From: Caldinitratiruptor microaerophilus
Lineage (GTDB): Bacteria > Bacillota > Sulfobacillia > Symbiobacteriales > ZC4RG38
DNA: 64,000 bases
Assembly (NCBI RefSeq): GCF_025999835.1
Contig: NZ_AP025628.1
Span: 1,116,001 to 1,180,000 of the forward strand
Direction of reading: 5' to 3'
The notes below the pieces were generated by a model. That model worked only from the letters and a program-made list of their open reading frames with translations, had not been told where the DNA came from and ran no database searches. Made by a program: the position numbers and the translations under genes. Position 1 is the first letter of the stretch, and every line of letters starts with the position of its first letter. This document shows positions 1 to 64,000 of this stretch, piece by piece.

Positions 1-2
1 GA

Positions 3-320
3 GTGCGGCGCTCGCGTTCGAACCGGGAACGCCGGCGGCTATTGCGGCGCCTGGGAGTGGTGGCCGCCGCTGCCCTGATGCTGTGGGCCCTGGTGCCGCG
101 AATCGTGGAGGCCATCGCCGGCGGGGCGCCGCGGCCCCGCATGGAAACCGTGGTCGTCTCGCCGGGAGACACCCTGTGGGGGATCGCGGTCCGCCTGTCC
201 GGTGGTGAACGGGACGTTCGTGACGTGGTCTGGGACATCATGGAGGCCAATCACCTGCCGGACCCGCGCATCGAACCGGGGCAGGTCTTGCTCGTACCGG
301 TTCCGAGCGGCGACCGGTAG
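3..320 (+). CDS. LysM-domain membrane-anchored protein, YneA-like
   Basis: Small protein (105 aa) with a very basic N-terminus (many Arg in the first 17 residues), one membrane segment at about residues 18-38, and a C-terminal LysM module from about residue 48 (VSPGDTLWGIAVRLSG, then NHLPDPRIEPGQVLLVP). The layout matches YneA-type cell division suppressors of Firmicutes, which are exported, bind peptidoglycan and are usually encoded next to lexA. LexA would lie outside the window, so the SOS link is inference. GTG start at the very window edge; an earlier start cannot be excluded. Any other single-LysM wall protein is the alternative. Confidence 0.7.
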   Translation: MRRSRSNRERRRLLRRLGVVAAAALMLWALVPRIVEAIAGGAPRPRMETVVVSPGDTLWGIAVRLSGGERDVRDVVWDIMEANHLPDPRIEPGQVLLVPVPSGDR

Positions 321-349
321 GCTGCGCTGACCGTCCAGGGGGGAGCGCA

Positions 350-691
350 ATGCAGGCCGCTCTGGCAATCCGGCAGGATGCGGCGGGGCCGGGCGTCGCC
401 CCGCTGCCGCCGGCGCTCGCCGGGGAGATCGACGAGATGCGGTCTCGCTTCGGGGAAGCCCTGATGCTGGCCCGCAAGGGCGACTACAGCCGGGGCGACG
501 ACCTCCGGGCCCTCGCCCGGGCGATCGGACGGCTGCTGGCCCGCGAAGCGCGGCGGCCCCCCGCCGAGCGCGGCCTGCCCATGCGCGAGCTGTCGATCGC
601 GGTCGCCCGCCGCTTCCCGGAACTCTCGGATTGGGCGCTCGACAGCGCCCTGCGAGCCCGTCTGACCCGTTCCGGCACCCCGCGGGCCTGA
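350..691 (+). CDS. hypothetical protein, Arg-rich and probably helical
   Basis: A 113-aa product I do not recognise. It starts with ATG after a GGGGGAG ribosome site, 29 bp after the LysM gene, so the two may be cotranscribed. The product is rich in Arg, Ala and Leu, has no signal peptide or membrane segment, and looks mostly alpha-helical (a charged stretch at about residues 25-65 and a second helical block to about residue 105). No catalytic motif or cysteine pair is visible. Strong third-position GC bias supports it being coding. Confidence 0.55.
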   Translation: MQAALAIRQDAAGPGVAPLPPALAGEIDEMRSRFGEALMLARKGDYSRGDDLRALARAIGRLLAREARRPPAERGLPMRELSIAVARRFPELSDWALDSALRARLTRSGTPRA

Positions 692-768
692 AGCACCGTC
701 GCCCGTCCGTCACGGGCGGCTTCTCGCGCCATCCGGCCCGCGCCCGAGAGAATTGGTGTCTCGCCGCA

Positions 769-797
769 TTGACACCGGGGCGCCGCAGACATACCAT
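769..797 (+). promoter_or_regulatory. sigma-A-like promoter for the cytochrome c maturation operon
   Basis: TTGACA at 769-774 is followed after 17 bp by TACCAT at 792-797. A second possible -10 (TATGAT/GATAAT, 845-853) lies nearer the gene. This 194-bp gap (692-885) is clearly AT-richer than its surroundings and holds the only good promoter before the ResA-like gene. The calls are by eye. Confidence 0.5.
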
Positions 798-885
798 GCT
801 AGTGACTTTTCGTAACGATAATCTTGTGCGTGGGCCGGGTGTGCTATGATAATCCCGACGTCCCGGGCCGGGAGGTGAACCCCCG

Positions 886-1557
886 TTGGCGGCGGCCGAC
901 ACAGCCGGCATCGTCTGCCCGGAGTGCGCCACGGTCCTGTGGCGCGGCGGGCGTTTCTGCCATCACTGCGGCTGGGACAGCAAGAACGCCGCCGCCGGGG
1001 CTGCCGCCGCCCACGGAAACCCGGCCTACGGCCGGCCGGCGTGGAAACGCCGGACCATGGCGGCCATCACCTTCGTGACGCTGGGCCTCGTCCTGGCTCT
1101 CCTGCTGCGGCCCGGCGGGGGATCCCGGCGGACGGTGATCCCGGGCGCGCCGGCGCCGGACTTCGCGCTGACCGCTCTGGACGGCTCCACGGTCCGCCTC
1201 TCGGACCTCCGGGGCAAGGCGGTGCTCCTGAACTTCTGGGCGAGCTGGTGCCCCCCTTGCCGGGAGGAGATGCCCTACCTGCAGGAGGCGCAGGAGCGCT
1301 TCGGGCCGGAAGGGCTGGTGGTCCTGGCGGTCAACCTGGACGAGAGCCCGGTGGCCATCCGGTCGTTCCTGGAGCGGTACGGCATCCGCCTCCCCGTGCT
1401 CCTGGACAGGGATCTACACGTGACGGAGCAATACGGGATCATTCCCCTGCCCACGAGCTTCTTCATCGATCGCCAGGGTGTCGTTCGCAGCAAGGTAGAA
1501 GGCGCCATGGACCGGAACCGGGTCTTCTCGGAAGTCCGGCGCGTCCTGGCGCCGTAG
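886..1557 (+). CDS. resA: ResA/TlpA-like thiol-disulfide oxidoreductase with N-terminal zinc ribbon
   Basis: Probably reduces apocytochrome c thiols on the outer face of the membrane before haem attachment. N-terminal part: a cytoplasmic zinc ribbon with two CxxC pairs (CPEC and CHHC, residues about 12-30), then one membrane segment (about 58-77), then an AhpC/TSA-type thioredoxin fold with active site WCPPC (Cys122 and Cys125) and the cis-Pro segment IPLPTSFFID. TTG start chosen because GGGAGGTG at 870-877 is well spaced; no better start lies downstream before the ribbon. First gene of the set with ccdA, resB and ccsA. The zinc ribbon is not part of ordinary ResA proteins and recurs on the ResB of this operon. 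Confidence 0.85.
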   Translation: MAAADTAGIVCPECATVLWRGGRFCHHCGWDSKNAAAGAAAAHGNPAYGRPAWKRRTMAAITFVTLGLVLALLLRPGGGSRRTVIPGAPAPDFALTALDGSTVRLSDLRGKAVLLNFWASWCPPCREEMPYLQEAQERFGPEGLVVLAVNLDESPVAIRSFLERYGIRLPVLLDRDLHVTEQYGIIPLPTSFFIDRQGVVRSKVEGAMDRNRVFSEVRRVLAP

Positions 1558-1580
1558 GCGGACCGGTTGGAGGGGTGCGG

Positions 1581-2291
1581 TTGGAGACCGCGGCGCCAAG
1601 CATACTCTTCGCCTTCGGAGCCGGTGTGCTGTCTTTCCTCTCGCCCTGTGTGGTCCCGGTCTACCCTTCCTACATCTCGTACCTCACCGGGATGTCCCTC
1701 GGCGAGATCGAGGCGGGGGGGTCCAAGGCCCGAGCCCAGGTGATGCAGCACGCCATTTTCTTCATGCTCGGCTTCTCCGTGATCTGGGTCGCACTCGGCC
1801 TGGTCACCTCGGCCCTCTCCAGCCTGTTCTACTCGGGCCGCGGCGTGCTCCGGCTGGTCGGCGGGGTCATCATGGTCGCGATGGGGCTCGCCCTCCTCGG
1901 CGTTCTCCGGATCCCGCTCCTGCAGCGCGAGGCGCGGCTGCAACTCGCGCGGAAGCCGGCAGGCTACATGGGTTCCTTCGTGGTGGGCCTGGCTTTCGCG
2001 GCGGGCTGGACGCCGTGCATCGGACCCATTCTGACCGCCGTCCTCGCGCTGGCGGCGTCCCAGCCGGGGACAGGGGTTCCGCTGCTGCTGGCGTACTCCG
2101 TCGGGTTCGCCCTGCCCTTCCTGCTGCTCGCCTACGGGCTGGGCTCGGCCCGCTGGCTGGCCCGGTACAGTGGGATGGTCGAGCGGGTGGGAGGCGGCCT
2201 CATGATCCTGACCGGCGTCCTGCTGGCGACGGGACGCCTCGAGCGCATCCTGGCGTGGCTCATCGCCGTCACCGGCTTCTCCGGCTTCTGA
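1581..2291 (+). CDS. ccdA: CcdA cytochrome c biogenesis membrane protein
   Basis: Polytopic membrane protein (236 aa, about six segments) of the DsbD/CcdA family that passes electrons from cytoplasmic thioredoxin to the extracellular ResA-like protein. Family hallmarks are the two transport cysteines in prolines-and-glycines context: SFLSPCVVPVYPSY near residue 20 and AAGWTPCIGP near residue 143. TTG start at 1581 preceded by GGAGGGG (from 1569); an in-frame GTG at 1575 overlaps that ribosome site and is less likely. Lies 23 bp after resA in the same direction, consistent with an operon. Confidence 0.9.
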   Translation: METAAPSILFAFGAGVLSFLSPCVVPVYPSYISYLTGMSLGEIEAGGSKARAQVMQHAIFFMLGFSVIWVALGLVTSALSSLFYSGRGVLRLVGGVIMVAMGLALLGVLRIPLLQREARLQLARKPAGYMGSFVVGLAFAAGWTPCIGPILTAVLALAASQPGTGVPLLLAYSVGFALPFLLLAYGLGSARWLARYSGMVERVGGGLMILTGVLLATGRLERILAWLIAVTGFSGF

Positions 2292-2334
2292 GCCCGTCCT
2301 GCGTTGCAGATCCCGTTTCAAAGGAGCATCTCGC

Positions 2335-2364
2335 ATGCCGACACAGAAGGGTACGGAATCATGA
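2335..2364 (+). CDS. possible 9-codon leader peptide before resB
   Basis: ATG at 2335 follows AAGGAG (2321-2326) at ideal spacing and opens a 9-codon frame (MPTQKGTES) ending in TGA at 2364, 18 bp before the resB start. The spacing suggests coupled or attenuated translation of resB, but a nine-residue frame can arise by chance. No regulatory residue run (for example repeated Cys or His) is visible. Confidence 0.25.
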   Translation: MPTQKGTES

Positions 2365-2382
2365 CTTCCAGGTGGGGGACGA

Positions 2383-4119
2383 ATGCACGTCAGAGAACTG
2401 GCCGCTACGGCTACCGGGCGTTGCCCGGCATGCGGCGCCGTCCTCCCTGGCGCACGCGGCGAAGCGCGCTTCTGCGCCGTCTGCGGCGCGGCGGTAGCCG
2501 GAGACGGGAACGCTGAAGCGGCTGCGGACGGCATCCATGCACGCGGCACCGCCCCACGGCCCACGCCGGGGGTGAGCACACCCGGGGGTGCCGGTACCCG
2601 GTCGGCGTGGACGGAGTTCCTCGACGCAGCCTGGGACTTCTTCGCCTCGACCCGCGTGGCGACCGTGATCATCTTCCTGATCGCGGTCGCGTCGATCGCC
2701 GGCAGCCTGATCGAGCAGGAGGGGCTGTACAACGACTGGCGCCCCCCCGAGCTCTACTACCCGGCGCGCTATGGCCCCTTCTGGGGCAACCTGTTCATGC
2801 AGCTCGGGCTGACCCACGCTTACAAGTCCTTCTGGTTCGTGTCGCTCGTCTACCTGGGCGTGATCAGCCTGATCGTCTGCAGCCTGCAGCGGCTCGTGCC
2901 GCTGCACCGGGCGCTGCAGCGGCCGCAGGCGGCCAAGCCGGAGTCGTTCGTGCGCCGCCTGCCGGTGGTTGCCGAGCTGCCCTCCGGCGGTGGGCGCCTC
3001 GAGGCTCTCGAGAAGCTGCTCCGCCGGCGTGGGTTCCGCGTCTGGACGGGGAAAGGAAGCCTGCACGCGGACCGGGGGCGCCTGTCGCGCTACGGGCCGT
3101 ACGTGATCCACATCGGCCTCATCATCGCGGCGTTCGCGGCGACGTCGAAGGTCCTGCCGGGATGGGACGTGACTCAGGACCTGTGGGTTGCCGACGGCCA
3201 GACCGTGGCCATCCCGGGGACTCGCCTGGCCATCCGCAACGAGAAGTTCACCCTGGAGACGTACCCGTCCGGCATGCCGAAGGAGTACCGGACGGACGCG
3301 GTGCTGATCGACTCGGGACAGGAGGTCAAGCGGGCGGCCATCGAGGTGAACCACCCGCTGCGCTACCAGGGGTGGGAGATCTACCAGGCCTCGTGGCGGG
3401 AGGAGCCCGGCGTGGCGCTGTTCCGGCTGGTGGACAGGAATACCGGCCGGGTCCTCGATGACCTCGAGATCGACCTGAAGGATCCCGCGCCCGAGTACGC
3501 CACCCGCAGCCCCTACCGGGTGGTGGTGCGCGAGTACTACCCGGACTTCACCATCGACCCCCAGACCAAGCAGCCGACGAACAAGAGCCGGGACATCCTC
3601 AACCCGGTGTTCCTGCTGAGCTTCACGGACGAACGCGGCGCCGAGGTCGGCCGGCAGGCCGTCGCCGTGCTGATCGCGCCCGGGCAGGAGGTGCCGCTCT
3701 TCGCCTCGGGGCCCGTCTACCTCGAGCAGACGGGGCTCCGGACCCGCTGGTACACGGGGCTGAAGGCCCACCGCGACCGGAGTGTGCCGTTCATGTTCGC
3801 TGCACTCACGGTCGTGATGATCGGGATGGGGATGACCTTCTTCCTCTTCCACCGCCAGCTCTGGGCGGTGGACACCGGGGCGCGGATCGTCCTCGGCGGG
3901 TGGACCTACAAGAACCGGCTGGGGCTTCAGCGCGAGGTCGAGCGGATCGCCGGGGACATGGGCGGAACGGTGATCAAGGGCTACCGGGGACTCGCCAGTC
4001 CTGCGGCCGCGCCTGTCTCCCTGCCGGCGTCTGCCGCCCCCGCCCGGGCAGCGGAGGGTCCTGGCGGCGAGGATCTCCGGGTGCGAGGAGGCCAAAGTCA
4101 TGCAGTCCACCTGGATTAG
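2383..4119 (+). CDS. resB: ResB-family cytochrome c biogenesis protein with N-terminal zinc ribbon
   Basis: One half of the System II haem export and cytochrome c synthetase complex, partner of the CcsA/ResC protein encoded next. Product 578 aa: an N-terminal CxxC...CxxC ribbon (CPAC, CAVC; residues about 14-37), a linker, membrane segments near residues 85-105, 155-175 and 240-260, a large extracellular beta-rich domain, and a last membrane segment near residue 475. The segments IAGSLIEQ, YGPYVIHIGLI and NHPLRYQGWEIYQ are typical of ResB/Ccs1. ATG start after a GGTGGGGGA site. Its end overlaps ccsA by 20 bp. The ribbon is an unusual addition, shared with the ResA-like protein of the operon. 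Confidence 0.9.
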   Translation: MHVRELAATATGRCPACGAVLPGARGEARFCAVCGAAVAGDGNAEAAADGIHARGTAPRPTPGVSTPGGAGTRSAWTEFLDAAWDFFASTRVATVIIFLIAVASIAGSLIEQEGLYNDWRPPELYYPARYGPFWGNLFMQLGLTHAYKSFWFVSLVYLGVISLIVCSLQRLVPLHRALQRPQAAKPESFVRRLPVVAELPSGGGRLEALEKLLRRRGFRVWTGKGSLHADRGRLSRYGPYVIHIGLIIAAFAATSKVLPGWDVTQDLWVADGQTVAIPGTRLAIRNEKFTLETYPSGMPKEYRTDAVLIDSGQEVKRAAIEVNHPLRYQGWEIYQASWREEPGVALFRLVDRNTGRVLDDLEIDLKDPAPEYATRSPYRVVVREYYPDFTIDPQTKQPTNKSRDILNPVFLLSFTDERGAEVGRQAVAVLIAPGQEVPLFASGPVYLEQTGLRTRWYTGLKAHRDRSVPFMFAALTVVMIGMGMTFFLFHRQLWAVDTGARIVLGGWTYKNRLGLQREVERIAGDMGGTVIKGYRGLASPAAAPVSLPASAAPARAAEGPGGEDLRVRGGQSHAVHLD

Positions 4120-5350
4120 CCTGAGCTTCTGGCTCCTGGGGATTGCTTTCTTCAGCTACCTGGTCGCCAGCATCGCCTATGCGGCCGGAGTGATCGGGGC
4201 GCGCCGCGCCGCCGTGGTTCCCGCCCTGGCCGGCGCCGGGGGACCGGGGGCTGCCGCCGGCACGGCCTGGTACCGCACCGCGCCGGAGCTGGCGTTCCGG
4301 CTGCTCACGCTGGGGACGGCGGCGCACGCGCTCGGCATCCTGGCCCGCTGGCAGGGCGCCGGCCACTGGCCCACGTCCAACATGTACGAGTTCGTGGGCT
4401 TCATGGCATTCACCAGCATGCTCGCCTTCCAGGTGCTGTACCGGATGTACCGGCTCCCGGCCCTGGGCACCGTGGTGGCGCCCCTGGCGGTGGTGATCCT
4501 CGCCTACGCCTACGTGTTCCCCAAGGAGGTCAAGCCGCTCATCCCGGCGCTGCAGAGCTACTGGCTCTGGCTGCACGTGAGCACGGCGGCCCTGGGCGAG
4601 GGGTTCTTCGCCGTCGCCTTCGGCGCCGCCCTGCTGTACCTCGTCCGCACCCGTGACCGGGCCGGCAGGTGGGGTGCGGCGGCGCTCGAGGGCGTCCTCT
4701 GGGCCATTCTCACCCTGTTCGCCTTCACGGTCCTCGCCTACGGCCTGCGCAACGTCGCGGGGATGCAGTGGGTCTTCTCCCTGGACGGCAAGACGGTGCT
4801 CTACCACCTGCCCCCCGTGATCGGCCCGGCCGGGGCGGCGGTGGGGGAGAAGGGGACGCTGCTGGGCCTCCCGCTGCCCCTCGTGGCTGCGCCGGCCGCC
4901 CTCAAGGGGAAGAACCTGAACACGCTCCTGTTCTCCGTCCTCGCCGGCACCCTGCTGTACTACGCCCTGCGCGGGCTTCTCCTGCGCGGCCGTCCGCTCG
5001 GCGAGGGATTCGCAGGACTGGTCCGGGGGCTGGACGAGGACATCCTGGACGAGGTCAGCTACCGGGCCATCGCCATCGGCTACCCGATCTTCACCCTGGG
5101 CGGACTCGTGTTCGCCATGATCTGGGCCAAGGAAGCCTGGGGCCGCTACTGGTTCTGGGACCCCAAGGAGACGTGGGCGTTCATCACTTGGCTCACGTAC
5201 TCGGGGTACCTGCACCTCCGCATCAACAAGGGGTGGGCCGGGCGACCGTCGGCCTGGGCAGCCGTCCTCGGCTTTGGCGTGGTCCTGTTCACCCTCATCG
5301 GGGTGAACCTCCTGATCGTCGGCCTGCACTCTTACGTGGGCGGCGACTGA
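4100..5350 (+). CDS. ccsA: CcsA/ResC cytochrome c synthetase subunit
   Basis: Polytopic haem-handling protein (416 aa) of System II. It carries the WWD-type haem-binding region WAKEAWGRYWFWDPKETWAF split over residues about 345-364, flanked by conserved histidines (for example HVST near residue 157 and LHSYVGG at the C-terminus). N-terminal membrane segments are separated by an Ala/Gly-rich loop near residues 40-55. Start overlaps the end of resB by 20 bp, implying translational coupling. Last gene of the maturation operon; no cytochrome c structural gene is nearby, so the set probably serves cytochromes encoded elsewhere. Confidence 0.92.
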   Translation: MQSTWISLSFWLLGIAFFSYLVASIAYAAGVIGARRAAVVPALAGAGGPGAAAGTAWYRTAPELAFRLLTLGTAAHALGILARWQGAGHWPTSNMYEFVGFMAFTSMLAFQVLYRMYRLPALGTVVAPLAVVILAYAYVFPKEVKPLIPALQSYWLWLHVSTAALGEGFFAVAFGAALLYLVRTRDRAGRWGAAALEGVLWAILTLFAFTVLAYGLRNVAGMQWVFSLDGKTVLYHLPPVIGPAGAAVGEKGTLLGLPLPLVAAPAALKGKNLNTLLFSVLAGTLLYYALRGLLLRGRPLGEGFAGLVRGLDEDILDEVSYRAIAIGYPIFTLGGLVFAMIWAKEAWGRYWFWDPKETWAFITWLTYSGYLHLRINKGWAGRPSAWAAVLGFGVVLFTLIGVNLLIVGLHSYVGGD

Positions 5351-5446
5351 GCGCGGCGGCTTTCGAACCGCCGGCGCGCGGCTCGCTCGAAAGCCGGGGC
5401 GCCGTCGGGAGCGGGCCCGGGGGCTACCCGGGCCTTCTCTCGCGCC

Positions 5447-5476
5447 GTATACGGGCATTCCGGCCGCCGCAGACTA
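5447..5476 (+). promoter_or_regulatory. candidate forespore (sigma-G/F) promoter of spoVA
   Basis: GTATA (5447-5451) fits the -35 consensus GHATR, and CAGACTA (5470-5476) differs at one position from the -10 consensus CATNHTA, with 18 bp between. It sits 22 bp before the spoVAC start. Similar motifs occur before the YhcN-like and SASP genes of this window. The gap 5351-5497 also has a long inverted repeat around 5360-5395 that may end the ccsA transcript. Confidence 0.5.
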
Positions 5477-5497
5477 GCGGCCGGGAGGTGGCGCCCA

Positions 5498-5956
5498 GTG
5501 GCGAAGAAACCCAGGAGCGCCGAACAGGTCCGGTACCACCAGCTCGTGAGCGCCCGGGAGCCCCGTCCCCCCCGCCTTCGCAACGCGCTCATGGCGTTCG
5601 GAGTGGGCGGCCTGGTCAGCGTGCTCGGCCAGGCCCTCACCGACTTCTACCGGCTGACCCTCGGACTCGACAAGAAGGCGGCGACGGGCCCCGCCGTGGT
5701 GACCCTGATCTTCGTGGCAGCCCTGCTCACGGGCCTCGGCGTGTTCGACCGCCTGGCCAAGTACGCCGGTGCCGGGCTGGCCGTCCCCGTCACCGGCTTC
5801 GCGAACTCCATCGCCGCCTCCGCGCTCGAGTTCAAGCGGGAAGGACTGGTCCAGGGCGTCGGCAGCAAGATGTTCATGCTGGCGGGGTCGGTCATCACCT
5901 TCGGGGTCGTCACGGCCTTCGTCGTGGCGCTCCTCGCCACGCTCATCCCGGGGTGA
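5498..5956 (+). CDS. spoVAC: stage V sporulation protein SpoVAC
   Basis: Inner-spore-membrane protein (152 aa) of the SpoVA channel that moves dipicolinic acid in and out of the spore. Family features: soluble basic N-terminus, then membrane segments around residues 28-48, 63-85 and 125-150, with the conserved stretches AFGVGGLVSVLGQ, GAGLAVPVTGFANS and EFKREGLVQGVG. GTG start preceded by GGGAGGTGG at 5483-5491. First gene of spoVAC-spoVAD-spoVAE. The order and spacing match the canonical operon core without spoVAA/AB. Confidence 0.95.
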   Translation: MAKKPRSAEQVRYHQLVSAREPRPPRLRNALMAFGVGGLVSVLGQALTDFYRLTLGLDKKAATGPAVVTLIFVAALLTGLGVFDRLAKYAGAGLAVPVTGFANSIAASALEFKREGLVQGVGSKMFMLAGSVITFGVVTAFVVALLATLIPG

Positions 5957-5961
5957 TACCG

Positions 5962-6975
5962 GTGGCGGAGAAGCGACTCGGACGCCAGACCGTCGCGTTC
6001 CAGAACCCGCCGGTGATCGTCGGGATGGCGGCGGTGGCGGGCCCGAAGGAAGGGGAGGGGCCTCTCGGCGCCGACTTCGACCACGTCTACCGGGACGTGA
6101 CCCTCGGCCAGGACAGCTTCGAGAAGGCCGAGCGCGAGATGATGAAGAACGCCTGCCTGACCGCCCTGCAGAAGGCGGGGCTCACGCCGGCGGACGTGGA
6201 TTTCTTCCTCGCCGGCGACCTCCTGAACCAGATCATCACGGCCAGCTTCACCGCACTCGAGATCGGGGCACCCTATCTCGGGGTGTACGGTGCGTGCTCG
6301 ACGTCGGCCGAAGGGCTGGCGCTGGCGGCCATGCTCATCGACGGCGGGTTCGCCCGCCGGGTGCTGGTCGCCTGTTCGAGCCACAACGCGACGGCCGAGC
6401 GCCAGTATCGCTATCCGGTCGAGTACGGTGGGCAGCGCAAGCCGTACAGCCAGTGGACCGTCACGGGGGCCGGGGCAGCGGTGCTGTCGCGGGAGGGCGA
6501 GGGCCCGCGGGTCACCCATGCCACGCTCGGGAAGGTGTTCGACCACGGGGTGAAGGACCCGTACAACCAGGGAGCCGCGATGGCGCCGGCAGCGGCGGAC
6601 ACGATCGTCCGCCACCTGCTCGACACCGGGCGGCGGCCGGAGGATTACGACCTCATCGCCACCGGTGACCTCGCGCGCTTCGGGCACCAGCTCGCCCGGG
6701 AGTTGGTGGCGCGGGACGCCGGGATCACTCTGGGCGACAACTTCACGGACTGCGGGATCCTCATCTACCGGGAAGATCAGGGCGTCCACTCCGGGGGCAG
6801 CGGGTGCGCCTGCTCGGCCGTGGTCACGTTCGGACACTTCGCCCGGGAGATGGAGCGGGGGCGGATCCGGCGCCTCCTCCTGGTGGCGACGGGAGCCCTC
6901 CTGTCCACCACCAGCGCCCAGCAGGGCGAGAACATCCCGGCGGTGGCGCACGGCGTGGTGATCGAGGCCAGATGA
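5962..6975 (+). CDS. spoVAD: stage V sporulation protein SpoVAD
   Basis: Thiolase-fold protein (337 aa) that binds dipicolinic acid in the SpoVA complex. Recognisable by TVAFQNPPVIVGMAAVAGPKE, GAPYLGVYGACSTSAEG near residue 105, and GVHSGGSGCACSAV near residue 275. GTG at 5962 chosen because GGGGTGAT (5950-5957) sits just upstream as ribosome site; an in-frame GTG at 5953 overlaps the spoVAC stop but has no such site. Length agrees with the family (about 338 aa). Ends in an ATGA overlap with spoVAE. Confidence 0.95.
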   Translation: MAEKRLGRQTVAFQNPPVIVGMAAVAGPKEGEGPLGADFDHVYRDVTLGQDSFEKAEREMMKNACLTALQKAGLTPADVDFFLAGDLLNQIITASFTALEIGAPYLGVYGACSTSAEGLALAAMLIDGGFARRVLVACSSHNATAERQYRYPVEYGGQRKPYSQWTVTGAGAAVLSREGEGPRVTHATLGKVFDHGVKDPYNQGAAMAPAAADTIVRHLLDTGRRPEDYDLIATGDLARFGHQLARELVARDAGITLGDNFTDCGILIYREDQGVHSGGSGCACSAVVTFGHFAREMERGRIRRLLLVATGALLSTTSAQQGENIPAVAHGVVIEAR

Positions 6976-7322
6976 TCTACTTGAAGGCGTTTCTGGTCGG
7001 CGGGCTGATCTGCCTCATCGCCCAGCTGATCCTGGACAACACGAAGTACACGAACGGCCACGTGCTGACCGGCCTCACCGTCGCCGGCGGAATTCTCGGG
7101 GGCCTGGGGCTCTACGACCGTCTGGTCGACTTCGCCGGCGCGGGGGCCACGGTCCCGATCTCGAGCTTCGGCAACGCCCTGGTCCAGGGGGCTCTCATGG
7201 AAGCCCGTGCCCACGGCCTCGTGGGCATCCTGACCGGGATGTTCGAGATGACGTCGAGCGGCATCGCGGCCGCCATCGTGTTCGGCTTCCTGACGGCCCT
7301 GGTGTTCAACCCGAAAGGATGA
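6972..7322 (+). CDS. spoVAE: stage V sporulation protein SpoVAE (AEb type)
   Basis: Small membrane protein (116 aa) of the SpoVA channel, with segments near residues 5-25, 35-55 and 90-112, and the family stretches GAGATVPISSFGNALV and SGIAAAIVFGFLTALVFNPK. It is paralogous in fold to SpoVAC. The ATG overlaps the spoVAD stop (ATGA), so translation is coupled. The start is unambiguous in this context. Confidence 0.94.
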   Translation: MIYLKAFLVGGLICLIAQLILDNTKYTNGHVLTGLTVAGGILGGLGLYDRLVDFAGAGATVPISSFGNALVQGALMEARAHGLVGILTGMFEMTSSGIAAAIVFGFLTALVFNPKG

Positions 7323-7344
7323 TCTCGACGAGGGGGAGGCCGCG

Positions 7345-7602
7345 TTGACGATCCAGCAGGACCTCCAGAAGGCGATCGCGGGCGCCCTGCAGGCGCAGGG
7401 AGCGTACGCCATGTTCGCCGAGTCCACGCAGGATCCGGCCGCCAAGGCGATGTTCACGGAGATGCGCCAGGACATGGAGCGGCACGTGAAGATCCTGGAG
7501 TCCCGGCTGCAGTACCTCAACCAGAACAACCCGCTCAACCAGCAGCAGCAGAAGCAGCAGCAGGAGCAGGCCAGGGCCCAGCAGAAGGCCCAGCAGGTGT
7601 GA
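7345..7602 (+). CDS. DUF1657 family protein
   Basis: An 85-aa product with the DUF1657 pattern: helical N-terminus (QKAIAGALQAQGAYAMFAESTQDP), a conserved MRQDMERHVKILESRLQYL helix, and a long Gln-rich tail. DUF1657 genes are known companions of spoVA operons in spore formers; their role is unknown. TTG start behind GGGGGAGG at 7332-7339, 22 bp after spoVAE, so it is the last gene of the operon. The Gln-rich tail (about 20 residues) is low complexity. Confidence 0.85.
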   Translation: MTIQQDLQKAIAGALQAQGAYAMFAESTQDPAAKAMFTEMRQDMERHVKILESRLQYLNQNNPLNQQQQKQQQEQARAQQKAQQV

Positions 7603-7633
7603 AAGGGGCGCGTCCTTCATGGACGCGCCCCTT
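7603..7633 (+). terminator. terminator of the spoVA operon
   Basis: Perfect 13-bp inverted repeat (AAGGGGCGCGTCC, 7603-7615, with GGACGCGCCCCTT, 7621-7633) around a 5-nt loop, starting at the base after the stop codon. No T-run follows, as for most hairpins in this GC-rich window. Confidence 0.7.
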
Positions 7634-7660
7634 GCAGTTCGAACCAGAACACAGCGGGTC

Positions 7661-7690
7661 TGTGGATAAGTCTGTGGAAACTGTGGACCG
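7661..7690 (+). other. cluster of one DnaA-box match and two related 9-mers
   Basis: TGTGGATAA (7661-7669) is a perfect DnaA box read on the opposite strand. TGTGGAAAC (7673-7681) and TGTGGACCG (7682-7690) follow and share its TGTGGA core. The gap 7634-7760 is otherwise empty. It could bind DnaA as a regulatory or titration site; it is not an origin by itself. Confidence 0.35.
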
Positions 7691-7760
7691 TTGTTCGCAT
7701 CTTCATGACAATCTCTATCGCTGAGGACAACCGTCATGGTCATGGCGTATAGCTCGTCGC

Positions 7761-8657
7761 TCAGTGCACGGTGTCTCCCCCGGCCCTTCCGTTCCCGCGT
7801 GCCGCGCGGAGGGACGCGTGGAGATCGGCGAGGCGCCGTTGAAAGCGCTCCAGTTCACCCTGCTCCACCAGCGGCCTCAGCTCGGCCAGGGCCGCCCGCG
7901 CCGCTTCGAGGTGCCCCTGCAGGGCCGGGTCGCCGCCGGCGTCCGCCTCGGCCCGCGCCAGGTCGGCCGCCGCCTGTTCGATGGCCCCGGCCGCGCTCTC
8001 GTACAGCCCGAGGTGGTCTTCGACCTGGGGCAGCCGGACCGCGAGGTCCTCGGCCTTGTGGCGGGCGGCGACGGGGTTGCCGGTGGCCAGGTCGGCACGA
8101 GCCCGGTCGAGGAACGCCCTCAGGCTCTCGACGTGCCGCCGCGCCGGTACGGCGAAGCCAAGGCGGGCCTCGACCGTCTCGAGCCGGCGACCGAGCGCCT
8201 CCACGCGCCCGGCCGCCTCCTCGACGGCCGCCGGCCCGGCCTCCCACTCGGCGCGGAAGGCGGCGAGCTGCGACTCCAGGCGATCCAGAGCTGAGGTCAC
8301 CTCGCCCAGGCGGCGGCGCACCTCCTGTTCCCTCTCGCGCAAGACGCTCCAGTTGCCGCGGGCGGCGGCCTCCCGGATCGCCTCCATGAGCCCGGCGACG
8401 GTCCCATGCGCGCGGGATGCCTCCTCGAAGGCGCGCTCGACCGCGGCAAAGGCGGAGGCCGTGCGCCCGCTGCCCTCCCGGGCGCGGTGGACGGCGTCGA
8501 AAAGGTCGACGACGCGTTCCGCCACCCGGCCGTACGCCTCGTTCAGCGAGCGCAGCCGGTCCTCGTGGCGTCTGCGCCGCTCCCGTTCCGCCTGGCGCCA
8601 GTTCCACCCCACGCCTAGCGCCACCCCCGCCAGGACCGCCAGCCACACCCAGGTCAA
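7761..8657 (-). CDS. membrane-anchored coiled-coil protein, function unknown
   Basis: The product (298 aa) has one short N-terminal membrane segment (about residues 3-18, then WNWRQAERERRRRHED) and an almost continuous Glu/Arg/Ala-rich helical body to the end, with heptad-like leucines. The topology (N-out anchor, cytoplasmic coiled coils) resembles the septation regulator EzrA, but it is about half EzrA's length, so I do not assign that name. TTG start behind GGGGAGGGACG. Separated from the GDSL gene on the same strand by 60 bp. No enzymatic motif is visible. Confidence 0.7.
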   Translation of the reverse strand: MTWVWLAVLAGVALGVGWNWRQAERERRRRHEDRLRSLNEAYGRVAERVVDLFDAVHRAREGSGRTASAFAAVERAFEEASRAHGTVAGLMEAIREAAARGNWSVLREREQEVRRRLGEVTSALDRLESQLAAFRAEWEAGPAAVEEAAGRVEALGRRLETVEARLGFAVPARRHVESLRAFLDRARADLATGNPVAARHKAEDLAVRLPQVEDHLGLYESAAGAIEQAAADLARAEADAGGDPALQGHLEAARAALAELRPLVEQGELERFQRRLADLHASLRAARGNGRAGGDTVH

Positions 8658-8717
8658 CCTGCGTCCCTCCCCGGCCGGTTCCCCTGTCCCGGGAACACCG
8701 GGGGACCCGGCCGACGC

Positions 8718-9458
8718 CTATCCGGTAAGAGGACGCGACGAACCCGGCTCCGGGTTCGGATCAGGCCGGCAGGCGGAGGCCACGCAGCGGTAGATCTCCC
8801 GGGCCACCGCCCGGTGGCCGATGCCGTTCGGGTGGATGTCGCCCAGGAGCACCCAGGTCCGGGTGGGCTCCCGGCCGTCGATGGCGGCGCACGCCTCGGC
8901 CACGACCAGCCGGTGCGCGCGAGCGAGGTCCGGGTCCCGGATCGTGCGATTGATCGCTTCGATGAACCGCTCGGCCTGCTCCCGCTTGGGGTGCCCGGCC
9001 GGGTAGGGGTTGTAGAGCGTGACGGCCACGAGGGTGGCCCCGGGGTTCAGGGCCCGGATCCTCTCGACCGCGGCCCTCCAGTGGGCCGGGAACCGCGCCG
9101 CCGCCGCTTCGAGGCAGTCCGGGTTCTCGCGGCAGCGGAGGAGGTCGTTGCCGCCGATGCAGAGGGTGATCACCTCCGCGCCACGGATCTCGTCCCGCAG
9201 GCTCTCGCTCTGGTCGAGGGCCCGGAGGAGGCCGGGGCTCGTCATCCGGATGCGGCCGAGGTTCACGTAGCGGACCGGCCTCCCGAGCCGGCGGAGGAGG
9301 CGCGCGACGTGGTCGGCGAACCCGAAGCCGTAGAACGCGCCGATGCCGGCGGTCAGGGAGTCACCCAGGGCCACGTACCGGATCGGCGGACCCGGGCGCC
9401 GCGACGCCGCCAGCAGCGCGAGCCCGCTGAGCGCCAGGATGAGCCGGGAATCCCGCAA
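8718..9458 (-). CDS. SGNH/GDSL hydrolase
   Basis: Probable esterase or lipase-like hydrolase (246 aa) with an N-terminal hydrophobic segment that could be a signal anchor. SGNH blocks are complete: catalytic Ser in GDSLTAG (residue about 33), block III Asn in CIGGNDLL (about 104), and the catalytic Asp/His pair in [10 protein letters not shown] near residue 210. Substrate cannot be told from sequence; GDSL enzymes of spore formers act on acetylated wall polymers, lipids or spore components. TTG start after AAAGGGGGAAA. Divergent from the thiolase gene (149 bp). Confidence 0.85.
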
Positions 9459-9607
9459 CGGGCTTTCCCCCTTTCCCGCCTCCGCTCACCAGTGTATGGC
9501 CCGCACCGGCGCATGGCCCGGCGCGCGGCGGAGTCAGGGGCCCGGGACAGGGTCGGCGGGCGGCACCGGCGAAATCCTTTTCATTCCGCGCGAAAGGGGA
9601 GTGCAAG

Positions 9608-10795
9608 GTGACTGGCGTCGTGATCGCAGCCGGCGCCCGCACGGCCTTCGGCACCTTCGGGGGGCGGCTCAGCCGGGTGCCGCTGGTCGAGTTCACCGCG
9701 GAGGCCATCAGGGGGGCGCTTCACCGTGCCGGGGTGAGCGGGGACGAGGTCGACGAGGTCGTCATGGGCCAGGTCTACCAGGCGGGCTTCCGCGCCAACC
9801 CCGCCCGGCAGGCGGCCCTGCGGGCGGGGGTCGCCATCGGGGCCCCCGCCAGCGTGATCAACCAGCAGTGCTCCTCGGGGTCCCGGGCGGTGCAGATCGG
9901 GGCGGACCAGATCCAGCTCGGGCGCGCGGAGATCGTGGTGGCGGGCGGCATGGAGGCGATGAGCCAGGTTCCGTTCCTGCTGCTCGGCCACCGCTGGGGC
10001 CACCGCCTCGGCGCGGACACGTTGCAGGACGGGCTTCTGTGGGACGCCCTCCAGGACCCGTTCATCGACCGGCACATGGGCGTGACGGCGGAGATCGTCG
10101 CCCGGGAGCGGGGGATCACCCGGGAGGAGGCCGACGCCTTCGCCCTGCGCTCGCAGGAGCGGGCGGCGCGGGCGATCCGGGAGGGCCGGTTCCGGGACGA
10201 GATCGTCCCGGTCAAGGTGCCCGGCGAGAAGAAAGGGGAGGAGGTGCTCTTCGAGGAGGACGAGCACCCCAAGCCATGGACCACGGCCGAGGGCCTGGCG
10301 AAGCTGCGGCCCGCCTTCGAGGAGGGGGGCATCTGCACGGCCGGGAACTCCTCCGGGATCAACGATGGCGCCGTGGCGCTGGTGCTCATGAGTGAGGAGA
10401 CGGCCCGCCTGCGCGGCATCCGGCCGCTGGCCCGCCTGGTGGCGTCGGTGAGCGTGGCCGTGGAGCCGCGCGTCATGGGGATCGGGCCCGTGCCGGCGAT
10501 CCGCAAGCTCCTTCAGGTGACCGGGCTGGGGATCGGCGACGTCGACCTCTTCGAGATCAACGAGGCGTTCGCCGCGCAGGTCCTGGCCTGCACCCGCGAG
10601 CTCGAGCTGCCCGAGGACCGGGTGAACGTGAACGGCGGGGCGATCGCGCTCGGCCACCCGGTAGGGGCGACCGGGGCCCGACTCATCCTCACCCTGGCCC
10701 ACGAACTGCGCAGGCGAGGACTGCGGCGCGGCATCGCCTCCCAGTGCGCCGGCGGCGGCCCGGCCATGGCCACTCTGATCGAGATCCCGGACTGA
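9608..10795 (+). CDS. acetyl-CoA C-acetyltransferase (thiolase)
   Basis: Catalyses condensation of two acetyl-CoA or the reverse thiolysis, in fatty acid or short-chain acid metabolism. Full-length (395 aa). Nucleophilic Cys in [11 protein letters not shown] near residue 88, the NEAFAAQ motif near 318, [10 protein letters not shown] (His about 350) and the acid/base Cys in ASQCAGGG near residue 380. GTG start with a purine-rich site upstream. It stands alone, between a divergent GDSL gene and a convergent aldolase gene, so it is probably a single-gene unit. Confidence 0.93.
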
Positions 10796-10827
10796 GCTCC
10801 GGGCCCGCAGGCGGACCCGGGCGCGAG

Positions 10828-10863
10828 GGGAGCCGCCCGGCACCGTGGCCGCCGGCGGCTCCC
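10828..10863. terminator. bidirectional terminator between thiolase and aldolase genes
   Basis: Perfect 10-bp inverted repeat GGGAGCCGCC (10828-10837) and GGCGGCTCCC (10854-10863) in the 108-bp gap between two convergent genes. Confidence 0.55.
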
Positions 10864-10903
10864 TCCGTGCGCCTTCCTGCGCCTCCCCTCGGGCAGGGCG
10901 GTG

Positions 10904-12055
10904 TCAGGACATGGGTACCTGCCGCAGGATCCGCCCCTCGATCCGGTTGAAGATGTCCTCCAGGTCGGGCCCCGTGATCGTGAGCCCATGGTTCTTGAGG
11001 CCCACGACGGCCCGGGCCGGGTCCGGCGCCTGCCGCACGAGGTCGGCGACCGCCTGCCCCAGCTCGAGGGTGCCGCACGGATAGTTGATCTCCGTGGACC
11101 GGACGCCTTCCATCCAGGCGTGGACGTGGACGATCGCGCCGACCTGCGGATGCTCCGTGTAGATGAGCCAGTGCTCGATGGCGTCCACCGAGACCCGCCG
11201 CGGCTCGATCCCCGGCGGCACGCTGAGACGGATCGCGTTGTGCTCGGGGTCGTACCCCTTCACGAGGAGGATGTCCTGACCGATCACCCGCAGGTCTGCC
11301 TTGTTGACCCCGCTGGCGCTCATCCAAAACGTGTTCCCCTCGTGACGGGCGCTGAGGTTGCCGTAGCTCAGCCCCCCGATCCCGTACAGGCGCTGCACGT
11401 GGCGGAAGTCCCGCGCCGGCAGGAGTTCCTGGATGGGGAACGGCGCGGGAAGCAGGTCGAGCGCGTCCAGGCGCTGCCCGGCACGCCGCAGCGCCTCCGT
11501 GGTCTCGTTGCCGTTCCAGAGCGCCTCGGGCAGGTCCGGATCGAAGATGTTGTTCACGACCAGGTTCGAGCACGCCAGAGGCAGGAGCCGCTCCCGCACC
11601 CGGGCGAAGAAGCCTGCTTCGTCCCCCGGCGTGAACGGGATCGGGTAGGTCCCCCGCTCGAGCGTCACGAAGTGGAGCTCGAACGAGTCGCCGCCATTCA
11701 CCAGGTACAGGAGGAGGTTCGACAGGGAGCGGATCAGGATCGGGTACCCGGCCCGGAGAATGTCTTCAGGACGCTCCTGCACCTCCGTGAGGGACACGAC
11801 GAACGTGGCCTGGGCCTTGCGGCGGAAGGGGCGGGGGCGTGCGGGATCGACGACGTTCAGGACCAGGCGGAGGTCCCCCTGCGGGACGGCCACGTACCGG
11901 TGGCCGGCCTCCTCGAGGGACGCCTTGAGCCCCTCGACGAGCCAGCGCAGGCGGCTGCTGCCGGGCTCCCCGGCGATTCCGAAGGTGACGGCCGTACCCG
12001 GACGGGAGGCGGGCCCCACGCCCCGAGCCCGCAGTGCCTCCTGAAATGCGCTCAC
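10904..12055 (-). CDS. class II aldolase/adducin-domain protein with N-terminal extension
   Basis: The product (383 aa) has two parts. Residues about 190-380 form a class II aldolase/adducin domain with the metal-binding HVHAWMEG region, [10 protein letters not shown] and [10 protein letters not shown]; these enzymes cleave or isomerise sugar phosphates with a divalent metal. Residues 1-190 form a separate domain ([40 protein letters not shown]) that I do not recognise. The substrate is unknown. GTG start after GGGGGGA. Upstream 12056-12167 holds its promoter region and the trpS end. Two-domain versions of this kind are known as uncharacterised bacterial proteins. Confidence 0.75.
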
Positions 12056-12167
12056 GCGAGTCCCCCCTCGTTGGCAGTGATGCGCTACACCTGGTTAGCT
12101 TCTCCGGGTGGCTGCCCACCCCCTGCCGCAACCTGCCATTGCGCATCCTGTCCGGCCGGGAGCCGGG

Positions 12168-13418
<1,251 letters not shown>

Positions 13419-13506
13419 GCGGCGTTCACTTCCTTGCGGCCACCTCATTGTACCACCTGCCGGCCGGGCGGCGCAACCGCACGAAAACGGCGGACAGGCC
13501 GCCCGG

Positions 13507-14139
13507 CTATTCCGCGCCGGCTGCAGCGGCCTGGACGAGCCGCTGCACCAGCACGAGCTCCGGCAGCGGCCCGGCGAAGCCCGTGCGGCCGCCGACCACG
13601 AAGTACGGCACCGTGCCCACCCGGAAGCGGTCGAGGTAGGACGGCATCGCGCCGGCGTCCACGACGGCAGCCTTGAGCCCGCCAGCCGCCATGGCGAGCC
13701 GGTGGGCCAGGGCGGCGGCGTGGGCGCAGCGCGGACAGTCGGGCGCCACGAGGACCTCCAGGAGCAGCGGGCGCCGGAGCCGTGCGAGTTCCCCGGCGGC
13801 AAGCGGCGACACCGGCCGCCGCCCGCGGGAGAGGTCCACGACGTCCTGCACGAGGACGTCGACCTCGAGACCCTGCGGGACGGTGCGGAACCACACCCCC
13901 CGGTCGGCCCCGGCGGCGTCCGCCAGCGCCAGGGCCAGGGTGCCGTCGGCGCCGTCCGGGCCGTTCGTCTCGAGCCACGAGACGTGGATGAGGGGCGACA
14001 GGCGGGCGAGGTCCGCGGCGAGGTCCCAGGCCGCCCCGGGATCGGGCCCCCGCACGCCGACCCGGAGGTGGACGTCCACCACCATGTCCGCCAGCTGCCG
14101 CGCCGCCCGCTCGATCTGGGCGCGTGTCAGGTAGGCCAT
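13507..14139 (-). CDS. thioredoxin-fold protein with CPRC motif (glutaredoxin-like, PDO type)
   Basis: 210 aa, apparently two tandem thioredoxin-like halves as in protein disulfide oxidoreductases. The N-terminal half (to about residue 120) lacks a CxxC. The C-terminal half carries the redox pair CPRC (APDCPRCAHAAAL, near residue 140) and a cis-Pro segment VGTVPYFVVGG near 180. Likely a cytoplasmic thiol-disulfide exchange protein; partner unknown. ATG start. It follows, on the same strand, two small DUF2642-like genes. Confidence 0.75.
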   Translation of the reverse strand: MAYLTRAQIERAARQLADMVVDVHLRVGVRGPDPGAAWDLAADLARLSPLIHVSWLETNGPDGADGTLALALADAAGADRGVWFRTVPQGLEVDVLVQDVVDLSRGRRPVSPLAAGELARLRRPLLLEVLVAPDCPRCAHAAALAHRLAMAAGGLKAAVVDAGAMPSYLDRFRVGTVPYFVVGGRTGFAGPLPELVLVQRLVQAAAAGAE

Positions 14140-14208
14140 CGGGGAGATCGTATACCCCTGGCCGTACCCCTGTCAACCGGCCGCCGGCCCTGTGGCCCCC
14201 GCCGGCCC

Positions 14209-14838
14209 TCAACGTACGATCGCCACGCAGTGCCAGCGCACCGACCGCGGGCAGGGCGGCCGCACGGCGGCGCGGGCCGTCTGCGGGCCTGTCCGGTGGG
14301 TCTGGGAGAACGAGGTCGGCTGGGTGAAGAGCACGGCAGGGCGTCGGCTCCCGGCCGCCGTCGGGGCGGTTTCCCCGGGGTGAGCGGGCGGCCGTGCCTC
14401 GGACCCCGCCTCGGCGGGTGTGGGCTCGCTGGGGCGTGGCTCTCCGGGCTCCGGCTGGGACGCGGCCCGGGCGGTGGTCATCACCGCGCTCCCGGCCGCC
14501 GCCGTCACACGGCTCGCCGAGGCGATCCCGACAACGTCGCGGGCGTTCACGTAGGTGACGGGACCGGCCCCGGCCAGGACCAGGGTGTCGCCCGCCGCAG
14601 CCGCCAGGACGCCCTGCAGGGTCAGGCCGCCGGCGAGGGCGATCTGCACGGGCTGGCCGACCATGCGATCCAGGACGTGTGCCAGGCCGGTGTCCGGGCG
14701 ATCCTCACCCCCGGCCAGCACGGGGAGGGGGAGGTGGCGCGCGCGGACGGGGCCGGCGAGGGCGGGAGGGGCGGCCCTCACCCGGGGGGGGTCGGGAGCC
14801 GGGCGGGTGACCCGGGTCGAGAGCAGCACGGGGGTCAC
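14209..14838 (-). CDS. DUF2642-like protein with Pro-rich tail
   Basis: 209 aa. Residues about 55-115 form a small beta-rich, Sm-like module (MVGQPVQIALAGGLTLQGVL, then VTYVNARDVVGI) like the DUF2642/YuzF domains found in spore coat-associated proteins. The rest is low-complexity Pro/Ala/Arg sequence. The downstream neighbour at 14842 (transcribed first) carries a second copy of the same kind of module, so they look like a duplicated pair. Function unknown; a role in the spore coat is inference from the family and from a promoter resembling sigma-K types upstream of the pair. Confidence 0.55.
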   Translation of the reverse strand: MTPVLLSTRVTRPAPDPPRVRAAPPALAGPVRARHLPLPVLAGGEDRPDTGLAHVLDRMVGQPVQIALAGGLTLQGVLAAAAGDTLVLAGAGPVTYVNARDVVGIASASRVTAAAGSAVMTTARAASQPEPGEPRPSEPTPAEAGSEARPPAHPGETAPTAAGSRRPAVLFTQPTSFSQTHRTGPQTARAAVRPPCPRSVRWHCVAIVR

Positions 14839-14841
14839 CTC

Positions 14842-15048
14842 CTACGCGCGGCCCCGGTCGTCGAGGCGCCGCACCGCCCGGATGTCGGCCACGTTGATCC
14901 AGACGACCTGCCCGTCGGCGGTGCACAGGACGAGGAGATCGTCCGTCAGCGCCGCGACCCGTCCCACCTGGCTCGACTGGTCGAAGAAGACCTGGACGCG
15001 GTCGCCGGTGAGGTGGTCGAGGAGCGACCGGATGTTGAGCACGGCCAT
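14842..15048 (-). CDS. small DUF2642-like protein
   Basis: 68 aa, made of little more than one Sm-like beta module: LTGDRVQVFFDQSSQVGRVA, a central strand LLVLCTADGQ, and VVWINVADIRAVRRL. It parallels residues 55-115 of the next protein on the strand, with a 3-bp gap between genes, so the two are cotranscribed. ATG start. Spore coat proteins CotP-like and YuzF-like are the closest families I recognise, without certainty. Confidence 0.6.
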   Translation of the reverse strand: MAVLNIRSLLDHLTGDRVQVFFDQSSQVGRVAALTDDLLVLCTADGQVVWINVADIRAVRRLDDRGRA

Positions 15049-15092
15049 CAGTGACTCACCTTACCTGCGCCGGATGGTGGACCCCCTCGTCA

Positions 15093-15122
15093 CATACACT
15101 ATGTAAACCAACCGGCGACGTG
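15093..15122 (-). promoter_or_regulatory. candidate mother-cell (sigma-K/E) promoter, palindromic -10
   Basis: On the minus strand CATAGTGTA (15103-15095) matches the -10 consensus CATANNNTA exactly, with AC about 16 bp upstream as in sigma-K promoters. The element is a perfect palindrome (CATACACTATG), so a plus-strand reading towards modA also fits. The whole gap 15049-15353 between the divergent DUF2642-like and modA genes holds nothing else I can name. Confidence 0.4.
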
Positions 15123-15353
15123 CTCCCGCCCCCTGGCTCCCGGATCGCCGCGCGGCCGGGGTGCGGCGCCACAGGGCCGCCCGCAGGGCCCAGTATACGG
15201 CGGGCCGGTCCCGGATGTGCCGGGGTCGTGCCAGGACACGACGCGGACGGCGTCGAACAAACTGGACGACCGCCGGCACGCCCGAAGCCGGCCCCACCGG
15301 CCACCGCCGGGAGCCTCCGGGCCGGACGGGTGGAGGAACGAAGGGAGCAGGAC

Positions 15354-16151
15354 ATGCAGTCACGACACCGGTTCGCCGTGGCGCTCGTCTTCATGGCGCT
15401 CCTCGTGCAGGCCGGGTGCCTGCGGGCCGCGGGCGACCGCCGGGAGCCCGCGGGCCGCCCCCTGACCGTCGCAGCGGCGGCGAACCTCCAGCAGGCGTTC
15501 ACCGAGATCGCGGCGGGTTTCGAGGCATCCACCGGGGAGAAGGTGGTCCTGACCTTCGGCGCGAGCGGGCAGCTGGCCCGGCAGATCGAGAACGGGGCGC
15601 CCGTCGACGTCTTCGCCTCGGCCGACGTGGGGTACGTGGACGCCCTCCTGGCCCGGGGGCTGATGATCCCCGACACCCGGGTCCTCTACGCGCGCGGCCG
15701 GATCGTGCTCGTCGCGAACCGGGCCGCCGCGGTCGAGGTCCGTGACCTGGCCGCGCTTGCGGATCCCCGCATCCGGAAGGTCGCCATCGCCAACCCGGCT
15801 CATGCCCCGTATGGCGCGGCGGCGAGGGAGGCGCTCACGCGGGCCGGGATCTGGGAGAAGGTGGAACCCAAGCTCGTGTTCGGGGAGAACATCCGCCAGA
15901 CGCTCCAGTTCGTCCAGACCGGCAACGCCGAGGCGGGCATCGTCTCGCGGTCCGAGGCCGGGGTGCCGGAGGTCGTCGCGTCCCCGATCGACGACCGCCT
16001 GTACTCGCCCCTCAACCAGGCGGCCGCGGTGGTGAAGGGCACCCCCAGGGAGGGGGCCGCCCGCCGGTTCCTGCAGTTCGTCGTCGGCCCGGAGGGGCAG
16101 GCCGTTCTCGAGAAATACGGGTACGCACGCCCGGAAGAGGGGGCACGATGA
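15354..16151 (+). CDS. modA: molybdate ABC transporter substrate-binding lipoprotein ModA
   Basis: Captures molybdate outside the membrane for ModBC. 265 aa with a lipoprotein signal (basic start, hydrophobic core, lipobox LVQAGC, lipidated Cys about residue 22) and the ModA pattern LTVAAAANLQQAFTEIAAGF, FGASGQLARQIENGAPVDVF, and TGNAEAGIVSRSEA. ATG at 15354 behind GGGAG; longer in-frame extensions upstream lack protein-like features. First gene of modABC. The molybdenum is plausibly for the molybdoenzyme at 33644 and related enzymes. Confidence 0.93.
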   Translation: MQSRHRFAVALVFMALLVQAGCLRAAGDRREPAGRPLTVAAAANLQQAFTEIAAGFEASTGEKVVLTFGASGQLARQIENGAPVDVFASADVGYVDALLARGLMIPDTRVLYARGRIVLVANRAAAVEVRDLAALADPRIRKVAIANPAHAPYGAAAREALTRAGIWEKVEPKLVFGENIRQTLQFVQTGNAEAGIVSRSEAGVPEVVASPIDDRLYSPLNQAAAVVKGTPREGAARRFLQFVVGPEGQAVLEKYGYARPEEGAR

Positions 16152-16816
16152 GAGGCGTCGACTGGTTTCCGCTCTACCTTTCCCTCAAGGTGGCCGCCCT
16201 GGCGACCCTGGCTGCGCTGGCGGTCGGGGTGCCGCTGGCCTGGCTCCTGGCCAGGCGCCGGCTTCCCGGCGCCGACCTGCTGGCCGCCCTGGTCACCCTG
16301 CCGATGGTCCTCCCGCCCACGGTGCTGGGCTACTACCTGCTCCTGGTGATCGGCCGCCAGAGCCCGCTCGGCCGGCTGCTGGAGGGGCGCTGGGGCATCA
16401 CCCTGGTCTTCACGTGGCAGGCGGCTGTCCTCGCGGCGACCGTCGTGGCCGTTCCCCTGGTCGCCAGGTCGGCCCAGGCGGCCTTCGAGGCGATCGACCC
16501 CCGGCTCGAGGCGGCGGCCCGGACCCTCGGCCGCTCGGAGGCGTCGGTCTTCCTCACGGTCACGATGCCCCTCGCCTGGCGCGGCATCGTCGCCGGGGCG
16601 GTGCTCGCGTTTGCCCGCGCCATGGGGGAATTCGGAGCGACCCTCATGGTGGCGGGGAACATCCCCGGGCAGACCCAGACCCTCTCCGTGGCGATCTACG
16701 ACGCGGTGCAGGCCGGGAACCAGCCGCTGGCGGCCGCCCTGGTAGTGGTGATCAGCGTGGTGACGGTCGCCATCCTGGCGGTCGTGGGGCGCTTCGCCCG
16801 GCTCACGGGGTGGTGA
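16148..16816 (+). CDS. modB: molybdate ABC transporter permease ModB
   Basis: Inner-membrane permease (222 aa, about five segments) forming the channel. The ModB hallmarks PMVLPPTVLGYYLL and the coupling-loop EAA motif (EAAARTLGRSEASVFLTVT, near residue 120) are present, followed by ARAMGEFGATLMVAGNIPG. ATG overlaps the modA stop by 4 bp, so translation is coupled. It ends 4 bp before modC. Confidence 0.95.
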   Translation: MRGVDWFPLYLSLKVAALATLAALAVGVPLAWLLARRRLPGADLLAALVTLPMVLPPTVLGYYLLLVIGRQSPLGRLLEGRWGITLVFTWQAAVLAATVVAVPLVARSAQAAFEAIDPRLEAAARTLGRSEASVFLTVTMPLAWRGIVAGAVLAFARAMGEFGATLMVAGNIPGQTQTLSVAIYDAVQAGNQPLAAALVVVISVVTVAILAVVGRFARLTGW

Positions 16817-16820
16817 GCCC

Positions 16821-17930
16821 GTGCTCGCGTGCCGGATTGCGAAGGACCTCGGCAGCTTTCGCCTGCACGTGAACCTCGAGGTCAAGGACCACGTCGTGGC
16901 GCTCTTCGGGCCCTCGGGCTCGGGCAAGAGCATGACGCTCCAGTGCATCGCCGGTCTGGTCACGCCCGACGCCGGTCGCATCGAGATCGGGGGCCGCGTG
17001 GTGTTCGATTCCGGGACCGGCGTCAACCTGCCGCCGGAGCGCCGGAACGTCGGGTACGTGTTCCAGAACTACGCCCTGTTCCCCCACATGACGGTGGCCG
17101 GGAACGTCGCCTACGGCCTGCACCGCCTGCCCCGGCAGGAGCGGGAGGCGCGGGTCCGGCAGGTGCTGCGCGCCGTCCGCCTGGAAGGGCTCGAGCGCCG
17201 GCGGCCGCACGAGCTTTCCGGCGGCCAGCAGCAGCGGGTCGCCCTGGCCCGGGCGCTGGTGACACGGCCGGCGGCACTTCTCCTGGACGAGCCCTTCGCC
17301 GCGCTCGACAGCATCATCCGCAGCCGGCTCCATCGCGAGCTCCTCGAACTCCTGCAGGAACTCCCCATCCCGACGCTCCTGGTCACCCACAACCTCGAGG
17401 AGGCGTACGCGCTGAGCCGGGAGATCGCCGTCTACGAGGGCGGACGGGTGCTCCAGTTCGGGCCGCGCGACGAGGTGTACTACCGGCCGGCCTCAAAACC
17501 CGTCGCCCGCTTCGTCGGGGTGAAGAACTTCCTGCCCGGCCGGGTGGAGGAGGTCACGGAGCGGTACACCCGCGTGGCCGGTCCCGGCGGCCTGACGCTC
17601 TGGGGCCCGCCGGGGCCCTTCGCACCGGCACAGCGGGTGGAGTGCTGCATCCGCCCGGAGCACGTGATGCTGGTCCGCAAGGAGCAGGCCGGCGAGCCGC
17701 CCAGGCCGGGCGAGACGCGGATTCCGGGCGCCATCGTGCAGGAGGTCGTGTACGGGGGTCACGTGAACCTGCTCTTCGAGCCGTGCGCGCGGGCCGCGGG
17801 GGTGCGGCTCCCCAATCTCCACATCACGCTCCCCACGTACATGTACGACCGGCTGGCCGTCGGGACGGTGAAGCAGTGGACCGTCGCGCTGAAGGCGGAA
17901 TTCGTCCACGTCCTTCCTGACACGGCGTGA
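16821..17930 (+). CDS. modC: molybdate ABC transporter ATP-binding protein ModC
   Basis: Cytoplasmic ATPase driving molybdate uptake (369 aa). Walker A GPSGSGKS, Q-loop VFQNYALFPHMTV, signature LSGGQQQRVALARAL, Walker B LLLDEPFAALD and switch His in LLVTHNLEEAY. A C-terminal part of about 130 residues (NFLPGRVEEV..., RPEHVMLVRKE) is a TOBE-like regulatory region as in ModC and CysA-type proteins. GTG start. A sulfate-type ATPase would look similar; the adjacent modA and modB decide the name. Confidence 0.9.
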   Translation: MLACRIAKDLGSFRLHVNLEVKDHVVALFGPSGSGKSMTLQCIAGLVTPDAGRIEIGGRVVFDSGTGVNLPPERRNVGYVFQNYALFPHMTVAGNVAYGLHRLPRQEREARVRQVLRAVRLEGLERRRPHELSGGQQQRVALARALVTRPAALLLDEPFAALDSIIRSRLHRELLELLQELPIPTLLVTHNLEEAYALSREIAVYEGGRVLQFGPRDEVYYRPASKPVARFVGVKNFLPGRVEEVTERYTRVAGPGGLTLWGPPGPFAPAQRVECCIRPEHVMLVRKEQAGEPPRPGETRIPGAIVQEVVYGGHVNLLFEPCARAAGVRLPNLHITLPTYMYDRLAVGTVKQWTVALKAEFVHVLPDTA

Positions 17931-17936
17931 GAACCG

Positions 17937-18794
17937 TCACGGCCTGAGCTGGCCGGACCGGGCGAGGTCCAGCCGTCCGTAGAGCACCCGGGGGCCGCGC
18001 GGCGCCGTGCCGTAGGGGTCCGGCTCCCGGGACACGCCGAGGCTGTCGACCGGCACGTCGTCGGGGACCCAGATGGCGAGGCTTCCGCTGCCAGAGGCGT
18101 CGACGATGAAGACGCCGCCGCTTCGCCGCTCCTGGCCGTGGATGAGCCAGAGCTGGTAGGCCTCGCCCGGCTCCAGGCGGGGCAGGCCCCGGGCGACGAG
18201 CCGGATCCACCGCCCGCGGCGGCCGGGGTCGAGGTACGTCGCCACCTCGGCCACCGCCCCCGGCGCCGCCGGGGTCGCGGCCAGCACGACCTCGACCTCC
18301 CCGAGCGGCCCCGTGGCGGCAGCGGAAGGGGAAGCGGCCGCCTCCAGGAGCGCCAGCCGCCGGCTCAGCCGGTTCACCTGCCAGAGCGCCCCGCCGAGGC
18401 TCAGGACCCACACGGCGGCCGCCAGGGCGATCCACGGCCGCCATCCCCGGAGCCGGACCCACCCCGGCAGCCGGAGCCACCCCCGCAGCCCGGCCGGCGT
18501 TCCCGGGCTGCCCGGCCTCCCTGCGCCGGGCAGGCCGGCACCGACCGGGGGCCGGCCGCCGGCGTCCGCAGCGGCCAGGGCGAGGATGCGCTGCCGGAGG
18601 TGGGGGGGTGGCGCCTGTTCGGCCGCGGCGTACGGGAGCAGGGACACGACGGCCAGCGCCTCCTCGTACCGGAGCCTGCAGGCCGGGCAGGTCGCCAGGT
18701 GGCTGCGCACCGTTTCCTCCTCGTCCCGGGGGAGAGCTCGCAAGGCCAGCGCGGCGATGCTTTCAGTGAAGGAACATTCGCGTTCGCTCATCAT
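17937..18794 (-). CDS. anti-sigma factor, zinc-finger and RskA type
   Basis: 285-aa membrane protein that should hold the adjacent sigma factor inactive. N-terminal anti-sigma zinc-finger region with a His/Cys cluster (HLATCPACRLRY, about residues 32-43), one membrane segment around residues 118-140, and an extracellular C-terminal RskA-like domain (VVLAATPAAPGAVAEV, LPRLEPGEAYQLWLIHG). Its first codons overlap the sigma gene by 32 bp, so both are coupled. It ends 6 bp from the convergent modC. Confidence 0.85.
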   Translation of the reverse strand: MMSERECSFTESIAALALRALPRDEEETVRSHLATCPACRLRYEEALAVVSLLPYAAAEQAPPPHLRQRILALAAADAGGRPPVGAGLPGAGRPGSPGTPAGLRGWLRLPGWVRLRGWRPWIALAAAVWVLSLGGALWQVNRLSRRLALLEAAASPSAAATGPLGEVEVVLAATPAAPGAVAEVATYLDPGRRGRWIRLVARGLPRLEPGEAYQLWLIHGQERRSGGVFIVDASGSGSLAIWVPDDVPVDSLGVSREPDPYGTAPRGPRVLYGRLDLARSGQLRP

Positions 18795-19347
18795 CGTCGG
18801 CCCCCTTCGGACCGGGCGCGAGGAGGGCGGCCCGGAGCGCCTCCAGACCCAGTCGCAGACGGCTCTTGACGGTGCCGAGCGGGATCCTGAGCTCGGCGGC
18901 GATCTCGCGGTGCGTGCGTGCGCCGAAGTAGGCCATCTCCAGCGCCTGGCGCTGCTCCGGCGGCAGCCGGCCGAGCGCCTCCTGGACCTGCAGGCTCAGC
19001 ACCGAGCGCAGGGCAGCCTCCTCGGGCGCGGCGGGGAACCCGGCCCGGCCGTCCGGCGAGGACAGGGCCGTCTCGCGCCGGCGCGCCCGCAGCGCATCCA
19101 CGGTCAAGTTGTACGCGATGTGGAGGATCCAGGTGCCGGCCTCGCCCCGCTGGGGATCGTAGCGCGCCGCCTGCCGCCAGACCCGCAGGAAGACCTCCTG
19201 GGTGACGTCCTCTGCGGACTGGGCGTCCCCGAGCATCCGGAGGGCGAGCGAGTAGACCGGGCGGGCGTAACGGTCGTACAGGTCGCCGAGGGCGCTCCGA
19301 TCGCCGGCGGCCAGCCGGGTGACGAGCGCCGCGTCCGTTTCGCTCAT
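18763..19347 (-). CDS. ECF sigma factor, SigK/ECF19-like
   Basis: RNA polymerase sigma factor (194 aa) with region 2 (LYDRYARPVYSLALRML, DVTQEVFLRVWR) and region 4 (LGRLPPEQRQALEMAYFGAR and the helix-turn-helix THREIAAELRIPLGTVKSRL). Paired with an RskA-type anti-sigma factor, the arrangement of SigK-RskA systems. ATG start after GGAGG. A hairpin (19372-19409) separates it from the stalk-domain gene upstream. The inducing signal is unknown. Confidence 0.9.
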   Translation of the reverse strand: MSETDAALVTRLAAGDRSALGDLYDRYARPVYSLALRMLGDAQSAEDVTQEVFLRVWRQAARYDPQRGEAGTWILHIAYNLTVDALRARRRETALSSPDGRAGFPAAPEEAALRSVLSLQVQEALGRLPPEQRQALEMAYFGARTHREIAAELRIPLGTVKSRLRLGLEALRAALLAPGPKGADDDERTRMFLH

Positions 19348-19371
19348 CTCACTGTCCTCCAGGGGCGTACA

Positions 19372-19409
19372 GCCCGGCGGCCCCAGGGCTTCCCCAGGGG
19401 CCGCCGGGC
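19372..19409 (-). terminator. terminator after the stalk-domain gene
   Basis: Perfect 13-bp stem GCCCGGCGGCCCC (19372-19384) and GGGGCCGCCGGGC (19397-19409) with a 12-nt loop, between the stalk-domain gene and the sigma gene on the minus strand. Confidence 0.6.
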
Positions 19410-19438
19410 CATGCCGGGCGTAGGTGGCCGCCGGGCGG

Positions 19439-19924
19439 TCAGTGGCCCTCGACGGTGACCTTGACGGTCTTGGTGGCTTCGTCGAAGGCGTAGTGGTAAC
19501 CGAAGTTGTCGGCCAGGAACTTCAGCGGGACCTGCGCCCGATCCTTCACGATGTGGACGGGACCGGACAGGGGGCTGGACCCGCCACCGGAGAGGATGTT
19601 CACCTCGGCACTGCCCACGGTCAGGATGAAGTGCTGCCCGGCCGGGCCGAACACGTGTACCTGCCTCTTTTCGCCGTCCCAGTCGACCTTGCCTCCCCAG
19701 GCTTCCACGACGGCCCGGACCGGGACCCAGACCTGGTTGTCCTTGAACACGTGGACGGGAACCTCGAGGGTGACGTCCTTCTCGGCGATCCGAACCTGGG
19801 TCGAGCCTACCACGAACGTGCCGCTCGCATCGTGGGCGAAGGCCGTCAGGGCCGTGCCCAGGGTGAGGAAGGCGGCCAGCCCCAGCGCAACACCGAACCT
19901 GCGCACTGCACGCTGTACCCCCAA
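19439..19924 (-). CDS. secreted copper-amine-oxidase-N-type (stalk) domain protein
   Basis: 161 aa with a clear signal peptide (about residues 8-31, cleavage after TAFA), then a stalk domain of the copper amine oxidase N-terminal family: VPVHVFKDNQVWVPVRAVVEAWGGKVDWDGEKR and VPLKFLADNFGYHYAFDEATKT in sequence order, read here as two half-repeats. These domains are surface or wall-associated and do not themselves carry the oxidase activity. TTG start; a GTG at codon 7 is an alternative. Gap 19925-20332 upstream contains the dif-like site. Confidence 0.8.
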   Translation of the reverse strand: MGVQRAVRRFGVALGLAAFLTLGTALTAFAHDASGTFVVGSTQVRIAEKDVTLEVPVHVFKDNQVWVPVRAVVEAWGGKVDWDGEKRQVHVFGPAGQHFILTVGSAEVNILSGGGSSPLSGPVHIVKDRAQVPLKFLADNFGYHYAFDEATKTVKVTVEGH

Positions 19925-20215
19925 TCGGCGGATGGATGATGTTCACCTGGACATACGGGGCACGACGGGGGATGGATCACATGGGGGATGAAAAAGTTCG
20001 GTGGGGGGCAGCGTCCGCCCCGCGGCGCGACCCCAGGCTTACTTGTCCGGAGCCTTTGTACGCATCCCGCTGCGCGCCCCGGTCGCTCGCATGGTGCGGA
20101 GTTTCCTCGCACCGGGGCACGCGTGTTACAAGGGCGGTGGCCGCGCGGGGCCGAGTGCTGCCCGCCAGGGTGAGCCCAGAACTGCTGTGGAGGAAGGAGA
20201 ATGGCCGCTTCAAAT

Positions 20216-20243
20216 CCATCGCATAATGTATCTTATGCGATGT
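20216..20243. other. dif-like XerC/XerD recombination site
   Basis: A 28-bp site with 11-6-11 layout: left arm CCATCGCATAA, centre TGTATC, right arm TTATGCGATGT. The inner nine bases of the arms are perfect inverted repeats. The core matches E. coli dif, whose left arm ends GCGCATAA, centre is TGTATA and right arm begins TTATG. It lies 90 bp upstream of a tyrosine recombinase start. If it is the chromosomal dif, this window is at or near the replication terminus. Confidence 0.6.
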
Positions 20244-20332
20244 TGTGGCGGCAGGCAGGTTGCCGCCGCCGGGCAGCGAACTTCCCCTGGGGACACACTT
20301 CCAGGGCCACCCCGCGTACGGAGGTCGAACGG

Positions 20333-21547
20333 ATGGCGAACCGCGACGACCGAGTGTCCGATCCGCAGGACCGCGGCACGCCGCACGGCGGGACGCCGCG
20401 CCGGCGCCGGGGCTCAGCGCCCGGCGGAGTGCGGTCTGAGACCGCGACGGCCGGCCAGGTGCAGACCGCGGGCACGACGGCCGGCGGCGCACGGCCCACA
20501 GGCTCGGCGTCCGGTAGCGGGGCCGGCGGTCCTGACGCCGGCGAGGGCGAACCGGCGAAGCCGCCCCTGCCGCCGGAACTCGACCAGAACCTCGAGCGCT
20601 TCCGGGCGGCGGTGACGGGGTCCAACCGGGCCGCACGGACGGCCGAGGCCTACTACCGGGACGTGCGGATCTTCTTCGAGTGGCTGGTGGCCTCGGGCAC
20701 GGGCGTGCAGCGGGTCTCCGAGATCCGGCCCATCCATATTCTGGATTACCGCGTCGCCATGGTGAAGGACAATTTGAAATTGAGTACGAGAACGCGGCGC
20801 GAGTCGGCCCTCCGCCTCTTCTTCAAGCTGATGGTCGAGATCGGCCTCATCCGTGCCCAGGACAACCCGATGGTCGAGCGAAGCGCCTTCCAGCCGCGCG
20901 CCCGGGGCGGCCAGCGGGCCCTGCCCGTCTTCCTCAGCGAGGGACAGGCGCGGGAGTTCGTCCGGACCATCCTCGAGCGGGAAGACGCCCAGGGCGGCCG
21001 GCAGAGCTGGATGAAGGCGCGGGACGCCGCCCTCTTCACCCTCCTCCTGACCATGGGCCTGCGCGTCTCGGAACTGTGCTCGCTGCGGCTGCGGCATGCG
21101 GAGGAGATGCTGCGGCTGGGCTTCTGCACCATCCGGGGCAAGGGCGACAAGGAACGGGTGGTGCCCGTGCCGCCCACGGCCGCCCAGCGGCTTCAGACCT
21201 ACCTGCGCCAGCGGCCGGCGGTGTTCCCTGCCGGACACCCGCTGGAAGGCCAGCGGGTGTCCGACGCGCTTTTCCTGTCGAAGGACCTGACGCCGATCGG
21301 CCCCCGGGGGGTCCAGTTCCTCATCAAGACCTACGCGAAGCGGGCCGGCTTCTCGGCCGACCTGGTCCGGTCGCTCACCCCGCACAAGCTGCGCCACACG
21401 TTCGCCACGCTGCTGCTGGAGGGCGGGGCGAACCTGCGGGCGATCCAGGATCTCCTCGGCCATGCCCACATCTCGACCACGCAGATCTACACCCACGTCC
21501 GGCGCGAGAACCTGCGGGAGACCATCCGCAGGCTGCCGCAGATCTAG
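20333..21547 (+). CDS. Xer-family tyrosine recombinase with low-complexity N-terminus
   Basis: Site-specific recombinase (404 aa). After an Arg/Gly/Pro/Ala-rich leader of about 80 residues comes a SAM-like core-binding domain (about 85-185) and a catalytic domain with the full set Arg244 (MGLRVSEL), His351 and Arg354 (HKLRHTFATLL), His377 (LLGHAH) and nucleophile Tyr386 (TQIYTHV). ATG at 20333 chosen for its GGAGGT site (20320-20325). An in-frame ATG at 20201 would place the dif-like site inside the gene and adds sequence unlike any Xer protein. Likely acts on the adjacent dif-like site to resolve chromosome dimers. Confidence 0.88.
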   Translation: MANRDDRVSDPQDRGTPHGGTPRRRRGSAPGGVRSETATAGQVQTAGTTAGGARPTGSASGSGAGGPDAGEGEPAKPPLPPELDQNLERFRAAVTGSNRAARTAEAYYRDVRIFFEWLVASGTGVQRVSEIRPIHILDYRVAMVKDNLKLSTRTRRESALRLFFKLMVEIGLIRAQDNPMVERSAFQPRARGGQRALPVFLSEGQAREFVRTILEREDAQGGRQSWMKARDAALFTLLLTMGLRVSELCSLRLRHAEEMLRLGFCTIRGKGDKERVVPVPPTAAQRLQTYLRQRPAVFPAGHPLEGQRVSDALFLSKDLTPIGPRGVQFLIKTYAKRAGFSADLVRSLTPHKLRHTFATLLLEGGANLRAIQDLLGHAHISTTQIYTHVRRENLRETIRRLPQI

Positions 21548-21572
21548 CCGGCCGGTCCCCTCCGGCCCCACC

Positions 21573-21595
21573 GACCCGGGGCGACCCGCCGGGTC
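21573..21595. terminator. short hairpin between convergent genes
   Basis: GACCCGG (21573-21579) pairs with CCGGGTC (21589-21595) in the 68-bp gap between the recombinase gene and the convergent S51-like gene. Confidence 0.35.
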
Positions 21596-21615
21596 CGGTC
21601 GGGGTCATGCCCGGT

Positions 21616-22656
21616 TCACGCGGGAAACGCGGAACGGTCTCCGGCCGCCACGGCGGCCTGCGCGCTCTCCCGGGACGGCGCCATGGGCCGGCGGGTGCGG
21701 AGGTTGAGGCTGTACCCGGGTACCAGGAGGTGCAGGCGCAGGCTGCACACCGGCGGGAGATCGCCCGGCGGCGGCTGGTCGCGGGTGGGGAGCACCTCGT
21801 CGCAGGTCGTGGAGGTCTCACGGCCGTCCGCGAAGGTGACGGCGCCGTCGCCGAGGACCTGGGCCTCGTTCCCCCGCACGACCAGCACCGCGCCGGGGTC
21901 CAGCTCCATCCCGAGGTGCTGGGGCGAGAGGTGCGTGCCGAGGGCGTGGAGAAGGCCCGCGGGACTCGGCTGCCTCCCCGGGGGGGCATGGACCACCACC
22001 CCGGGCAGGAGGGACAGCCCGGGGACGGCCGACGTGCCGCCGCCCGCCCCCGGAATCACCAGGCGCTCCGCCAGCAGCAGGTGGGCCGGGCGCGTCGCCA
22101 CGAGCACGTGGCCACGGCCCAGGGCTTCCCCGAGGGCGCGGTGCACGGCCGTGCCCATCAGCGTGTCGAGCGCCCCGGCGATCTCTCCGGCCTCGAGCAC
22201 GACGACCTCCGCCTCGGCGAGGCGTGCGGCCAGGGCGCTGTCTTCCGCCGCGGCGCGGCCGGGCAGGTTGACCGTGTGGACCTCCGGAATGCCGTACTTG
22301 CGAAAGGCCCGGACCGCAGGGGATCCGGCCTGGGACCCGTGCGATCCGGCCGGCGCCTCCGGGGATTTCTCCGCGAGCTCCCCCGCGCGGAGCACGATCA
22401 CCCGGAAGTCCCGACCCCCCACCCGGTGGATGGCGGCAATCACCGCGTCGTGGGGAACCTCTTCGGAGCCGCAGAGGATCACCGTACCCGACCGGAGGTA
22501 GGGTTCGCCCGCGGCTGCGTCGGCGGCCGCCGCGTCCCGGGACCTGCGGGCGTGGCCGGTCAGGCGGCGCCAGAGACCGCGTGGCAGGACGATGGAACGG
22601 ATGAGGTTCGATGACAGCTCGTGCGTGATGTCGCTGAGTCGCTCGAGGTTCAGCAT
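21616..22656 (-). CDS. cyanophycinase-like (peptidase S51 fold) protein lacking the Ser nucleophile
   Basis: 346 aa. Layout fits the cyanophycinase-like S51 family: GTVILCGSEEVPHDAVIAAI near the start, KYGIPEVHTVNLP near residue 130, VVLEAGEIAGALD and a beta-strand followed by the helix that normally bears GTSAGA. At that place the sequence reads VLVATRPAHLLLAERLV, without the catalytic Ser, so peptidase activity is doubtful. ATG at 22656 chosen since MLNLERLSDITHEL looks native; the frame continues upstream without protein-like sequence. Same strand as an MBL hydrolase. Function unknown. Confidence 0.6.
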   Translation of the reverse strand: MLNLERLSDITHELSSNLIRSIVLPRGLWRRLTGHARRSRDAAAADAAAGEPYLRSGTVILCGSEEVPHDAVIAAIHRVGGRDFRVIVLRAGELAEKSPEAPAGSHGSQAGSPAVRAFRKYGIPEVHTVNLPGRAAAEDSALAARLAEAEVVVLEAGEIAGALDTLMGTAVHRALGEALGRGHVLVATRPAHLLLAERLVIPGAGGGTSAVPGLSLLPGVVVHAPPGRQPSPAGLLHALGTHLSPQHLGMELDPGAVLVVRGNEAQVLGDGAVTFADGRETSTTCDEVLPTRDQPPPGDLPPVCSLRLHLLVPGYSLNLRTRRPMAPSRESAQAAVAAGDRSAFPA

Positions 22657-22730
22657 TCCGGTCCCCCCTGTTCCCCCGCCCGGGCGGGGAAAGCCCCGTG
22701 CCGGGGGTCGCCGGGACAGGCCCCGGGCGG

Positions 22731-23705
22731 TCAACCCGGATGCGCTGCTGCGGCAGCGGCGCCGGCCCCGGCGCCCGGCACGCCGGCGACCCGCTGCCAC
22801 CGGCGCCGGGAGCCCGCATAGGCCGGGGCCACGGCTCCCTGCCGGGCAAGTTCGCTCAGGTGCGCCCGCAGGGCCGCGTGGTCCAGGTAGTAGGACACGT
22901 CGCTGTCGTAGGTCTTACCCAGTCTTGCCGCCAGGCGGTCCTGGAGGTCGTCTTCGCTCAAGGGTCCGTCTACCAGGATGTCCAGGATCAGGGATCCAAT
23001 ACGGCGGACGTGCCCTCGGTCCGCCTCAACCGCCACGCGAAGCGGGTCGCCGTCCCCGCCCGGGTCCGCGCCTCGATCGAGGTGTGGCCCGTGGCCCGGG
23101 ACGATCAGCCCCTCGGGCCGGGCGAGAAGGCGTTCCAGGCTGGCCAGGAAGGCATCCACCCGGACCAGGAACAGCACCGGGTGCCGCTCGAGGACCTCGG
23201 GCAAGAACACCCCGTCCCCGGCGAACAGGACCCCGTCGACGGCGATTCCCACCTGGGCCGGTGAATGGCCGGGCAGCGGTACGATCTCCAGCGACCGCCC
23301 CGCCACCTCGAACAGGCCTTCTCGGGGCAGGGCCATCGCGGGACAGGGCGCGGGAGGACGGAGGAACTTGACCGAGAGTCCGGGAGGCGGGCTTGCCCCG
23401 TAGATGGCCATCGGGGCGAGGTCGGGGTGCTCGAGGATCACGTGCTCGGGCGCCGGGGCGTAGACGGCGGGGCCATGGCGGCGGTGCAGCTCGGCGGCGC
23501 CGCCGATGTGGTCCGCATGGCAGTGCGTCGCCACCACGGCGGCCAGGCGGTACCCTTGCTCCAGAAACGGGCGGAGGGCTTTCCGGGGGGCGCCGGCGTC
23601 CAGCCCGGCGTCGATGAGGATGATCTCCCCGGACTCGCCCAGCACCACCCCGAAATTGACCCCGCCTTGCCAGTAAAAGATACCCGGTTTGAGTTCCGTG
23701 AGCAA
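22731..23705 (-). CDS. MBL-fold metallo-hydrolase
   Basis: Metallo-beta-lactamase-fold hydrolase (324 aa). The metal motif THCHADHIGG (near residue 60), a downstream His in LPGHSPAQVG (about 165), Asp in LFAGDGVF, and the last His in VPGHGPH are all visible, so two metals are probably bound. A C-terminal winged-helix-like part (GPLSEDDLQDRLAARLGK) follows, as in LACTB2-type hydrolases, which suggests a thioester or nucleic acid substrate. TTG start after GGAGGAA. Gly/Ala-rich tail. Confidence 0.85.
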   Translation of the reverse strand: MLTELKPGIFYWQGGVNFGVVLGESGEIILIDAGLDAGAPRKALRPFLEQGYRLAAVVATHCHADHIGGAAELHRRHGPAVYAPAPEHVILEHPDLAPMAIYGASPPPGLSVKFLRPPAPCPAMALPREGLFEVAGRSLEIVPLPGHSPAQVGIAVDGVLFAGDGVFLPEVLERHPVLFLVRVDAFLASLERLLARPEGLIVPGHGPHLDRGADPGGDGDPLRVAVEADRGHVRRIGSLILDILVDGPLSEDDLQDRLAARLGKTYDSDVSYYLDHAALRAHLSELARQGAVAPAYAGSRRRWQRVAGVPGAGAGAAAAAAHPG

Positions 23706-23729
23706 GGACGTTCTTCCTCCAGAAATTTC

Positions 23730-25889
23730 CTACTCCCACGCGATCACGATGTCATCGCCGTCACGGATGGGAGTGGCGAAGTCCGCCGGGCGGCCGGAGA
23801 CGGTCAACACGAGGCGGGACTGGCCGGACGGGGGGGACGAGGCCATATCCACGTGCTCGAGCACGTGGGCCAGCATCAGGGAGGATCCCCCCGGCTGCAC
23901 CACCAGGACGTCCCCGTCGTGAAGCGGCTCCTCCGGCCGGACGGGGTTGCCGTCCCGCCGGATCTCGAGGGGCACCGGTAGCGCCAGCGGCCGCCCGTTG
24001 ACGCGCACGCGCAGGGGGCGGTCCGCGATGCCGGCCGAAGTGACGGCCTCCCCCACCGTGGGGGGCGGCAGCGGCGTGACGTCGATGCGGCTGCCGCCGG
24101 AGACGGGCGTGGCCGGGTCGGCGGGAAGGCCGTCGACGGCCAGCCGGAACCGGGGGCGCCGGAGCACGTGCTCCACCCCCTCCGCCGGGCCGCCGGGTAG
24201 GGCGACCCGGTAGCGCAGGGTCACGGCTTCGTCAGCCCCCACGAGCCCGAGCGCGGCGAGGACCTCGCCGAGGGTGGCGGGCAGGCGGGCGACCACGTCG
24301 TCGTTGTCCCTCAGCTCCTCGTCCAGGGAGGCCGGCCTCCCGCTGACGAGCACGAGCGGCTCGATCCGCCGCTCCTCCCCGTTGACGGTGACCGCAAGCG
24401 GTGGGTGGTCAGGCAGCACGTCCCGGACGCGCGCCCGGCCGGGCTGCCCCGGGGCGGCCGGTTTCACCGTGATCCGGTCGCCGTGGCGCACGGGGCTGTC
24501 GAGGCCGGCCGCGGCCCCGTTCACCTCGATCCGCGCCGGCCGGCCGGCGGTGCCGGGGACGAGCTTCAGCTCGCCGTTCACCCGGACGGTCAAGCCGGGT
24601 CCCAGGCGGGGCTGCAGGTCCCGCATCGAGTAGCCGGCAGCCAGCAGCGCGTCGGCGACGGTGAGCCGGGAAGGATGGTAGAGCCGGACCCCGGCGCCGT
24701 TGACGTACACGTAGGCGACCCCCAGGGCGGTCTCCTCCCGGGCCGCGACGGCGATGCCGATGGGCGTCACCGCATCGGGGCCGCCCAGGAGCGCCTTGGC
24801 ACCCGTCACGCCCTGAATGGCGTCCCGCCCGCGGACCGCCACGCGCGCCGGAGGCAGGCCCAGCTCGGCGGCGACCGCCTCCGCCAGCCCCGGCGTCTGG
24901 CTGCCCCCGCCCACCAGGACCACGGCCTGCGGCGCGCGGCCATTCAGCCGCAGGATCCGCTCGGCGAGCCGGCGGGCCAGCGATTCGACGGCGGGCCGCA
25001 GGGCCGCGGCCAGCTCGGCGGCCGGAACCTCGTGGGTCACGCCGAGCACGTCCTGGAAGCGGACGGGTTGCCCCCGGTTGATCTGGCGCTTGACGGCCTC
25101 GGCTACGGTGAAGTCGAGGAGGTAGTGCTCCGAGAGGGCCTCGGTGATCTCGTCCCCCGCGACCGGCACCATGTCGTACGCCACGACGGTGCCGCCCTGG
25201 GTCACGGCGATGTCCGACGTGCCCGCCCCGATGTCGACGAGCACCAGGTTCAGGTGGCGCATCGTCGGCGGAACGACCACCCCGATGGCGGCGATGGGCT
25301 CGAGGGTGAGGGCCGTCATGGTGAGGCCGACGCGCTCGAGAACCGCCAGCAGGGAGTCGAGCACGCCCCGAGGGAGGAAGGTCGCGATCACCTCGACCCG
25401 GGCGACCTGCCCCCGCTGGCCTTCAAGCCGGGTGAGGGGGACGGAGTCGAGCTCCCAGCCCAGCACCGAGTGACCGACGTAGAGGTAGTTCCGGGCCTCG
25501 CCCTCGTCGCGGAGTCCCTCCGCCAAGGCGCGCTGGGCATCCTGCACGGCTTCGAGCTCGAGGGTGCGGACCTCGGCCCGGGTGAAGGGGCCGTCACCCC
25601 GCCCGGTCCGTACGGCGATCCCCCGGAACGTCCGGAGCGCCCGCCCGGCGGCCGCCACGGCGACCTCCTCCAGGCGGGTGCGGCAGCGCGCCTCGAGCCG
25701 CTCCCGGATGGCGGCCACCACCGACGAAACCTCGACCACGTCGTGGATCTGGCCGTCGAACATCGCGCGGCTCCGGTGCTCCATCTTCTCCGCCGCGACG
25801 ATGCGCAGGCCCCTGGCCGTCGGCTGCGTGACCAGGCCGACCACCTTGCGCGTTCCGATGTCCAGGCTGAAGGCCAGTTCGCCGCCCAC
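23730..25889 (-). CDS. FtsA/PilM-like actin-fold ATPase with C-terminal beta-grasp repeats
   Basis: 719 aa. Residues about 1-350 are an actin-like ATPase of the FtsA/PilM group: phosphate-1 loop LAFSLDIGTRKVVGLV, phosphate-2 LVDIGAGTSDIAV near residue 215, and adenosine motif VVLVGGGSQTPGLAEAV near 315. Residues about 400-719 hold several similar small beta modules, each ending in a DGDxI/DGDVL-type turn (for example HGDRITVKP, DGDVLVVQP, DGDDIVIAW), like ThiS/SLBB-type folds. It lacks the membrane-binding tail of true FtsA. Follows the YpmA-like gene by 4 bp. Such proteins occur in clostridial spore formers; the role is unknown, possibly envelope or sporulation assembly. Confidence 0.7.
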   Translation of the reverse strand: MGGELAFSLDIGTRKVVGLVTQPTARGLRIVAAEKMEHRSRAMFDGQIHDVVEVSSVVAAIRERLEARCRTRLEEVAVAAAGRALRTFRGIAVRTGRGDGPFTRAEVRTLELEAVQDAQRALAEGLRDEGEARNYLYVGHSVLGWELDSVPLTRLEGQRGQVARVEVIATFLPRGVLDSLLAVLERVGLTMTALTLEPIAAIGVVVPPTMRHLNLVLVDIGAGTSDIAVTQGGTVVAYDMVPVAGDEITEALSEHYLLDFTVAEAVKRQINRGQPVRFQDVLGVTHEVPAAELAAALRPAVESLARRLAERILRLNGRAPQAVVLVGGGSQTPGLAEAVAAELGLPPARVAVRGRDAIQGVTGAKALLGGPDAVTPIGIAVAAREETALGVAYVYVNGAGVRLYHPSRLTVADALLAAGYSMRDLQPRLGPGLTVRVNGELKLVPGTAGRPARIEVNGAAAGLDSPVRHGDRITVKPAAPGQPGRARVRDVLPDHPPLAVTVNGEERRIEPLVLVSGRPASLDEELRDNDDVVARLPATLGEVLAALGLVGADEAVTLRYRVALPGGPAEGVEHVLRRPRFRLAVDGLPADPATPVSGGSRIDVTPLPPPTVGEAVTSAGIADRPLRVRVNGRPLALPVPLEIRRDGNPVRPEEPLHDGDVLVVQPGGSSLMLAHVLEHVDMASSPPSGQSRLVLTVSGRPADFATPIRDGDDIVIAWE

Positions 25890-25893
25890 CGGC

Positions 25894-26106
25894 TCACCCC
25901 TCGCCGTCGCCCCGCCCGGCCGGCGGTCCCGCCTCGTAGATGGTGAGGCTGAACCGCCCTTCGTCCACCCGCCGGAGGCCGAAGATGAACCCCCGGTCCT
26001 TCAGGGAACGGTTCAGGAAGGTCACCAGCCGGACCGGGTAGTCCTCGACCGGCAGCACCGTTTCCGCCAGCTTGGGCAGGGGCGCGTGATCGGCTCGCAG
26101 ATCCAT
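25894..26106 (-). CDS. YpmA-like protein (DUF4264)
   Basis: 70 aa, matching the DUF4264/YpmA pattern: LAETVLPVEDYPVRLVTFLN, then RSLKDRGFIFGLRR and FSLTIYEA. A small cytoplasmic protein of unknown function, common in Firmicutes. ATG at 26106 (MDLRADH) chosen because the frame above it is Arg/Pro-rich filler and an AAAGGAT site precedes this start. The stop is 4 bp before the FtsA/PilM-like gene, so the pair is probably cotranscribed. Confidence 0.75.
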   Translation of the reverse strand: MDLRADHAPLPKLAETVLPVEDYPVRLVTFLNRSLKDRGFIFGLRRVDEGRFSLTIYEAGPPAGRGDGEG

Positions 26107-26219
26107 CCTCTCGCATCCTTTCGATCGGGCAGCGCCGGCAGGGGTGGCCCGCCCCGCCGGCGGAGCAACACGCGATTCAGTCTGCGACAGGCGCCGGCGC
26201 CGTTTCCGCCGATTCCCTG

Positions 26220-26250
26220 CCATACGAGCGCGGCGCGAGCGGGGAGATTA
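26220..26250 (+). promoter_or_regulatory. candidate forespore promoter of the YhcN-like gene
   Basis: CCATA/CATAC (26220-26225) and GAGATTA (26244-26250), 18-19 bp apart, resemble the elements at 5447-5476 and 26882-26911. Confidence 0.35.
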
Positions 26251-26287
26251 ACGCAGACGAGATGCGCTGCGGAAGAGGTGACGAGCG

Positions 26288-26803
26288 GTGAAGCGCCGCG
26301 ATCGAAGCATCGCCGCGCTGGGTGGCGCCCTGGCGCTGGCCGTGAGTCTGGCGGGGTGCCCCGCCCCCGCGCGGCGCCCCGCGCCGGCGCCCCCGGGCGG
26401 ACCGCCGGGTGCGCTCCCCGCCCCGGCGGCGCCCCCTGCGCCGGCCGGCCCCGGAGCGGCCGAGGAGGATCGGGCCCGGGTGCTCGCGCAGGTGGCGCGT
26501 GATGTCCGTGGGGTGCGGCAGGCCTGGGTGGTGACGGCCGGCCGGACCGCGTACGTCGGCATCGACGTCGACGCCGCCGGCGCCCGGGCGCCCGGGCGCA
26601 ACGCCGAGATCGAGCGCGCCGTGGGCGACCGGGTCCGGCGCGCGAACCTCGGGATCGACCGGGTCTACGTCACCACCCGCCCCGAGCTGGTCCAGAGCAT
26701 CATGAACATCGAACAGGCCGTGGGGGCGGGCCGCCCCGTGAGCACCTTCGCCGCCGAGCTCGCCCGGCTGGCCGCCGAGATCGCACCCACACCGTCTCCG
26801 TGA
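26288..26803 (+). CDS. YhcN/YlaJ family sporulation lipoprotein
   Basis: 171 aa: signal peptide with lipobox SLAGC (lipidated Cys about residue 24), a Pro/Ala/Gly linker of about 35 residues, and a C-terminal YhcN/YlaJ domain (VARDVRGVRQAWVVTAGRTAYVG... then GIDRVYVTTRPELVQSIMNI). Members are found in the spore inner membrane and assist germination or are simply spore-associated. GTG start. Divergent from the ypmA-like gene; followed 139 bp later by the SASP gene in the same direction. Confidence 0.85.
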   Translation: MKRRDRSIAALGGALALAVSLAGCPAPARRPAPAPPGGPPGALPAPAAPPAPAGPGAAEEDRARVLAQVARDVRGVRQAWVVTAGRTAYVGIDVDAAGARAPGRNAEIERAVGDRVRRANLGIDRVYVTTRPELVQSIMNIEQAVGAGRPVSTFAAELARLAAEIAPTPSP

Positions 26804-26881
26804 ATGGTTCGGCTCTCCAGCCCCCCGCTCCTCCTTGGATCGGGAGAGGTTCCCGGACCCCATGGAGGCAGGGTTTGCTAG

Positions 26882-26911
26882 ACATAACGCGGCCGCGCCC
26901 CGCCGAGACTA
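26882..26911 (+). promoter_or_regulatory. candidate forespore promoter of the SASP gene
   Basis: ACATA (26882-26886), 18 bp, GAGACTA (26905-26911). The -10 shares AGACTAG with the spoVA candidate, and the spacing is the same. Confidence 0.45.
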
Positions 26912-26942
26912 GAGGTGCCCCCGCGGTAGGAGGTGCAGTCCC

Positions 26943-27173
26943 ATGCCGAAGTTCGCTCCGGAGCTCTTGCCGCACGAGGTCCGGGACCTCTTCAAGTACG
27001 AGATCGCGACCGAGCTGGGGCTGACCGGCCAGATCCTGGAGCAGGGCTGGCCCGAGGCCACCTCCCGGGACTGCGGCCGGATCGGGGGGCGAATCGGCGG
27101 CCCGATGGTGCGGGTTCTCGTCCGCAGGGCGGAAGAGGCACTGGCAGGGCGCGGCCCGTCACCCGGACGCTGA
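26943..27173 (+). CDS. alpha/beta-type small acid-soluble spore protein
   Basis: 76 aa. DNA-binding spore core protein that coats and protects DNA. The germination protease site region (FKYEIATELGLT) and the conserved second half (TSRDCGRIGGRIGGPMVRVLV) match the alpha/beta SASP family. Ser/Arg/Asp/Cys replaces the usual TSRENG segment in part, and GRIGG occurs twice in tandem, a small deviation. ATG start after GGAGGTG. Monocistronic, closed by the hairpin at 27233-27260. Confidence 0.85.
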   Translation: MPKFAPELLPHEVRDLFKYEIATELGLTGQILEQGWPEATSRDCGRIGGRIGGPMVRVLVRRAEEALAGRGPSPGR

Positions 27174-27232
27174 GTTCCGGTCGGGTCCCGACCCTCTTGC
27201 TCCCAGGCGCAGCGCCTGTTCCCTGTGTAACC

Positions 27233-27260
27233 GGGAGGCCGGCCCGCTGGCCGGCCTCCC
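27233..27260. terminator. bidirectional terminator between SASP and TPR genes
   Basis: Perfect 11-bp stem GGGAGGCCGGC (27233-27243) and GCCGGCCTCCC (27250-27260), 6-nt loop, between two convergent genes. Confidence 0.65.
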
Positions 27261-27268
27261 GCATGGCG

Positions 27269-28456
27269 TCAGGCCAGCGCGCGGTTGTAGAACTCGACGG
27301 CCTCCTCGGCCCGGCCCATGCGCTCCAGGCACGCCGCCTGACCCCAGAGATGGCTCCGGTTGGCCGGCTCGAGCGCCCGGGCCCGGACGAACCACGCGTG
27401 CGCCTGACGGTAGTCTCCCATCCGGAAGAGGCACACGGCCGTCTGGCCCACGAGGCCGGCATGGTGCGGGTCCGCCTCGAGGCCCCGCCGGTAGGCCGCC
27501 AGCGCCTCCGGGTAGCGCCCCTGGACCTCGAGCGCCCGGCCGTATGCCAGGACGACCGCGGGATCGCCCGGTGAGGCGGCGAGCGCCCGTTCGAGCACCT
27601 CCAGGGCCTCGCCGGGTTGCCCGAGTTCGAGGAGGCACACGCCGAGGTTGTGCAGGGTCTCGGCCGAGTGCGGCTCCAGGGCGAGGGCGCGGCGAAACGC
27701 TTCTGCGGCCTCGGCGGGCCGGCCGAGCGTGGCCAGCGCGTGGCCGACGTTGTGGAGGACCACCGGGTCGCCCGGGGCGAGGGCCTGAGCCCGCACCAGG
27801 CACCGGTGGGCCTCCTCCGCCTCCCCAATCTTCTCCAGGGTGATGCCGAGGTTGGCCCAGGCCGGCCCGAGGTCGGGGTCGAGCGTGACGGCCCGCCGGA
27901 AGCTGCGGGCCGCGTCCCGGTCGAGCCCCAGCCGGGCGAGGCAGAGGCCGCGCTCGTTCCACGCCGCCGCGCGGTCCGGGTCGGCCGCCACTGCCGCGTC
28001 GAGGTGCACGAGGGCTTCCTGGGCCCGCCCGGCCTCCAGGAGTGCCCGCCCCTTGCCGAGCCACAGGCGGGGATCCTCGGGCGCCAGCCGGAGCCCCGCC
28101 GTGAAGGCCGCCTCCGCCTCGTCCCACCTTCCCTGGCGCAGGAGCGCCTCGCCCAGCCAGTACCGGTACAAGGCACACTCCGGGTCCAGTCGGGCCGCCC
28201 GGCGGAGTTGCTCCGCCGCCTCGGCAGGGCACTCCAGGTGCAGGAAGAGGATCCCCAGCCGCGCGGCGAACTCCGGCCGCGGCGGTCCCGCCACCGCCAG
28301 ATCCCGGGCCACCACCGCCGCCTCGGGTGTCTTTCCCCACATCAGCAGGCGCAGGGCCCGGCCCCACGCGGGGGGCAGGCCGCCGCACGGCGGGAGCTGG
28401 GCAGCGGCGCGGCGCACTTTCAGGTAGGTGAAGATCCCCCTGCGGAGTCGCTGCAT
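27269..28456 (-). CDS. tetratricopeptide repeat protein
   Basis: 395 aa of about ten TPR units (for example ALYRYWLGEALLRQGRWDEA, AWNERGLCLARLGLDRDAAR, TLHNLGVCLLELGQPGEALE). No signal peptide or membrane segment, so a cytoplasmic scaffold is likely. ATG at 28456 chosen for GGGGGACG upstream; a TTG at 28471 has none. Partner unknown. The 234-bp region upstream (28472-28705) separates it from the divergent response regulator gene. Confidence 0.85.
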   Translation of the reverse strand: MQRLRRGIFTYLKVRRAAAQLPPCGGLPPAWGRALRLLMWGKTPEAAVVARDLAVAGPPRPEFAARLGILFLHLECPAEAAEQLRRAARLDPECALYRYWLGEALLRQGRWDEAEAAFTAGLRLAPEDPRLWLGKGRALLEAGRAQEALVHLDAAVAADPDRAAAWNERGLCLARLGLDRDAARSFRRAVTLDPDLGPAWANLGITLEKIGEAEEAHRCLVRAQALAPGDPVVLHNVGHALATLGRPAEAAEAFRRALALEPHSAETLHNLGVCLLELGQPGEALEVLERALAASPGDPAVVLAYGRALEVQGRYPEALAAYRRGLEADPHHAGLVGQTAVCLFRMGDYRQAHAWFVRARALEPANRSHLWGQAACLERMGRAEEAVEFYNRALA

Positions 28457-28587
28457 CGGTACGTCCCCCAACCGCGGTTTACCTGGCAGGAATTCTCTCT
28501 TGGGGCGAACCGTTCCTTTCCGTTTCCGCCAGTTTTTGATCGACAGGGTTCGACACGCTGCGACGCCTGCCCCGGTGACCGGTAAGA

Positions 28588-28619
28588 CCCGAAAGCACGG
28601 TCGGTCCAGTTCTTTCGGG
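28588..28619 (+). promoter_or_regulatory. hairpin in the leader of the regulator operon
   Basis: CCCGAAAG (28588-28595) pairs with CTTTCGGG (28612-28619), 16-nt loop, inside the 234-bp gap before the response regulator gene. No clear sigma-A promoter is visible in that gap. It could be a regulator dyad or a leader structure. Confidence 0.3.
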
Positions 28620-28705
28620 CCATGCGTGTCTATGTCAGGTCACGGTACCGTCAAGGGGAAGAGGACCAAGGCGCCACGTGCGGTGGCAGAAGGGGGTCGC
28701 CGGCC

Positions 28706-29332
28706 ATGCGCATCCTCATCGTGGACGACCACGCGGTCCTCCGGTCGGGCCTCCGCCTCCTGTTGCACGGCAAGGACGGTCTGGAGGTCGTGGGGGAGGC
28801 GGGGGAGGCCGCGGAGGCCCTCGCTCTCGCCCGGCGGCTGCGGCCCGAGCTGGTCCTCCTGGACCTGAGCCTCCCCGGACTGAGCGGGCTGGACCTCCTT
28901 CAGCGCCTGCGCGCCGAGATGCCCTGGCTCAAGGTCCTGGTCCTGACCATGCACGACGACCCCGAGTACCTGCGCCGTGCCCTGGAGGCCGGCGCGGCGG
29001 GGTACGTGATCAAGCGCGCGGCGGACGCGGAACTGCTGGCGGCCATCCGCGCGATCCGCAGGGGCGAGACGTACGTGTATCCGACCCTCGCGGCCCAGCT
29101 GGTCACCCGGCCCCCGGAGGGCGCTGCCCCGCCTGCTTCCCCTCCTCTCAGCCAGCGCGAGATGGAAGTGATGAAGCTTCTCGTCCTGGGCCACACGAAC
29201 GCCGAGATCGCCGACCAGCTGGGGGTGAGCGTGAAGACCGTCGAGACCCACCGGGCCCGGCTGATGGAGAAGCTGGGGCTGCGGACCCGGGCCGAACTCG
29301 TCCGCTACGCGCTGTCCCACCACGTGGTCTGA
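28706..29332 (+). CDS. NarL/FixJ-type response regulator
   Basis: Transcription regulator (208 aa) with a receiver domain (LIVDDHAVLRSGLRLLL, phospho-acceptor Asp53 in VLLDLSLPG, Lys in YVIKRAADAEL) and a LuxR-type helix-turn-helix (SQREMEVMKLLVLGHTNAEI, VSVKTVETHRARLMEKLGL). It starts a run with a PhnD-like lipoprotein and a histidine kinase, 13 bp apart, before the ttrBCA-like operon. ATG at 28706 behind GGGGG; an upstream in-frame ATG at 28622 adds 28 residues unlike receivers. Likely activates the molybdoenzyme operon. Confidence 0.92.
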   Translation: MRILIVDDHAVLRSGLRLLLHGKDGLEVVGEAGEAAEALALARRLRPELVLLDLSLPGLSGLDLLQRLRAEMPWLKVLVLTMHDDPEYLRRALEAGAAGYVIKRAADAELLAAIRAIRRGETYVYPTLAAQLVTRPPEGAAPPASPPLSQREMEVMKLLVLGHTNAEIADQLGVSVKTVETHRARLMEKLGLRTRAELVRYALSHHVV

Positions 29333-29344
29333 TCGCCGGGGGGA

Positions 29345-30268
29345 ATGACCATGCACCGCGCCGGTGCTCTGCTCTCGCTCGTGCTCCTCCTGACCGGCTG
29401 CACCGTGCCCAGGCCCGTCACCCGCGTCAGCCTCCACCGCACGGGCCCCGCCCCGGAGGTGCCCGACGCCGGCGCAGCGGACGCTGCCCCCATCCGGATC
29501 GCGGCGGCGTCGATCCTCTCCCCGCAGGAGACGCTGCGAAGCTACGGCGCCTTCCTCGCGTACCTCGAGAAGAAGGTCGGCCGGCCGATCGAGCTGGTGC
29601 AGCGGCGAACCTACCAGGAGACGTACGACCTCCTGAAGTACGGCAGCATCGACCTCGCCATGGTCTGCACCTACGTGTATGTCCTGGGCCATGACGAGAT
29701 CGGCCTTGAAGTGCTCGCCGCGCCGGAAGTGGGCGGGAAGCCCGAGTATCAGTCGTTCGTCATCACCCGGGGGGACAGCGGCATCACCCGCTTCGAGCAG
29801 CTGGCGGGAAAGCGCTTCGCGTTCACCGACCCCCTGTCCACGACCGGACGGATCTACCCTCTGACGCTCCTGAAGGCCCAGGGGCGTGACCCGGGCACGT
29901 TCTTCCAGTCTACGACTTACACGTATAGTCACGACAACTCGATCGCCGCGGTCGTCCGTGGAGTCGTCGACGCGGCGGCGGTGGACAGCCTCGTGTACGA
30001 GCAGTGGCTCCGTGGCCACCCGGACGCAGTGGACCGGCTGCGGGTCATCGACCGCTCCCCTGTTCTGCCCAGCCCGCCCATCGTCGCCAGCCCACGGCTC
30101 GACCCCGAGCTCAAGAACACCGTGCGGACGGTCCTCCTGGAGATGCACCGTGACCCGGAAGGGCGCGCGGTCCTGGCCTCGCTCGGCGTCGACCGCTTCG
30201 TCACACTCCCGGACGCGGCGTACGATCCTGTCCGCAAGCTGGCCGAGGCAGCCGGCGTGGCCCCATGA
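29345..30268 (+). CDS. PhnD-like oxyanion-binding lipoprotein (sensor component)
   Basis: 307-aa lipoprotein (lipobox LLTGC, Cys about 19) of the phosphate/phosphonate-binding PhnD family: IRIAAASILSPQETLRSYGA, VQRRTYQETYDLLKYGSIDL, SIAAVVRGVVDAAAVDSLVY. No transport permease or ATPase is near. Instead it is translationally coupled (ATGA) to a histidine kinase, as in ArrX/AioX three-component systems and the fused periplasmic part of tetrathionate sensor TtrS. It probably binds the respiratory oxyanion and signals to the kinase. Confidence 0.85.
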   Translation: MTMHRAGALLSLVLLLTGCTVPRPVTRVSLHRTGPAPEVPDAGAADAAPIRIAAASILSPQETLRSYGAFLAYLEKKVGRPIELVQRRTYQETYDLLKYGSIDLAMVCTYVYVLGHDEIGLEVLAAPEVGGKPEYQSFVITRGDSGITRFEQLAGKRFAFTDPLSTTGRIYPLTLLKAQGRDPGTFFQSTTYTYSHDNSIAAVVRGVVDAAAVDSLVYEQWLRGHPDAVDRLRVIDRSPVLPSPPIVASPRLDPELKNTVRTVLLEMHRDPEGRAVLASLGVDRFVTLPDAAYDPVRKLAEAAGVAP

Positions 30269-31647
30269 GCGTGGGCGAGCGCGTCGGCAGGCTGCTTGAC
30301 TGGACCCAGGCCTTCAGCGTCCGGGTGAAGATCATGGGCCTGGCCGTCGGCATGGTGCTGCTCATGGGGCTCGGCGCGTCCCTGCTCGCCCAGTCCGCCT
30401 TCCTGCGGTCGACGAGCGCCGAGCTGGAGCGGCGGGGCGTGTCCATCGCTTCCGACGTGGCTGCACGGGGCGCCGACCTGCTCCTGACCCACAACCTGCT
30501 CGGCCTGCAGGAACTGGTCCTGGCCACCCTGCAGAACAACGAGGACGTACGCTACATCGTGGTGCTGGATGCCAGGCACCGGGTCGCCGCCCACACGTTC
30601 ACTGGCGGATTCCCGACGGACCTGCTCCGCCTCCCCTTCCCCGCGCCCGGGGAACGGGCGCGGGTCGAGCTCGTCATGACCGAGGAGGGGCTGCTGCACG
30701 ACGTCGCTGTTCCCATCCTGGGCGGCTCGGCCGGGACCGTTCGGGTCGGCATGTCGCCCCAGCGCCTGCGGCGGGAGGCGATGGACCTCGCGCATCGGCT
30801 GAGCACGATGATCCTGCTGGTAGCCGGTGTGGCCCTGGCGGGAGCGTACCTGCTGACCCAGGTCCTCACCCGACCCATCCTGCAGCTGGCCGAGGTGGCC
30901 AAGGAGGCGGCCGCTCACAACCTCAGCCGGCGGGCGCCGCCCGGACCGCCTGACGAGATCGGGGTCCTGACCCGGGCCTTCAACGAGATGCTCGACCGCC
31001 TCCAGGAGTCGCAACGGGTGAAGGACGAACTGCTCGACCGCGTGATCGCCGCCCAGGAGGAAGAGCGCCGCCGGATCGCCCGGGAGCTCCACGACGAGAC
31101 CGGCCAGTCGCTCACCTCCCTGATCGTCGGGCTGAAGGCGCTCGAGGAGGCACACCCGGAGGCGCGCGACACGGCAGCCGAGCTGCGGCGGCAGGCCGCC
31201 GCCACCCTCGACGAGATTCACACCCTGATCCTGGCGTTGCGCCCACGGGCTCTGGACGAGCTGGGCCTGGTACCGGCCCTGCGCCGGTTCGTGAGCGACT
31301 TCTCCCAGAAGCATGGGATCCGGGTCGACTTCCAGACCCTCGGGGATGACCTGCGCCTGCCCGCGCGGGTGGAGACATGCCTCTATCGGATCGTCCAGGA
31401 GGCGCTGACGAACGTCGCCCGCCACGCCCGGGCGAGGGCAGTGAGCGTGGTCATCGACGTATGGCCGCACCAGGTGTCTGCCGTCATCGAGGACGACGGG
31501 GTGGGCTTCGACCCCAATCAGGTCGGAGGGGGCCGCCTCGGGCTCGCCGGCATGCGGGAGCGGGCAGCCCTCTTTGGCGGCCAGCTGAGGGTCGAGAGCA
31601 GCCCCGGCGGCGGCACCACGGTCGCCGTGAAGATCCCGCTGGAATAG
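30265..31647 (+). CDS. membrane histidine kinase (HisKA_3 type)
   Basis: 460 aa. Two membrane segments (about residues 25-45 and 180-200) enclose an extracellular sensor region of about 130 residues; a HAMP domain follows, then HisKA_3 with phospho-acceptor His276 (IARELHDETGQSL) and an HATPase domain (IVQEALTNVARHARA, DDGVGF, GLAGMRERAALFGG). Pairs with the response regulator at 28706 and the PhnD-like lipoprotein at 29345. A strong hairpin follows directly after the stop. Confidence 0.93.
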   Translation: MSVGERVGRLLDWTQAFSVRVKIMGLAVGMVLLMGLGASLLAQSAFLRSTSAELERRGVSIASDVAARGADLLLTHNLLGLQELVLATLQNNEDVRYIVVLDARHRVAAHTFTGGFPTDLLRLPFPAPGERARVELVMTEEGLLHDVAVPILGGSAGTVRVGMSPQRLRREAMDLAHRLSTMILLVAGVALAGAYLLTQVLTRPILQLAEVAKEAAAHNLSRRAPPGPPDEIGVLTRAFNEMLDRLQESQRVKDELLDRVIAAQEEERRRIARELHDETGQSLTSLIVGLKALEEAHPEARDTAAELRRQAAATLDEIHTLILALRPRALDELGLVPALRRFVSDFSQKHGIRVDFQTLGDDLRLPARVETCLYRIVQEALTNVARHARARAVSVVIDVWPHQVSAVIEDDGVGFDPNQVGGGRLGLAGMRERAALFGGQLRVESSPGGGTTVAVKIPLE

Positions 31648-31675
31648 CCGGTGTCAGGGTTTCCCTGACACCGGC
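31647..31675 (+). terminator. strong hairpin between the sensor genes and the B-C-A operon
   Basis: Perfect 13-bp stem GCCGGTGTCAGGG (31647-31659) and CCCTGACACCGGC (31663-31675) with a TTT loop, right after the kinase stop. The 116-bp gap up to 31763 also has a second, weaker dyad (CGGGGT..ACCCCG, about 31685-31705). It may be a terminator or the regulator's palindrome, or both. Confidence 0.5.
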
Positions 31676-31763
31676 GGCGTGTTTCGGGGTTTCACCGATA
31701 CCCCGGTGACGGCCGCGCTGCCATGCTGGTAAGCGGAGACAATGCCTCAAAGGGGGGCACCGC

Positions 31764-32513
31764 ATGGCAGGGAAAGAGCTGGCGCCACTGCCCGCCGCCG
31801 CGGCCGGACCGGAAGCCGACGTCCTGCTCCGGATGCAGGCCGATCTCCGGCGGGCGCTGGAGAAGCCCGTCGCCGAGCGCCGGTGGGTCATGGTGATCGA
31901 CCTGCGCAGGTGCATGGGCTGCCATTCCTGTACCATCGCCTGCATCGCCGAGAACAAGCTTCCGCCCGGTGTGGTCTACCGCCCGGTCATCGACGAGGAG
32001 ATCGGAACCTACCCGCACGTCTCGCGTGTGTTCACGCCGCGTCCGTGCATGCAGTGCGACAGCCCGCCCTGCGTGCCGGTCTGCCCCGTGGCCGCCACGT
32101 TCAAGCGGCCGGACGGCGTCGTCGCGATCGACTACGACCGGTGCATCGGCTGCCGGTACTGCATCGCCGCGTGTCCGTACAACGCCCGTACCTTCGACTT
32201 CGGCGAGTATTACACCGAGGATACGCCGGCCCTTCAGCCGTACGAGAAAGCCCCCACCTACGAGTACGGGCAGAAGCGGGTGCGCAGTGGCGGTGCCTCG
32301 CCCGTGGGCAACGCGCGCAAGTGTCACTTCTGCCTCCACCGCCTCGAGGAGGGCATGCTCCCCGCGTGCGTCACCTCCTGCGTGGGCCGGGCCACGTACT
32401 TCGGCGACGCCAACGACCCCGAGAGCTTGGTCCACGAACTCATCGGCCGGCCCAACGTTCAGGTGCTGAAGCCCGAGGCCGGCACCATGCCGCGCGTGTA
32501 CTACCTGGTCTAG
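31764..32513 (+). CDS. ttrB: TtrB/SrdB-like iron-sulfur electron transfer subunit
   Basis: 249 aa with four cysteine clusters for [4Fe-4S] centres: [35 protein letters not shown] and [16 protein letters not shown] with CVTSC. This is the electron wire between the membrane subunit and the molybdoenzyme. It has no signal peptide, so it would be exported with the Tat substrate TtrA-like protein or act at a special membrane face. ATG start. Order B, C, A is the same as in ttrBCA of Salmonella and srdBCA of Bacillus. Tetrathionate, selenate or another chalcogen oxyanion is the likely acceptor; the exact one is undecided. Confidence 0.85.
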
Positions 32514-32526
32514 GAGGTGCTGTGGG

Positions 32527-33660
32527 ATGCGAGCAGCCCGAGCCGTCCTGTACGGCCTCTGGACCGTGGCCTTCGCGCTCGGCCTCGTGGGCGTCTGGCA
32601 GCGGATCGCCTACGGGCACACGCTGGCCGGCTACGGCAGTTACGTCGTCTGGGGCCTCTGGGTGGCGGCCTACGCGTATTTCGTGGGCCTGTCTGCCGGG
32701 TCGTTCCTCTTCGCCGCGCTGGTGAACGTCCTGAACGTGAACGTCCTCCGGCCTCTCAGCCGCACAGCCTTGTTCACCGCCCTCGTCAGCATCGCCGTGG
32801 CCCTCCTGGCCGTTCTGTTCGACCTCGGCCACATGAACCGGGCGTTCGAGGTCTTCACGTCGCCCAACTTCTCCTCCATGATGACGTGGATGGTCTGGCT
32901 CTATGCGGCCTACGGAATCCTGCTGCTGGCCCTCATGTGGTACGAGCGCAATGGCAACACCGGCATGGTGAGGGCGCTCTACACGGTCGGGATTCCGCTG
33001 GCGATCGCCTTTCCGGGCGGGGGCGGCGCCCTGTTCGCCACGCTGTCCTCCAAGCCGTACTGGCACCAGCCCCTCTACCCGATCTTCTTCGTGGTGGGAG
33101 CCCTTCTGTCCGGCGCGGCCCTTATGGCGGCCCTCGCTTCCGTGTTCTGGCCCGACCGGTCGGACATGCTCCACGTCCTGGGGCGCACCGTTCTGGGCCT
33201 GATCGCCCTGGACCTGGTCCTGGAGTGGGCGGAGTTCTCCATCCCCCTCTGGTACGGCGTCAGCCCGGAGAAGGAAGTCCTGATGCAGATCCTCACAGGC
33301 CGCTTCTGGTGGGTCTTCTGGGTCGTGCACCTCGTGCTGGGCAGCGCGGTCCCCGTCGCCCTGCTGCTCTGGCGGCCGCATCACGCCACGTGCGTGGGGA
33401 TCGCCGGCGCCCTGACGGCGCTGACCTTCCTGGCCGTGCGCCTCAACATCGTCATCCCCGGCCAGGTGACCCCTGAGCTGAGGGGGCTGGAGAACGCTTT
33501 CTCCGATCACCGCCTGACCTTCTCCTACGTCCCCACCACCCACGAGTGGCTGGTACTCCTGTTCCTCGTGGCAGTCGGGCTTGGCGCCCTGTGGCTGGGC
33601 TTCCGGTACCTGCCCCTCATCGAGACCCGGGAGGTGGAGACACATGAGCGGTACTCGTGA
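32527..33660 (+). CDS. ttrC: NrfD/TtrC-like membrane quinol-oxidising subunit
   Basis: 377 aa with about nine membrane segments, NrfD/PsrC family. It anchors the complex and takes electrons from menaquinol. Conserved segments include YVVWGLWVAAYAYFVGLSAG and a run of acidic and His residues (DLGHMNRAFEVF near residue 98). ATG start after GGAGGTGCT. It overlaps the start of the A gene by 17 bp and follows the B gene by 13 bp. Confidence 0.88.
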   Translation: MRAARAVLYGLWTVAFALGLVGVWQRIAYGHTLAGYGSYVVWGLWVAAYAYFVGLSAGSFLFAALVNVLNVNVLRPLSRTALFTALVSIAVALLAVLFDLGHMNRAFEVFTSPNFSSMMTWMVWLYAAYGILLLALMWYERNGNTGMVRALYTVGIPLAIAFPGGGGALFATLSSKPYWHQPLYPIFFVVGALLSGAALMAALASVFWPDRSDMLHVLGRTVLGLIALDLVLEWAEFSIPLWYGVSPEKEVLMQILTGRFWWVFWVVHLVLGSAVPVALLLWRPHHATCVGIAGALTALTFLAVRLNIVIPGQVTPELRGLENAFSDHRLTFSYVPTTHEWLVLLFLVAVGLGALWLGFRYLPLIETREVETHERYS

Positions 33661-36600
33661 GAAGGAGATCACCCGCCGCGACTTCCTGAAGGCCGGCCTG
33701 CTTGTGGGTGGCGGCGTCTTCCTGGGGAGCCAGCTGGGGCGGATCACCGAGCTCCTGCAGAAGGCGGAGGCCGGGACCCTGTCGCCCGCGGAGGCCTACG
33801 AGCTCGCGCAGATCGAGAACCAGCTGTTCACGGTGTGCCTGCAGTGCAACACGGGCTGCCCGATCAAGGTGAAGATCCTCGACGGGGTGGCCGTGAAGAT
33901 CGACGGCAACCCGCTGTCGCCGTGGACGATGCACCCGCACTTGCCCATGAAGACGAAGATGACGGAACTCGCCACGGTGGAGGGCGCCATCTGTCCCAAG
34001 GGCCAGGCGGGCATCCAGACCGTGTACGACCCGTACCGGATCCGCAAGGTGCTCAAGCGGGCCGGCCGGCGCGGCGAGAACAAGTGGATGACCATCGACT
34101 TCGACCAAGCCATCCGGGAGATCGCCGAGGGCGGCTACCTCTTCAAGCACGTGCCCGGGGAAGAGAACCGCTACGTGCCCGGCCTGAAGGACGTCATGCT
34201 CCCCAAGGGCGTGAAGATCCCGAAGGAGATGGCGGCCGACGCCGCCAGGGTCGGCGAGCACAAGCTCAGCCTGGAGGAGTTCAAGGCGAAGTACAAGGAC
34301 TACCTCCAGTACCTGATCGACCCGGACCACCCCGACCTGGGCCTGAAGGCGAACCAGTTCGTCTTCAACTGGGGCCGGGCCAAGTCCGGCCGCGACACCC
34401 TCATCCGCCGCTTCACCGCCGCGGTCGGGTCCGTCAACGCCCACGGCCACACCACCGTCTGCCAGGGCTCGCTCTACTTCACCGGCAAGGCGATGAGCGA
34501 GCAGTACGCCTTCGACCCCAAGAAGGGCGAGTACAGCTGGGGCGGCGGCGAGAAGTTCTACTGGCAGGCCGACATCGAGAACTCGGAGTTCGTCCTGTTC
34601 GTCGGCGCGAACCTCTTCGAGGGCAACTACGGGCCGCCCCTGCGGGCGCCGGGGATCACGAACGGGATCGCGGAGGGCCGGCTGAAGATCGCCGTCGCCG
34701 ACCCGCGCTTCTCCAAGGTGGCCGCGAAGGCCTGGAAGTGGCTCCCGATCAAGCCGGGTTACGAGGCCGCCCTGGGCCTGGCGCTGGCCCGCTGGATCAT
34801 CGAGAACCGGCGCTTCGACGAGCGTTTCCTCGCCAACGCCAACCGGGCCGCGGCGGACGCCGACGGGGAGCCCTCCTTCTCGAACGGCGCCTGGCTCGTC
34901 AAGATCGTCGACGGCAAGCCCACCACCTTCGTCCGGGCGTCGGAGCTCGGCCTGCCCACGCAGGAGCGGAAGGCGAAGGTCGGGGACAGGGAGGTCACGT
35001 ACACCTTTGATCCCCTCGTGGTCCTGAAGGACGGCCAGCCCGTCCCCTTCGACCCGACCGACAAGGAGAACCCCGTCGAGGGCGACGTGCTTGTCTCGGC
35101 CACGATCAACGGGGTTCAGGTCAAGTCGGCGGTCCAGGTCCTTTACGACGAGGCGGCAAGCCGCTCCATCAAGGAGTGGGCGGACCTCTGTGGCCTCCGG
35201 GAGCAGGACATCGTCGAGGTGGCCCGGGAGCTAACGAGCCACGGGAAGAAGGCGGCCATCGACATCCACCGGGGCGTTTCGCAGCACACGAACGGCTTCT
35301 ACAACGTCGGGGTCTTCTACTGCGTGAACCTCCTCCTCGGCAACTTCGACTGGAAGGGCGGCATGGTGAAGGCGTCCACGTACGACAACGTGGGGACCAA
35401 GAAGGGCAAGCCCTTCAACCAGGACGCCTTCCCGGGCAAACCCACGACCTTTGGCCTCAGCATCATCCGCCACGACGCGAAGTATGACAAGACGACACTC
35501 TTCCAGGGCTACCCCGCCAAGCGCCCCTTCTTCCCGCTGTCGAGCGACGTGTACCAGGAGGTCTTCGCCTCCATCGGCGACGGCTACCCGTATCCGGTCA
35601 AGATCCTCTTCCAGTACATGGGCTCGCCCGTCTACTCGCTGCCCGCCGGGCACAAGGTGGCCGAGATCCTCCGCGACGTGGAGAAGCTGCCCCTGTTCGT
35701 GTCGTCGGACATCGTGATCGGCGAGACCTCCATGTTTGCCGACTACATCTTCCCGGATCTCAGCTACCTCGAGCGCTGGGAGTTCCAGGGCTCGCACCCG
35801 AGCAACACCGTCAAATCTCAGCCCATCCGTCAGCCGGTGATCGCACCTCTGACCGAGACGGTCACCGTCTACGGCCAGGACCAGCCGATCTCCTTCGAGA
35901 CCATGCTTCTGGCCCTGGCGGAGAAGCTCGGGCTGCCGGGGTTCGGCAAGGACGCCTTCGGTCCCGGGCGCCACTTCACGAACATGGACGAGTACTACCT
36001 GCCCATGGCCGCCAACGTGGCCTTCGGCGACAAGGAAGACGGCAGCGACGCCGTCCCGGAGGCCAGCCCCGAGGAGATCGAGCTCTTCATCAAGGCCCGC
36101 CGGCACCTGCCCAGGACGGTGTTCGATCCGGACCGGTGGAAGGCGATCGTGGGCGAGGAGCACTGGGCCCGCACGGTTTACGTCCTGAACCGGGGCGGGC
36201 GCTGGCAGGACCCCGGCAAGCAGTACGACGGCGAGAAGGTCAAGAACGTCTACGGAAAGCAGATCAACCTGTACCAGGAGAAGACCTACCTGGTGAAGGA
36301 CTCCATGACGGGGAAGCACCTCTCGGGCATCCCGACCTTCTTCCCGCCGTACCAGGACGCCCTCGGGAACAGCCTCCTGGGCGAGGAGAACGAGTACCCG
36401 CTCAACCTGATCACGTTCCGGTACATCCAGCACACCAAGTCCCGCACCTCCGGGAACTACTGGGTCCTCCCCCTCGACCCCGAGGGCGGGCTCCTGGTGA
36501 GCGCCGCGGACGCGGCGAAACTGGGCCTGCGGACAGGCGACCAGGTGAAGATCGTCTCGGCCTCCAACCCCGACGGCGTGTGGGACTTCGGCCCGGGCGG

Positions 36601-36871
36601 ACGGAAGGAGATGATTGCCACCGTGAAGGTGGTGCAGGGCATGCGGCCCGGGGTGGTCGGGTTCCCGCTCGGCTACGGCCACTGGGCGTACGGCGCCTGG
36701 GACGTGATCATCGACGGCCAGGTGGTGAAGGGCGACGGCCGGCGCGGCCGGGGCGTCCACGGCAACGCCGCCATGCGGGTAGATCCGCATCTCAAGAACG
36801 TGAGCCTGCAGGACCTCGCCGGCGGCAGCGTAGTCTTTTACGACACGCGGGTGAAGCTGGTGAAGGTGTGA
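33644..36871 (+). CDS. ttrA: Tat-exported molybdopterin oxidoreductase, TtrA/SrdA-like
   Basis: 1075-aa catalytic subunit of the DMSO reductase family. Tat signal with twin arginines 11-12 (ITRRDFLKAGLL), [4Fe-4S] ligands Cys65, Cys68, Cys72 (CLQCNTGC) and Cys117 (ICPKG). Cys273 in TTVCQGSLYF is placed where family members have the molybdenum ligand, so Cys ligation is inferred. C-terminal molybdopterin dinucleotide domain from about residue 930. Length exceeds ordinary PsrA (about 750 aa) and matches TtrA/SrdA (about 1000-1100). ATG after GGGAGGTGG. Acceptor could be tetrathionate, selenate, arsenate-like or another oxyanion; operon order and sensors favour the first two. Confidence 0.85.
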   Translation: MSGTREKEITRRDFLKAGLLVGGGVFLGSQLGRITELLQKAEAGTLSPAEAYELAQIENQLFTVCLQCNTGCPIKVKILDGVAVKIDGNPLSPWTMHPHLPMKTKMTELATVEGAICPKGQAGIQTVYDPYRIRKVLKRAGRRGENKWMTIDFDQAIREIAEGGYLFKHVPGEENRYVPGLKDVMLPKGVKIPKEMAADAARVGEHKLSLEEFKAKYKDYLQYLIDPDHPDLGLKANQFVFNWGRAKSGRDTLIRRFTAAVGSVNAHGHTTVCQGSLYFTGKAMSEQYAFDPKKGEYSWGGGEKFYWQADIENSEFVLFVGANLFEGNYGPPLRAPGITNGIAEGRLKIAVADPRFSKVAAKAWKWLPIKPGYEAALGLALARWIIENRRFDERFLANANRAAADADGEPSFSNGAWLVKIVDGKPTTFVRASELGLPTQERKAKVGDREVTYTFDPLVVLKDGQPVPFDPTDKENPVEGDVLVSATINGVQVKSAVQVLYDEAASRSIKEWADLCGLREQDIVEVARELTSHGKKAAIDIHRGVSQHTNGFYNVGVFYCVNLLLGNFDWKGGMVKASTYDNVGTKKGKPFNQDAFPGKPTTFGLSIIRHDAKYDKTTLFQGYPAKRPFFPLSSDVYQEVFASIGDGYPYPVKILFQYMGSPVYSLPAGHKVAEILRDVEKLPLFVSSDIVIGETSMFADYIFPDLSYLERWEFQGSHPSNTVKSQPIRQPVIAPLTETVTVYGQDQPISFETMLLALAEKLGLPGFGKDAFGPGRHFTNMDEYYLPMAANVAFGDKEDGSDAVPEASPEEIELFIKARRHLPRTVFDPDRWKAIVGEEHWARTVYVLNRGGRWQDPGKQYDGEKVKNVYGKQINLYQEKTYLVKDSMTGKHLSGIPTFFPPYQDALGNSLLGEENEYPLNLITFRYIQHTKSRTSGNYWVLPLDPEGGLLVSAADAAKLGLRTGDQVKIVSASNPDGVWDFGPGGRKEMIATVKVVQGMRPGVVGFPLGYGHWAYGAWDVIIDGQVVKGDGRRGRGVHGNAAMRVDPHLKNVSLQDLAGGSVVFYDTRVKLVKV

Positions 36872-36886
36872 GCTTTCGGCGACATG

Positions 36887-36916
36887 CGAGCGGTGGGGCC
36901 GGCGCCCCACCGCTCG
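36887..36916. terminator. bidirectional terminator between ttrA-like and merA
   Basis: Perfect 13-bp stem CGAGCGGTGGGGC (36887-36899) and GCCCCACCGCTCG (36904-36916), 4-nt loop, between convergent genes; it ends one base before the merA stop codon. Confidence 0.75.
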
Positions 36917-36917
36917 G

Positions 36918-38618
36918 CTATCCTGCGCAGCACGAGAGCCGGGCGACGTCGACGTCGAAGGTGAGGGCCGCCAGCTTGAGGCCCTCGGCCATGGTGAGGT
37001 AGGGGCAGAGCGTCTCCTTCAGGTCCTGGATCGTCAGGCCGAACTTGACGGCCAGCGTGGCGGCGTAGATCACGTCGCCGGCGTTGTCCGCCACCACGTG
37101 GGCGCCCAGGAGCCGGCCGGTGTCTGCGTCGGCGACGAGCTTGAACACGCCGGTGGTCTCCCGGTTGGCCAGCGCCCGAGGCACCGCCTCGAGCGGGAGC
37201 ACGGAGGTGCGGACCGAGTGGCCCGCCGCCCGGGCCCCGGCCTCGGTGAGCCCCACGCTGGCGATGGCCGGCGTGGTGAACGTGACCCGGGGCACGACGC
37301 GCAGGTCCGCCCGGCGGTCGGTGGCGCCCAGGGCGTTGTCGGCCGCCACGGCCCCCTGGTAGGCGGCCACGTAGACGAACTGCGGGCCCATCGTCACGTC
37401 GCCGGCGGCGTGGATGTGGGGCACGTTGGTGCGGAGGTGGTCGTCGATCACCACCTCACCCCGCGCCCCGACCTGGACCCCCGCCCGGTCGAGGGCCAGT
37501 GCGGCCGTGTTCGGCCGCCGGCCGGTCGCCACGAGGAGCTCCTCGGCCTCGACCGCCCGCTGCCGCCCGCCCGCCTCCAGGACGACCCGCTTCCCGGCGC
37601 GGCCCTCTTCGACCCGCAGGTAGCGGACCCCCGTGAGGACCTCGATCCCCTGCTCAGCGAGCATCCGGGCCACGACCGCCGAGATCTCCGGGTCGTACGC
37701 CTTCAGGAGCCGCTCGCCGCGCTGCATGAGCGTGACCCGGGCGCCCAGGTGGCGAAAGAGCTGTCCCAGCTCCAGGGCGACGTACCCCGATCCGATGACG
37801 GCCAGGCTCTCGGGCACCCGGCGCAGCTCCAGCGCCGTGGTGCTGGTGAGGAAGTCGACGTCCCCGAGCCCCGGGATGTCCGGTACGGCGGGGTCGGCTC
37901 CCGTCGCGATGAGGAACGCCTTGCCGCGGATCAGCCGGTCGCCGACCTGCACGGCGGTCGCATCGACGAACCGGGCCTCGCCGCAGACGAAGTCGAAGCC
38001 GTACGCGTCGATCAGGGCCTCGTACTTCTCGCGGCGCAACCTGGTCACAAGCTCGCCCTTCTGCCCCACCAGGAGGCTCATGTCGACCGGGCCCGCACTC
38101 GTGCTCAGCCCGGCGAAGGGATGGCTGCGGGCCCGGAAGTGGATCTCTGCCGCCCGCAGGAGCGTCTTCGAAGGTACGCAGCCGATGTTCACGCAGGTCC
38201 CGCCGGTCACCCCGCGCTCGATCATCACCACCCGGGCTCCCCGCTCGCTGGCCTGGATGGCCGCCGAGAAGGCTGCGGCCCCCGAGCCGATGATCACCAG
38301 GTCATAGGGGTCACCCTTCCCCTGGATGTCGCGGACGGGCAGGCCCGCACGGTCGACCGGTTGCCGGACCGATTCGCCCTCCGGGTCCAGGAACTCGAGC
38401 TCCCCCGGCTCATAGCCGGCCCGGCGCACCGCCTCCCGGAGCTGCTCCGGGTCGAAGCCGGCCGGCAGCCGGAGGCGCGCCTCACCGCGCCGGAAGTCGG
38501 CGCGCACGTCCTGTGCCCCGACCCGGACGAGCGCCTCCGTCACGTGCTCCTCGCAGCCCGTGCAGGTCATCCCCCGCACCTCGAGCCGCGCCGCCCGTGC
38601 CGCGGTCTCCTGTGCCAT
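36918..38618 (-). CDS. merA: mercuric reductase MerA with N-terminal HMA domain
   Basis: Reduces Hg(II) to volatile Hg(0) with NADPH and FAD. 566 aa: HMA (MerP-like) domain with Cys19 and Cys22 (GMTCTGC), FAD site [16 protein letters not shown], redox active [10 protein letters not shown] near residue 140, NAD motif [15 protein letters not shown], and the C-terminal vicinal Cys pair (SCCAG, Cys563-Cys564) that receives Hg. All functional cysteines are present. Downstream of a CmtR-like repressor gene (199-bp gap). No merT or merP transport gene is seen nearby. Confidence 0.95.
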
Positions 38619-38786
38619 CGTGACACCAGCTCCTGACCCGTACTGGAATGCACGGCCTGCTTCACGCCGTGGCCAGCCGCTGTGACCGTCCTGCGGAGCG
38701 AACGTCCTGGGGGCCCACGCGCAGCCCTCTCAACTCATGCCGGTGACAGTCAGGGCCGCCGTGACAGCTCTCCGGGGGCAGGGCGC

Positions 38787-38805
38787 CAGGGCCGAAAAAG
38801 CCCTG
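38787..38805 (-). terminator. hairpin after the CmtR-like gene
   Basis: CAGGGC/GCCCTG with a 7-nt loop, 13 bp beyond the repressor stop on the minus strand. It may end or attenuate transcription before merA. The rest of the 38619-38817 gap has no other clear element. Confidence 0.4.
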
Positions 38806-38817
38806 TCTTGAGGCGGC

Positions 38818-39177
38818 TCATCCCTGTCCCATCCGGGTGCAGGAGCGGACATGCTCGGCGTTGTCCGCGACGACCGCGCGCGCCAGCCGGATGATCTCCC
38901 GGATGCGCGGGTCGGTGACCCGGTAGTACACGAACTTCCCCTCGCTCCGGGAGGTGACGTACCCGCACCACTTCAGGCAGGCCAGCTGGTTCGAGACCTG
39001 ACTCTGGGACATCCCCACGGCCTCCGTGATCTGGCTCACGTTCATCTCCCCGCGTTCGAGGAGGAACTCGATGATCTTGAGCCGGGTGGGGTTGGCGAGC
39101 CCGTCGAAGAACTTCGCGTGGAGTTCCCACCGGCGGGTCTCGTCGCCCGGCAGCCAGACCGCCTGTCCGTGCTCCAT
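38818..39177 (-). CDS. ArsR-family metal repressor, CmtR-like
   Basis: 119-aa winged-helix repressor. Recognition helix region SQSQVSNQLACLKWCGYV carries Cys67 and Cys71, the same Cys-x3-Cys placement as the Cd/Pb sensor CmtR; a third ligand, Cys113, lies in the C-terminal helix (HVRSCTRM), again as in CmtR. It probably senses Hg(II), Cd(II) or Pb(II) and controls merA. ATG at 39177 preferred because GAGGTGG precedes it; the in-frame ATG at 39201 has no ribosome site. Confidence 0.85.
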   Translation of the reverse strand: MEHGQAVWLPGDETRRWELHAKFFDGLANPTRLKIIEFLLERGEMNVSQITEAVGMSQSQVSNQLACLKWCGYVTSRSEGKFVYYRVTDPRIREIIRLARAVVADNAEHVRSCTRMGQG

Positions 39178-39198
39178 CGCGTGGCCACCTCGGGAGAT

Positions 39199-39222
39199 CA
39201 TATCTAGATCTCGAAATATATG
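39199..39222 (-). promoter_or_regulatory. AT-rich dyad upstream of the CmtR-like gene
   Basis: CATAT (39199-39203) and ATATG (39218-39222) flank an AT-rich core, 22 bp before the start codon. This fits an ArsR-family operator overlapping a promoter, but I cannot place the -35 surely. Confidence 0.35.
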
Positions 39223-39435
39223 GTTTCAGTGTAGCTCCGCAGACGCGCGAGCGTCAAGTCCGGAGTGTGGATGTCCGGTGTATGGACGAGGGGCCGGACG
39301 GCCAAGACCGCCCCGTGCACCGCAACGGCCATCGGGACGGGCAGGGTCACGGCGGGCGCCCCCCGGTACCCCGCCGGGCAACCGGCCCCGTGCCGTGTGG
39401 CAGCGAGGCGTGTCGGGGGTGCGATCACCACGAGG

Positions 39436-39466
39436 TTGACTCATCATCCAATCGTGATAAGATGAT
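39436..39466 (+). promoter_or_regulatory. promoter and operator of the ArsR-ArsC fusion gene
   Basis: TTGACT (39436-39441), 16 bp, TAAGAT (39458-39463). The dyad ATCATC (39443-39448) / GATGAT (39461-39466) spans the spacer and -10, the usual position for an ArsR repressor site. This supports autoregulation and a translation start after 39466. Confidence 0.55.
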
Positions 39467-39503
39467 CCCGATGAGACCGCTCGGTGGAAAGGCGGCAACG
39501 TGC

Positions 39504-40376
39504 ATGGAGCAGCTGGTGGCCCGTGCCAAGGCCCTCGCCGATCCGACTCGCCTCAAGCTCCTGCGCATCCTCGTCGAGCGGGAGTGCTCGGTCCACGAAC
39601 TGGTCGACGTCCTGGCCACAGGCCAGTCCCGGGTCTCCCAGCACCTCGCCCGGCTGAAGGCGGCGGGCCTCGTGCGGGAGCGCAGGTCCGGCCGCGAGGT
39701 CTTCTACTCCGCCCGGGCCGACGTCCTGTTCGGATTGGACCAGGATCTGTCGGCGTTCTTCCACACTCCGATCGAACGGCTCCCAGACATGCGCGGCGAG
39801 TGGCGGCGCTGGTGCGCCGCCGGCCCCTCGCAGCCGGATCCCACCGGGCAGACGGGCGGTGCCGGCGCGCGGGGCGGGGACGCCCTGCCGCTCGTCTTCA
39901 AGCCGGAGCCGGCGGCGGCAGCCGGCCGGCCCACGGGAGGGGCAGGGCAGCGAAGGCCCAGGGTGCTTTTCCTCTGCACGGCCAACTCGTTCCGGAGCCA
40001 GATCGCGGAGGCGTGGGCCCGGGTCCTGGGCGGACGCCGGGTGGAGGTGCAGAGCGCCGGGCTCGAGCCCACGCGAATCCATCCGCTGGCCGAGGCGGTG
40101 ATGCGTGAGGTGGGCATCGACCTGGAGGGTCAGTATGCCAAGGCCGTGACGCCGGAGATGCTCGACCAGGCGGACGTGGTGGTCACGCTGTGCGGTCCTG
40201 CCCTGGCCTGGTTCCCCGCCACCCGGCGCGAGGTGCGGCGCGAGCACTGGCCCCTGCCGGACCCGACGGTGCTGGGCGGGCCGGAGGACACCGTGCTCCG
40301 CGAGGGTCGCCGCGTCCGGGACCAGATCCGGCGCCGGGTCGAGGCGCTCCTGGATTCCCTCGGGCGGGCGTCGTGA
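39504..40376 (+). CDS. ArsR repressor fused to LMW-phosphatase-type arsenate reductase (ArsC)
   Basis: 290 aa in one frame: an ArsR-type winged helix (ALADPTRLKLLRILVERECSV, SRVSQHLARLKAAGLV; residues about 1-95), a Pro/Gly/Ala linker (to about 150), and an LMW-PTP fold domain. The phosphate loop CTANSFR has Cys158 and Arg164; Cys230 (VVTLCG) corresponds to the second cysteine of thioredoxin-coupled ArsC. The third cysteine, normally seven residues later, is absent (ALAWFPATR). So the redox relay differs or the domain only binds arsenate. ATG 39504 chosen because promoter and operator cover 39436-39466. A single gene could sense and reduce arsenate. Confidence 0.85.
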   Translation: MEQLVARAKALADPTRLKLLRILVERECSVHELVDVLATGQSRVSQHLARLKAAGLVRERRSGREVFYSARADVLFGLDQDLSAFFHTPIERLPDMRGEWRRWCAAGPSQPDPTGQTGGAGARGGDALPLVFKPEPAAAAGRPTGGAGQRRPRVLFLCTANSFRSQIAEAWARVLGGRRVEVQSAGLEPTRIHPLAEAVMREVGIDLEGQYAKAVTPEMLDQADVVVTLCGPALAWFPATRREVRREHWPLPDPTVLGGPEDTVLREGRRVRDQIRRRVEALLDSLGRAS

Positions 40377-40433
40377 CTTCCGGCCCCGGCCCCTGCGCCT
40401 CCACGAATGCTGCACAGGAAGGACCGGTGGGGA

Positions 40434-41153
40434 ATGAAGCTTGCGGTCTTCTCCGACATCCACGGGAACGTCCACGGGCTCGAGGCGGTGCTGAAGGATA
40501 TCGAGGCACGGGGCGCCGACGTGGTCTGGTGCGGCGGGGACCTGGTCGGCTACGGGGCCAACCCGGGAGAGGTCGTCGAGGCCATCCGGCGCCGGGGCAT
40601 TCCCACCGTGATGGGAAACTACGACGACGGCGTGGGTTACTTCCGCGTCGCCTGCGGCTGCGACTATCCGGACGAGGCCGCCATGGAGCGTGGCCTCCGC
40701 TCCATGGCCTGGACCAAGGCGCACACCACCGACGACCACAAGGCGTTCCTGCGGAACCTGCCGTACCGCCTGGAGCGGGAGTTCGACGGCCACCGGGTGG
40801 TGCTGGTGCACGCCAGCCCGGCCCGGCTCAACGAGTACCTGTACGAGGACGTCCCGGACGAGGTCTTCCGCGCGCACCTCGCGGCGACCGGGGCGGACGT
40901 GCTGGTCTTTGGCCACACGCACGTCCCGTTCCACAAGGTCCTCGGGGGCAGGCACCTCGTCAACTGCGGCAGCGCGGGCAAGCCCAAGCACGGCAACCCG
41001 AACGCCACGTACGCACTCCTGACCCTGACCCCCGGCCACGTGGCCGTCGACATCATCGAGGTCCCGTACGACTTCGAGGCCGCTGCCCGGGCCATCGAGG
41101 CCACCGATCTACCTCCCGAGTTCGCCCGGATGCTGAGGGAGGGCCGTGGGTAA
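40434..41153 (+). CDS. YfcE-like metallophosphoesterase
   Basis: 239-aa calcineurin-like phosphodiesterase. Metal ligands: FSDIHGN (start), CGGDLVGYG, MGNYDD, and the two-His sites HASP and FGHTHVPF. No signal peptide. Substrate is unknown; relatives hydrolyse cyclic nucleotides or simple phosphodiesters. ATG at 40434 is preceded by GGTGGGG and fits the domain start MKLAVFSDIH. It lies 57 bp behind the ArsR-ArsC gene and may be cotranscribed. Confidence 0.85.
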   Translation: MKLAVFSDIHGNVHGLEAVLKDIEARGADVVWCGGDLVGYGANPGEVVEAIRRRGIPTVMGNYDDGVGYFRVACGCDYPDEAAMERGLRSMAWTKAHTTDDHKAFLRNLPYRLEREFDGHRVVLVHASPARLNEYLYEDVPDEVFRAHLAATGADVLVFGHTHVPFHKVLGGRHLVNCGSAGKPKHGNPNATYALLTLTPGHVAVDIIEVPYDFEAAARAIEATDLPPEFARMLREGRG

Positions 41154-41214
41154 CGGCGCCTCCGGCCGGGTACAGTCCAGGTCGCCCACGACGGGGGCGC
41201 CGGCCCTGAGCCTC

Positions 41215-41374
41215 AGATGTGCAATACAGGAACCGCTACGGTCCGGCTTGCGGGTACGGAAGTGCACAACAGCCCCCTCGCGCACCGGGACCGTGGGGGG
41301 TGGGAGTCGAAATCACGGCCTGAGGTTTTCCATAAGTGCACGTTCTGTCAACCAAGGCACAGGCTCCGGCCCGC
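41215..41374. repeat. 160-bp tandem repeat, copy 1
   Basis: First of two adjacent 160-bp units, about 87% identical by hand count (20 mismatches); the first 86 bp differ at only 2 positions. The unit can fold: TGTGCA with TGCACA outer stem, CCGC with GCGG inner stem, and a CCCCC/GGGGG hairpin. No convincing gene lies here. The non-coding gap runs from 41154 to 41748. Confidence 0.75.
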
Positions 41375-41534
41375 AGATGTGCAATACAGGAACCGCTACG
41401 GTCCGGCTTGTGGGTACGGAAGTGCACAACAGCCCCCTCGCGCACCGGGATCGTGGGGGGACAGGGTCACAATCACGACCTGAGGTCTTTCATACGTGCA
41501 TCTTCTGTCAACCCACGCACATCCTCCGGCCTTC
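41375..41534. repeat. 160-bp tandem repeat, copy 2
   Basis: Second unit, starting exactly where copy 1 ends. One of its two changes in the conserved half turns a GCGG stem arm to GTGG, keeping a G-U pair, which hints at an RNA structure. The sequence after it (41535-41595) looks like a strongly degraded third unit. It ends about 215 bp before the CadC-like gene. Confidence 0.75.
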
Positions 41535-41748
41535 CGTTGTACGTAGCAAACCCACTACGCGACGGCGTCGTGCTGGAGTGGCACCTTGACCCGTGGAACG
41601 ACCGGCCACGGTCCGGTGGACGGCGGCCGCCTCGGATCGGCCACCCCGGCGCAGGTTGACACCGCCCCCCGGATGCGCGATCTTGGTCAAGGATGCACTT
41701 GATCGTTTAACCAACCTCACAAGCTGAACAGACGGGAGGGAACCGCCC

Positions 41749-42144
41749 GTGGCAGCAGAGCCGGCGCGGGGCCGGCCGGAAGTGGCCCCGGTCTGCCAGG
41801 TCAACGTGGTCCATGAGGACCGGGTGAACCGGCTCCGGCCCGAGGTGGAGAGGATCGAGGGTCTGGCGGGGATCTTCAAGGCCCTCGCCGACGACACGCG
41901 GCTGAAGGTGGTGTACGCACTGAGCCGCGACGAACTGTGCGTGTGCGACGTGGCCGCCCTGATCGGCGGCAGCAAGGCCGCCGCCTCCTACCACCTCCGC
42001 CTCCTCCACCACATGGGGCTGGCGAGGTACCGGAGAGAAGGCAAGCTCGTCTACTACCGCCTCGCCGACCCGCACGTCGGGGAACTGGTCCGGCAGGTCC
42101 TGGAGCGGGTCGAAACGGCGAAGTCCGTTCCAGGAGGGCGCTGA
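41749..42144 (+). CDS. ArsR-family metal repressor, CadC-like
   Basis: 131-aa winged-helix repressor of the CadC/SmtB group. Metal-site residues: Cys64 and Cys66 (ELCVCDVAALIGG) in the helix before the recognition helix, as in CadC, and one N-terminal Cys16 (PVCQVNV) where CadC has two. Recognition part SKAAASYHLRLLHHMGLARY. It probably derepresses with Cd(II), Pb(II) or Zn(II). GTG start behind GGGAGGG. Upstream, TTGACA (41656-41661) and the dyad TCAAG/CTTGA (41687-41702) may be its promoter and operator. It is followed 3 bp later by cadA. Confidence 0.88.
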   Translation: MAAEPARGRPEVAPVCQVNVVHEDRVNRLRPEVERIEGLAGIFKALADDTRLKVVYALSRDELCVCDVAALIGGSKAAASYHLRLLHHMGLARYRREGKLVYYRLADPHVGELVRQVLERVETAKSVPGGR

Positions 42145-42147
42145 CGG

Positions 42148-44382
42148 ATGGCGCGTGCCGGGGACGCCCTTCGGGCAAGCAGGGCGGTGCTCCAGGTCGA
42201 CGGTATCACCTGACTGGACTGCGCCGCCAAGTTCGAGCGCAGCGTGGCGGCGCTCCCTGGCGTGACCAGGGCGGTGCTCAACCCGGCGACCGGCAGGCTG
42301 ACGGTCGAGGGCGTGGTCGACCTCGAGGCGATCCGCCGGGAGGGCCGGAAGGAGAACTACACCATCGCCCCGATCGGGACCGTCCCGGCCGATCCAACCC
42401 CCGCCGGAGAGAGGCGCGCCCCGGGCCGGGGCGCCCGCCCCACCGGGCGGGGCGTCGACTGGGGCCTCGTCCGGACGCTGGTGTCCGGCGCGGCCCTTGC
42501 CGCCGCCTTCGTCGCCGCACGGGCCGGTGCGGCTGCAGCCGTCTTCGTCCCGCTCTACGTGGCGGCCATGGTGATCGGCGGCTGGGGCAACGCCCGGAAG
42601 GCGTACCACGCCCTGCCGCGGCTCGACTTCAACATGAGCGTGCTCATGACCGTCGCCGTCATCGGGGCGGCGGCCATCGGCGAGTGGGAAGAGGGCGCCA
42701 TCGTCGCCTTCCTGTACGCCGTCTCCGAACTGCTCGAGTCCCGGACGATGGACCGGGCCCGCCGGTCCATCCGCGAGCTGATGGACCGAGCCCCGCGGGT
42801 GGCGACCGTCCGCCGCGACGGTGGCGAGGTGCAGGTCCCCGCCGCCGAGGTCCGGGTGGGCGACGTGGTGATCATCTGGCCGGGCGAGATGATCCCGGTC
42901 GACGGGCGGGTCGTCGCCGGACGGTCGGCGGTCGACGAGGCTCCCATCACGGGCGAGTCCGTCCCGGTCGACAAGGAGCCCGGCGCCGAGGTCTTCGCCG
43001 GCACCCTGAACACGGACGGATCCCTCGAGGTCGAGGTGACCCGCCGGGCCGAGGACACGACCCTCGCCCGGATCATCCACCTGGTGGAGGAGGCGCAGGC
43101 GAGGCGGGCGCCCTCGCAGGCCTTCGTCGACCGCTTCGCGGCCGTGTACACCCCGATCGTCCTGACCCTGGCGGCGGGCCTGGCGGTGGTGCCGCCGCTC
43201 GTCTTCGACCGGGACTGGGGGCCGTGGATCTACCGCGGCCTGGCCCTCTTGGTGGTCTCCTGCCCCTGCGCCCTGGTCGTCTCCACACCGGTGGCGATCG
43301 TGAGCGCCATCGCCAACGCAGCGCGGCACGGGGTACTCATCAAGGGCGGCGTCCACCTCGAGGCAGCCGGCGCCCTCACGGCCGTCGCCTTCGACAAGAC
43401 GGGCACCCTGACCCGGGCCCGGCCGGCGGTCACGGACGTGGTCCCGCTCGGAGACCGCACGGCCGGTGACCTGCTGGCGCTCGCCGCCGCCGTCGAGGCG
43501 CGCTCGGAGCACCCGCTGGCGGCGGCCGTCCTGCGGGAGGCCCAGGCCCGCGGCCTCCGCCCCGAGCCGGCCGGAGACTTCGCCGCGCTGGCGGGTCGGG
43601 GTGCCCGGGCCACCGTGGGCGGCGAGACGGTCTACATCGGCAACCCGGCGCTGTTCGAGGAGCTCGGGATTCCCGTCGGGCCGGCCGGGGAGCAGGTGCG
43701 CCGCCTGCAGGCGGAAGGGAAGACCGCCGTTCTGGTGGGTACGGCGCAGGGGCCGCTGGGGGTCATCGCCATGGCCGACGAGGTGCGGGAGACCGCCCGG
43801 GCCACCCTCGACGCCTTGCGCAGGGCCGGCATCCGCCACACCGTCATGCTCACGGGCGACAACGAGGCCACCGCACGGGCCATCGCCGCGCGCGTGGGCG
43901 TCGACGAGGTTCAGAGCCAGCTCCTGCCGCAGGACAAGGTGCGGGCGGTCGAGGCCCTCCGCCGGCGCCACGGGAAGGTCGCCATGGTCGGCGACGGGAT
44001 CAACGACGCCCCGGCCCTCGCGGCGGCGACCGTCGGCATCGCCATGGGCGGGGCGGGCACGGACGCCGCGCTGGAGACGGCGGACATCGTGCTCATGGCC
44101 GACGACCTGACGAAGCTGCCCTTCACCGTCCGGCTGAGCCGGGCGACCCTGCGGGTCATCCGGCAGAACATCGCCTTCTCCATCGCGGTGAAACTCCTGG
44201 CGGTCCTGGCGGCGTTCCCCGGCTGGCTCACCCTCTGGCTGGCCATCCTTGCCGACATGGGGGCCTCCGTCCTCGTCACGCTGAACGGGATGCGGCTCCT
44301 CCGGGTGGAGCCCCGTCACCGGACCGACCCGCCCACCTCCGAGGCCCGCGCGAGGAGCTCACTCAGGGACACGACGCGGTAA
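42148..44382 (+). CDS. cadA: CadA heavy-metal P1B-type ATPase with in-frame UGA at the first HMA cysteine
   Basis: Exports Cd(II), Zn(II) or Pb(II). 744 residues if the UGA at codon 22 (42211-42213) is read through. N-terminal HMA domain reads VLQVDGIT-(UGA)[11 protein letters not shown], where CadA normally has GFTCxxCAxKFE, so UGA replaces the first metal-binding Cys. Further motifs are intact: C372-P-C374 in a membrane helix, phosphorylated Asp416 (DKTGTLT), SEHPLA, and [10 protein letters not shown]. The ATG at 42148 has GGAGGG nine bases upstream, 3 bp after the cadC-like stop. Without read-through, translation would have to restart at GTG 42244, losing half the HMA domain. Selenocysteine or a nonsense mutation are the options. 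Confidence 0.85.
42221..42253 (+). other. candidate bacterial SECIS hairpin after the cadA UGA
   Basis: GCGCCGCC (42221-42228) pairs perfectly with GGCGGCGC (42246-42253), plus one A-U pair inside. The 15-nt loop starts 16 nt after the UGA and has G as its second base. Bacterial SECIS elements lie directly downstream of UGA with a G near the start of the apical loop. The distance fits; the loop is slightly long. GC-rich coding DNA often forms such stems, so this is only suggestive. Confidence 0.35.
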
Positions 44383-45665
44383 CCATCCTGGCCGAGCGCG
44401 CCGAGCACGGCCGGGAGGGCGGCTGCGGTCGCGGGCCGGTCGGCGTGCAGCATCAAGATGGCCCCCGGGAACGCGGCGGCGCGCGCCTGCTCGACCAGGA
44501 GAGCGGGCTCCGGATCGTTCAGGTCCCGCAGCCCGATGCTCGACCACAGCACGGTCTCGAGGCCCAGGCGGCGGGCGGCGCCCAGCACCCGGGCGTCGAA
44601 GCGCCCCAGGGGCGGGCGGAAGAAGCGCGGCGGCGGGGCGCCGGCCTCCAGAAGGGCCCGGCGGGCGGCGTCGAGGCTGGCGGCCACCTCCTCCGCCGGG
44701 AGCGCGGTGAGGTCCTCGGCCTCGAGCCCCTGGATGCCGACCTCGTGGCCGCGGGCCAGGAGCTCGAGGATGACGCTGCCGCCACCGCGGGCGGCCGCGC
44801 CGGTGACGAAGAATGTCGCGCGGGCCCCGGTGCTGTCGAGGGCCCGCACCAGGGCCGGAAGCGACGTCGCGTCCGGGAGGCCGTTGAACGTCAGCGCCAC
44901 GAGTTTCTCCGCGGGCGGGAGGCGCAGCGAGAAGAGCGGTTCATCCGGCGCCCCCGCGGGGGCAGGCCGCGGGGCCGGCGGGGCGGTCGGGAGAACGCCG
45001 GGGGGCAGCAAGCCGGGCCCCATCACCCCCCGCGCGCCGCCGGCGCCCGGCAGGGCCGGGACCGGGACGGCCGGCGGGGCGAGGGTGCCGTACACTTGCA
45101 CCCGGATCCCGCCGGGACCCTCGAAGACGAGATCTGCCAGCCCGGCCGGGAAGGAGGGACGGCCGGGGGCTGCAGGGCGCTCCCCGGACGGCTCGCGGGT
45201 GCCCGCGGCGACGGGCCCGGCGCCCTGAGGGGTCCGATCGGAGGTTCTGGGCTGGGAGGCGGGCTGCACGGGCCCAGCGGTGGCCTTGCCGGGCGCAGGC
45301 GGCAGCTCGGGCGACGCCTTCGCCGGGCGCGCCGGCGCGGGTTCGCCCGGGATCACGAGCACCCTGCCGGCGACGATGCGGTCGGGGTTGCGGATGCCGT
45401 TCGCCTCGGCGATCGCCCGGATGCTCACCCCGTACCGCAGCGCGATCTCGCTGAGGGTTTCCCCGTACCGGATCCGGTGGCGAACCGCCACCGGGCCTTC
45501 CGGGACAGGCCCCCCTGGTCCTGCCGCCCCGGAGGCCACCTTCGGGTGGGCGGCGCCCCGGCCGGGGGGAAGCCACCCGACGCTTCCGGTGAGGGCGGCC
45601 GCGACGAGCGCCGCCGCCGCGCGCATTAGCACGTCCCTCAACGTCCCGTCCTGCCGTTCTCCCAT
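44316..45665 (-). CDS. LysM plus polysaccharide-deacetylase-like protein, probably inactive
   Basis: 449 aa: signal peptide or anchor (about residues 10-30), LysM module ([21 protein letters not shown] to VIPG, about 66-108), long Pro/Ala linker, and a NodB-like domain (about 255-440). Key NodB residues are changed: LTFNGLPD stands where TFDDGP is expected, and HEVGIQG where the metal-binding HxxxxH should be. So it probably binds wall or spore peptidoglycan without deacetylating it, like some sporulation deacetylase relatives. Its 3' end overlaps cadA tail-to-tail by 67 bp. Confidence 0.8.
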
Positions 45666-45808
45666 GGCCCCTCATACACCCCATCCGTGCCCCGGAGCAC
45701 CTCACCCCTTCCCGGGCGCGGCTCCCGGGGCAGGTTCCTCGCGGAAGTCTGCCCCGGGTTGCCATAACGTATGCGCCACTCGCTCTTGCGGCCTCGGAGC
45801 GGGTCCGG

Positions 45809-46195
45809 TCACCGCGTGGCGACGCCGGCCACCCCCCCCAGCGCCCCCACCCCGGCGAGCAGGGCGGCACGCCGGAGCAGGGCCCCTACGGCCGGAAAGC
45901 TCGCCGCGACGCCGCCCAGCAGGGTGAGCAGCACGGCGAGCCCCACGCCGGTCAGAAGGCCGTTCACCAGCCCGGCGGCCCCAGCACGCCTGCCGCTCAG
46001 GAATCCCGCTGCCAGGCCGCCGATCAGCTGGGCAGCCACGCCCAGGACCTGCAGCGTGCGCGGCGTGACCGGCAGCCGCCACGCCACCAGCGCCAGCACC
46101 AGGGCGCAGACCGCCATCACCGTGAGCCCCGTGACGAGGCCGTCCCAGATGGCCCGGCCGGCCACGCCGCCGGTCGCGCTCTCCGAGCGCTGCAT
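45809..46195 (-). CDS. TIGR04086-type (YrzE-like) membrane protein
   Basis: 128 aa with four predicted membrane segments (about residues 16-36, 45-65, 72-92 and 105-125), glycine-rich (LIGGLAAGFLSGRRAGAAG). Fits the small YrzE/TIGR04086 family found in Firmicutes, function unknown. ATG at 46195 chosen for GGGAGGGAAGG upstream. The 143-bp gap to the deacetylase-like gene (45666-45808) holds no recognisable element. Confidence 0.65.
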   Translation of the reverse strand: MQRSESATGGVAGRAIWDGLVTGLTVMAVCALVLALVAWRLPVTPRTLQVLGVAAQLIGGLAAGFLSGRRAGAAGLVNGLLTGVGLAVLLTLLGGVAASFPAVGALLRRAALLAGVGALGGVAGVATR

Positions 46196-46335
46196 CGGCC
46201 TTCCCTCCCGGCCGCACGCCGTGGGGCCTCCGGCAGGCCCCGGCCACGCGTGCACCCCCGGGAGAGACTATGCGGGCCGGCGCCCGCACATGGCAGGAGC
46301 CGGCCCACGGAGTTCGATCCGTGCCGGGTGGCCCC

Positions 46336-47136
46336 TCAGCGCCCGCCGGCGGTGCGGAGGGCAGCGACCTTCTCGCCGGCCCGCCGGAGCAGGTAGAGGT
46401 ACGGGCCCAGGAAGGCGTAGGTCACCAGGGGCAGCAGGATGAGGCTCGACGGGTCGCGGCGCAGCGCCACCAGCACCAGGACGACCGGGCCGGCCCACTC
46501 GAGAACGCGAAACCGCGCCCCGCGCAGCTTCTTGAAGTCGGGGTACGGGATCGTCGACACCATGAGGTAGGCCAGGACCAGCAGGGCCCCCTGCAGGAAG
46601 CGGGGATCGGTGTACCCGGCCCGCTCCCCGTAGTAGACCAGGCCGGCGAGCAGGGTGCCGGCCGCCGTGATGGGAAGCCCCACGAAGTACCCGCTCACCC
46701 GGACGATGTTGAACCGGGCCAGGCGCAGCGCCCCGCAGATGGGGAAGACGGCCAGGAGCGCCAGGCCGTAGGGTCCGAGCTCTTCCAGGGCGGCGAAGTA
46801 GGCCAGCACGGCCGGCGCCACGCCGAAGGAGACCACGTCGGCGAGGGAGTCGAGCTCCTTGCCGAACTCCCCGGCGGCGCGCACGAGCCGCGCGATCCGC
46901 CCGTCGAGCCCGTCGGCCAGGAGCGACCCGGCGACGAGGAGCGCCGCCCGCTCGTACTCCCCCCGCACCGTGTACACGATCGAGAAGACGCCGAGGGCCA
47001 GGTTGACGAGCGTGAAGATGTGGGGGATCATCGAGAGGCCCTTCAGGCCCCGCTCCCGGAACCACTTGCCTCCCCGGATGCCCCGGATGCGCCACTGCCT
47101 CCGCCCCGGGCGCCGGCCTCCTCCTGCTCCTTCCAT
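46336..47136 (-). CDS. pssA: CDP-diacylglycerol-serine O-phosphatidyltransferase
   Basis: Makes phosphatidylserine from CDP-diacylglycerol and serine. 266 aa, about seven membrane segments. The CDP-alcohol phosphotransferase motif DGxxAR(x8)Gx3Dx3D is complete: DGLDGRIARL, GEFG, KELDSLAD. A basic N-terminus of about 30 residues precedes it, and internal starts are possible. Overlaps the psd gene by 94 bp at its 5' end, so the two steps of phosphatidylethanolamine synthesis are coupled. Confidence 0.92.
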   Translation of the reverse strand: MEGAGGGRRPGRRQWRIRGIRGGKWFRERGLKGLSMIPHIFTLVNLALGVFSIVYTVRGEYERAALLVAGSLLADGLDGRIARLVRAAGEFGKELDSLADVVSFGVAPAVLAYFAALEELGPYGLALLAVFPICGALRLARFNIVRVSGYFVGLPITAAGTLLAGLVYYGERAGYTDPRFLQGALLVLAYLMVSTIPYPDFKKLRGARFRVLEWAGPVVLVLVALRRDPSSLILLPLVTYAFLGPYLYLLRRAGEKVAALRTAGGR

Positions 47137-47780
47137 CTCGGCGGCAACCTCCCGATGATCGTCTGTCCGCCCCGGACCCGCTGGCCGGGGCGCACGGTGA
47201 TCTCCGTGCCCCGGGGCAGGTACACCTGGGTGCAGGAGCCGAACTTGATGAGGCCGAAGCGTTCGCCCCGCCGGACGGCCTCACCGGGCCCCACCCAGTT
47301 GACGATGCGCCGCGCCACCAGCCCCGCAATCTGCACGACCAGGGCGCGGTAGCCGGGCCCCTCGATGCCCGTGTAAGCCCGTTCGTTGGTCTCCTCGACG
47401 CGTTCCCGCCACGCGGCGAGAAACCGGCCGGGCACATACTCCCGGTACGCGACCCGCCCGGCGACGGGCGCCCGGTTGACGTGCACGTCGAAGATCGACA
47501 GGAAGATGCTCACCCCGACCGCCGGGCCGCCGAGGAACCTGGGCTCGTCGACCTCCCGGACCCAGAGCACCCGGCCGTCGGCCGGAGCGACCACGTCGGC
47601 CTCGTCGCCCGGGATGGCCCGTTCGGGATCCCGGAAGAACCAGAGCACCAGGAGGGTCAATAGCCCGGGGACGATGGCGGCGTACGGCCAGAGCCACCAC
47701 GCGGCAGCCGTCAGGAGACCGAGACCAAGGGCGAAAGGCCAGCCCTCCCGGGCGATCAGGGGTCGTTTCAACGGATGCAC
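47043..47780 (-). CDS. psd: phosphatidylserine decarboxylase (short type)
   Basis: Decarboxylates phosphatidylserine to phosphatidylethanolamine. 245 aa, with N-terminal membrane segments, VVAPADGRVLWVREV, FDVHVNRAPVAG and the self-cleavage region IKFGSCTQVYLP (Gly-Ser, giving the pyruvoyl group at Ser). The Cys after Ser is unusual; most relatives have Arg or Ser. The C-terminus ends in a Gly/Ser/Ala-rich tail encoded within the pssA overlap. GTG start. Confidence 0.9.
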   Translation of the reverse strand: MHPLKRPLIAREGWPFALGLGLLTAAAWWLWPYAAIVPGLLTLLVLWFFRDPERAIPGDEADVVAPADGRVLWVREVDEPRFLGGPAVGVSIFLSIFDVHVNRAPVAGRVAYREYVPGRFLAAWRERVEETNERAYTGIEGPGYRALVVQIAGLVARRIVNWVGPGEAVRRGERFGLIKFGSCTQVYLPRGTEITVRPGQRVRGGQTIIGRLPPRWKEQEEAGARGGGSGASGASGEASGSGSGA

Positions 47781-47835
47781 CTCTTGCCGTCGATGTGACG
47801 TCGTGGAATGCGACGCCCTGGGACGCGGCGCCCTA

Positions 47836-50730
47836 TCACGCTTCGCCGTGCATGGCCGCAGTCCCTGGCGGATCCCGGAGAAAGCGGGCCGCCAGCGTGG
47901 CGATCTCGTCCGCGGGGGCCGTGGCCACCCGGGGGTCCGGGAGCGAGCGCAGGAACTGCCGTCCGTAGCGGGCCTCCCGGGGATCGATGCGGCGGTCCAG
48001 GACCACCACGACCCCGCGGTCCGTCCCCGTGCGGATGAGCCGGCCGAAGCCCTGCTTGAAGCGGATGATCGCCTCCGGCAGGCTGAGGTGCTGGAAGGCG
48101 GACAGCCCCCGGGCTTCCAGGTCCTCCGACCGGGCCTCCATCACCGGGTCGCCGGGCGGCTGGAACGGGAGCCGCACCACGACCACGCAGGAAAGGTCCT
48201 CCCCGGGGATGTCGACCCCCTCCCAGAAGGAGGCCGACCCCATCAGCACCGCCCGCTCCCCGGCCCGGAACTCCTCGACCAGGCGCCCCCGGGCGCCGTC
48301 GAGACCCTGGGCCAGGAGCACGAGCCCGGCCGCTTCGAGCGGCCCTTTCAATTCATTGTACACCTGGCGCAGCTGGCGGTGGGAGGTGAACAGCACCAGC
48401 GTCCTGCCGCCGACCTGCACGAGCAGGTCGGCGAGGAGGCGCGTCGCCGCCGCCTGGAACTCCGCCTCGCCGGCCCTGGGGGTCGGGATGTCTTCGGGGA
48501 TGAGCACGAGGGCCTGCTCGCCGTACCGGAAGGGCGAGGGCACCTGTGCGAGCGCCAGCCGCCCTTCCGGCAGCGCGTCCAGGCCGAGACGCTCGAGCAC
48601 GTGATCGAACCGGCCGCCCACCGTGAGGGTCGCGGACGTCAGGACGGCCGAGCGCACCCGGTCCCACAGGAGCTCCCGGAGGAGCGGCCCCACGTGCACC
48701 GGGGCCGCCCGCAGGGTCACGGCGGCGGGCCGGTCGCCACCGGAGCGGGGCGGCTGCGCCTCGATCCAGCGGACCATCTCGGGCCCGTGCTGCGCCAGGA
48801 CGGTGTCCAGGTCCCTGACCGCCTGGCGGACGACCGCCTCCTCCCGCGCCACCTCGAGCCGCAGGCTGTCGAGCCCGCCGTGGCCCGCACCGGCCAGCTG
48901 CTCCAGCTCCTCGCCGAGCCGGCGCAGCCCTTTCGCCAGGCGCCCGAGGGCAACTCCCGCGTTCTCGTGGGCGAGCCGGATCGTGTCCCATTCCGGGCGC
49001 GCCCGGACGGCAGGGGTGACGCGCAGGGAGCGGGCACCGTCCTCCTCCCCGCCGCCGGTAGCCAGCGCCAGGGCCCCGGCCAGGCCGAACAGCTCGTCGA
49101 CCCGCTCCCGGGCTTCCTGCACCTGGCGGAGGAGTTCCTCGACCTCCGGCCGGGCCTCGCGGAGCCGCCGCGCCACGGCCGGCAGGACTCCTCCCGGGGC
49201 GGTCCCGCGCGAAGGCCGGTAAAGGCGCAGGAGGCTACCGGCCAGGTCCCACTGCCCGAGGGCCACGCCGAGGTGCTCGGTCGCCGCGCTCTCCAGGTGG
49301 TGCGCCTCGTCGATGATCACGTGTTCGTAGGGGGGCAACACGCCGCCCCCGGCCTTCAGGTCGGAGAGAAGGAGGGCGTGGTTCACCACCAGGACGCGGG
49401 CGTCCCGGGCCCGGCGCCGGGCGCGGAAGGCGAAGCAGTGCCGTTGGTACCAGCGGCAGCGCTGCCCCAGGCAGGTCACGGACTCGGACTGGATCCGCCG
49501 CCAGTACTCCTCCTGGGCGGCCAGCACCCCGAGTTCGGCCCGGTCAGCCGTGTCGGTCTGTGCCAGCCACGGAACGGTGCGGAGGAGGAATTCCCGCTCG
49601 TCGGGTCCCGTGGCCAGGTCCGCCCCCTCCACGGCCTCCTCCCACTTGCGAAGGCAGACGTAGTTCGAGCGGCCCTTGGCCAGGGCGACCGGCACCTCGT
49701 CCTCCCAGCCGAGCGCCCGGAGGAGGAACGGGAGGTCGCGCTCCCACAGCTGCTCCTGCAGCGTGATCGTGTGGGTGGAGACGACGACCCGTCCCCCGCC
49801 GCGCTTCGCCCAGAGCAGCGCGGGCACCAGGTAGGCCAGGGACTTGCCCGTACCTGTCCCGGCCTCCGCCACGAGGACCTGCCCCCGGCCGAGGGCCGTG
49901 ACCACCCGGCGGGCCAGTTCGAGCTGCTGCGGCCGGTGCTCGTACGGCCGGCCTGACCGGACCGCGAAGGCGCTCGCCACGGCGCCTCCGGGGCCGAGCA
50001 CGGCGTCGACCTCCCCGGGGTCCAGGGCGGGAGGCGCCTCCGGCTCCTCCTCGTCCTCGGGCCCGTGCAGCGGCACGGCGGCCGGGGGGATCCAGGCCCT
50101 GCGGTCGCGGGGCGCCTCGCCGGCGGCCTGACGGCGAGCCCTGGCCTTCTCCAGGAGGCGGGAGAGCGCGTTGGCGGGCGGCGCGAGCCGGCCCAGGTCG
50201 TCGAGCACCGCCAGCTCCATCGCCTCGATCCGGTCCAGACACAGGGCGGCGATCCGGCCGCAGGCCCGCGCGTCGTCCACCGCGCGGTGGGCGCGCGGCA
50301 GCCCGACCCCCAGCTCCTCGGCCAGGGCGCCGAGGCGGAAGCTGCGGGCCAGGGGAAACGCCAGCCGGGCCAGCTGCACGGTGTCCAGGAGCGGCGGCAG
50401 CGCGGGCAGCCCGGCCCGGCGGAGGGCGGCCGCCAGGAAGGCGCCGTCGAAGGCGGCGTTGTGCGCGACCACCGGCGAGCCGCCGACCAGCGCGAGGAAC
50501 TCGGGCAGGACCGCCTCCGCCGGCGGACGGCCGGCCACGTCCGCGGGTGTGATGCCGGTCAGCTGCTGGAAACGCAGCGGGATGGGGCGGCCGGGGTCGG
50601 TGAGCCAGGACCGGGCCGCCACCTCCTGGCCGTGCTCGAAGACCACGGCCCCGATCTCGATGATCCGGTCGGCGGCCGGGTCCCCGCCGGTGGTCTCCAG
50701 GTCGACCGCCACGTACCGCTCGACCAGCAC
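47836..50730 (-). CDS. dinG: DinG-family helicase with N-terminal 3'-5' exonuclease domain
   Basis: 964-aa DNA repair enzyme. Residues about 1-165 are a DnaQ-type exonuclease (AVDLETTGG, then HNAAFDG and HRAVDDA). The helicase has Walker A AEAGTGTGKS, DEAH box IDEAHHLE, and the four cysteines of an XPD-type [4Fe-4S] region (NYVCLRKWEE, TCLGQRCRWYQRHCFAF). C-terminal motif VI area includes RLPFQPPGDP and GFGRLIRTG. Firmicute DinG proteins have this fused exonuclease. GTG at 50730 behind GGAGGCG; the frame above it is not protein-like. Confidence 0.92.
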   Translation of the reverse strand: MLVERYVAVDLETTGGDPAADRIIEIGAVVFEHGQEVAARSWLTDPGRPIPLRFQQLTGITPADVAGRPPAEAVLPEFLALVGGSPVVAHNAAFDGAFLAAALRRAGLPALPPLLDTVQLARLAFPLARSFRLGALAEELGVGLPRAHRAVDDARACGRIAALCLDRIEAMELAVLDDLGRLAPPANALSRLLEKARARRQAAGEAPRDRRAWIPPAAVPLHGPEDEEEPEAPPALDPGEVDAVLGPGGAVASAFAVRSGRPYEHRPQQLELARRVVTALGRGQVLVAEAGTGTGKSLAYLVPALLWAKRGGGRVVVSTHTITLQEQLWERDLPFLLRALGWEDEVPVALAKGRSNYVCLRKWEEAVEGADLATGPDEREFLLRTVPWLAQTDTADRAELGVLAAQEEYWRRIQSESVTCLGQRCRWYQRHCFAFRARRRARDARVLVVNHALLLSDLKAGGGVLPPYEHVIIDEAHHLESAATEHLGVALGQWDLAGSLLRLYRPSRGTAPGGVLPAVARRLREARPEVEELLRQVQEARERVDELFGLAGALALATGGGEEDGARSLRVTPAVRARPEWDTIRLAHENAGVALGRLAKGLRRLGEELEQLAGAGHGGLDSLRLEVAREEAVVRQAVRDLDTVLAQHGPEMVRWIEAQPPRSGGDRPAAVTLRAAPVHVGPLLRELLWDRVRSAVLTSATLTVGGRFDHVLERLGLDALPEGRLALAQVPSPFRYGEQALVLIPEDIPTPRAGEAEFQAAATRLLADLLVQVGGRTLVLFTSHRQLRQVYNELKGPLEAAGLVLLAQGLDGARGRLVEEFRAGERAVLMGSASFWEGVDIPGEDLSCVVVVRLPFQPPGDPVMEARSEDLEARGLSAFQHLSLPEAIIRFKQGFGRLIRTGTDRGVVVVLDRRIDPREARYGRQFLRSLPDPRVATAPADEIATLAARFLRDPPGTAAMHGEA

Positions 50731-50743
50731 GCCCGCGCCTCCA

Positions 50744-51145
50744 TCACAAGCGTTCGTACAGGCGGGAGGCGACGGCGCTGCCGGCCGCGTAGCACAGGGC
50801 CACGAGCAGGGCCTCTGACAGCACGGGGCCCGGCTCGAGCCGGTACTGTCCCATGAGGTACGCCGACTGGCCGAACGCCACCAGGCCGCCCGCCACAAGT
50901 GCGGCCCCGACCGGGGGCAGGGTCCGGCTCCCGACCCGGGTGAGCACCAGGGCCAGGAGCGAGAGCAACCAGAACTGGAGCGCCCGCTCCCAGAAGGCCG
51001 CGGTCGCCACGTACTGCCACAGCGCCGGCCAGAAGCCCGGACCGCCTTCCCGCCAGGCGGCCAGGGCGATGAGGCCGGCGATGACGATGCCGCCGCCGGT
51101 CGAACCGGCCGCCAGGAGCCGTGCCCACGCCGGCACCCGCCTCAC
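50744..51145 (-). CDS. hypothetical four-segment membrane protein
   Basis: About 133 aa with four hydrophobic segments (LLAAGSTGGGIVIAGLIALA, LQFWLLSLLALVLT, ALVAGGLVAFGQ and VLSEALLVALCYAAGSAVAS) and no recognisable family. GTG at 51145 is used; an ATG at 51184 in the same frame adds 13 residues but has no ribosome site. It ends 14 bp before dinG on the same strand, so it may share its transcript. Confidence 0.55.
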   Translation of the reverse strand: MRRVPAWARLLAAGSTGGGIVIAGLIALAAWREGGPGFWPALWQYVATAAFWERALQFWLLSLLALVLTRVGSRTLPPVGAALVAGGLVAFGQSAYLMGQYRLEPGPVLSEALLVALCYAAGSAVASRLYERL

Positions 51146-51206
51146 CCCCGGACAGGTGTATGCCCGGGGCAGGCGGCCCAGCACGCCGCGACGCGCCGCG
51201 GCCCCG

Positions 51207-51854
51207 TCAGCCGCCCCGGCGCAGGACCTCCCCGTCCGGGACGGCGGCCAGGAAGCCGGTCTCGTTGAGGGTGCGCAGCCGGGGGCGCTCGCTCCACTCG
51301 ATCACCGTGAGCCCGCAGTTGTCGAGGAGAAGCCGTCCCCGCCGCTCCGGGTCGAGGCCGAGCACCCACGCCACCACGGAACGGATCACCCCGCCGTGGG
51401 TGACCACCACCACCGTCTCGTCGGGGTGGCGCGCGGCGATCTCCTGCACGGCCTCCAGCACGCGTGCCTCGAGCTCGCGGAACGTCTCGCCGCCGGGGAA
51501 GCGGGTGTCGACCGGGTGATCCTTCAGCGCCGCCCAGAACTCCGGGAAGGCCTCCGCCACCTCCCTGCGGGTGAGGCCGGCGATGCGGCCCACGTCGACC
51601 TCCCGGAGCCGCCTGTCGAGGTGGACCGGGGCCGGGCGCGCCAGGGCCCGGGCGATGGCGTCCGCCGTCGCCCGCGCGCGGATCAGGTCGCTCGAGTAGA
51701 TGGCGGCCACGGGTTCGGGCGCCAGCCGCTGCCCCAGGGCCCGGGCCTGCGCCAGGCCGAGGGCGCTCAGGGCGACGTCGCTCTGACCCTGCCAGCGTCC
51801 GTCCCGGTTCCACTCGGTCTCCCCGTGGCGCGCCAGGAGAAAGGTCGTCGGCAT
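51207..51854 (-). CDS. histidine phosphatase family protein (phosphoglycerate-mutase-like)
   Basis: 215 aa. Catalytic motif LLARHGETEWN with the phospho-His at residue 10, Arg/His partners in YSSDLIRARATAD and VVVVTHGGVIRSV (second His near residue 150). Family members hydrolyse small phosphate esters such as alpha-ribazole phosphate or phosphoglycerate; context gives no hint which. ATG at 51854 after GGGGTGG. Sits alone between the membrane protein and the yeiH-like gene. Confidence 0.88.
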   Translation of the reverse strand: MPTTFLLARHGETEWNRDGRWQGQSDVALSALGLAQARALGQRLAPEPVAAIYSSDLIRARATADAIARALARPAPVHLDRRLREVDVGRIAGLTRREVAEAFPEFWAALKDHPVDTRFPGGETFRELEARVLEAVQEIAARHPDETVVVVTHGGVIRSVVAWVLGLDPERRGRLLLDNCGLTVIEWSERPRLRTLNETGFLAAVPDGEVLRRGG

Positions 51855-51919
51855 GAATCCACCCCAGCCTGTCCGGTCCTCCTCAAGATAACACAACGCC
51901 GTCACCGGAACCAGACGCT

Positions 51920-52996
51920 TCAGCCGAAGAGCCACCAGGCAACGGCCAGCGCGGCGAGGGTGTTGAAAAGCGTTGCCAGGGCGTACACGGCCACCGGCCG
52001 CAGACCCTCCGCCACGAGCCCGCGAAAGCTGGTCTCCAGCCCGATGCTGACGAACGCCAGCGTCAGGAACGCGTTGCGGAGGGAAGCGACCGCCTCCAGG
52101 GCGGCCCTGTCGAGATGCCCGGTTCCCGCCAGCGCGCTCGCGGCGAACGAGGCCGCCACGAAGCCCAGGACGAACTTGGGGAACCGCGCCCACAGCTCAC
52201 GCGGCCGGGGCCGTGCCCCCGCGCCGGGCTCCAGACGGGTCACCCAGTACAGGCTGAGGAGCGCGGTGACGGCGCCGATGAGGAGGTTGTGGCTGATCTT
52301 CACCACCGCCGCCACCCGCATGGCCCGCTCGCCGTACAGGGCGCCGGCTGCCAGCACCGCCGCGGTGGTGTCGATGTTCCCGCCGATCCACGCCCCGGCC
52401 ACCGCGTCGGGGAGGGCGAGGAGCCGGGCCGCGAGGGGCTGGAGCACCATGAGCGGAAGGGCGAAGGCGACGACGAGGGCGGCAGCGTAGGCCACCTGCT
52501 CGCGGCGGGCCCGGGTCACGCCCGCAGCCGCCACGGCCCCGGACATGCCCACGGAGACCGCCGTGGCCAGGATCGCCCGCAGGCGGGGGTCGACTCCCAA
52601 CGCCCCGGCCACGAGCCAGGTGGTGACGAACACGACCAGGACCAGGACGACGGACTGCAGGATCGCCCGGACGCCAACCTGCAGCACGTCCCCCACGCTG
52701 ATCCCGGCGCCGAGCAGCACGACGCCGATCTTGAGGTAAAGCTCGGTCCGGGCGGCCCGGCGCACCCGGCCCCGCAGACCCATGGCCCCCAGGAGGCCCC
52801 GGGCGGCCAGCCCGAGGCCGGCCGCCCACAGCGGGTAGTCCACGAGGCCCAGCCCCGGCAGCCGGCGCGCCTCCCCGGCCAGCCAGCGGGACAGCAGGGC
52901 GAGGCTCAGGACCAGTGCCCCCGAAAGCGCCCAGCTGGCGGCACGCCGCCACACGACCGCCCGGGCGGCCAGCGGCGCCCCAACCGGCCCCGCCAT
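51920..52996 (-). CDS. YeiH-family sulfate/sulfite-type exporter
   Basis: 358-aa membrane protein, about ten segments, of the YeiH (UPF0324) family: TELYLKIGVVLLGAGISVGDVL, VSVGMSGAVAAAGVTRA, GAWIGGNIDTTAAVLAAGAL. Family members are annotated as putative sulfate exporters; transport of sulfite or related organosulfonates is also proposed. ATG at 52996 behind GGGGGAGGTCGG. It lies with sat and cysH on one strand, in keeping with sulfur metabolism. Substrate is inference. Confidence 0.82.
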   Translation of the reverse strand: MAGPVGAPLAARAVVWRRAASWALSGALVLSLALLSRWLAGEARRLPGLGLVDYPLWAAGLGLAARGLLGAMGLRGRVRRAARTELYLKIGVVLLGAGISVGDVLQVGVRAILQSVVLVLVVFVTTWLVAGALGVDPRLRAILATAVSVGMSGAVAAAGVTRARREQVAYAAALVVAFALPLMVLQPLAARLLALPDAVAGAWIGGNIDTTAAVLAAGALYGERAMRVAAVVKISHNLLIGAVTALLSLYWVTRLEPGAGARPRPRELWARFPKFVLGFVAASFAASALAGTGHLDRAALEAVASLRNAFLTLAFVSIGLETSFRGLVAEGLRPVAVYALATLFNTLAALAVAWWLFG

Positions 52997-53018
52997 CTTC
53001 CGACCTCCCCCGACGGAC

Positions 53019-53105
53019 TCACCAGAGTAATGAGGGCAGCCACCCCGCGAACACGAGGAACAGCAGGCCGAGCCCGACGAGCGTGGCCAGCCAGTCCTCA
53101 CTCAC
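53019..53105 (-). CDS. 28-residue single-span membrane peptide
   Basis: GTG at 53105 follows GGAGGTG at seven bases, and overlaps the sat stop by 8 bp, so translation would be coupled. The product has a short polar head (VSEDW) and one hydrophobic helix (LATLVGLGLLFLVFAGWLP). It is placed between sat and the YeiH-like transporter. I do not recognise it; it could be an accessory of the transporter. Confidence 0.55.
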   Translation of the reverse strand: MSEDWLATLVGLGLLFLVFAGWLPSLLW

Positions 53106-54321
53106 CGCCAGGCACCTCCTCTCCGCCGGCGACGGGCTCGAGCGCCTCCGCCTCCGTCCGCATCCCTTCGGCCAGGAGCCGGGCCACCTCCGGGCGGGTG
53201 AACTCGGGCGGGGGAAGCACCCCGGCCCGTAGCATCTCGCGCACCCGGGTGCCGGACAGGATGAGGCGGTCGGCCTCCGGGTGGGGGCAGGTCCTGTCGG
53301 ACGCCATGCCCCCACAGGTCCGGCACCAGAACGCCCGGTCGAAGAAGAGCGGCGTGAGGCCCAGGCGGTGGGGGTCGAACTCCGAGAAGATCCGCTGGCT
53401 GTCGTGCGGGCCATAGAAGTGGCCGACCCCGGCGTGGTCGCGGCCGACGATGAAGTGGCTGCAGCCGTAGTTCTTGCGGCAGATGGCGTGGAACACCGCC
53501 TCGCGCGGCCCGGCGTAGCGCATCGCCGCCGGGAAGGCGGCCAGGAGCACGCGCGCTTCGGGGTAGTAGCGGCCCAGGAGCGCGCGGTAGCAGCGGACGC
53601 GCAGGGCGGCGGGAACGTCGTCGTCCTTCGTGGGGCCGAGCAGCGGGTTCAGGAAGAGGCCGTCGACCAGTTCCAGGGCGACCTTCTGGATGTACTCGTG
53701 CGCCCGGTGGACGGGGTTGCGCGTCTGGAACCCCACCACGTGCCGCCAGCCCCGCGCGGCGAAGATCCGGCGCGTCTCGGCCGGGTCCAGGGCCAGGTCG
53801 GGGAACGGGGCGGGCGGGCGCTCCAGCAGCCAGACGGGTCCGGCGAGGTAGACCTCGGGCTGCCGCCGCAGGCGGGCGACGCCGGGGTGGGCCGGGTCGC
53901 ACGTGCCGAAGACCCGTCGCGCCTCCCGCTCCGGGTCGTAGCTGAACGCCTCCCGGACCTGCATCAGCCCCAGGGGCCGCCCCTCCGGACCGACGAGGGC
54001 GACCTCCGCACCCGGGCGGAGTGTGGTGGCCAGCCCCACGGGCACCGGCAGGGTGACGGGCAGGGTCCAGGGGAGACCGTCCGGCAGGTGCATGTGTTCG
54101 AGCACGCTGTCGTACTGGGCCCGGTCCATGAACCCGTCCAGGGGGCTGAAGACACCGGTGGTGATGCACTCGAGATCGGCGGTGCGGACCGGATCGAGGC
54201 GGACGGCAGGCAGGTGCCGCACCCGCTCCCGGGCTGCGCACAGGGCATCCCCGCGGAGCACGCGGTCCACCAGGGTTCCCCCGTGCGGAGGCACCAGGCC
54301 CGCCGCAGAACGGTCCGGCAT
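53098..54321 (-). CDS. sat: sulfate adenylyltransferase (ATP sulfurylase)
   Basis: Activates sulfate to adenylylsulfate for assimilation. 407 aa, the monodomain type. Active-site motifs QTRNPVHRAHEY (near residue 190) and VGRDHAGVG (near 285) are present, and a cysteine set CRTCGGMASDRTCPH near residue 330 probably binds zinc. ATG at 54321 behind GGGAGGTGA. Works with CysH encoded just upstream (26-bp gap), forming the operon cysH-sat-small peptide-YeiH-like. Confidence 0.95.
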   Translation of the reverse strand: MPDRSAAGLVPPHGGTLVDRVLRGDALCAARERVRHLPAVRLDPVRTADLECITTGVFSPLDGFMDRAQYDSVLEHMHLPDGLPWTLPVTLPVPVGLATTLRPGAEVALVGPEGRPLGLMQVREAFSYDPEREARRVFGTCDPAHPGVARLRRQPEVYLAGPVWLLERPPAPFPDLALDPAETRRIFAARGWRHVVGFQTRNPVHRAHEYIQKVALELVDGLFLNPLLGPTKDDDVPAALRVRCYRALLGRYYPEARVLLAAFPAAMRYAGPREAVFHAICRKNYGCSHFIVGRDHAGVGHFYGPHDSQRIFSEFDPHRLGLTPLFFDRAFWCRTCGGMASDRTCPHPEADRLILSGTRVREMLRAGVLPPPEFTRPEVARLLAEGMRTEAEALEPVAGGEEVPGGE

Positions 54322-54347
54322 GCCCTTCACCTCCCACGTGCGGGTCC

Positions 54348-55046
54348 CTACCGGTGGAGGCCGCATTCCGTCTTGGCGAAGCCGGGCCAGCGCCCGGCCC
54401 GGGGATCCTCGCCGGGGCGGACGGGGCGGGTGCACGGGATGCACCCGATGCTCGGGTAACTGCGGTCGTGCAGGGGGTTGTAGGGCACGTCGTGGGCCCG
54501 TATGTAGCCCCACACCGCGTCCCACGTCCACCGGGCCAGCGGGTTGACCTTGACCAGGCCGAACCGGTGGTCCCACTCCACCTCCGCGGCCCCCGCCCGG
54601 GTGGGCGACTGCTCCCGCCGGATGCCCGTGACCCAGGCCTCGAGGCCGGCGAGCACCCCCCGGAGCGGCTCGACCTTCCGGAGCCGGCAACACGTGTCCG
54701 GGTCCCGGGCCCACAGCCCGTCGCCGTACCGTCCGGCCTGCTCCGCCAGCGAGAGGGCCGGCCGCACCTGCTCGAGGCGCACGTCGTAACGGGCCGCCAC
54801 CCGCTCGCAGGTCTCGTAGGTCTCCGGGAAGAGCAGATCGGTGTCCAGGTAGAACACCCGGACGCCCGGGCGGATGCGGGACGCCATGTCGACGAGCACC
54901 ACGTCCTCCGCGCCGAAACTGCACGCCAGGGCGACGCCGTCGGGCCCGAAGGTGTCGAGCGCCCAGCGCAGGACGTCCTCAGGCGGCCGGCCGGCCAGTT
55001 CCCGCGCGGCGAGTTCGACTTCCCGGGGCCCCATCGCGACACTCAT
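54348..55046 (-). CDS. cysH: adenylylsulfate (APS) reductase, CysH type with [4Fe-4S]
   Basis: Reduces adenylylsulfate to sulfite using thioredoxin. 232 aa. Substrate loop FSFGAEDVVLVD-like segment (CSFGAEDVV), the iron-sulfur pattern CC...CxxC (DTCCRLRKVEPL and GCIPCT) that marks APS rather than PAPS reductases, and the C-terminal catalytic ECGLH. ATG start after GGAGG. First gene of the sulfate assimilation operon on the minus strand. Confidence 0.94.
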   Translation of the reverse strand: MSVAMGPREVELAARELAGRPPEDVLRWALDTFGPDGVALACSFGAEDVVLVDMASRIRPGVRVFYLDTDLLFPETYETCERVAARYDVRLEQVRPALSLAEQAGRYGDGLWARDPDTCCRLRKVEPLRGVLAGLEAWVTGIRREQSPTRAGAAEVEWDHRFGLVKVNPLARWTWDAVWGYIRAHDVPYNPLHDRSYPSIGCIPCTRPVRPGEDPRAGRWPGFAKTECGLHR

Positions 55047-55146
55047 CGGGTGGACCTCCTCCCCCGGCCGCTGCGTCCGCTCGCGCGAACCGGGGCGCAG
55101 TTGCCAGTCTACGCGCCAGGCCCCGGCGTGGCCCCCGCCCGGCCCC

Positions 55147-55189
55147 GGTGACCTGCGTCACGGCGCCCGGACCCCGCCGGGAGTAGGCT
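55147..55189 (+). promoter_or_regulatory. Fnr/Crp-type site and promoter of the cupin gene
   Basis: Dyad GGTGACCTGCGTCACG (55147-55162), that is GTGAC-N4-GTCAC, centre 55154.5. A -10-like TAGGCT (55184-55189) begins 29.5 bp downstream of the centre, placing the site near -41.5. Same geometry as the sites before nirK and at 63024-63066. Confidence 0.6.
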
Positions 55190-55225
55190 TCAGGCGGAGA
55201 CAGGCCTCGGGAGAGGTGTGGGATC

Positions 55226-55537
55226 ATGTTCGCCGACCTCCGGGCCGTGGTCCGGTACGACCCGGGACAACCGGTCAGCCAGCTCATCGCCGAGAACGCC
55301 GACTGTCGTGTGGTCCTCTTCAGCCTGGAGCCGGGGCAGGCGGTCCCGCCCCACGTCAGCACCTCGACGGTGGTGATGGCGGTGCTGGAGGGCAACGGCC
55401 GCCTGAGCGTCGGCGAGGAGGACCACGAGGCCGGCCCCGGCGGGATCGCCGCCTGTCCGCCCTTCGTGCCCCACGGCATGGCGGCCGCCCCTGGCTCCCG
55501 CTTCGTGGTGCTGGCGGTCATCGCCCCACGGCCGTGA
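55226..55537 (+). CDS. small cupin protein
   Basis: 103 aa, single cupin barrel: motif 1 region PGQAVPPHVSTSTVVMAVLEG and motif 2 CPPFVPHGMAA. Only some of the usual metal-binding histidines are kept (His near residues 44 and 84), so metal binding is uncertain. ATG after GAGAGGTG. It is controlled by the Fnr-type site upstream and lies before nirK; a role in anaerobic or nitrite metabolism is inferred from that. A second cupin is encoded at 61062. Confidence 0.75.
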   Translation: MFADLRAVVRYDPGQPVSQLIAENADCRVVLFSLEPGQAVPPHVSTSTVVMAVLEGNGRLSVGEEDHEAGPGGIAACPPFVPHGMAAAPGSRFVVLAVIAPRP

Positions 55538-55836
55538 CGGGCCCGGCGAGGATCCCCCCACGGGCGGGCGCGGCGCCGGCGCGCCCTCCTCCGACCCACG
55601 CGCCCCACCCGGCACGTGGGTCGATTCTTTGTGCCTCCGGCCCGCCAGGCTCACCGGTGTCCGCACCCGGGTTCCGCACAGAGGGGCGCGCCACCGGGCA
55701 GGTGAGGTCGAGACGGTCTGGGCGCCTGCTAGTACTTTTGGGTTATGCAAGTCGTGTCACCACCTCGGTTCCTCCAGGTATTTCGCGCGGTGAACCATGG
55801 CCTCCCGCTCGGGTGGCCGCCTGATTCTTGCGGGCG

Positions 55837-55879
55837 TGTGACGGCGGTCACCAGCGCCCCGCCGCCGGTCTCCTACGCT
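55837..55879 (+). promoter_or_regulatory. Fnr/Crp-type site and promoter of nirK
   Basis: TGTGACGGCGGTCACC (55837-55852), centre 55844.5, and TACGCT as -10 (55874-55879), 29.5 bp from the centre. This is class II activator spacing (about -41.5). The remainder of the 405-bp gap 55538-55942 shows nothing else. Confidence 0.65.
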
Positions 55880-55942
55880 AGAAGTGCATACCCCCGAAGC
55901 TCGGTAGTTCGTGAATGGGGCGTTTCGCGAGGAGGTACCACC

Positions 55943-57028
55943 ATGAAGCGTGATCTGCATAGGGTATTCCGCTGGAGCGTGCCCCTGGTGGGCGTCCTGC
56001 TCCTCACCAGTGCCTGTGCCGGTTCCGGCCCCCGGGCGGCGAGCGCGCAGGGGTCGGGCGCAGCCCAGCAGACGCCGGCCGTCCAGCCTGCCGTGGCCGA
56101 TGCCAGGCCGATCAGCGCCGACCCCGCCGCCATCCCGGGTCCGGTCGGGCGCCGCGAGCCGACCACCGTCCGGGTCGACCTCGAAACCCGGGAAGTCAAC
56201 GGCCGGCTCGCCGACGGCATCACGTACAAGTACTGGACGTACAACGGCACCGTTCCGGGCCCGATGCTGCGGGTGCGCCAGGGAGACACGGTCGAACTCC
56301 ACATCAAGAACGCGGCGGACAGCGGCATGAACCACTCGATCGACCTGCACGCGGTCACCGGCCCAGGCGGCGGCGCAGTCGGCACCCAGGTGAAGCCCGG
56401 CGAGGAGAAGGTCCTGCGGTTCAAGGCGATGAATCCCGGCGTGTACGTCTACCACTGCGCCACGCCGTACATCCCGGCGCACATCGCCAACGGCATGTAC
56501 GGGCTGATCGTGGTGGAGCCGCCGGAGGGCCTGGCGCCCGTCGACAAGGAGTTCTACGTGATGCAGGGTGAGTTCTACACCGACCTCAAGCCGGGCCAGA
56601 AGGGTCACGCGAACTACGACGGCGAGGCCCTGGCCGCCGAGGAGCCGAACTTCGTGGTGTTCAACGGCGCCTTCCAGGCCCTGACCGGGGAGAAGGCCAT
56701 GCGGGCGAAGGTCGGCGACCGCATCCGGATCTTCATCGGCAACGGCGGGCCCAACCTGATCTCCTCGTTCCACGTGATCGGCGAGATCTTCGACAAGGTG
56801 CACAAGGAAGGGGCCAGCGAGGCCACCAGCAACGTCCAGACCACGCTCGTCCCCGCCGGTGGGGCGGCCTGGGCCGAGTTCACGGTCGACGTGCCGGGCA
56901 CCTACACGCTGGTCGACCACTCGATCAGCCGGGCGCTCGGCAAGGGTGCCGTGGCGCAGATCGTGGTCGAGGGCGACCCGAAGCCCGAGATCTTCGACGC
57001 CCCGGGAGCGGGCGGGAACAGCCACTGA
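55943..57028 (+). CDS. nirK: copper-containing nitrite reductase NirK (lipoprotein)
   Basis: Reduces nitrite to nitric oxide in denitrification, outside the membrane. 361 aa with a lipobox (LLLTSAC) and two cupredoxin domains. Type 1 copper ligands: His131, Cys172, His180 and Met185; type 2 copper ligands: His136, His171 and His326. The catalytic pair Asp134 and His277 is present. All are read by alignment to the Alcaligenes enzyme pattern. ATG after GAGGAGGT. Upstream is an Fnr-type promoter. No nitric oxide reductase gene is in the window. Confidence 0.95.
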   Translation: MKRDLHRVFRWSVPLVGVLLLTSACAGSGPRAASAQGSGAAQQTPAVQPAVADARPISADPAAIPGPVGRREPTTVRVDLETREVNGRLADGITYKYWTYNGTVPGPMLRVRQGDTVELHIKNAADSGMNHSIDLHAVTGPGGGAVGTQVKPGEEKVLRFKAMNPGVYVYHCATPYIPAHIANGMYGLIVVEPPEGLAPVDKEFYVMQGEFYTDLKPGQKGHANYDGEALAAEEPNFVVFNGAFQALTGEKAMRAKVGDRIRIFIGNGGPNLISSFHVIGEIFDKVHKEGASEATSNVQTTLVPAGGAAWAEFTVDVPGTYTLVDHSISRALGKGAVAQIVVEGDPKPEIFDAPGAGGNSH

Positions 57029-57240
57029 GGCGCCCCACCCCGGACGGGACCGCCGAACCGACAGCATGGGGCCTGGCTCGCCGCCAGGCCCCCGTCGCGC
57101 TCGCCGGGCCTCTCCGGCCCTCCGCCCGCCGCGGGCTGTGGCCGAGTTGGGCGGCGCCGGACCCGGCGGGCTTGTGGCCGCCGTCACCGCCGGCCCCCGG
57201 TGTTCCACAACTCGGTACGTCGATCTGCAGCGTGGGACGA

Positions 57241-57290
57241 GAGGCAATTCGTGAGGGTCGAGCGCCGGCGTTGTGTGGTACCGATTGCCC
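57241..57290. repeat. 50-bp imperfect repeat, copy 1
   Basis: About 70% identical to 57421-57470, exactly 180 bp away. Both begin GAGGCAA and end GTACCGATTGCC, with GGCAA/TTGCC as inverted ends. Lies in the 594-bp non-coding gap (57029-57622) between the convergent nirK and NnrS-like genes; no gene found in the gap. Confidence 0.5.
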
Positions 57291-57420
57291 CACGCCCCCG
57301 CCGACCCCGCCGGAGTCACCGTGCAGGGCGCGCGATGGGGACCGGAAATGATCATTATGTCGACCCAGCAAACTCACTGCCTGGCCGGCTTCGGCTTTAT
57401 GTGAACCCGGAGTCGCCGGT

Positions 57421-57470
57421 GAGGCAAAACGTGCGAGTCAACGGCCCCGTTTGACTCGTACCGATTGCCT
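57421..57470. repeat. 50-bp imperfect repeat, copy 2, with long hairpin
   Basis: GTGCGAGTCAA pairs with TTGACTCGTAC inside the GGCAA/TTGCC ends, an 11-bp stem with one G-U pair in RNA. It may terminate nirK transcription or be a small mobile repeat. Confidence 0.5.
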
Positions 57471-57622
57471 GTTGGAGGGTGTGCGATCGACCGGCTCTCC
57501 GCGTCCCGCCGATCCCCGGGTGGCCGGGGCCGCTGACCCGGACCGCGGTGGACTGGCAGAGGAATTGCCATGTCTGGCCGACGGCTCCGGGGCCGGGGCG
57601 CGAGCGCCGGACCCCGCCGCCC

Positions 57623-58705
57623 CTACGCCCCCGTGCGGGCCGGCCGTGCGGCGAGGGCCGTCTGGATGAGGAAGAGCAGCACCGCGGCCACGTTCAGGAG
57701 CCCGCCCCAGTTGCGGACGCCGGGCAGCAGGGCCAGGTCCCCGACCAGCCGGAGGACGGCCGAGCCGTGCAAGAGGGCCAGGTGCAGGTAGAAGCGGGGG
57801 GTGAAGCGGACCGGCGTGCCGAGCACGGCCGGGAAGATCACCGGCGCGTGGCCGAAGATCATCGACATCACGAAGCCCAGGAAGAGCGCGTGCAGCATCG
57901 CGTCGTACGCCGCGCCTGCCGCCGACCCGGCGAACCGGATCCACAGCAGGCCGGCCGCCCCGAGCCAGGCGTACCCCGCGAGGAGGCACACCGCCATGAA
58001 CCGGGTGAGCCCGGCTAGGCGCACGGTGCGGCGGGCGATGTCGTACCGCACGAGCCACAGCGCCTGCAAGAACAGCCCGACGCCGGCGAGGCGGACGCCT
58101 GCCACGGGTGCGGCCACCGACACGATCAGCCCCGCGACGAAGATGGCAACGGCGGTCACGAACGTCAGCCGGGCCCAGCGGGTGGGCTGCCCCATCCGGG
58201 AGAGTTCGACGCGCTCCCCGAGGATGGTCAGTACCAGGAACCCCGCCCACCACGGGACGACCCGGTACACGGGCAGGCCCGCCAGCCACAACGCGCCCCC
58301 GATCGCCCACAGGGCGGCGCCGGCACCCATCGTCGCCGCGTGCAGCGACGGCTGGATGCGGTAAATCAGGACGAAGGTCCCGACTAGCCCCAGGCCGCCG
58401 GCCGTCATCAGGACCTCCCCCAGCCGGAGGGCCGCCGGGACCATGTAGAGAACGGCCCCCGTCCCGGTCAGGATCGGGGCCAGGTACGGCAGGCGCCTGC
58501 CCAGCGCCACGGCCCGCTCCAGGCTGATGAGGGTGCCCAGGAAGCCCAGGATGATCAGCGGCCCGTGCGCACCCAGACCCCCCGGGACGCCTTCCGCCGG
58601 CAGCCAGCCGAGTCGCGCCAGCCCGACCCACAGGGCCGCCAGCAGTGCGGCCATGGCGGCTGCCACCGGCAGTCGGGCCGGGCGAGGCCGAAAAACCGTC
58701 TGCAC
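57623..58705 (-). CDS. NnrS-like polytopic membrane protein
   Basis: About 360 aa with ten or more membrane segments and few charged loops. The stretch DAMLHALFLGFVMSMIFGHAPVIFPAV (quoted in parts: LHALFLGFVMSM, IFGHAPVIFP) resembles NnrS, a haem/copper membrane protein tied to nitric oxide stress, but the match is partial. GTG at 58705 (VQTVFRP) has AGGGGG upstream; in-frame GTG codons at 58735 and 58774 are alternatives. Divergent from the desulfurase operon and convergent with nirK. Role probably in NO or nitrite handling (inference). Confidence 0.65.
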   Translation of the reverse strand: MQTVFRPRPARLPVAAAMAALLAALWVGLARLGWLPAEGVPGGLGAHGPLIILGFLGTLISLERAVALGRRLPYLAPILTGTGAVLYMVPAALRLGEVLMTAGGLGLVGTFVLIYRIQPSLHAATMGAGAALWAIGGALWLAGLPVYRVVPWWAGFLVLTILGERVELSRMGQPTRWARLTFVTAVAIFVAGLIVSVAAPVAGVRLAGVGLFLQALWLVRYDIARRTVRLAGLTRFMAVCLLAGYAWLGAAGLLWIRFAGSAAGAAYDAMLHALFLGFVMSMIFGHAPVIFPAVLGTPVRFTPRFYLHLALLHGSAVLRLVGDLALLPGVRNWGGLLNVAAVLLFLIQTALAARPARTGA

Positions 58706-58809
58706 CTCCGTCGTCCCCCTTCGTTCCCGAGACACGTCCTGCCCGGGAGCCGGGCTGCGCGCGGGCAGCCCCACATGCCCATGTTGGCGCCGCGCGGTCC
58801 CCGTCGCGC

Positions 58810-58851
58810 TGTGATCGGCATCACTTTGGGACGCCCGGTGGCCCGGATAAT
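58810..58851 (+). promoter_or_regulatory. Fnr/Crp-type site and promoter of the desulfurase operon
   Basis: TGTGATCGGCATCACT (58810-58825), centre 58817.5. GATAAT (58846-58851), 5 of 6 matches to the -10 consensus, starts 28.5 bp downstream. This makes the in-frame ATG at 58850 an unlikely start and favours TTG 58892. Position between divergent genes allows control of both. Confidence 0.65.
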
Positions 58852-58891
58852 GAGAATCAGTACCATCCAGATCGAAAGGCGGTGGCCCGCC

Positions 58892-60058
58892 TTGCCATCC
58901 TCAGGTTCCGTAGTCTACCTGGACAACGCCGCGACCTCGCACCCGAAGCCCGAGGCCGTGTACCGTGCGGCGGACGGGGCGCTGCGTGCCGGCGGCAACC
59001 CCGGCCGCGGCGGCCACCGGGTTGCCCTGGCCGCCGGCCGGCGGGTGCTTGCCGCCCGCGAGGCGGTGGCGGCGCTCTTCGGTGTGAAGGATGCAGCCCG
59101 GGTACTGTTCACGTCGAGTGCCACCGACTCCCTGAACCTGGCCCTGAAAGGCCTCCTGCACCCCGGGGACCACTGCATCACCACCGTGGCGGAGCACAAC
59201 GCCCTGCGCCGCCCGCTGGTGGCCCTGGCCCTCCGGGGGGTCGAGGTGACGTGGCTCCCCGTGTCGCCGGAGGGGATCGTGGACCCGGGCGGGGTCCGGG
59301 CCGCCCTGCGTCCGAACACCCGGCTCATCGCCCTGGCGCACGGTTCCAACGTCACGGGCGCGCTGCAGCCGGTGGCCGAGCTGGGGGAGATCGCCCGCCG
59401 CGCCGGCGTCTTCCTCCTCGTGGACGCCGCCCAGACCGCGGGTTCCCACCCCATCGACGTGGAGGCAATGGGGATCCACCTTCTCGCTGCCCCCGGACAC
59501 AAGGGCCTCCTGGGCCCGCAGGGGACCGGCATCCTTTACGTCGCCCCCGACGTGCCGCTCCGCCCCGTCCGCGAGGGCGGCACGGGGTCCATGGCCACCC
59601 TGGCCGAGCAGCCGGACGTGTTCCCCGAGGGGTTCGAGAGCGGGACGCTCAACGTCCCGGGCATCGCTGGAGTGGGGGCCGGGGCGGATTTCCTGCTGTC
59701 GGTCGGGGTCGAGGCGGTCCACGCCCGGGTGGGCGCCCTGACCGCGGCACTGGTGGAGGGGCTCCGTCGCCTGCCAGGTGTGACCGTCCACGGCCCCGCG
59801 GACCCGGCGCGCCGGTGCGGGGTGGTGAGCCTGAGCGTGGACGGGCTCGACCCGGGCGCGCTGGAAGAGCAGCTCGACTCGGCGTTCGGCGTCGTCGGGC
59901 GCGCGGGCCTGCACTGCGCGCCCGGGGCCCACGAGGTGCTCGGCACTCTGCCCCTGGGCGGCACGATGCGCCTGAGCCCCGGATACTTCAACACGGAAGA
60001 GGACATCGAGGCCGCGGTGAAGGCCGTCGCTGCCGTGGCGGCCCTGGCCCGGCGCTGA
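58892..60058 (+). CDS. cysteine desulfurase-like aminotransferase (resembles TIGR01977)
   Basis: PLP enzyme, 388 aa, that should release sulfur (or selenium from selenocysteine) for a carrier. Class V signatures: YLDNAATSHPKPEAV, GGNPGRGGHR, TSSATDSLNLAL, VAEHNALRRPL, and the PLP lysine in APGHKGLLGPQG. The NPGRGxH segment points to the EF2568/TIGR01977 group, which often occurs with SelD and selenium-dependent enzymes, rather than to IscS. The catalytic Cys region GRAGLHCAPGAHE has Cys about residue 341. TTG 58892 behind AAGGCGGTGG. First gene of an operon with CopD-like, cupin and DUF3343 genes. Confidence 0.85.
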   Translation: MPSSGSVVYLDNAATSHPKPEAVYRAADGALRAGGNPGRGGHRVALAAGRRVLAAREAVAALFGVKDAARVLFTSSATDSLNLALKGLLHPGDHCITTVAEHNALRRPLVALALRGVEVTWLPVSPEGIVDPGGVRAALRPNTRLIALAHGSNVTGALQPVAELGEIARRAGVFLLVDAAQTAGSHPIDVEAMGIHLLAAPGHKGLLGPQGTGILYVAPDVPLRPVREGGTGSMATLAEQPDVFPEGFESGTLNVPGIAGVGAGADFLLSVGVEAVHARVGALTAALVEGLRRLPGVTVHGPADPARRCGVVSLSVDGLDPGALEEQLDSAFGVVGRAGLHCAPGAHEVLGTLPLGGTMRLSPGYFNTEEDIEAAVKAVAAVAALARR

Positions 60059-60077
60059 GCGGGAGGTGCTCGGCGGG

Positions 60078-61028
60078 ATGGAGCCGTTCGTCGAGGTGCG
60101 CCCCAGCGTGCCCCGCGTCCTGGACAAGTACGTGCTCCCGAAGGTGGCGTTCACCCTCGTGACGGCCGCGTCGATGGCCGGCGCGGTGCTGACCGGCCTG
60201 CGCCACGGCTGGTTCGGCTGGCCCGCCCTGGCGGTGCGCTGGAGCGCGTACTGGGTCCTGGCGCTCCTCCTCGGCTCGCAGATGTGGAAGCTCTTCTACC
60301 TCGCGCCCTCGGTCCGGCAGCGGCCAGTGCCGGAGGCGGTCGACTACGGCGAGGCGATGGTGCGCCTGCACCGAGCCTGGCAGAGGGTCCTGCTGCCGGC
60401 GGCGATCCTCCTGGTGGGAGCCGATCTGGCCCTGTACCTCCGCCACGGCCCCATTGCGCGGCCCTGGGTCGTCGTCGCGGGGGGCGCCCTGGCCCTGGCC
60501 GCCGCGGGAATCGCCGGCGACTGGTGGGCGCGGCCCGACTGCCGCCGGCCGGGCGCTCCCGCCTGGCTCGCCCTCGGCGGGCTGGCGGGCGCCGCCCTGG
60601 CGCTGGGCGGGCTTGACGTCGTCCTGCAGCCGGCGACCGCTAGCCCGTGGCTCCTCGTCCCGAACCGGGTGCTGCACGTGTGGGCCTTCTCGGCCTGGCT
60701 GGGCGGGGCGCTGTGGAACATCTTCATCGCCGTTCCGGCCGGGCTGCCCCGGGTGAACATGGACACCGTGATCCTGGCCAACTTCCAGCTCGAACGCTTC
60801 CGCGTGGTGGTGCGGACCGTCTTCCCCACCCTCGTCGCCACGGGGCTCGTCCAGACCTGGGCAATGTTCGGCTGGGGGTGGCAGCCGCTCCTCACCAGCG
60901 CGTGGGGCCGTCTGGTCCTGACCAAGCTGGGCCTCATCGCCCTGCTCGTGGGTGTCTTCATCACGTGCCCCATGTGGCGGGCCTGCTCCCCGATCCGGGG
61001 GGTCTGCAACCTCGACGACCTGGAATGA
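60078..61028 (+). CDS. CopD/PcoD-like membrane protein
   Basis: 316 aa with about eight membrane segments. C-terminal half matches the CopD domain: RVLHVWAFSAWLGGALWNIF, VVVRTVFPTLVATGLVQ, GRLVLTKLGLIALLVG, with histidines that may bind haem or copper. A long N-terminal half has four further segments. ATG at 60078 spaced nine bases from GGGAGGTG (60061-60068); a GTG at 60066 would overlap that site. In copper nitrite reductase context it may handle copper or electrons for NirK (inference). Confidence 0.7.
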   Translation: MEPFVEVRPSVPRVLDKYVLPKVAFTLVTAASMAGAVLTGLRHGWFGWPALAVRWSAYWVLALLLGSQMWKLFYLAPSVRQRPVPEAVDYGEAMVRLHRAWQRVLLPAAILLVGADLALYLRHGPIARPWVVVAGGALALAAAGIAGDWWARPDCRRPGAPAWLALGGLAGAALALGGLDVVLQPATASPWLLVPNRVLHVWAFSAWLGGALWNIFIAVPAGLPRVNMDTVILANFQLERFRVVVRTVFPTLVATGLVQTWAMFGWGWQPLLTSAWGRLVLTKLGLIALLVGVFITCPMWRACSPIRGVCNLDDLE

Positions 61029-61061
61029 CGCTACGGGTGGATCACAGGAGGCGCGATCTCC

Positions 61062-61379
61062 ATGGAGCCGACCATCTACACTTGTACCGAACGGAAACCC
61101 CCCGGCACCCCGCCCGTCCTGAAGGAAGAACTATACCGGGCGGACGCCCACGACTTCAACCTCGTCCGGGCCGACCCCGGCGCCGACCGGCCGCCCCACC
61201 CGCACGACGCGGGCGACAGCTTCATGCTGGTGCTCGAAGGGGAGTTGCACCTGCACGTCGACGGGCGGGTGTACCCCCTCATGCCGGGCCAACTGGCGGT
61301 GATCCCCCGCGGCGCGGTGCGGGGATTCACCGCTGGTCCGCAGGGGGCGACGTTCTTCGCCGCCCACCTTCGGGGCTGA
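61062..61379 (+). CDS. small cupin protein with full metal-site histidines
   Basis: 105 aa. Cupin motif 1 RPPHPHDAGDSFMLVLEGELHLH-like segment (HPHDAGDSFMLVLEG) and motif 2 MPGQLAVIPRGAVRGF. Two histidines and an acidic residue of motif 1 are kept. Unlike the cupin at 55226 it seems able to bind a metal. ATG after AGGAGG. Third gene of the Fnr-controlled operon. Substrate unknown. Confidence 0.8.
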   Translation: MEPTIYTCTERKPPGTPPVLKEELYRADAHDFNLVRADPGADRPPHPHDAGDSFMLVLEGELHLHVDGRVYPLMPGQLAVIPRGAVRGFTAGPQGATFFAAHLRG

Positions 61380-61406
61380 CCTGCTGGCTGGCCGAAGGGT
61401 GAGCCG

Positions 61407-61625
61407 ATGGGCCGGGTCTACCTCGTCTTTCGAAGCACCCACGAGACGCTGAAGGCCGAGTCCGTTCTGGCGGTGGCGGGGCTTCCTTGCAAGGTTGTGG
61501 TGAAGCCGGCGTCGATCCGGCTCGACTGCGGCCTCGCCGTGCGCACCGATCCCGGGCAGCAAGACACGGCCCTGGCCGCCCTCCGGCAGGCGGGCCTGGA
61601 GCCGAGGGGGGTCTTCAACCTCTGA
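61407..61625 (+). CDS. DUF3343 protein (putative Se/S carrier-like)
   Basis: 72 aa, matching DUF3343, a family described as putative selenium/sulfur carriers: YLVFRSTHETLKAESVLAVAG, then LPCKVVVKP and SIRLDCGLAV. The two cysteines (residues about 28 and 41) fit the family. Its partner may be the desulfurase three genes upstream. ATG start. Its 3' end overlaps the convergent NnrS-like gene by 11 bp. Confidence 0.8.
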   Translation: MGRVYLVFRSTHETLKAESVLAVAGLPCKVVVKPASIRLDCGLAVRTDPGQQDTALAALRQAGLEPRGVFNL

Positions 61626-63000
61626 GGCGGGCCTGACCCACCGCCGCCGGCGCCGGCCGGGGCGGCAGCTTGGGCCAGCGCACCCCCGCCCGCCAGACCG
61701 TCAGCGCGCGGGCCTCGGTGTAAGCCAGGAGCAGGCTGCCGCCGAGGCCCGCCGCCATCCCCGCCCGGACCAGGGGGGCCGAACGAACCCAGAGCCCGGC
61801 CACGCCCAGGGCCAGGCCGCCCAGCCACAGGGCCAGGAGCGCGTCCCCCAGGCGGCGGTCGGCGATCTCGTGCAGGAACGGGAGCTGCTCCCCCGGGGTG
61901 TGCTTGCGGAACCGCTCGAGCCAGACGATGAACGGCAGGATCCGGTACAGCTGCCCGATGGTCACGGTGCCCACCCACCCCACGAGCGCCGCGTACACCC
62001 AGGCGATCAGCCGCTCGGGCCGGGAGAAAAGCCACGGCGCCAGGCCGGCGTAGCCGGCCGCGCCCACGACGGCCAGGGCCGCGAACAGGGCCGACCCCGC
62101 CAGGGCGAAGCGGACCGGCGGCTCCAGGCGCCGGTGGGCGCGGCGCGGGGCGCTGCGCCAGACGAGGCGGGCGTACAGGAGGGCCGCCACCGCTCCGACG
62201 GCGACCAGCGCCCGCACGGCGGGGCCCCGGGCCGCCGGAGGGAGGAAGCTCCCCGCCAGCGCCAGCCCGAGGGGTACCGCGGACAGGGCCGCCAGCACCG
62301 GGTCCGCGGCGCGGGCGGGCGGCGGCGCCCCCACGGCGAAGAGCGGCGTGAGCTTCAGGCTCACGAACGCGATGAGCACGGTGAACCAGCCCCCGGCCCC
62401 GAGGGCCAGGTGGCTGCCGGTCACCGGCCCGGTCGCCCGGATGAACCCCCAGCGCAGGCTGAGGGCCAGTGTCAGCCCCCAGGTGGCGGTCAGCACCAGG
62501 TAAGCGGCCGCGATCGCCATGCCGGCGCCGACCCGGTCCGGGTGGGCGCGGCCCCGCAACGTGAGAGCCAGGTGGAACGCGAACACCAGCACCGAGGTCA
62601 TCAGCAGGGATGCCCCGGCGATGATCCGCGGCGTGTGCAGCCACCCGAAGCCGGTGACGAGAAGGGCCACGCCGGCGGCGTGGACCCCCAGGTGGACCAG
62701 GGCCAGTCGCTCGCTGTAGAGTCGCGCGTGCAGGACCACGGGGGCCATCTGGTAGACGGCCCCCATGGCCAGGGTCGTCCCCCACCCGAGCACGAACAGG
62801 TGGAGGGCGGTCAGCACCGTCCCGTTGTGCACCCAGTGGCGGAGGAAGGCGGCAGGGTGCAGGGAGGCCACGGCGAAGGCCGCGACGAGCGCGGCCGTCG
62901 CCGAGAGGAAGAAGGCCAGGGGAACCCAGGGAGCCGGGGCCGCCTCCAGCTTCAGGGCGTGCTCGTGCCGGACGCCCGGCTGCGTCACGGCGATCACCAC
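61615..63000 (-). CDS. polytopic membrane protein, NnrS/haem-copper-oxidase-subunit-like
   Basis: 461 aa with about 12 membrane segments. Conserved-looking histidines sit in segments (VLTALHLFVLGWGTTLAMGA, VLHARLYSERLALVHLGVHA), a layout seen in NnrS and subunit I-like haem proteins; no complete CuB site is seen, so it is not a terminal oxidase. GTG start. The promoter upstream carries the Fnr-type site, so it belongs to the anaerobic regulon. It may deal with nitric oxide, but this is inference. Confidence 0.65.
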   Translation of the reverse strand: MVIAVTQPGVRHEHALKLEAAPAPWVPLAFFLSATAALVAAFAVASLHPAAFLRHWVHNGTVLTALHLFVLGWGTTLAMGAVYQMAPVVLHARLYSERLALVHLGVHAAGVALLVTGFGWLHTPRIIAGASLLMTSVLVFAFHLALTLRGRAHPDRVGAGMAIAAAYLVLTATWGLTLALSLRWGFIRATGPVTGSHLALGAGGWFTVLIAFVSLKLTPLFAVGAPPPARAADPVLAALSAVPLGLALAGSFLPPAARGPAVRALVAVGAVAALLYARLVWRSAPRRAHRRLEPPVRFALAGSALFAALAVVGAAGYAGLAPWLFSRPERLIAWVYAALVGWVGTVTIGQLYRILPFIVWLERFRKHTPGEQLPFLHEIADRRLGDALLALWLGGLALGVAGLWVRSAPLVRAGMAAGLGGSLLLAYTEARALTVWRAGVRWPKLPPRPAPAAVGQARLRG

Positions 63001-63023
63001 CGCAGTAGCGACCTTCGGAGGGA

Positions 63024-63066
63024 AGCGTACCCGGCTCTCTCCGGTCCGGATGTGACCCCCATCACC
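63024..63066 (-). promoter_or_regulatory. Fnr/Crp-type site and promoter of the NnrS-like gene
   Basis: TGTGACCCCCATCACC (63051-63066, written on plus strand), centre 63058.5. On the minus strand TACGCT (63029-63024) begins 29.5 bp from the centre, the same hexamer and distance as at nirK. The dyad touches the 3' end of the YlbF-family gene. Confidence 0.65.
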
Positions 63067-63424
63067 TGCCTGGCCCGGAGCCCTGCGCCGCCACCGGCAG
63101 GCCGAGGGCCTCGGCGAGAATCCGGTTGATCTCGCTCCAGAGCTGGGTGAGCTGGGCTTCGGCCTCCACGTACTCCCGGGCCACCGGGTTCGCCTGCACC
63201 GCGGCGGCCAGCTCCTGCAGCGCCTTCAGGTGTTCCGCATCCGGCGTCTTGCCCTGCGCCTGCAGCGCGGCCAGCTCCCACTGCTTGCTCCGCAGCGCCA
63301 GGAGCTGCTTCTCCGCCCGCGAGTCCGCCTTCACCCGGCGCCGGGCCTCCTGGAACGTCTGGTTCTCCGGACTGGCCTGGAGGGCCTTGGCCAGCTTGTG
63401 GGCCAGCTCGTGGATGTAGCCCAC
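63062..63424 (-). CDS. YlbF/YmcA family regulator (Ric-like)
   Basis: 120 aa, all-helical: HELAHKLAKALQASPENQTF, AEKQLLALRSKQWELAALQA, VAREYVEAEAQLTQLWSEIN. Matches the YlbF/YmcA (RicF/RicA) family, whose members act in RNA processing and sporulation or competence decisions in Bacillus. The iron-sulfur-binding cysteines of some Ric proteins are absent. GTG start behind TAAGGAGGGGGTG, an unusually strong site. Followed, same strand, by the NnrS-like gene; preceded by the propeller gene 15 bp away. Confidence 0.82.
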   Translation of the reverse strand: MGYIHELAHKLAKALQASPENQTFQEARRRVKADSRAEKQLLALRSKQWELAALQAQGKTPDAEHLKALQELAAAVQANPVAREYVEAEAQLTQLWSEINRILAEALGLPVAAQGSGPGR

Positions 63425-63439
63425 GCCCTCACCCCCTCC

Positions 63440-64000
63440 TTACCGGAGTACGACGATCGCCGACGTCACGTGCACGCCCCGTGCGTCCGAACGCAGGTTC
63501 AGGCGAGAGGCCAGGAGCCGCGTGCCGTCGGGCGACCAGCGCGGGTGGAAGTAGAGATCGGCGCGCTGGTCGGGCTGGCGGACCGCCGTCTGTCCGGAGT
63601 CCAGGTCCAGGACGTGAATCCCGCTCTGCCTGTGGGGGCTGCGGAAGGCGATCTTCCGGCCGTCGGGCGAGACGTGGGGCATGATCCCCCCGCCGGTGGT
63701 GAGGCGTTCCGGCTCGCCGCCGGCGGCGGGGACCCGGTAGAGGTCGAGGTCGAGCCGGTCCGGGTGGCGCCGCCCCGACCCGAACACGAGCCACTGCCCG
63801 TCCGGCGACCAGGCGACGCCGCCCGGGAGGAGGTCGCCCTCCGGGCCGGCCTCGGCCAGGATCCGGGTCATGCGCGTCCGGAGGTCGAGGTGCACCAGGC
63901 GGCCTCGCGTGGTGAAGGCGATCCCCTCTCCGCCCGGATGCCAGGCAAGGTAGCCGAGGGGCTCGCCGGCCTCCACCAGCACCTGCTCGCCCGTGCCATC
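63440..64000 (-). CDS. TolB/PD40-type beta-propeller protein, 5' end outside window
   Basis: C-terminal part of a larger protein; the frame stays open to the window edge with no start needed inside (an internal GTG at 63982 is not supported). Repeated blades: GVAWSPDGQWLVFGSG, PHVSPDGRKIAFRSP and PRWSPDGTRLLASRL, the PD40/TolB pattern. It probably has a secreted propeller role, but the N-terminus that would show a signal peptide is missing. Confidence 0.8.
   Translation of the reverse strand, partial: DGTGEQVLVEAGEPLGYLAWHPGGEGIAFTTRGRLVHLDLRTRMTRILAEAGPEGDLLPGGVAWSPDGQWLVFGSGRRHPDRLDLDLYRVPAAGGEPERLTTGGGIMPHVSPDGRKIAFRSPHRQSGIHVLDLDSGQTAVRQPDQRADLYFHPRWSPDGTRLLASRLNLRSDARGVHVTSAIVVLR

Follow-up and report, generated by a model that had tools for sequence, protein, structure and literature searches.

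A conserved in-frame UGA, very probably read as selenocysteine, in the metal-binding domain of a heavy-metal pump of Caldinitratiruptor microaerophilus

A heavy-metal pump gene of Caldinitratiruptor microaerophilus contains an early in-frame TGA, which raises the question of whether this codon is read as selenocysteine (Sec) or marks a broken gene. The gene lies at 42148..44382 on the forward strand of the stretch of DNA that was analyzed (64,000 nucleotides, hereafter the window). Its frame runs from ATG 42148 to TAA 44380-44382 over 744 codons, with one internal stop at codon 22 (TGA 42211-42213). Both the start codon and the integrity of the rest of the gene, asserted in a preliminary description made from the sequence, held up. 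A Shine-Dalgarno sequence, AGGAGG (42132-42137, forward strand), stands 10 nt 5' of the ATG, and 3 nt before that codon lies the end of an ArsR-family gene (42142-42144); apart from codon 22 the frame is open up to the TAA, and direct reading found the motifs SCPCALV, DKTGTLT, SEHPLA and GDGINDAPA. Profile searches matched the product to TIGR01525 (629.8 bits, cut-off 346.25) and to the cadmium family TIGR01512 (545.6 bits, cut-off 313.5), and Pfam domains HMA, E1-E2_ATPase and Hydrolase were detected. The features by which CadA/ZntA P1B-2 ATPases are recognized, namely the catalytic DKTGT, the membrane CPC and the HMA domain, are all present. The protein is thus predicted to be an exporter of the Cd/Zn/Pb class among P1B-type ATPases, the TIGR01512 match being no more than suggestive as to the metal transported. 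A scan of genome contigs gave loci at 52% identity or less in the matched segment. The HMA metal-binding domain covers residues 14-71 (42187..42360, forward strand; PF00403, 47.5 bits against 24.8 with U written as C). As had been noticed, the UGA occupies the position of the first Cys in the GxTCxxC metal motif, giving a UxxC that reads U22-L-D-C25.

The gene just 5' of the pump encodes an ArsR/SmtB metalloregulator (41749..42144, forward strand; PF01022; NF033788, 89.3 bits against 55). The two genes probably form one operon, and the pump is probably under the control of this ArsR-type repressor. Upstream of the operon, a non-coding-looking repeat of 160 nt occurs twice in tandem with 86% identity (41196-41515). 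The window also has a metal-resistance island at 36918-40376. Its members are a mercuric reductase, MerA (TIGR02053, 604 bits), whose N-terminus is HMA-like, a regulator of the ArsR family and an open reading frame in which an ArsR-type domain is fused to an arsenate reductase domain of the ArsC type.

We sought orthologues of the pump among relatives, in the class and across the phylum. Counting the present gene, 18 orthologues in 17 genomes have TGA at this same codon; the other 17 genes, from 16 genomes, are 50-70% identical to this pump. These Sec forms span both families of the order (G001, G002, G006 and G007, the last with two copies) and are present in several further families of the phylum, whereas the remaining homologues have TGC or TGT at this codon. 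The close relatives keep TGA rather than a Cys codon, and the case of a strain standing alone with a TGA, which the preliminary description had named as fatal to its proposal, did not materialize. A sequencing error, another such case, is likewise implausible given recurrence at one codon in 17 genomes. Since 17 further genes in 16 other genomes carry the same TGA, its presence here is not due to chance. The codons before the UGA are under purifying selection (pN/pS 0.44), as are those from the UGA to GTG 42244 (pN/pS 0.24). A tree from which the HMA domain was excluded shows the Sec forms scattered among the Cys forms, and its well-supported branches force at least six changes between the two. 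In G003, which we take to be Symbiobacterium thermophilum, the orthologue search and motif scan turned up no close orthologue whose domain is of the Sec form. Symbiobacterium thermophilum has been credited with 12 selenoproteins, with no ATPase among them.

The genome of C. microaerophilus was searched for selA, selB, selC and selD, since absence of selC or selB would have spoken against Sec; all were present. It encodes a tRNA-Sec with anticodon UCA (tca), SelA (595.5 bits), SelB (376.2 bits) and two SelD proteins above cut-off, with the motifs GUGCK and GUACK and a TGA at the catalytic Sec position in each. The two selD genes lie at 2013538-2014461 and 1648211-1649131 of the first contig (L156 and L157, G000:C1). 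Given this tRNA, SelA, SelB and the two UGA-bearing selD genes, UGA is very probably translated as Sec at other sites in C. microaerophilus too. Genes of the TIGR01977 and DUF3343 types are linked to selD-associated selenium traits, and both had been pointed out in the window as a hint of selenium metabolism. The first stood, with a TIGR01977 desulfurase-like gene at about 58913-60034 scoring 408.1 bits against a cut-off of 377; the second is a nearby 72-aa open reading frame (61407-61625) that is DUF3343-like by reading. Across the Sec-form genomes, SelA (five genomes) or SelB (12 genomes) was detected in 17 of 17, while the genomes of four Cys-form homologues (G408, 69% identical, G493, G317 and G412) had no SelB above cut-off. 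The association of the Sec form with the machinery is significant (p 0.04) only if relatedness is left uncorrected, and phylogenetically independent pairs gave two to four cases for and none against, too few to decide.

Insertion of Sec in bacteria would call for a SECIS element after the UGA. The GC-rich hairpin that had been described there exists, at 42221..42253 on the forward strand, with a stem pairing 42221-42229 with 42245-42253 and an apical loop GAGC (42235-42238) 21 nt after the UGA. Folding of 42205-42270 gave a minimum free energy (MFE) of -28.6 kcal/mol, mildly unusual for this single sequence against dinucleotide shuffles (z -1.33). Stability by itself is weak evidence, and becomes strong solely through comparison with relatives. 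Published constraints on bacterial SECIS elements are an apical loop of 3-9 nt with a G in its first two positions, a distance of 16-37 nt from the UGA and an MFE of -7.5 or lower, and most known loops start with GG or GU (PMC13188914). The predicted element agrees with these constraints (loop GAGC, 21 nt from the UGA, -21.3 kcal/mol), although its loop starts with GA. At gathering thresholds Rfam reported a tRNA alone in the whole window, the predicted SECIS matching no Rfam family.

Comparison with relatives was more telling. In 16 of the 18 Sec genes the predicted apical loop starts exactly 21 nt after the UGA and has G as its first base. Fold z-scores against codon-preserving shuffles averaged -1.74 in the Sec genes vs -0.35 in the Cys genes, although for one distant Sec form (L142) no convincing hairpin was found (z +1.2). 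In the 14 close Sec genes, codons +1 to +20 show synonymous variation at 0.70 of the expected value, and none of the 621 other windows of the gene is as low; the same codons were unremarkable in 22 Cys genes (1.03). Compensatory changes were seen in two stem pairs, with covariation not above that of shuffles, and this signal is thin because the stem is nearly invariant. We therefore take the synonymous-site constraint, set against the Cys control genes, as the deciding evidence for the predicted SECIS; hairpin stability and covariation are too weak for this.

A further conserved hairpin, CCCUGG-(N5)-CCAGGG, adjoins the 3' end of the predicted SECIS (42255..42271, forward strand). Across 14 sequences 94% of its pair cells are formed, with one compensatory change from U-A to C-G (in L128). 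The codons that make it up (CCT, ACC/TCC and AGG) have a synonymous variation of 0.72 in Sec genes, with nine of 606 windows as low, vs 1.07 and no unusual fixation in Cys genes. This second hairpin, possibly new, may belong to the recoding signal. A tentative, rather doubtful extension would combine a bipartite signal in this ATPase family, SECIS and CCCUGG-CCAGGG hairpin both under coding-independent selection, with a selenolate metal site in the HMA domain that makes metal export dependent on selenium.

The sequence features by which a selenoprotein is recognized are thus all found: a UGA facing Cys in homologues, its recurrence across species, selA, selB, selC and selD, and a hairpin within the bacterial SECIS constraints. 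The rival that had been put forward is a plain nonsense mutation, with a working pump restarting downstream, for example at GTG 42244, and lacking the metal-binding loop. A frame of 712 aa is indeed open from this GTG, and the motif scan saw no HMA CxxC in several related pumps (L103, L115 and L119). However, retention of TGA in 17 other genes across deep divergence, purifying selection on both sides of the codon, a synonymous constraint confined to UGA genes and a Shine-Dalgarno sequence placed before ATG 42148 all argue against such a restart. The conservation of the UGA effectively refutes this explanation, which we consider very improbable. Even less credible is decoding of the UGA as another amino acid, by Trp insertion or near-cognate suppression, since the aligned homologues have Cys and not Trp opposite the UGA and the genome has a complete Sec system. 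The pump family is not free of other recodings or errors, as is seen in the 69%-identical Cys-form orthologue of G408, a genome with no SelB above cut-off: where a conserved Trp is expected (W360 of the present pump), this gene (L124, G408:C1:276381-278492) has a TGA, which may be a nonsense mutation, an error or a UGA-Trp code.

Another possibility adds to the Sec reading rather than competing with it. The UGA could double as a selenium-dependent switch: supplied with selenium, the cell would make the full-length Sec pump, and without it a shortened pump or none, so that selenium status would set metal export. That Sec insertion competes with termination follows from the mechanism, and, the UGA being early in the gene, termination would leave only a 21-aa peptide. 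Any Sec gene could bring such a switch with it, however, and we regard its use here as unlikely. For the codon itself, we favor Sec over a nonsense mutation because the UGA is shared by 18 orthologues, the machinery is present, the hairpin fits a SECIS and the synonymous constraint is specific to the Sec set. The Sec P-type ATPase proposed in the preliminary description is thereby supported by the conserved UGA, the machinery and the conserved RNA element, and comparative sequence evidence makes SelB-mediated insertion of Sec at UGA 42211-42213 very probable.

In the mechanism that we propose, the hairpin at 42221-42253 would recruit SelB with Sec-tRNA-Sec(UCA) to UGA 42211-42213, where the ribosome would insert Sec. 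In the product, the metal-binding loop of the N-terminal HMA domain would contain Sec-x-x-Cys; this cytosolic domain would sense metal or deliver it to the pump. Judging from knowledge of the family, the likeliest role of Sec would be as a softer, lower-pKa, tighter ligand for a thiophilic metal (Cd, Pb, Hg or Zn), or as a redox-sensitive regulatory site. Most characterized selenoproteins are redox enzymes; a metal pump with Sec in its metal-binding loop would, if confirmed, be a natural case of selenium acting as a metal ligand in transport. C. microaerophilus JCM16183 is a cultured hot-spring thermophile with a closed genome, and this, together with Sec/Cys pairs between which no fewer than six interchanges have occurred, allows the role of Sec to be tested directly. 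Annotation pipelines that take UGA as a stop would predict shortened pumps from which the metal domain is missing.

The first report of a Sec cation-transporting ATPase is said to be that of Zhang and Gladyshev in 2007, on an Olavius algarvensis symbiont. Selenoprotein catalogues have listed E1-E2 metal ATPases with Sec in UxxC from 2007-2008 onward (PMC13188914, PMC9312934, PMC2398784, PMC5029168), so the novelty implied for this pump was overestimated. The Global Ocean Sampling study has one case of a Sec cation-transporting ATPase E1-E2, a survey that covered over 5,200 organisms gives, as we take its columns, 25 organisms and 32 proteins of the family (PMC5029168), and a 2026 review states that Sec residues of this kind of ATPase may bind metal and that their roles need investigation. 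In the accessible literature on E1-E2 selenoproteins we found no bench test of the family and no naming of C. microaerophilus as a source, and a search for Sec metal ATPases under other names found none. On sequence, the present pump is a member of this previously predicted family and agrees with it in every testable respect: a bacterial, sequence-predicted protein, far above the TIGR01525 cut-off, with Sec first in UxxC. With the family's example, ABB15669.1, the likeness is drawn on protein family and motif. The metal-binding (seleno)protein family NF041115, of the UxxU, putative mercuric reductase type, also has an HMA-like domain with Sec in its metal motif; unlike it, the pump has UxxC and not UxxU, its domain is fused to a pump and it scores only 20 bits where the cut-off is 95. 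With the CadA/ZntA Cd(II)/Zn(II)/Pb(II) P1B-type ATPases it shares the HMA domain, the CPC, DKTGT and HP motifs and an ArsR-type regulator upstream, and at 474 bits it matches 7qbz_A, a PDB chain labelled as a cadmium-translocating P-type ATPase. It differs from them in having, by our reading, Sec in place of the first Cys of the HMA CxxC.
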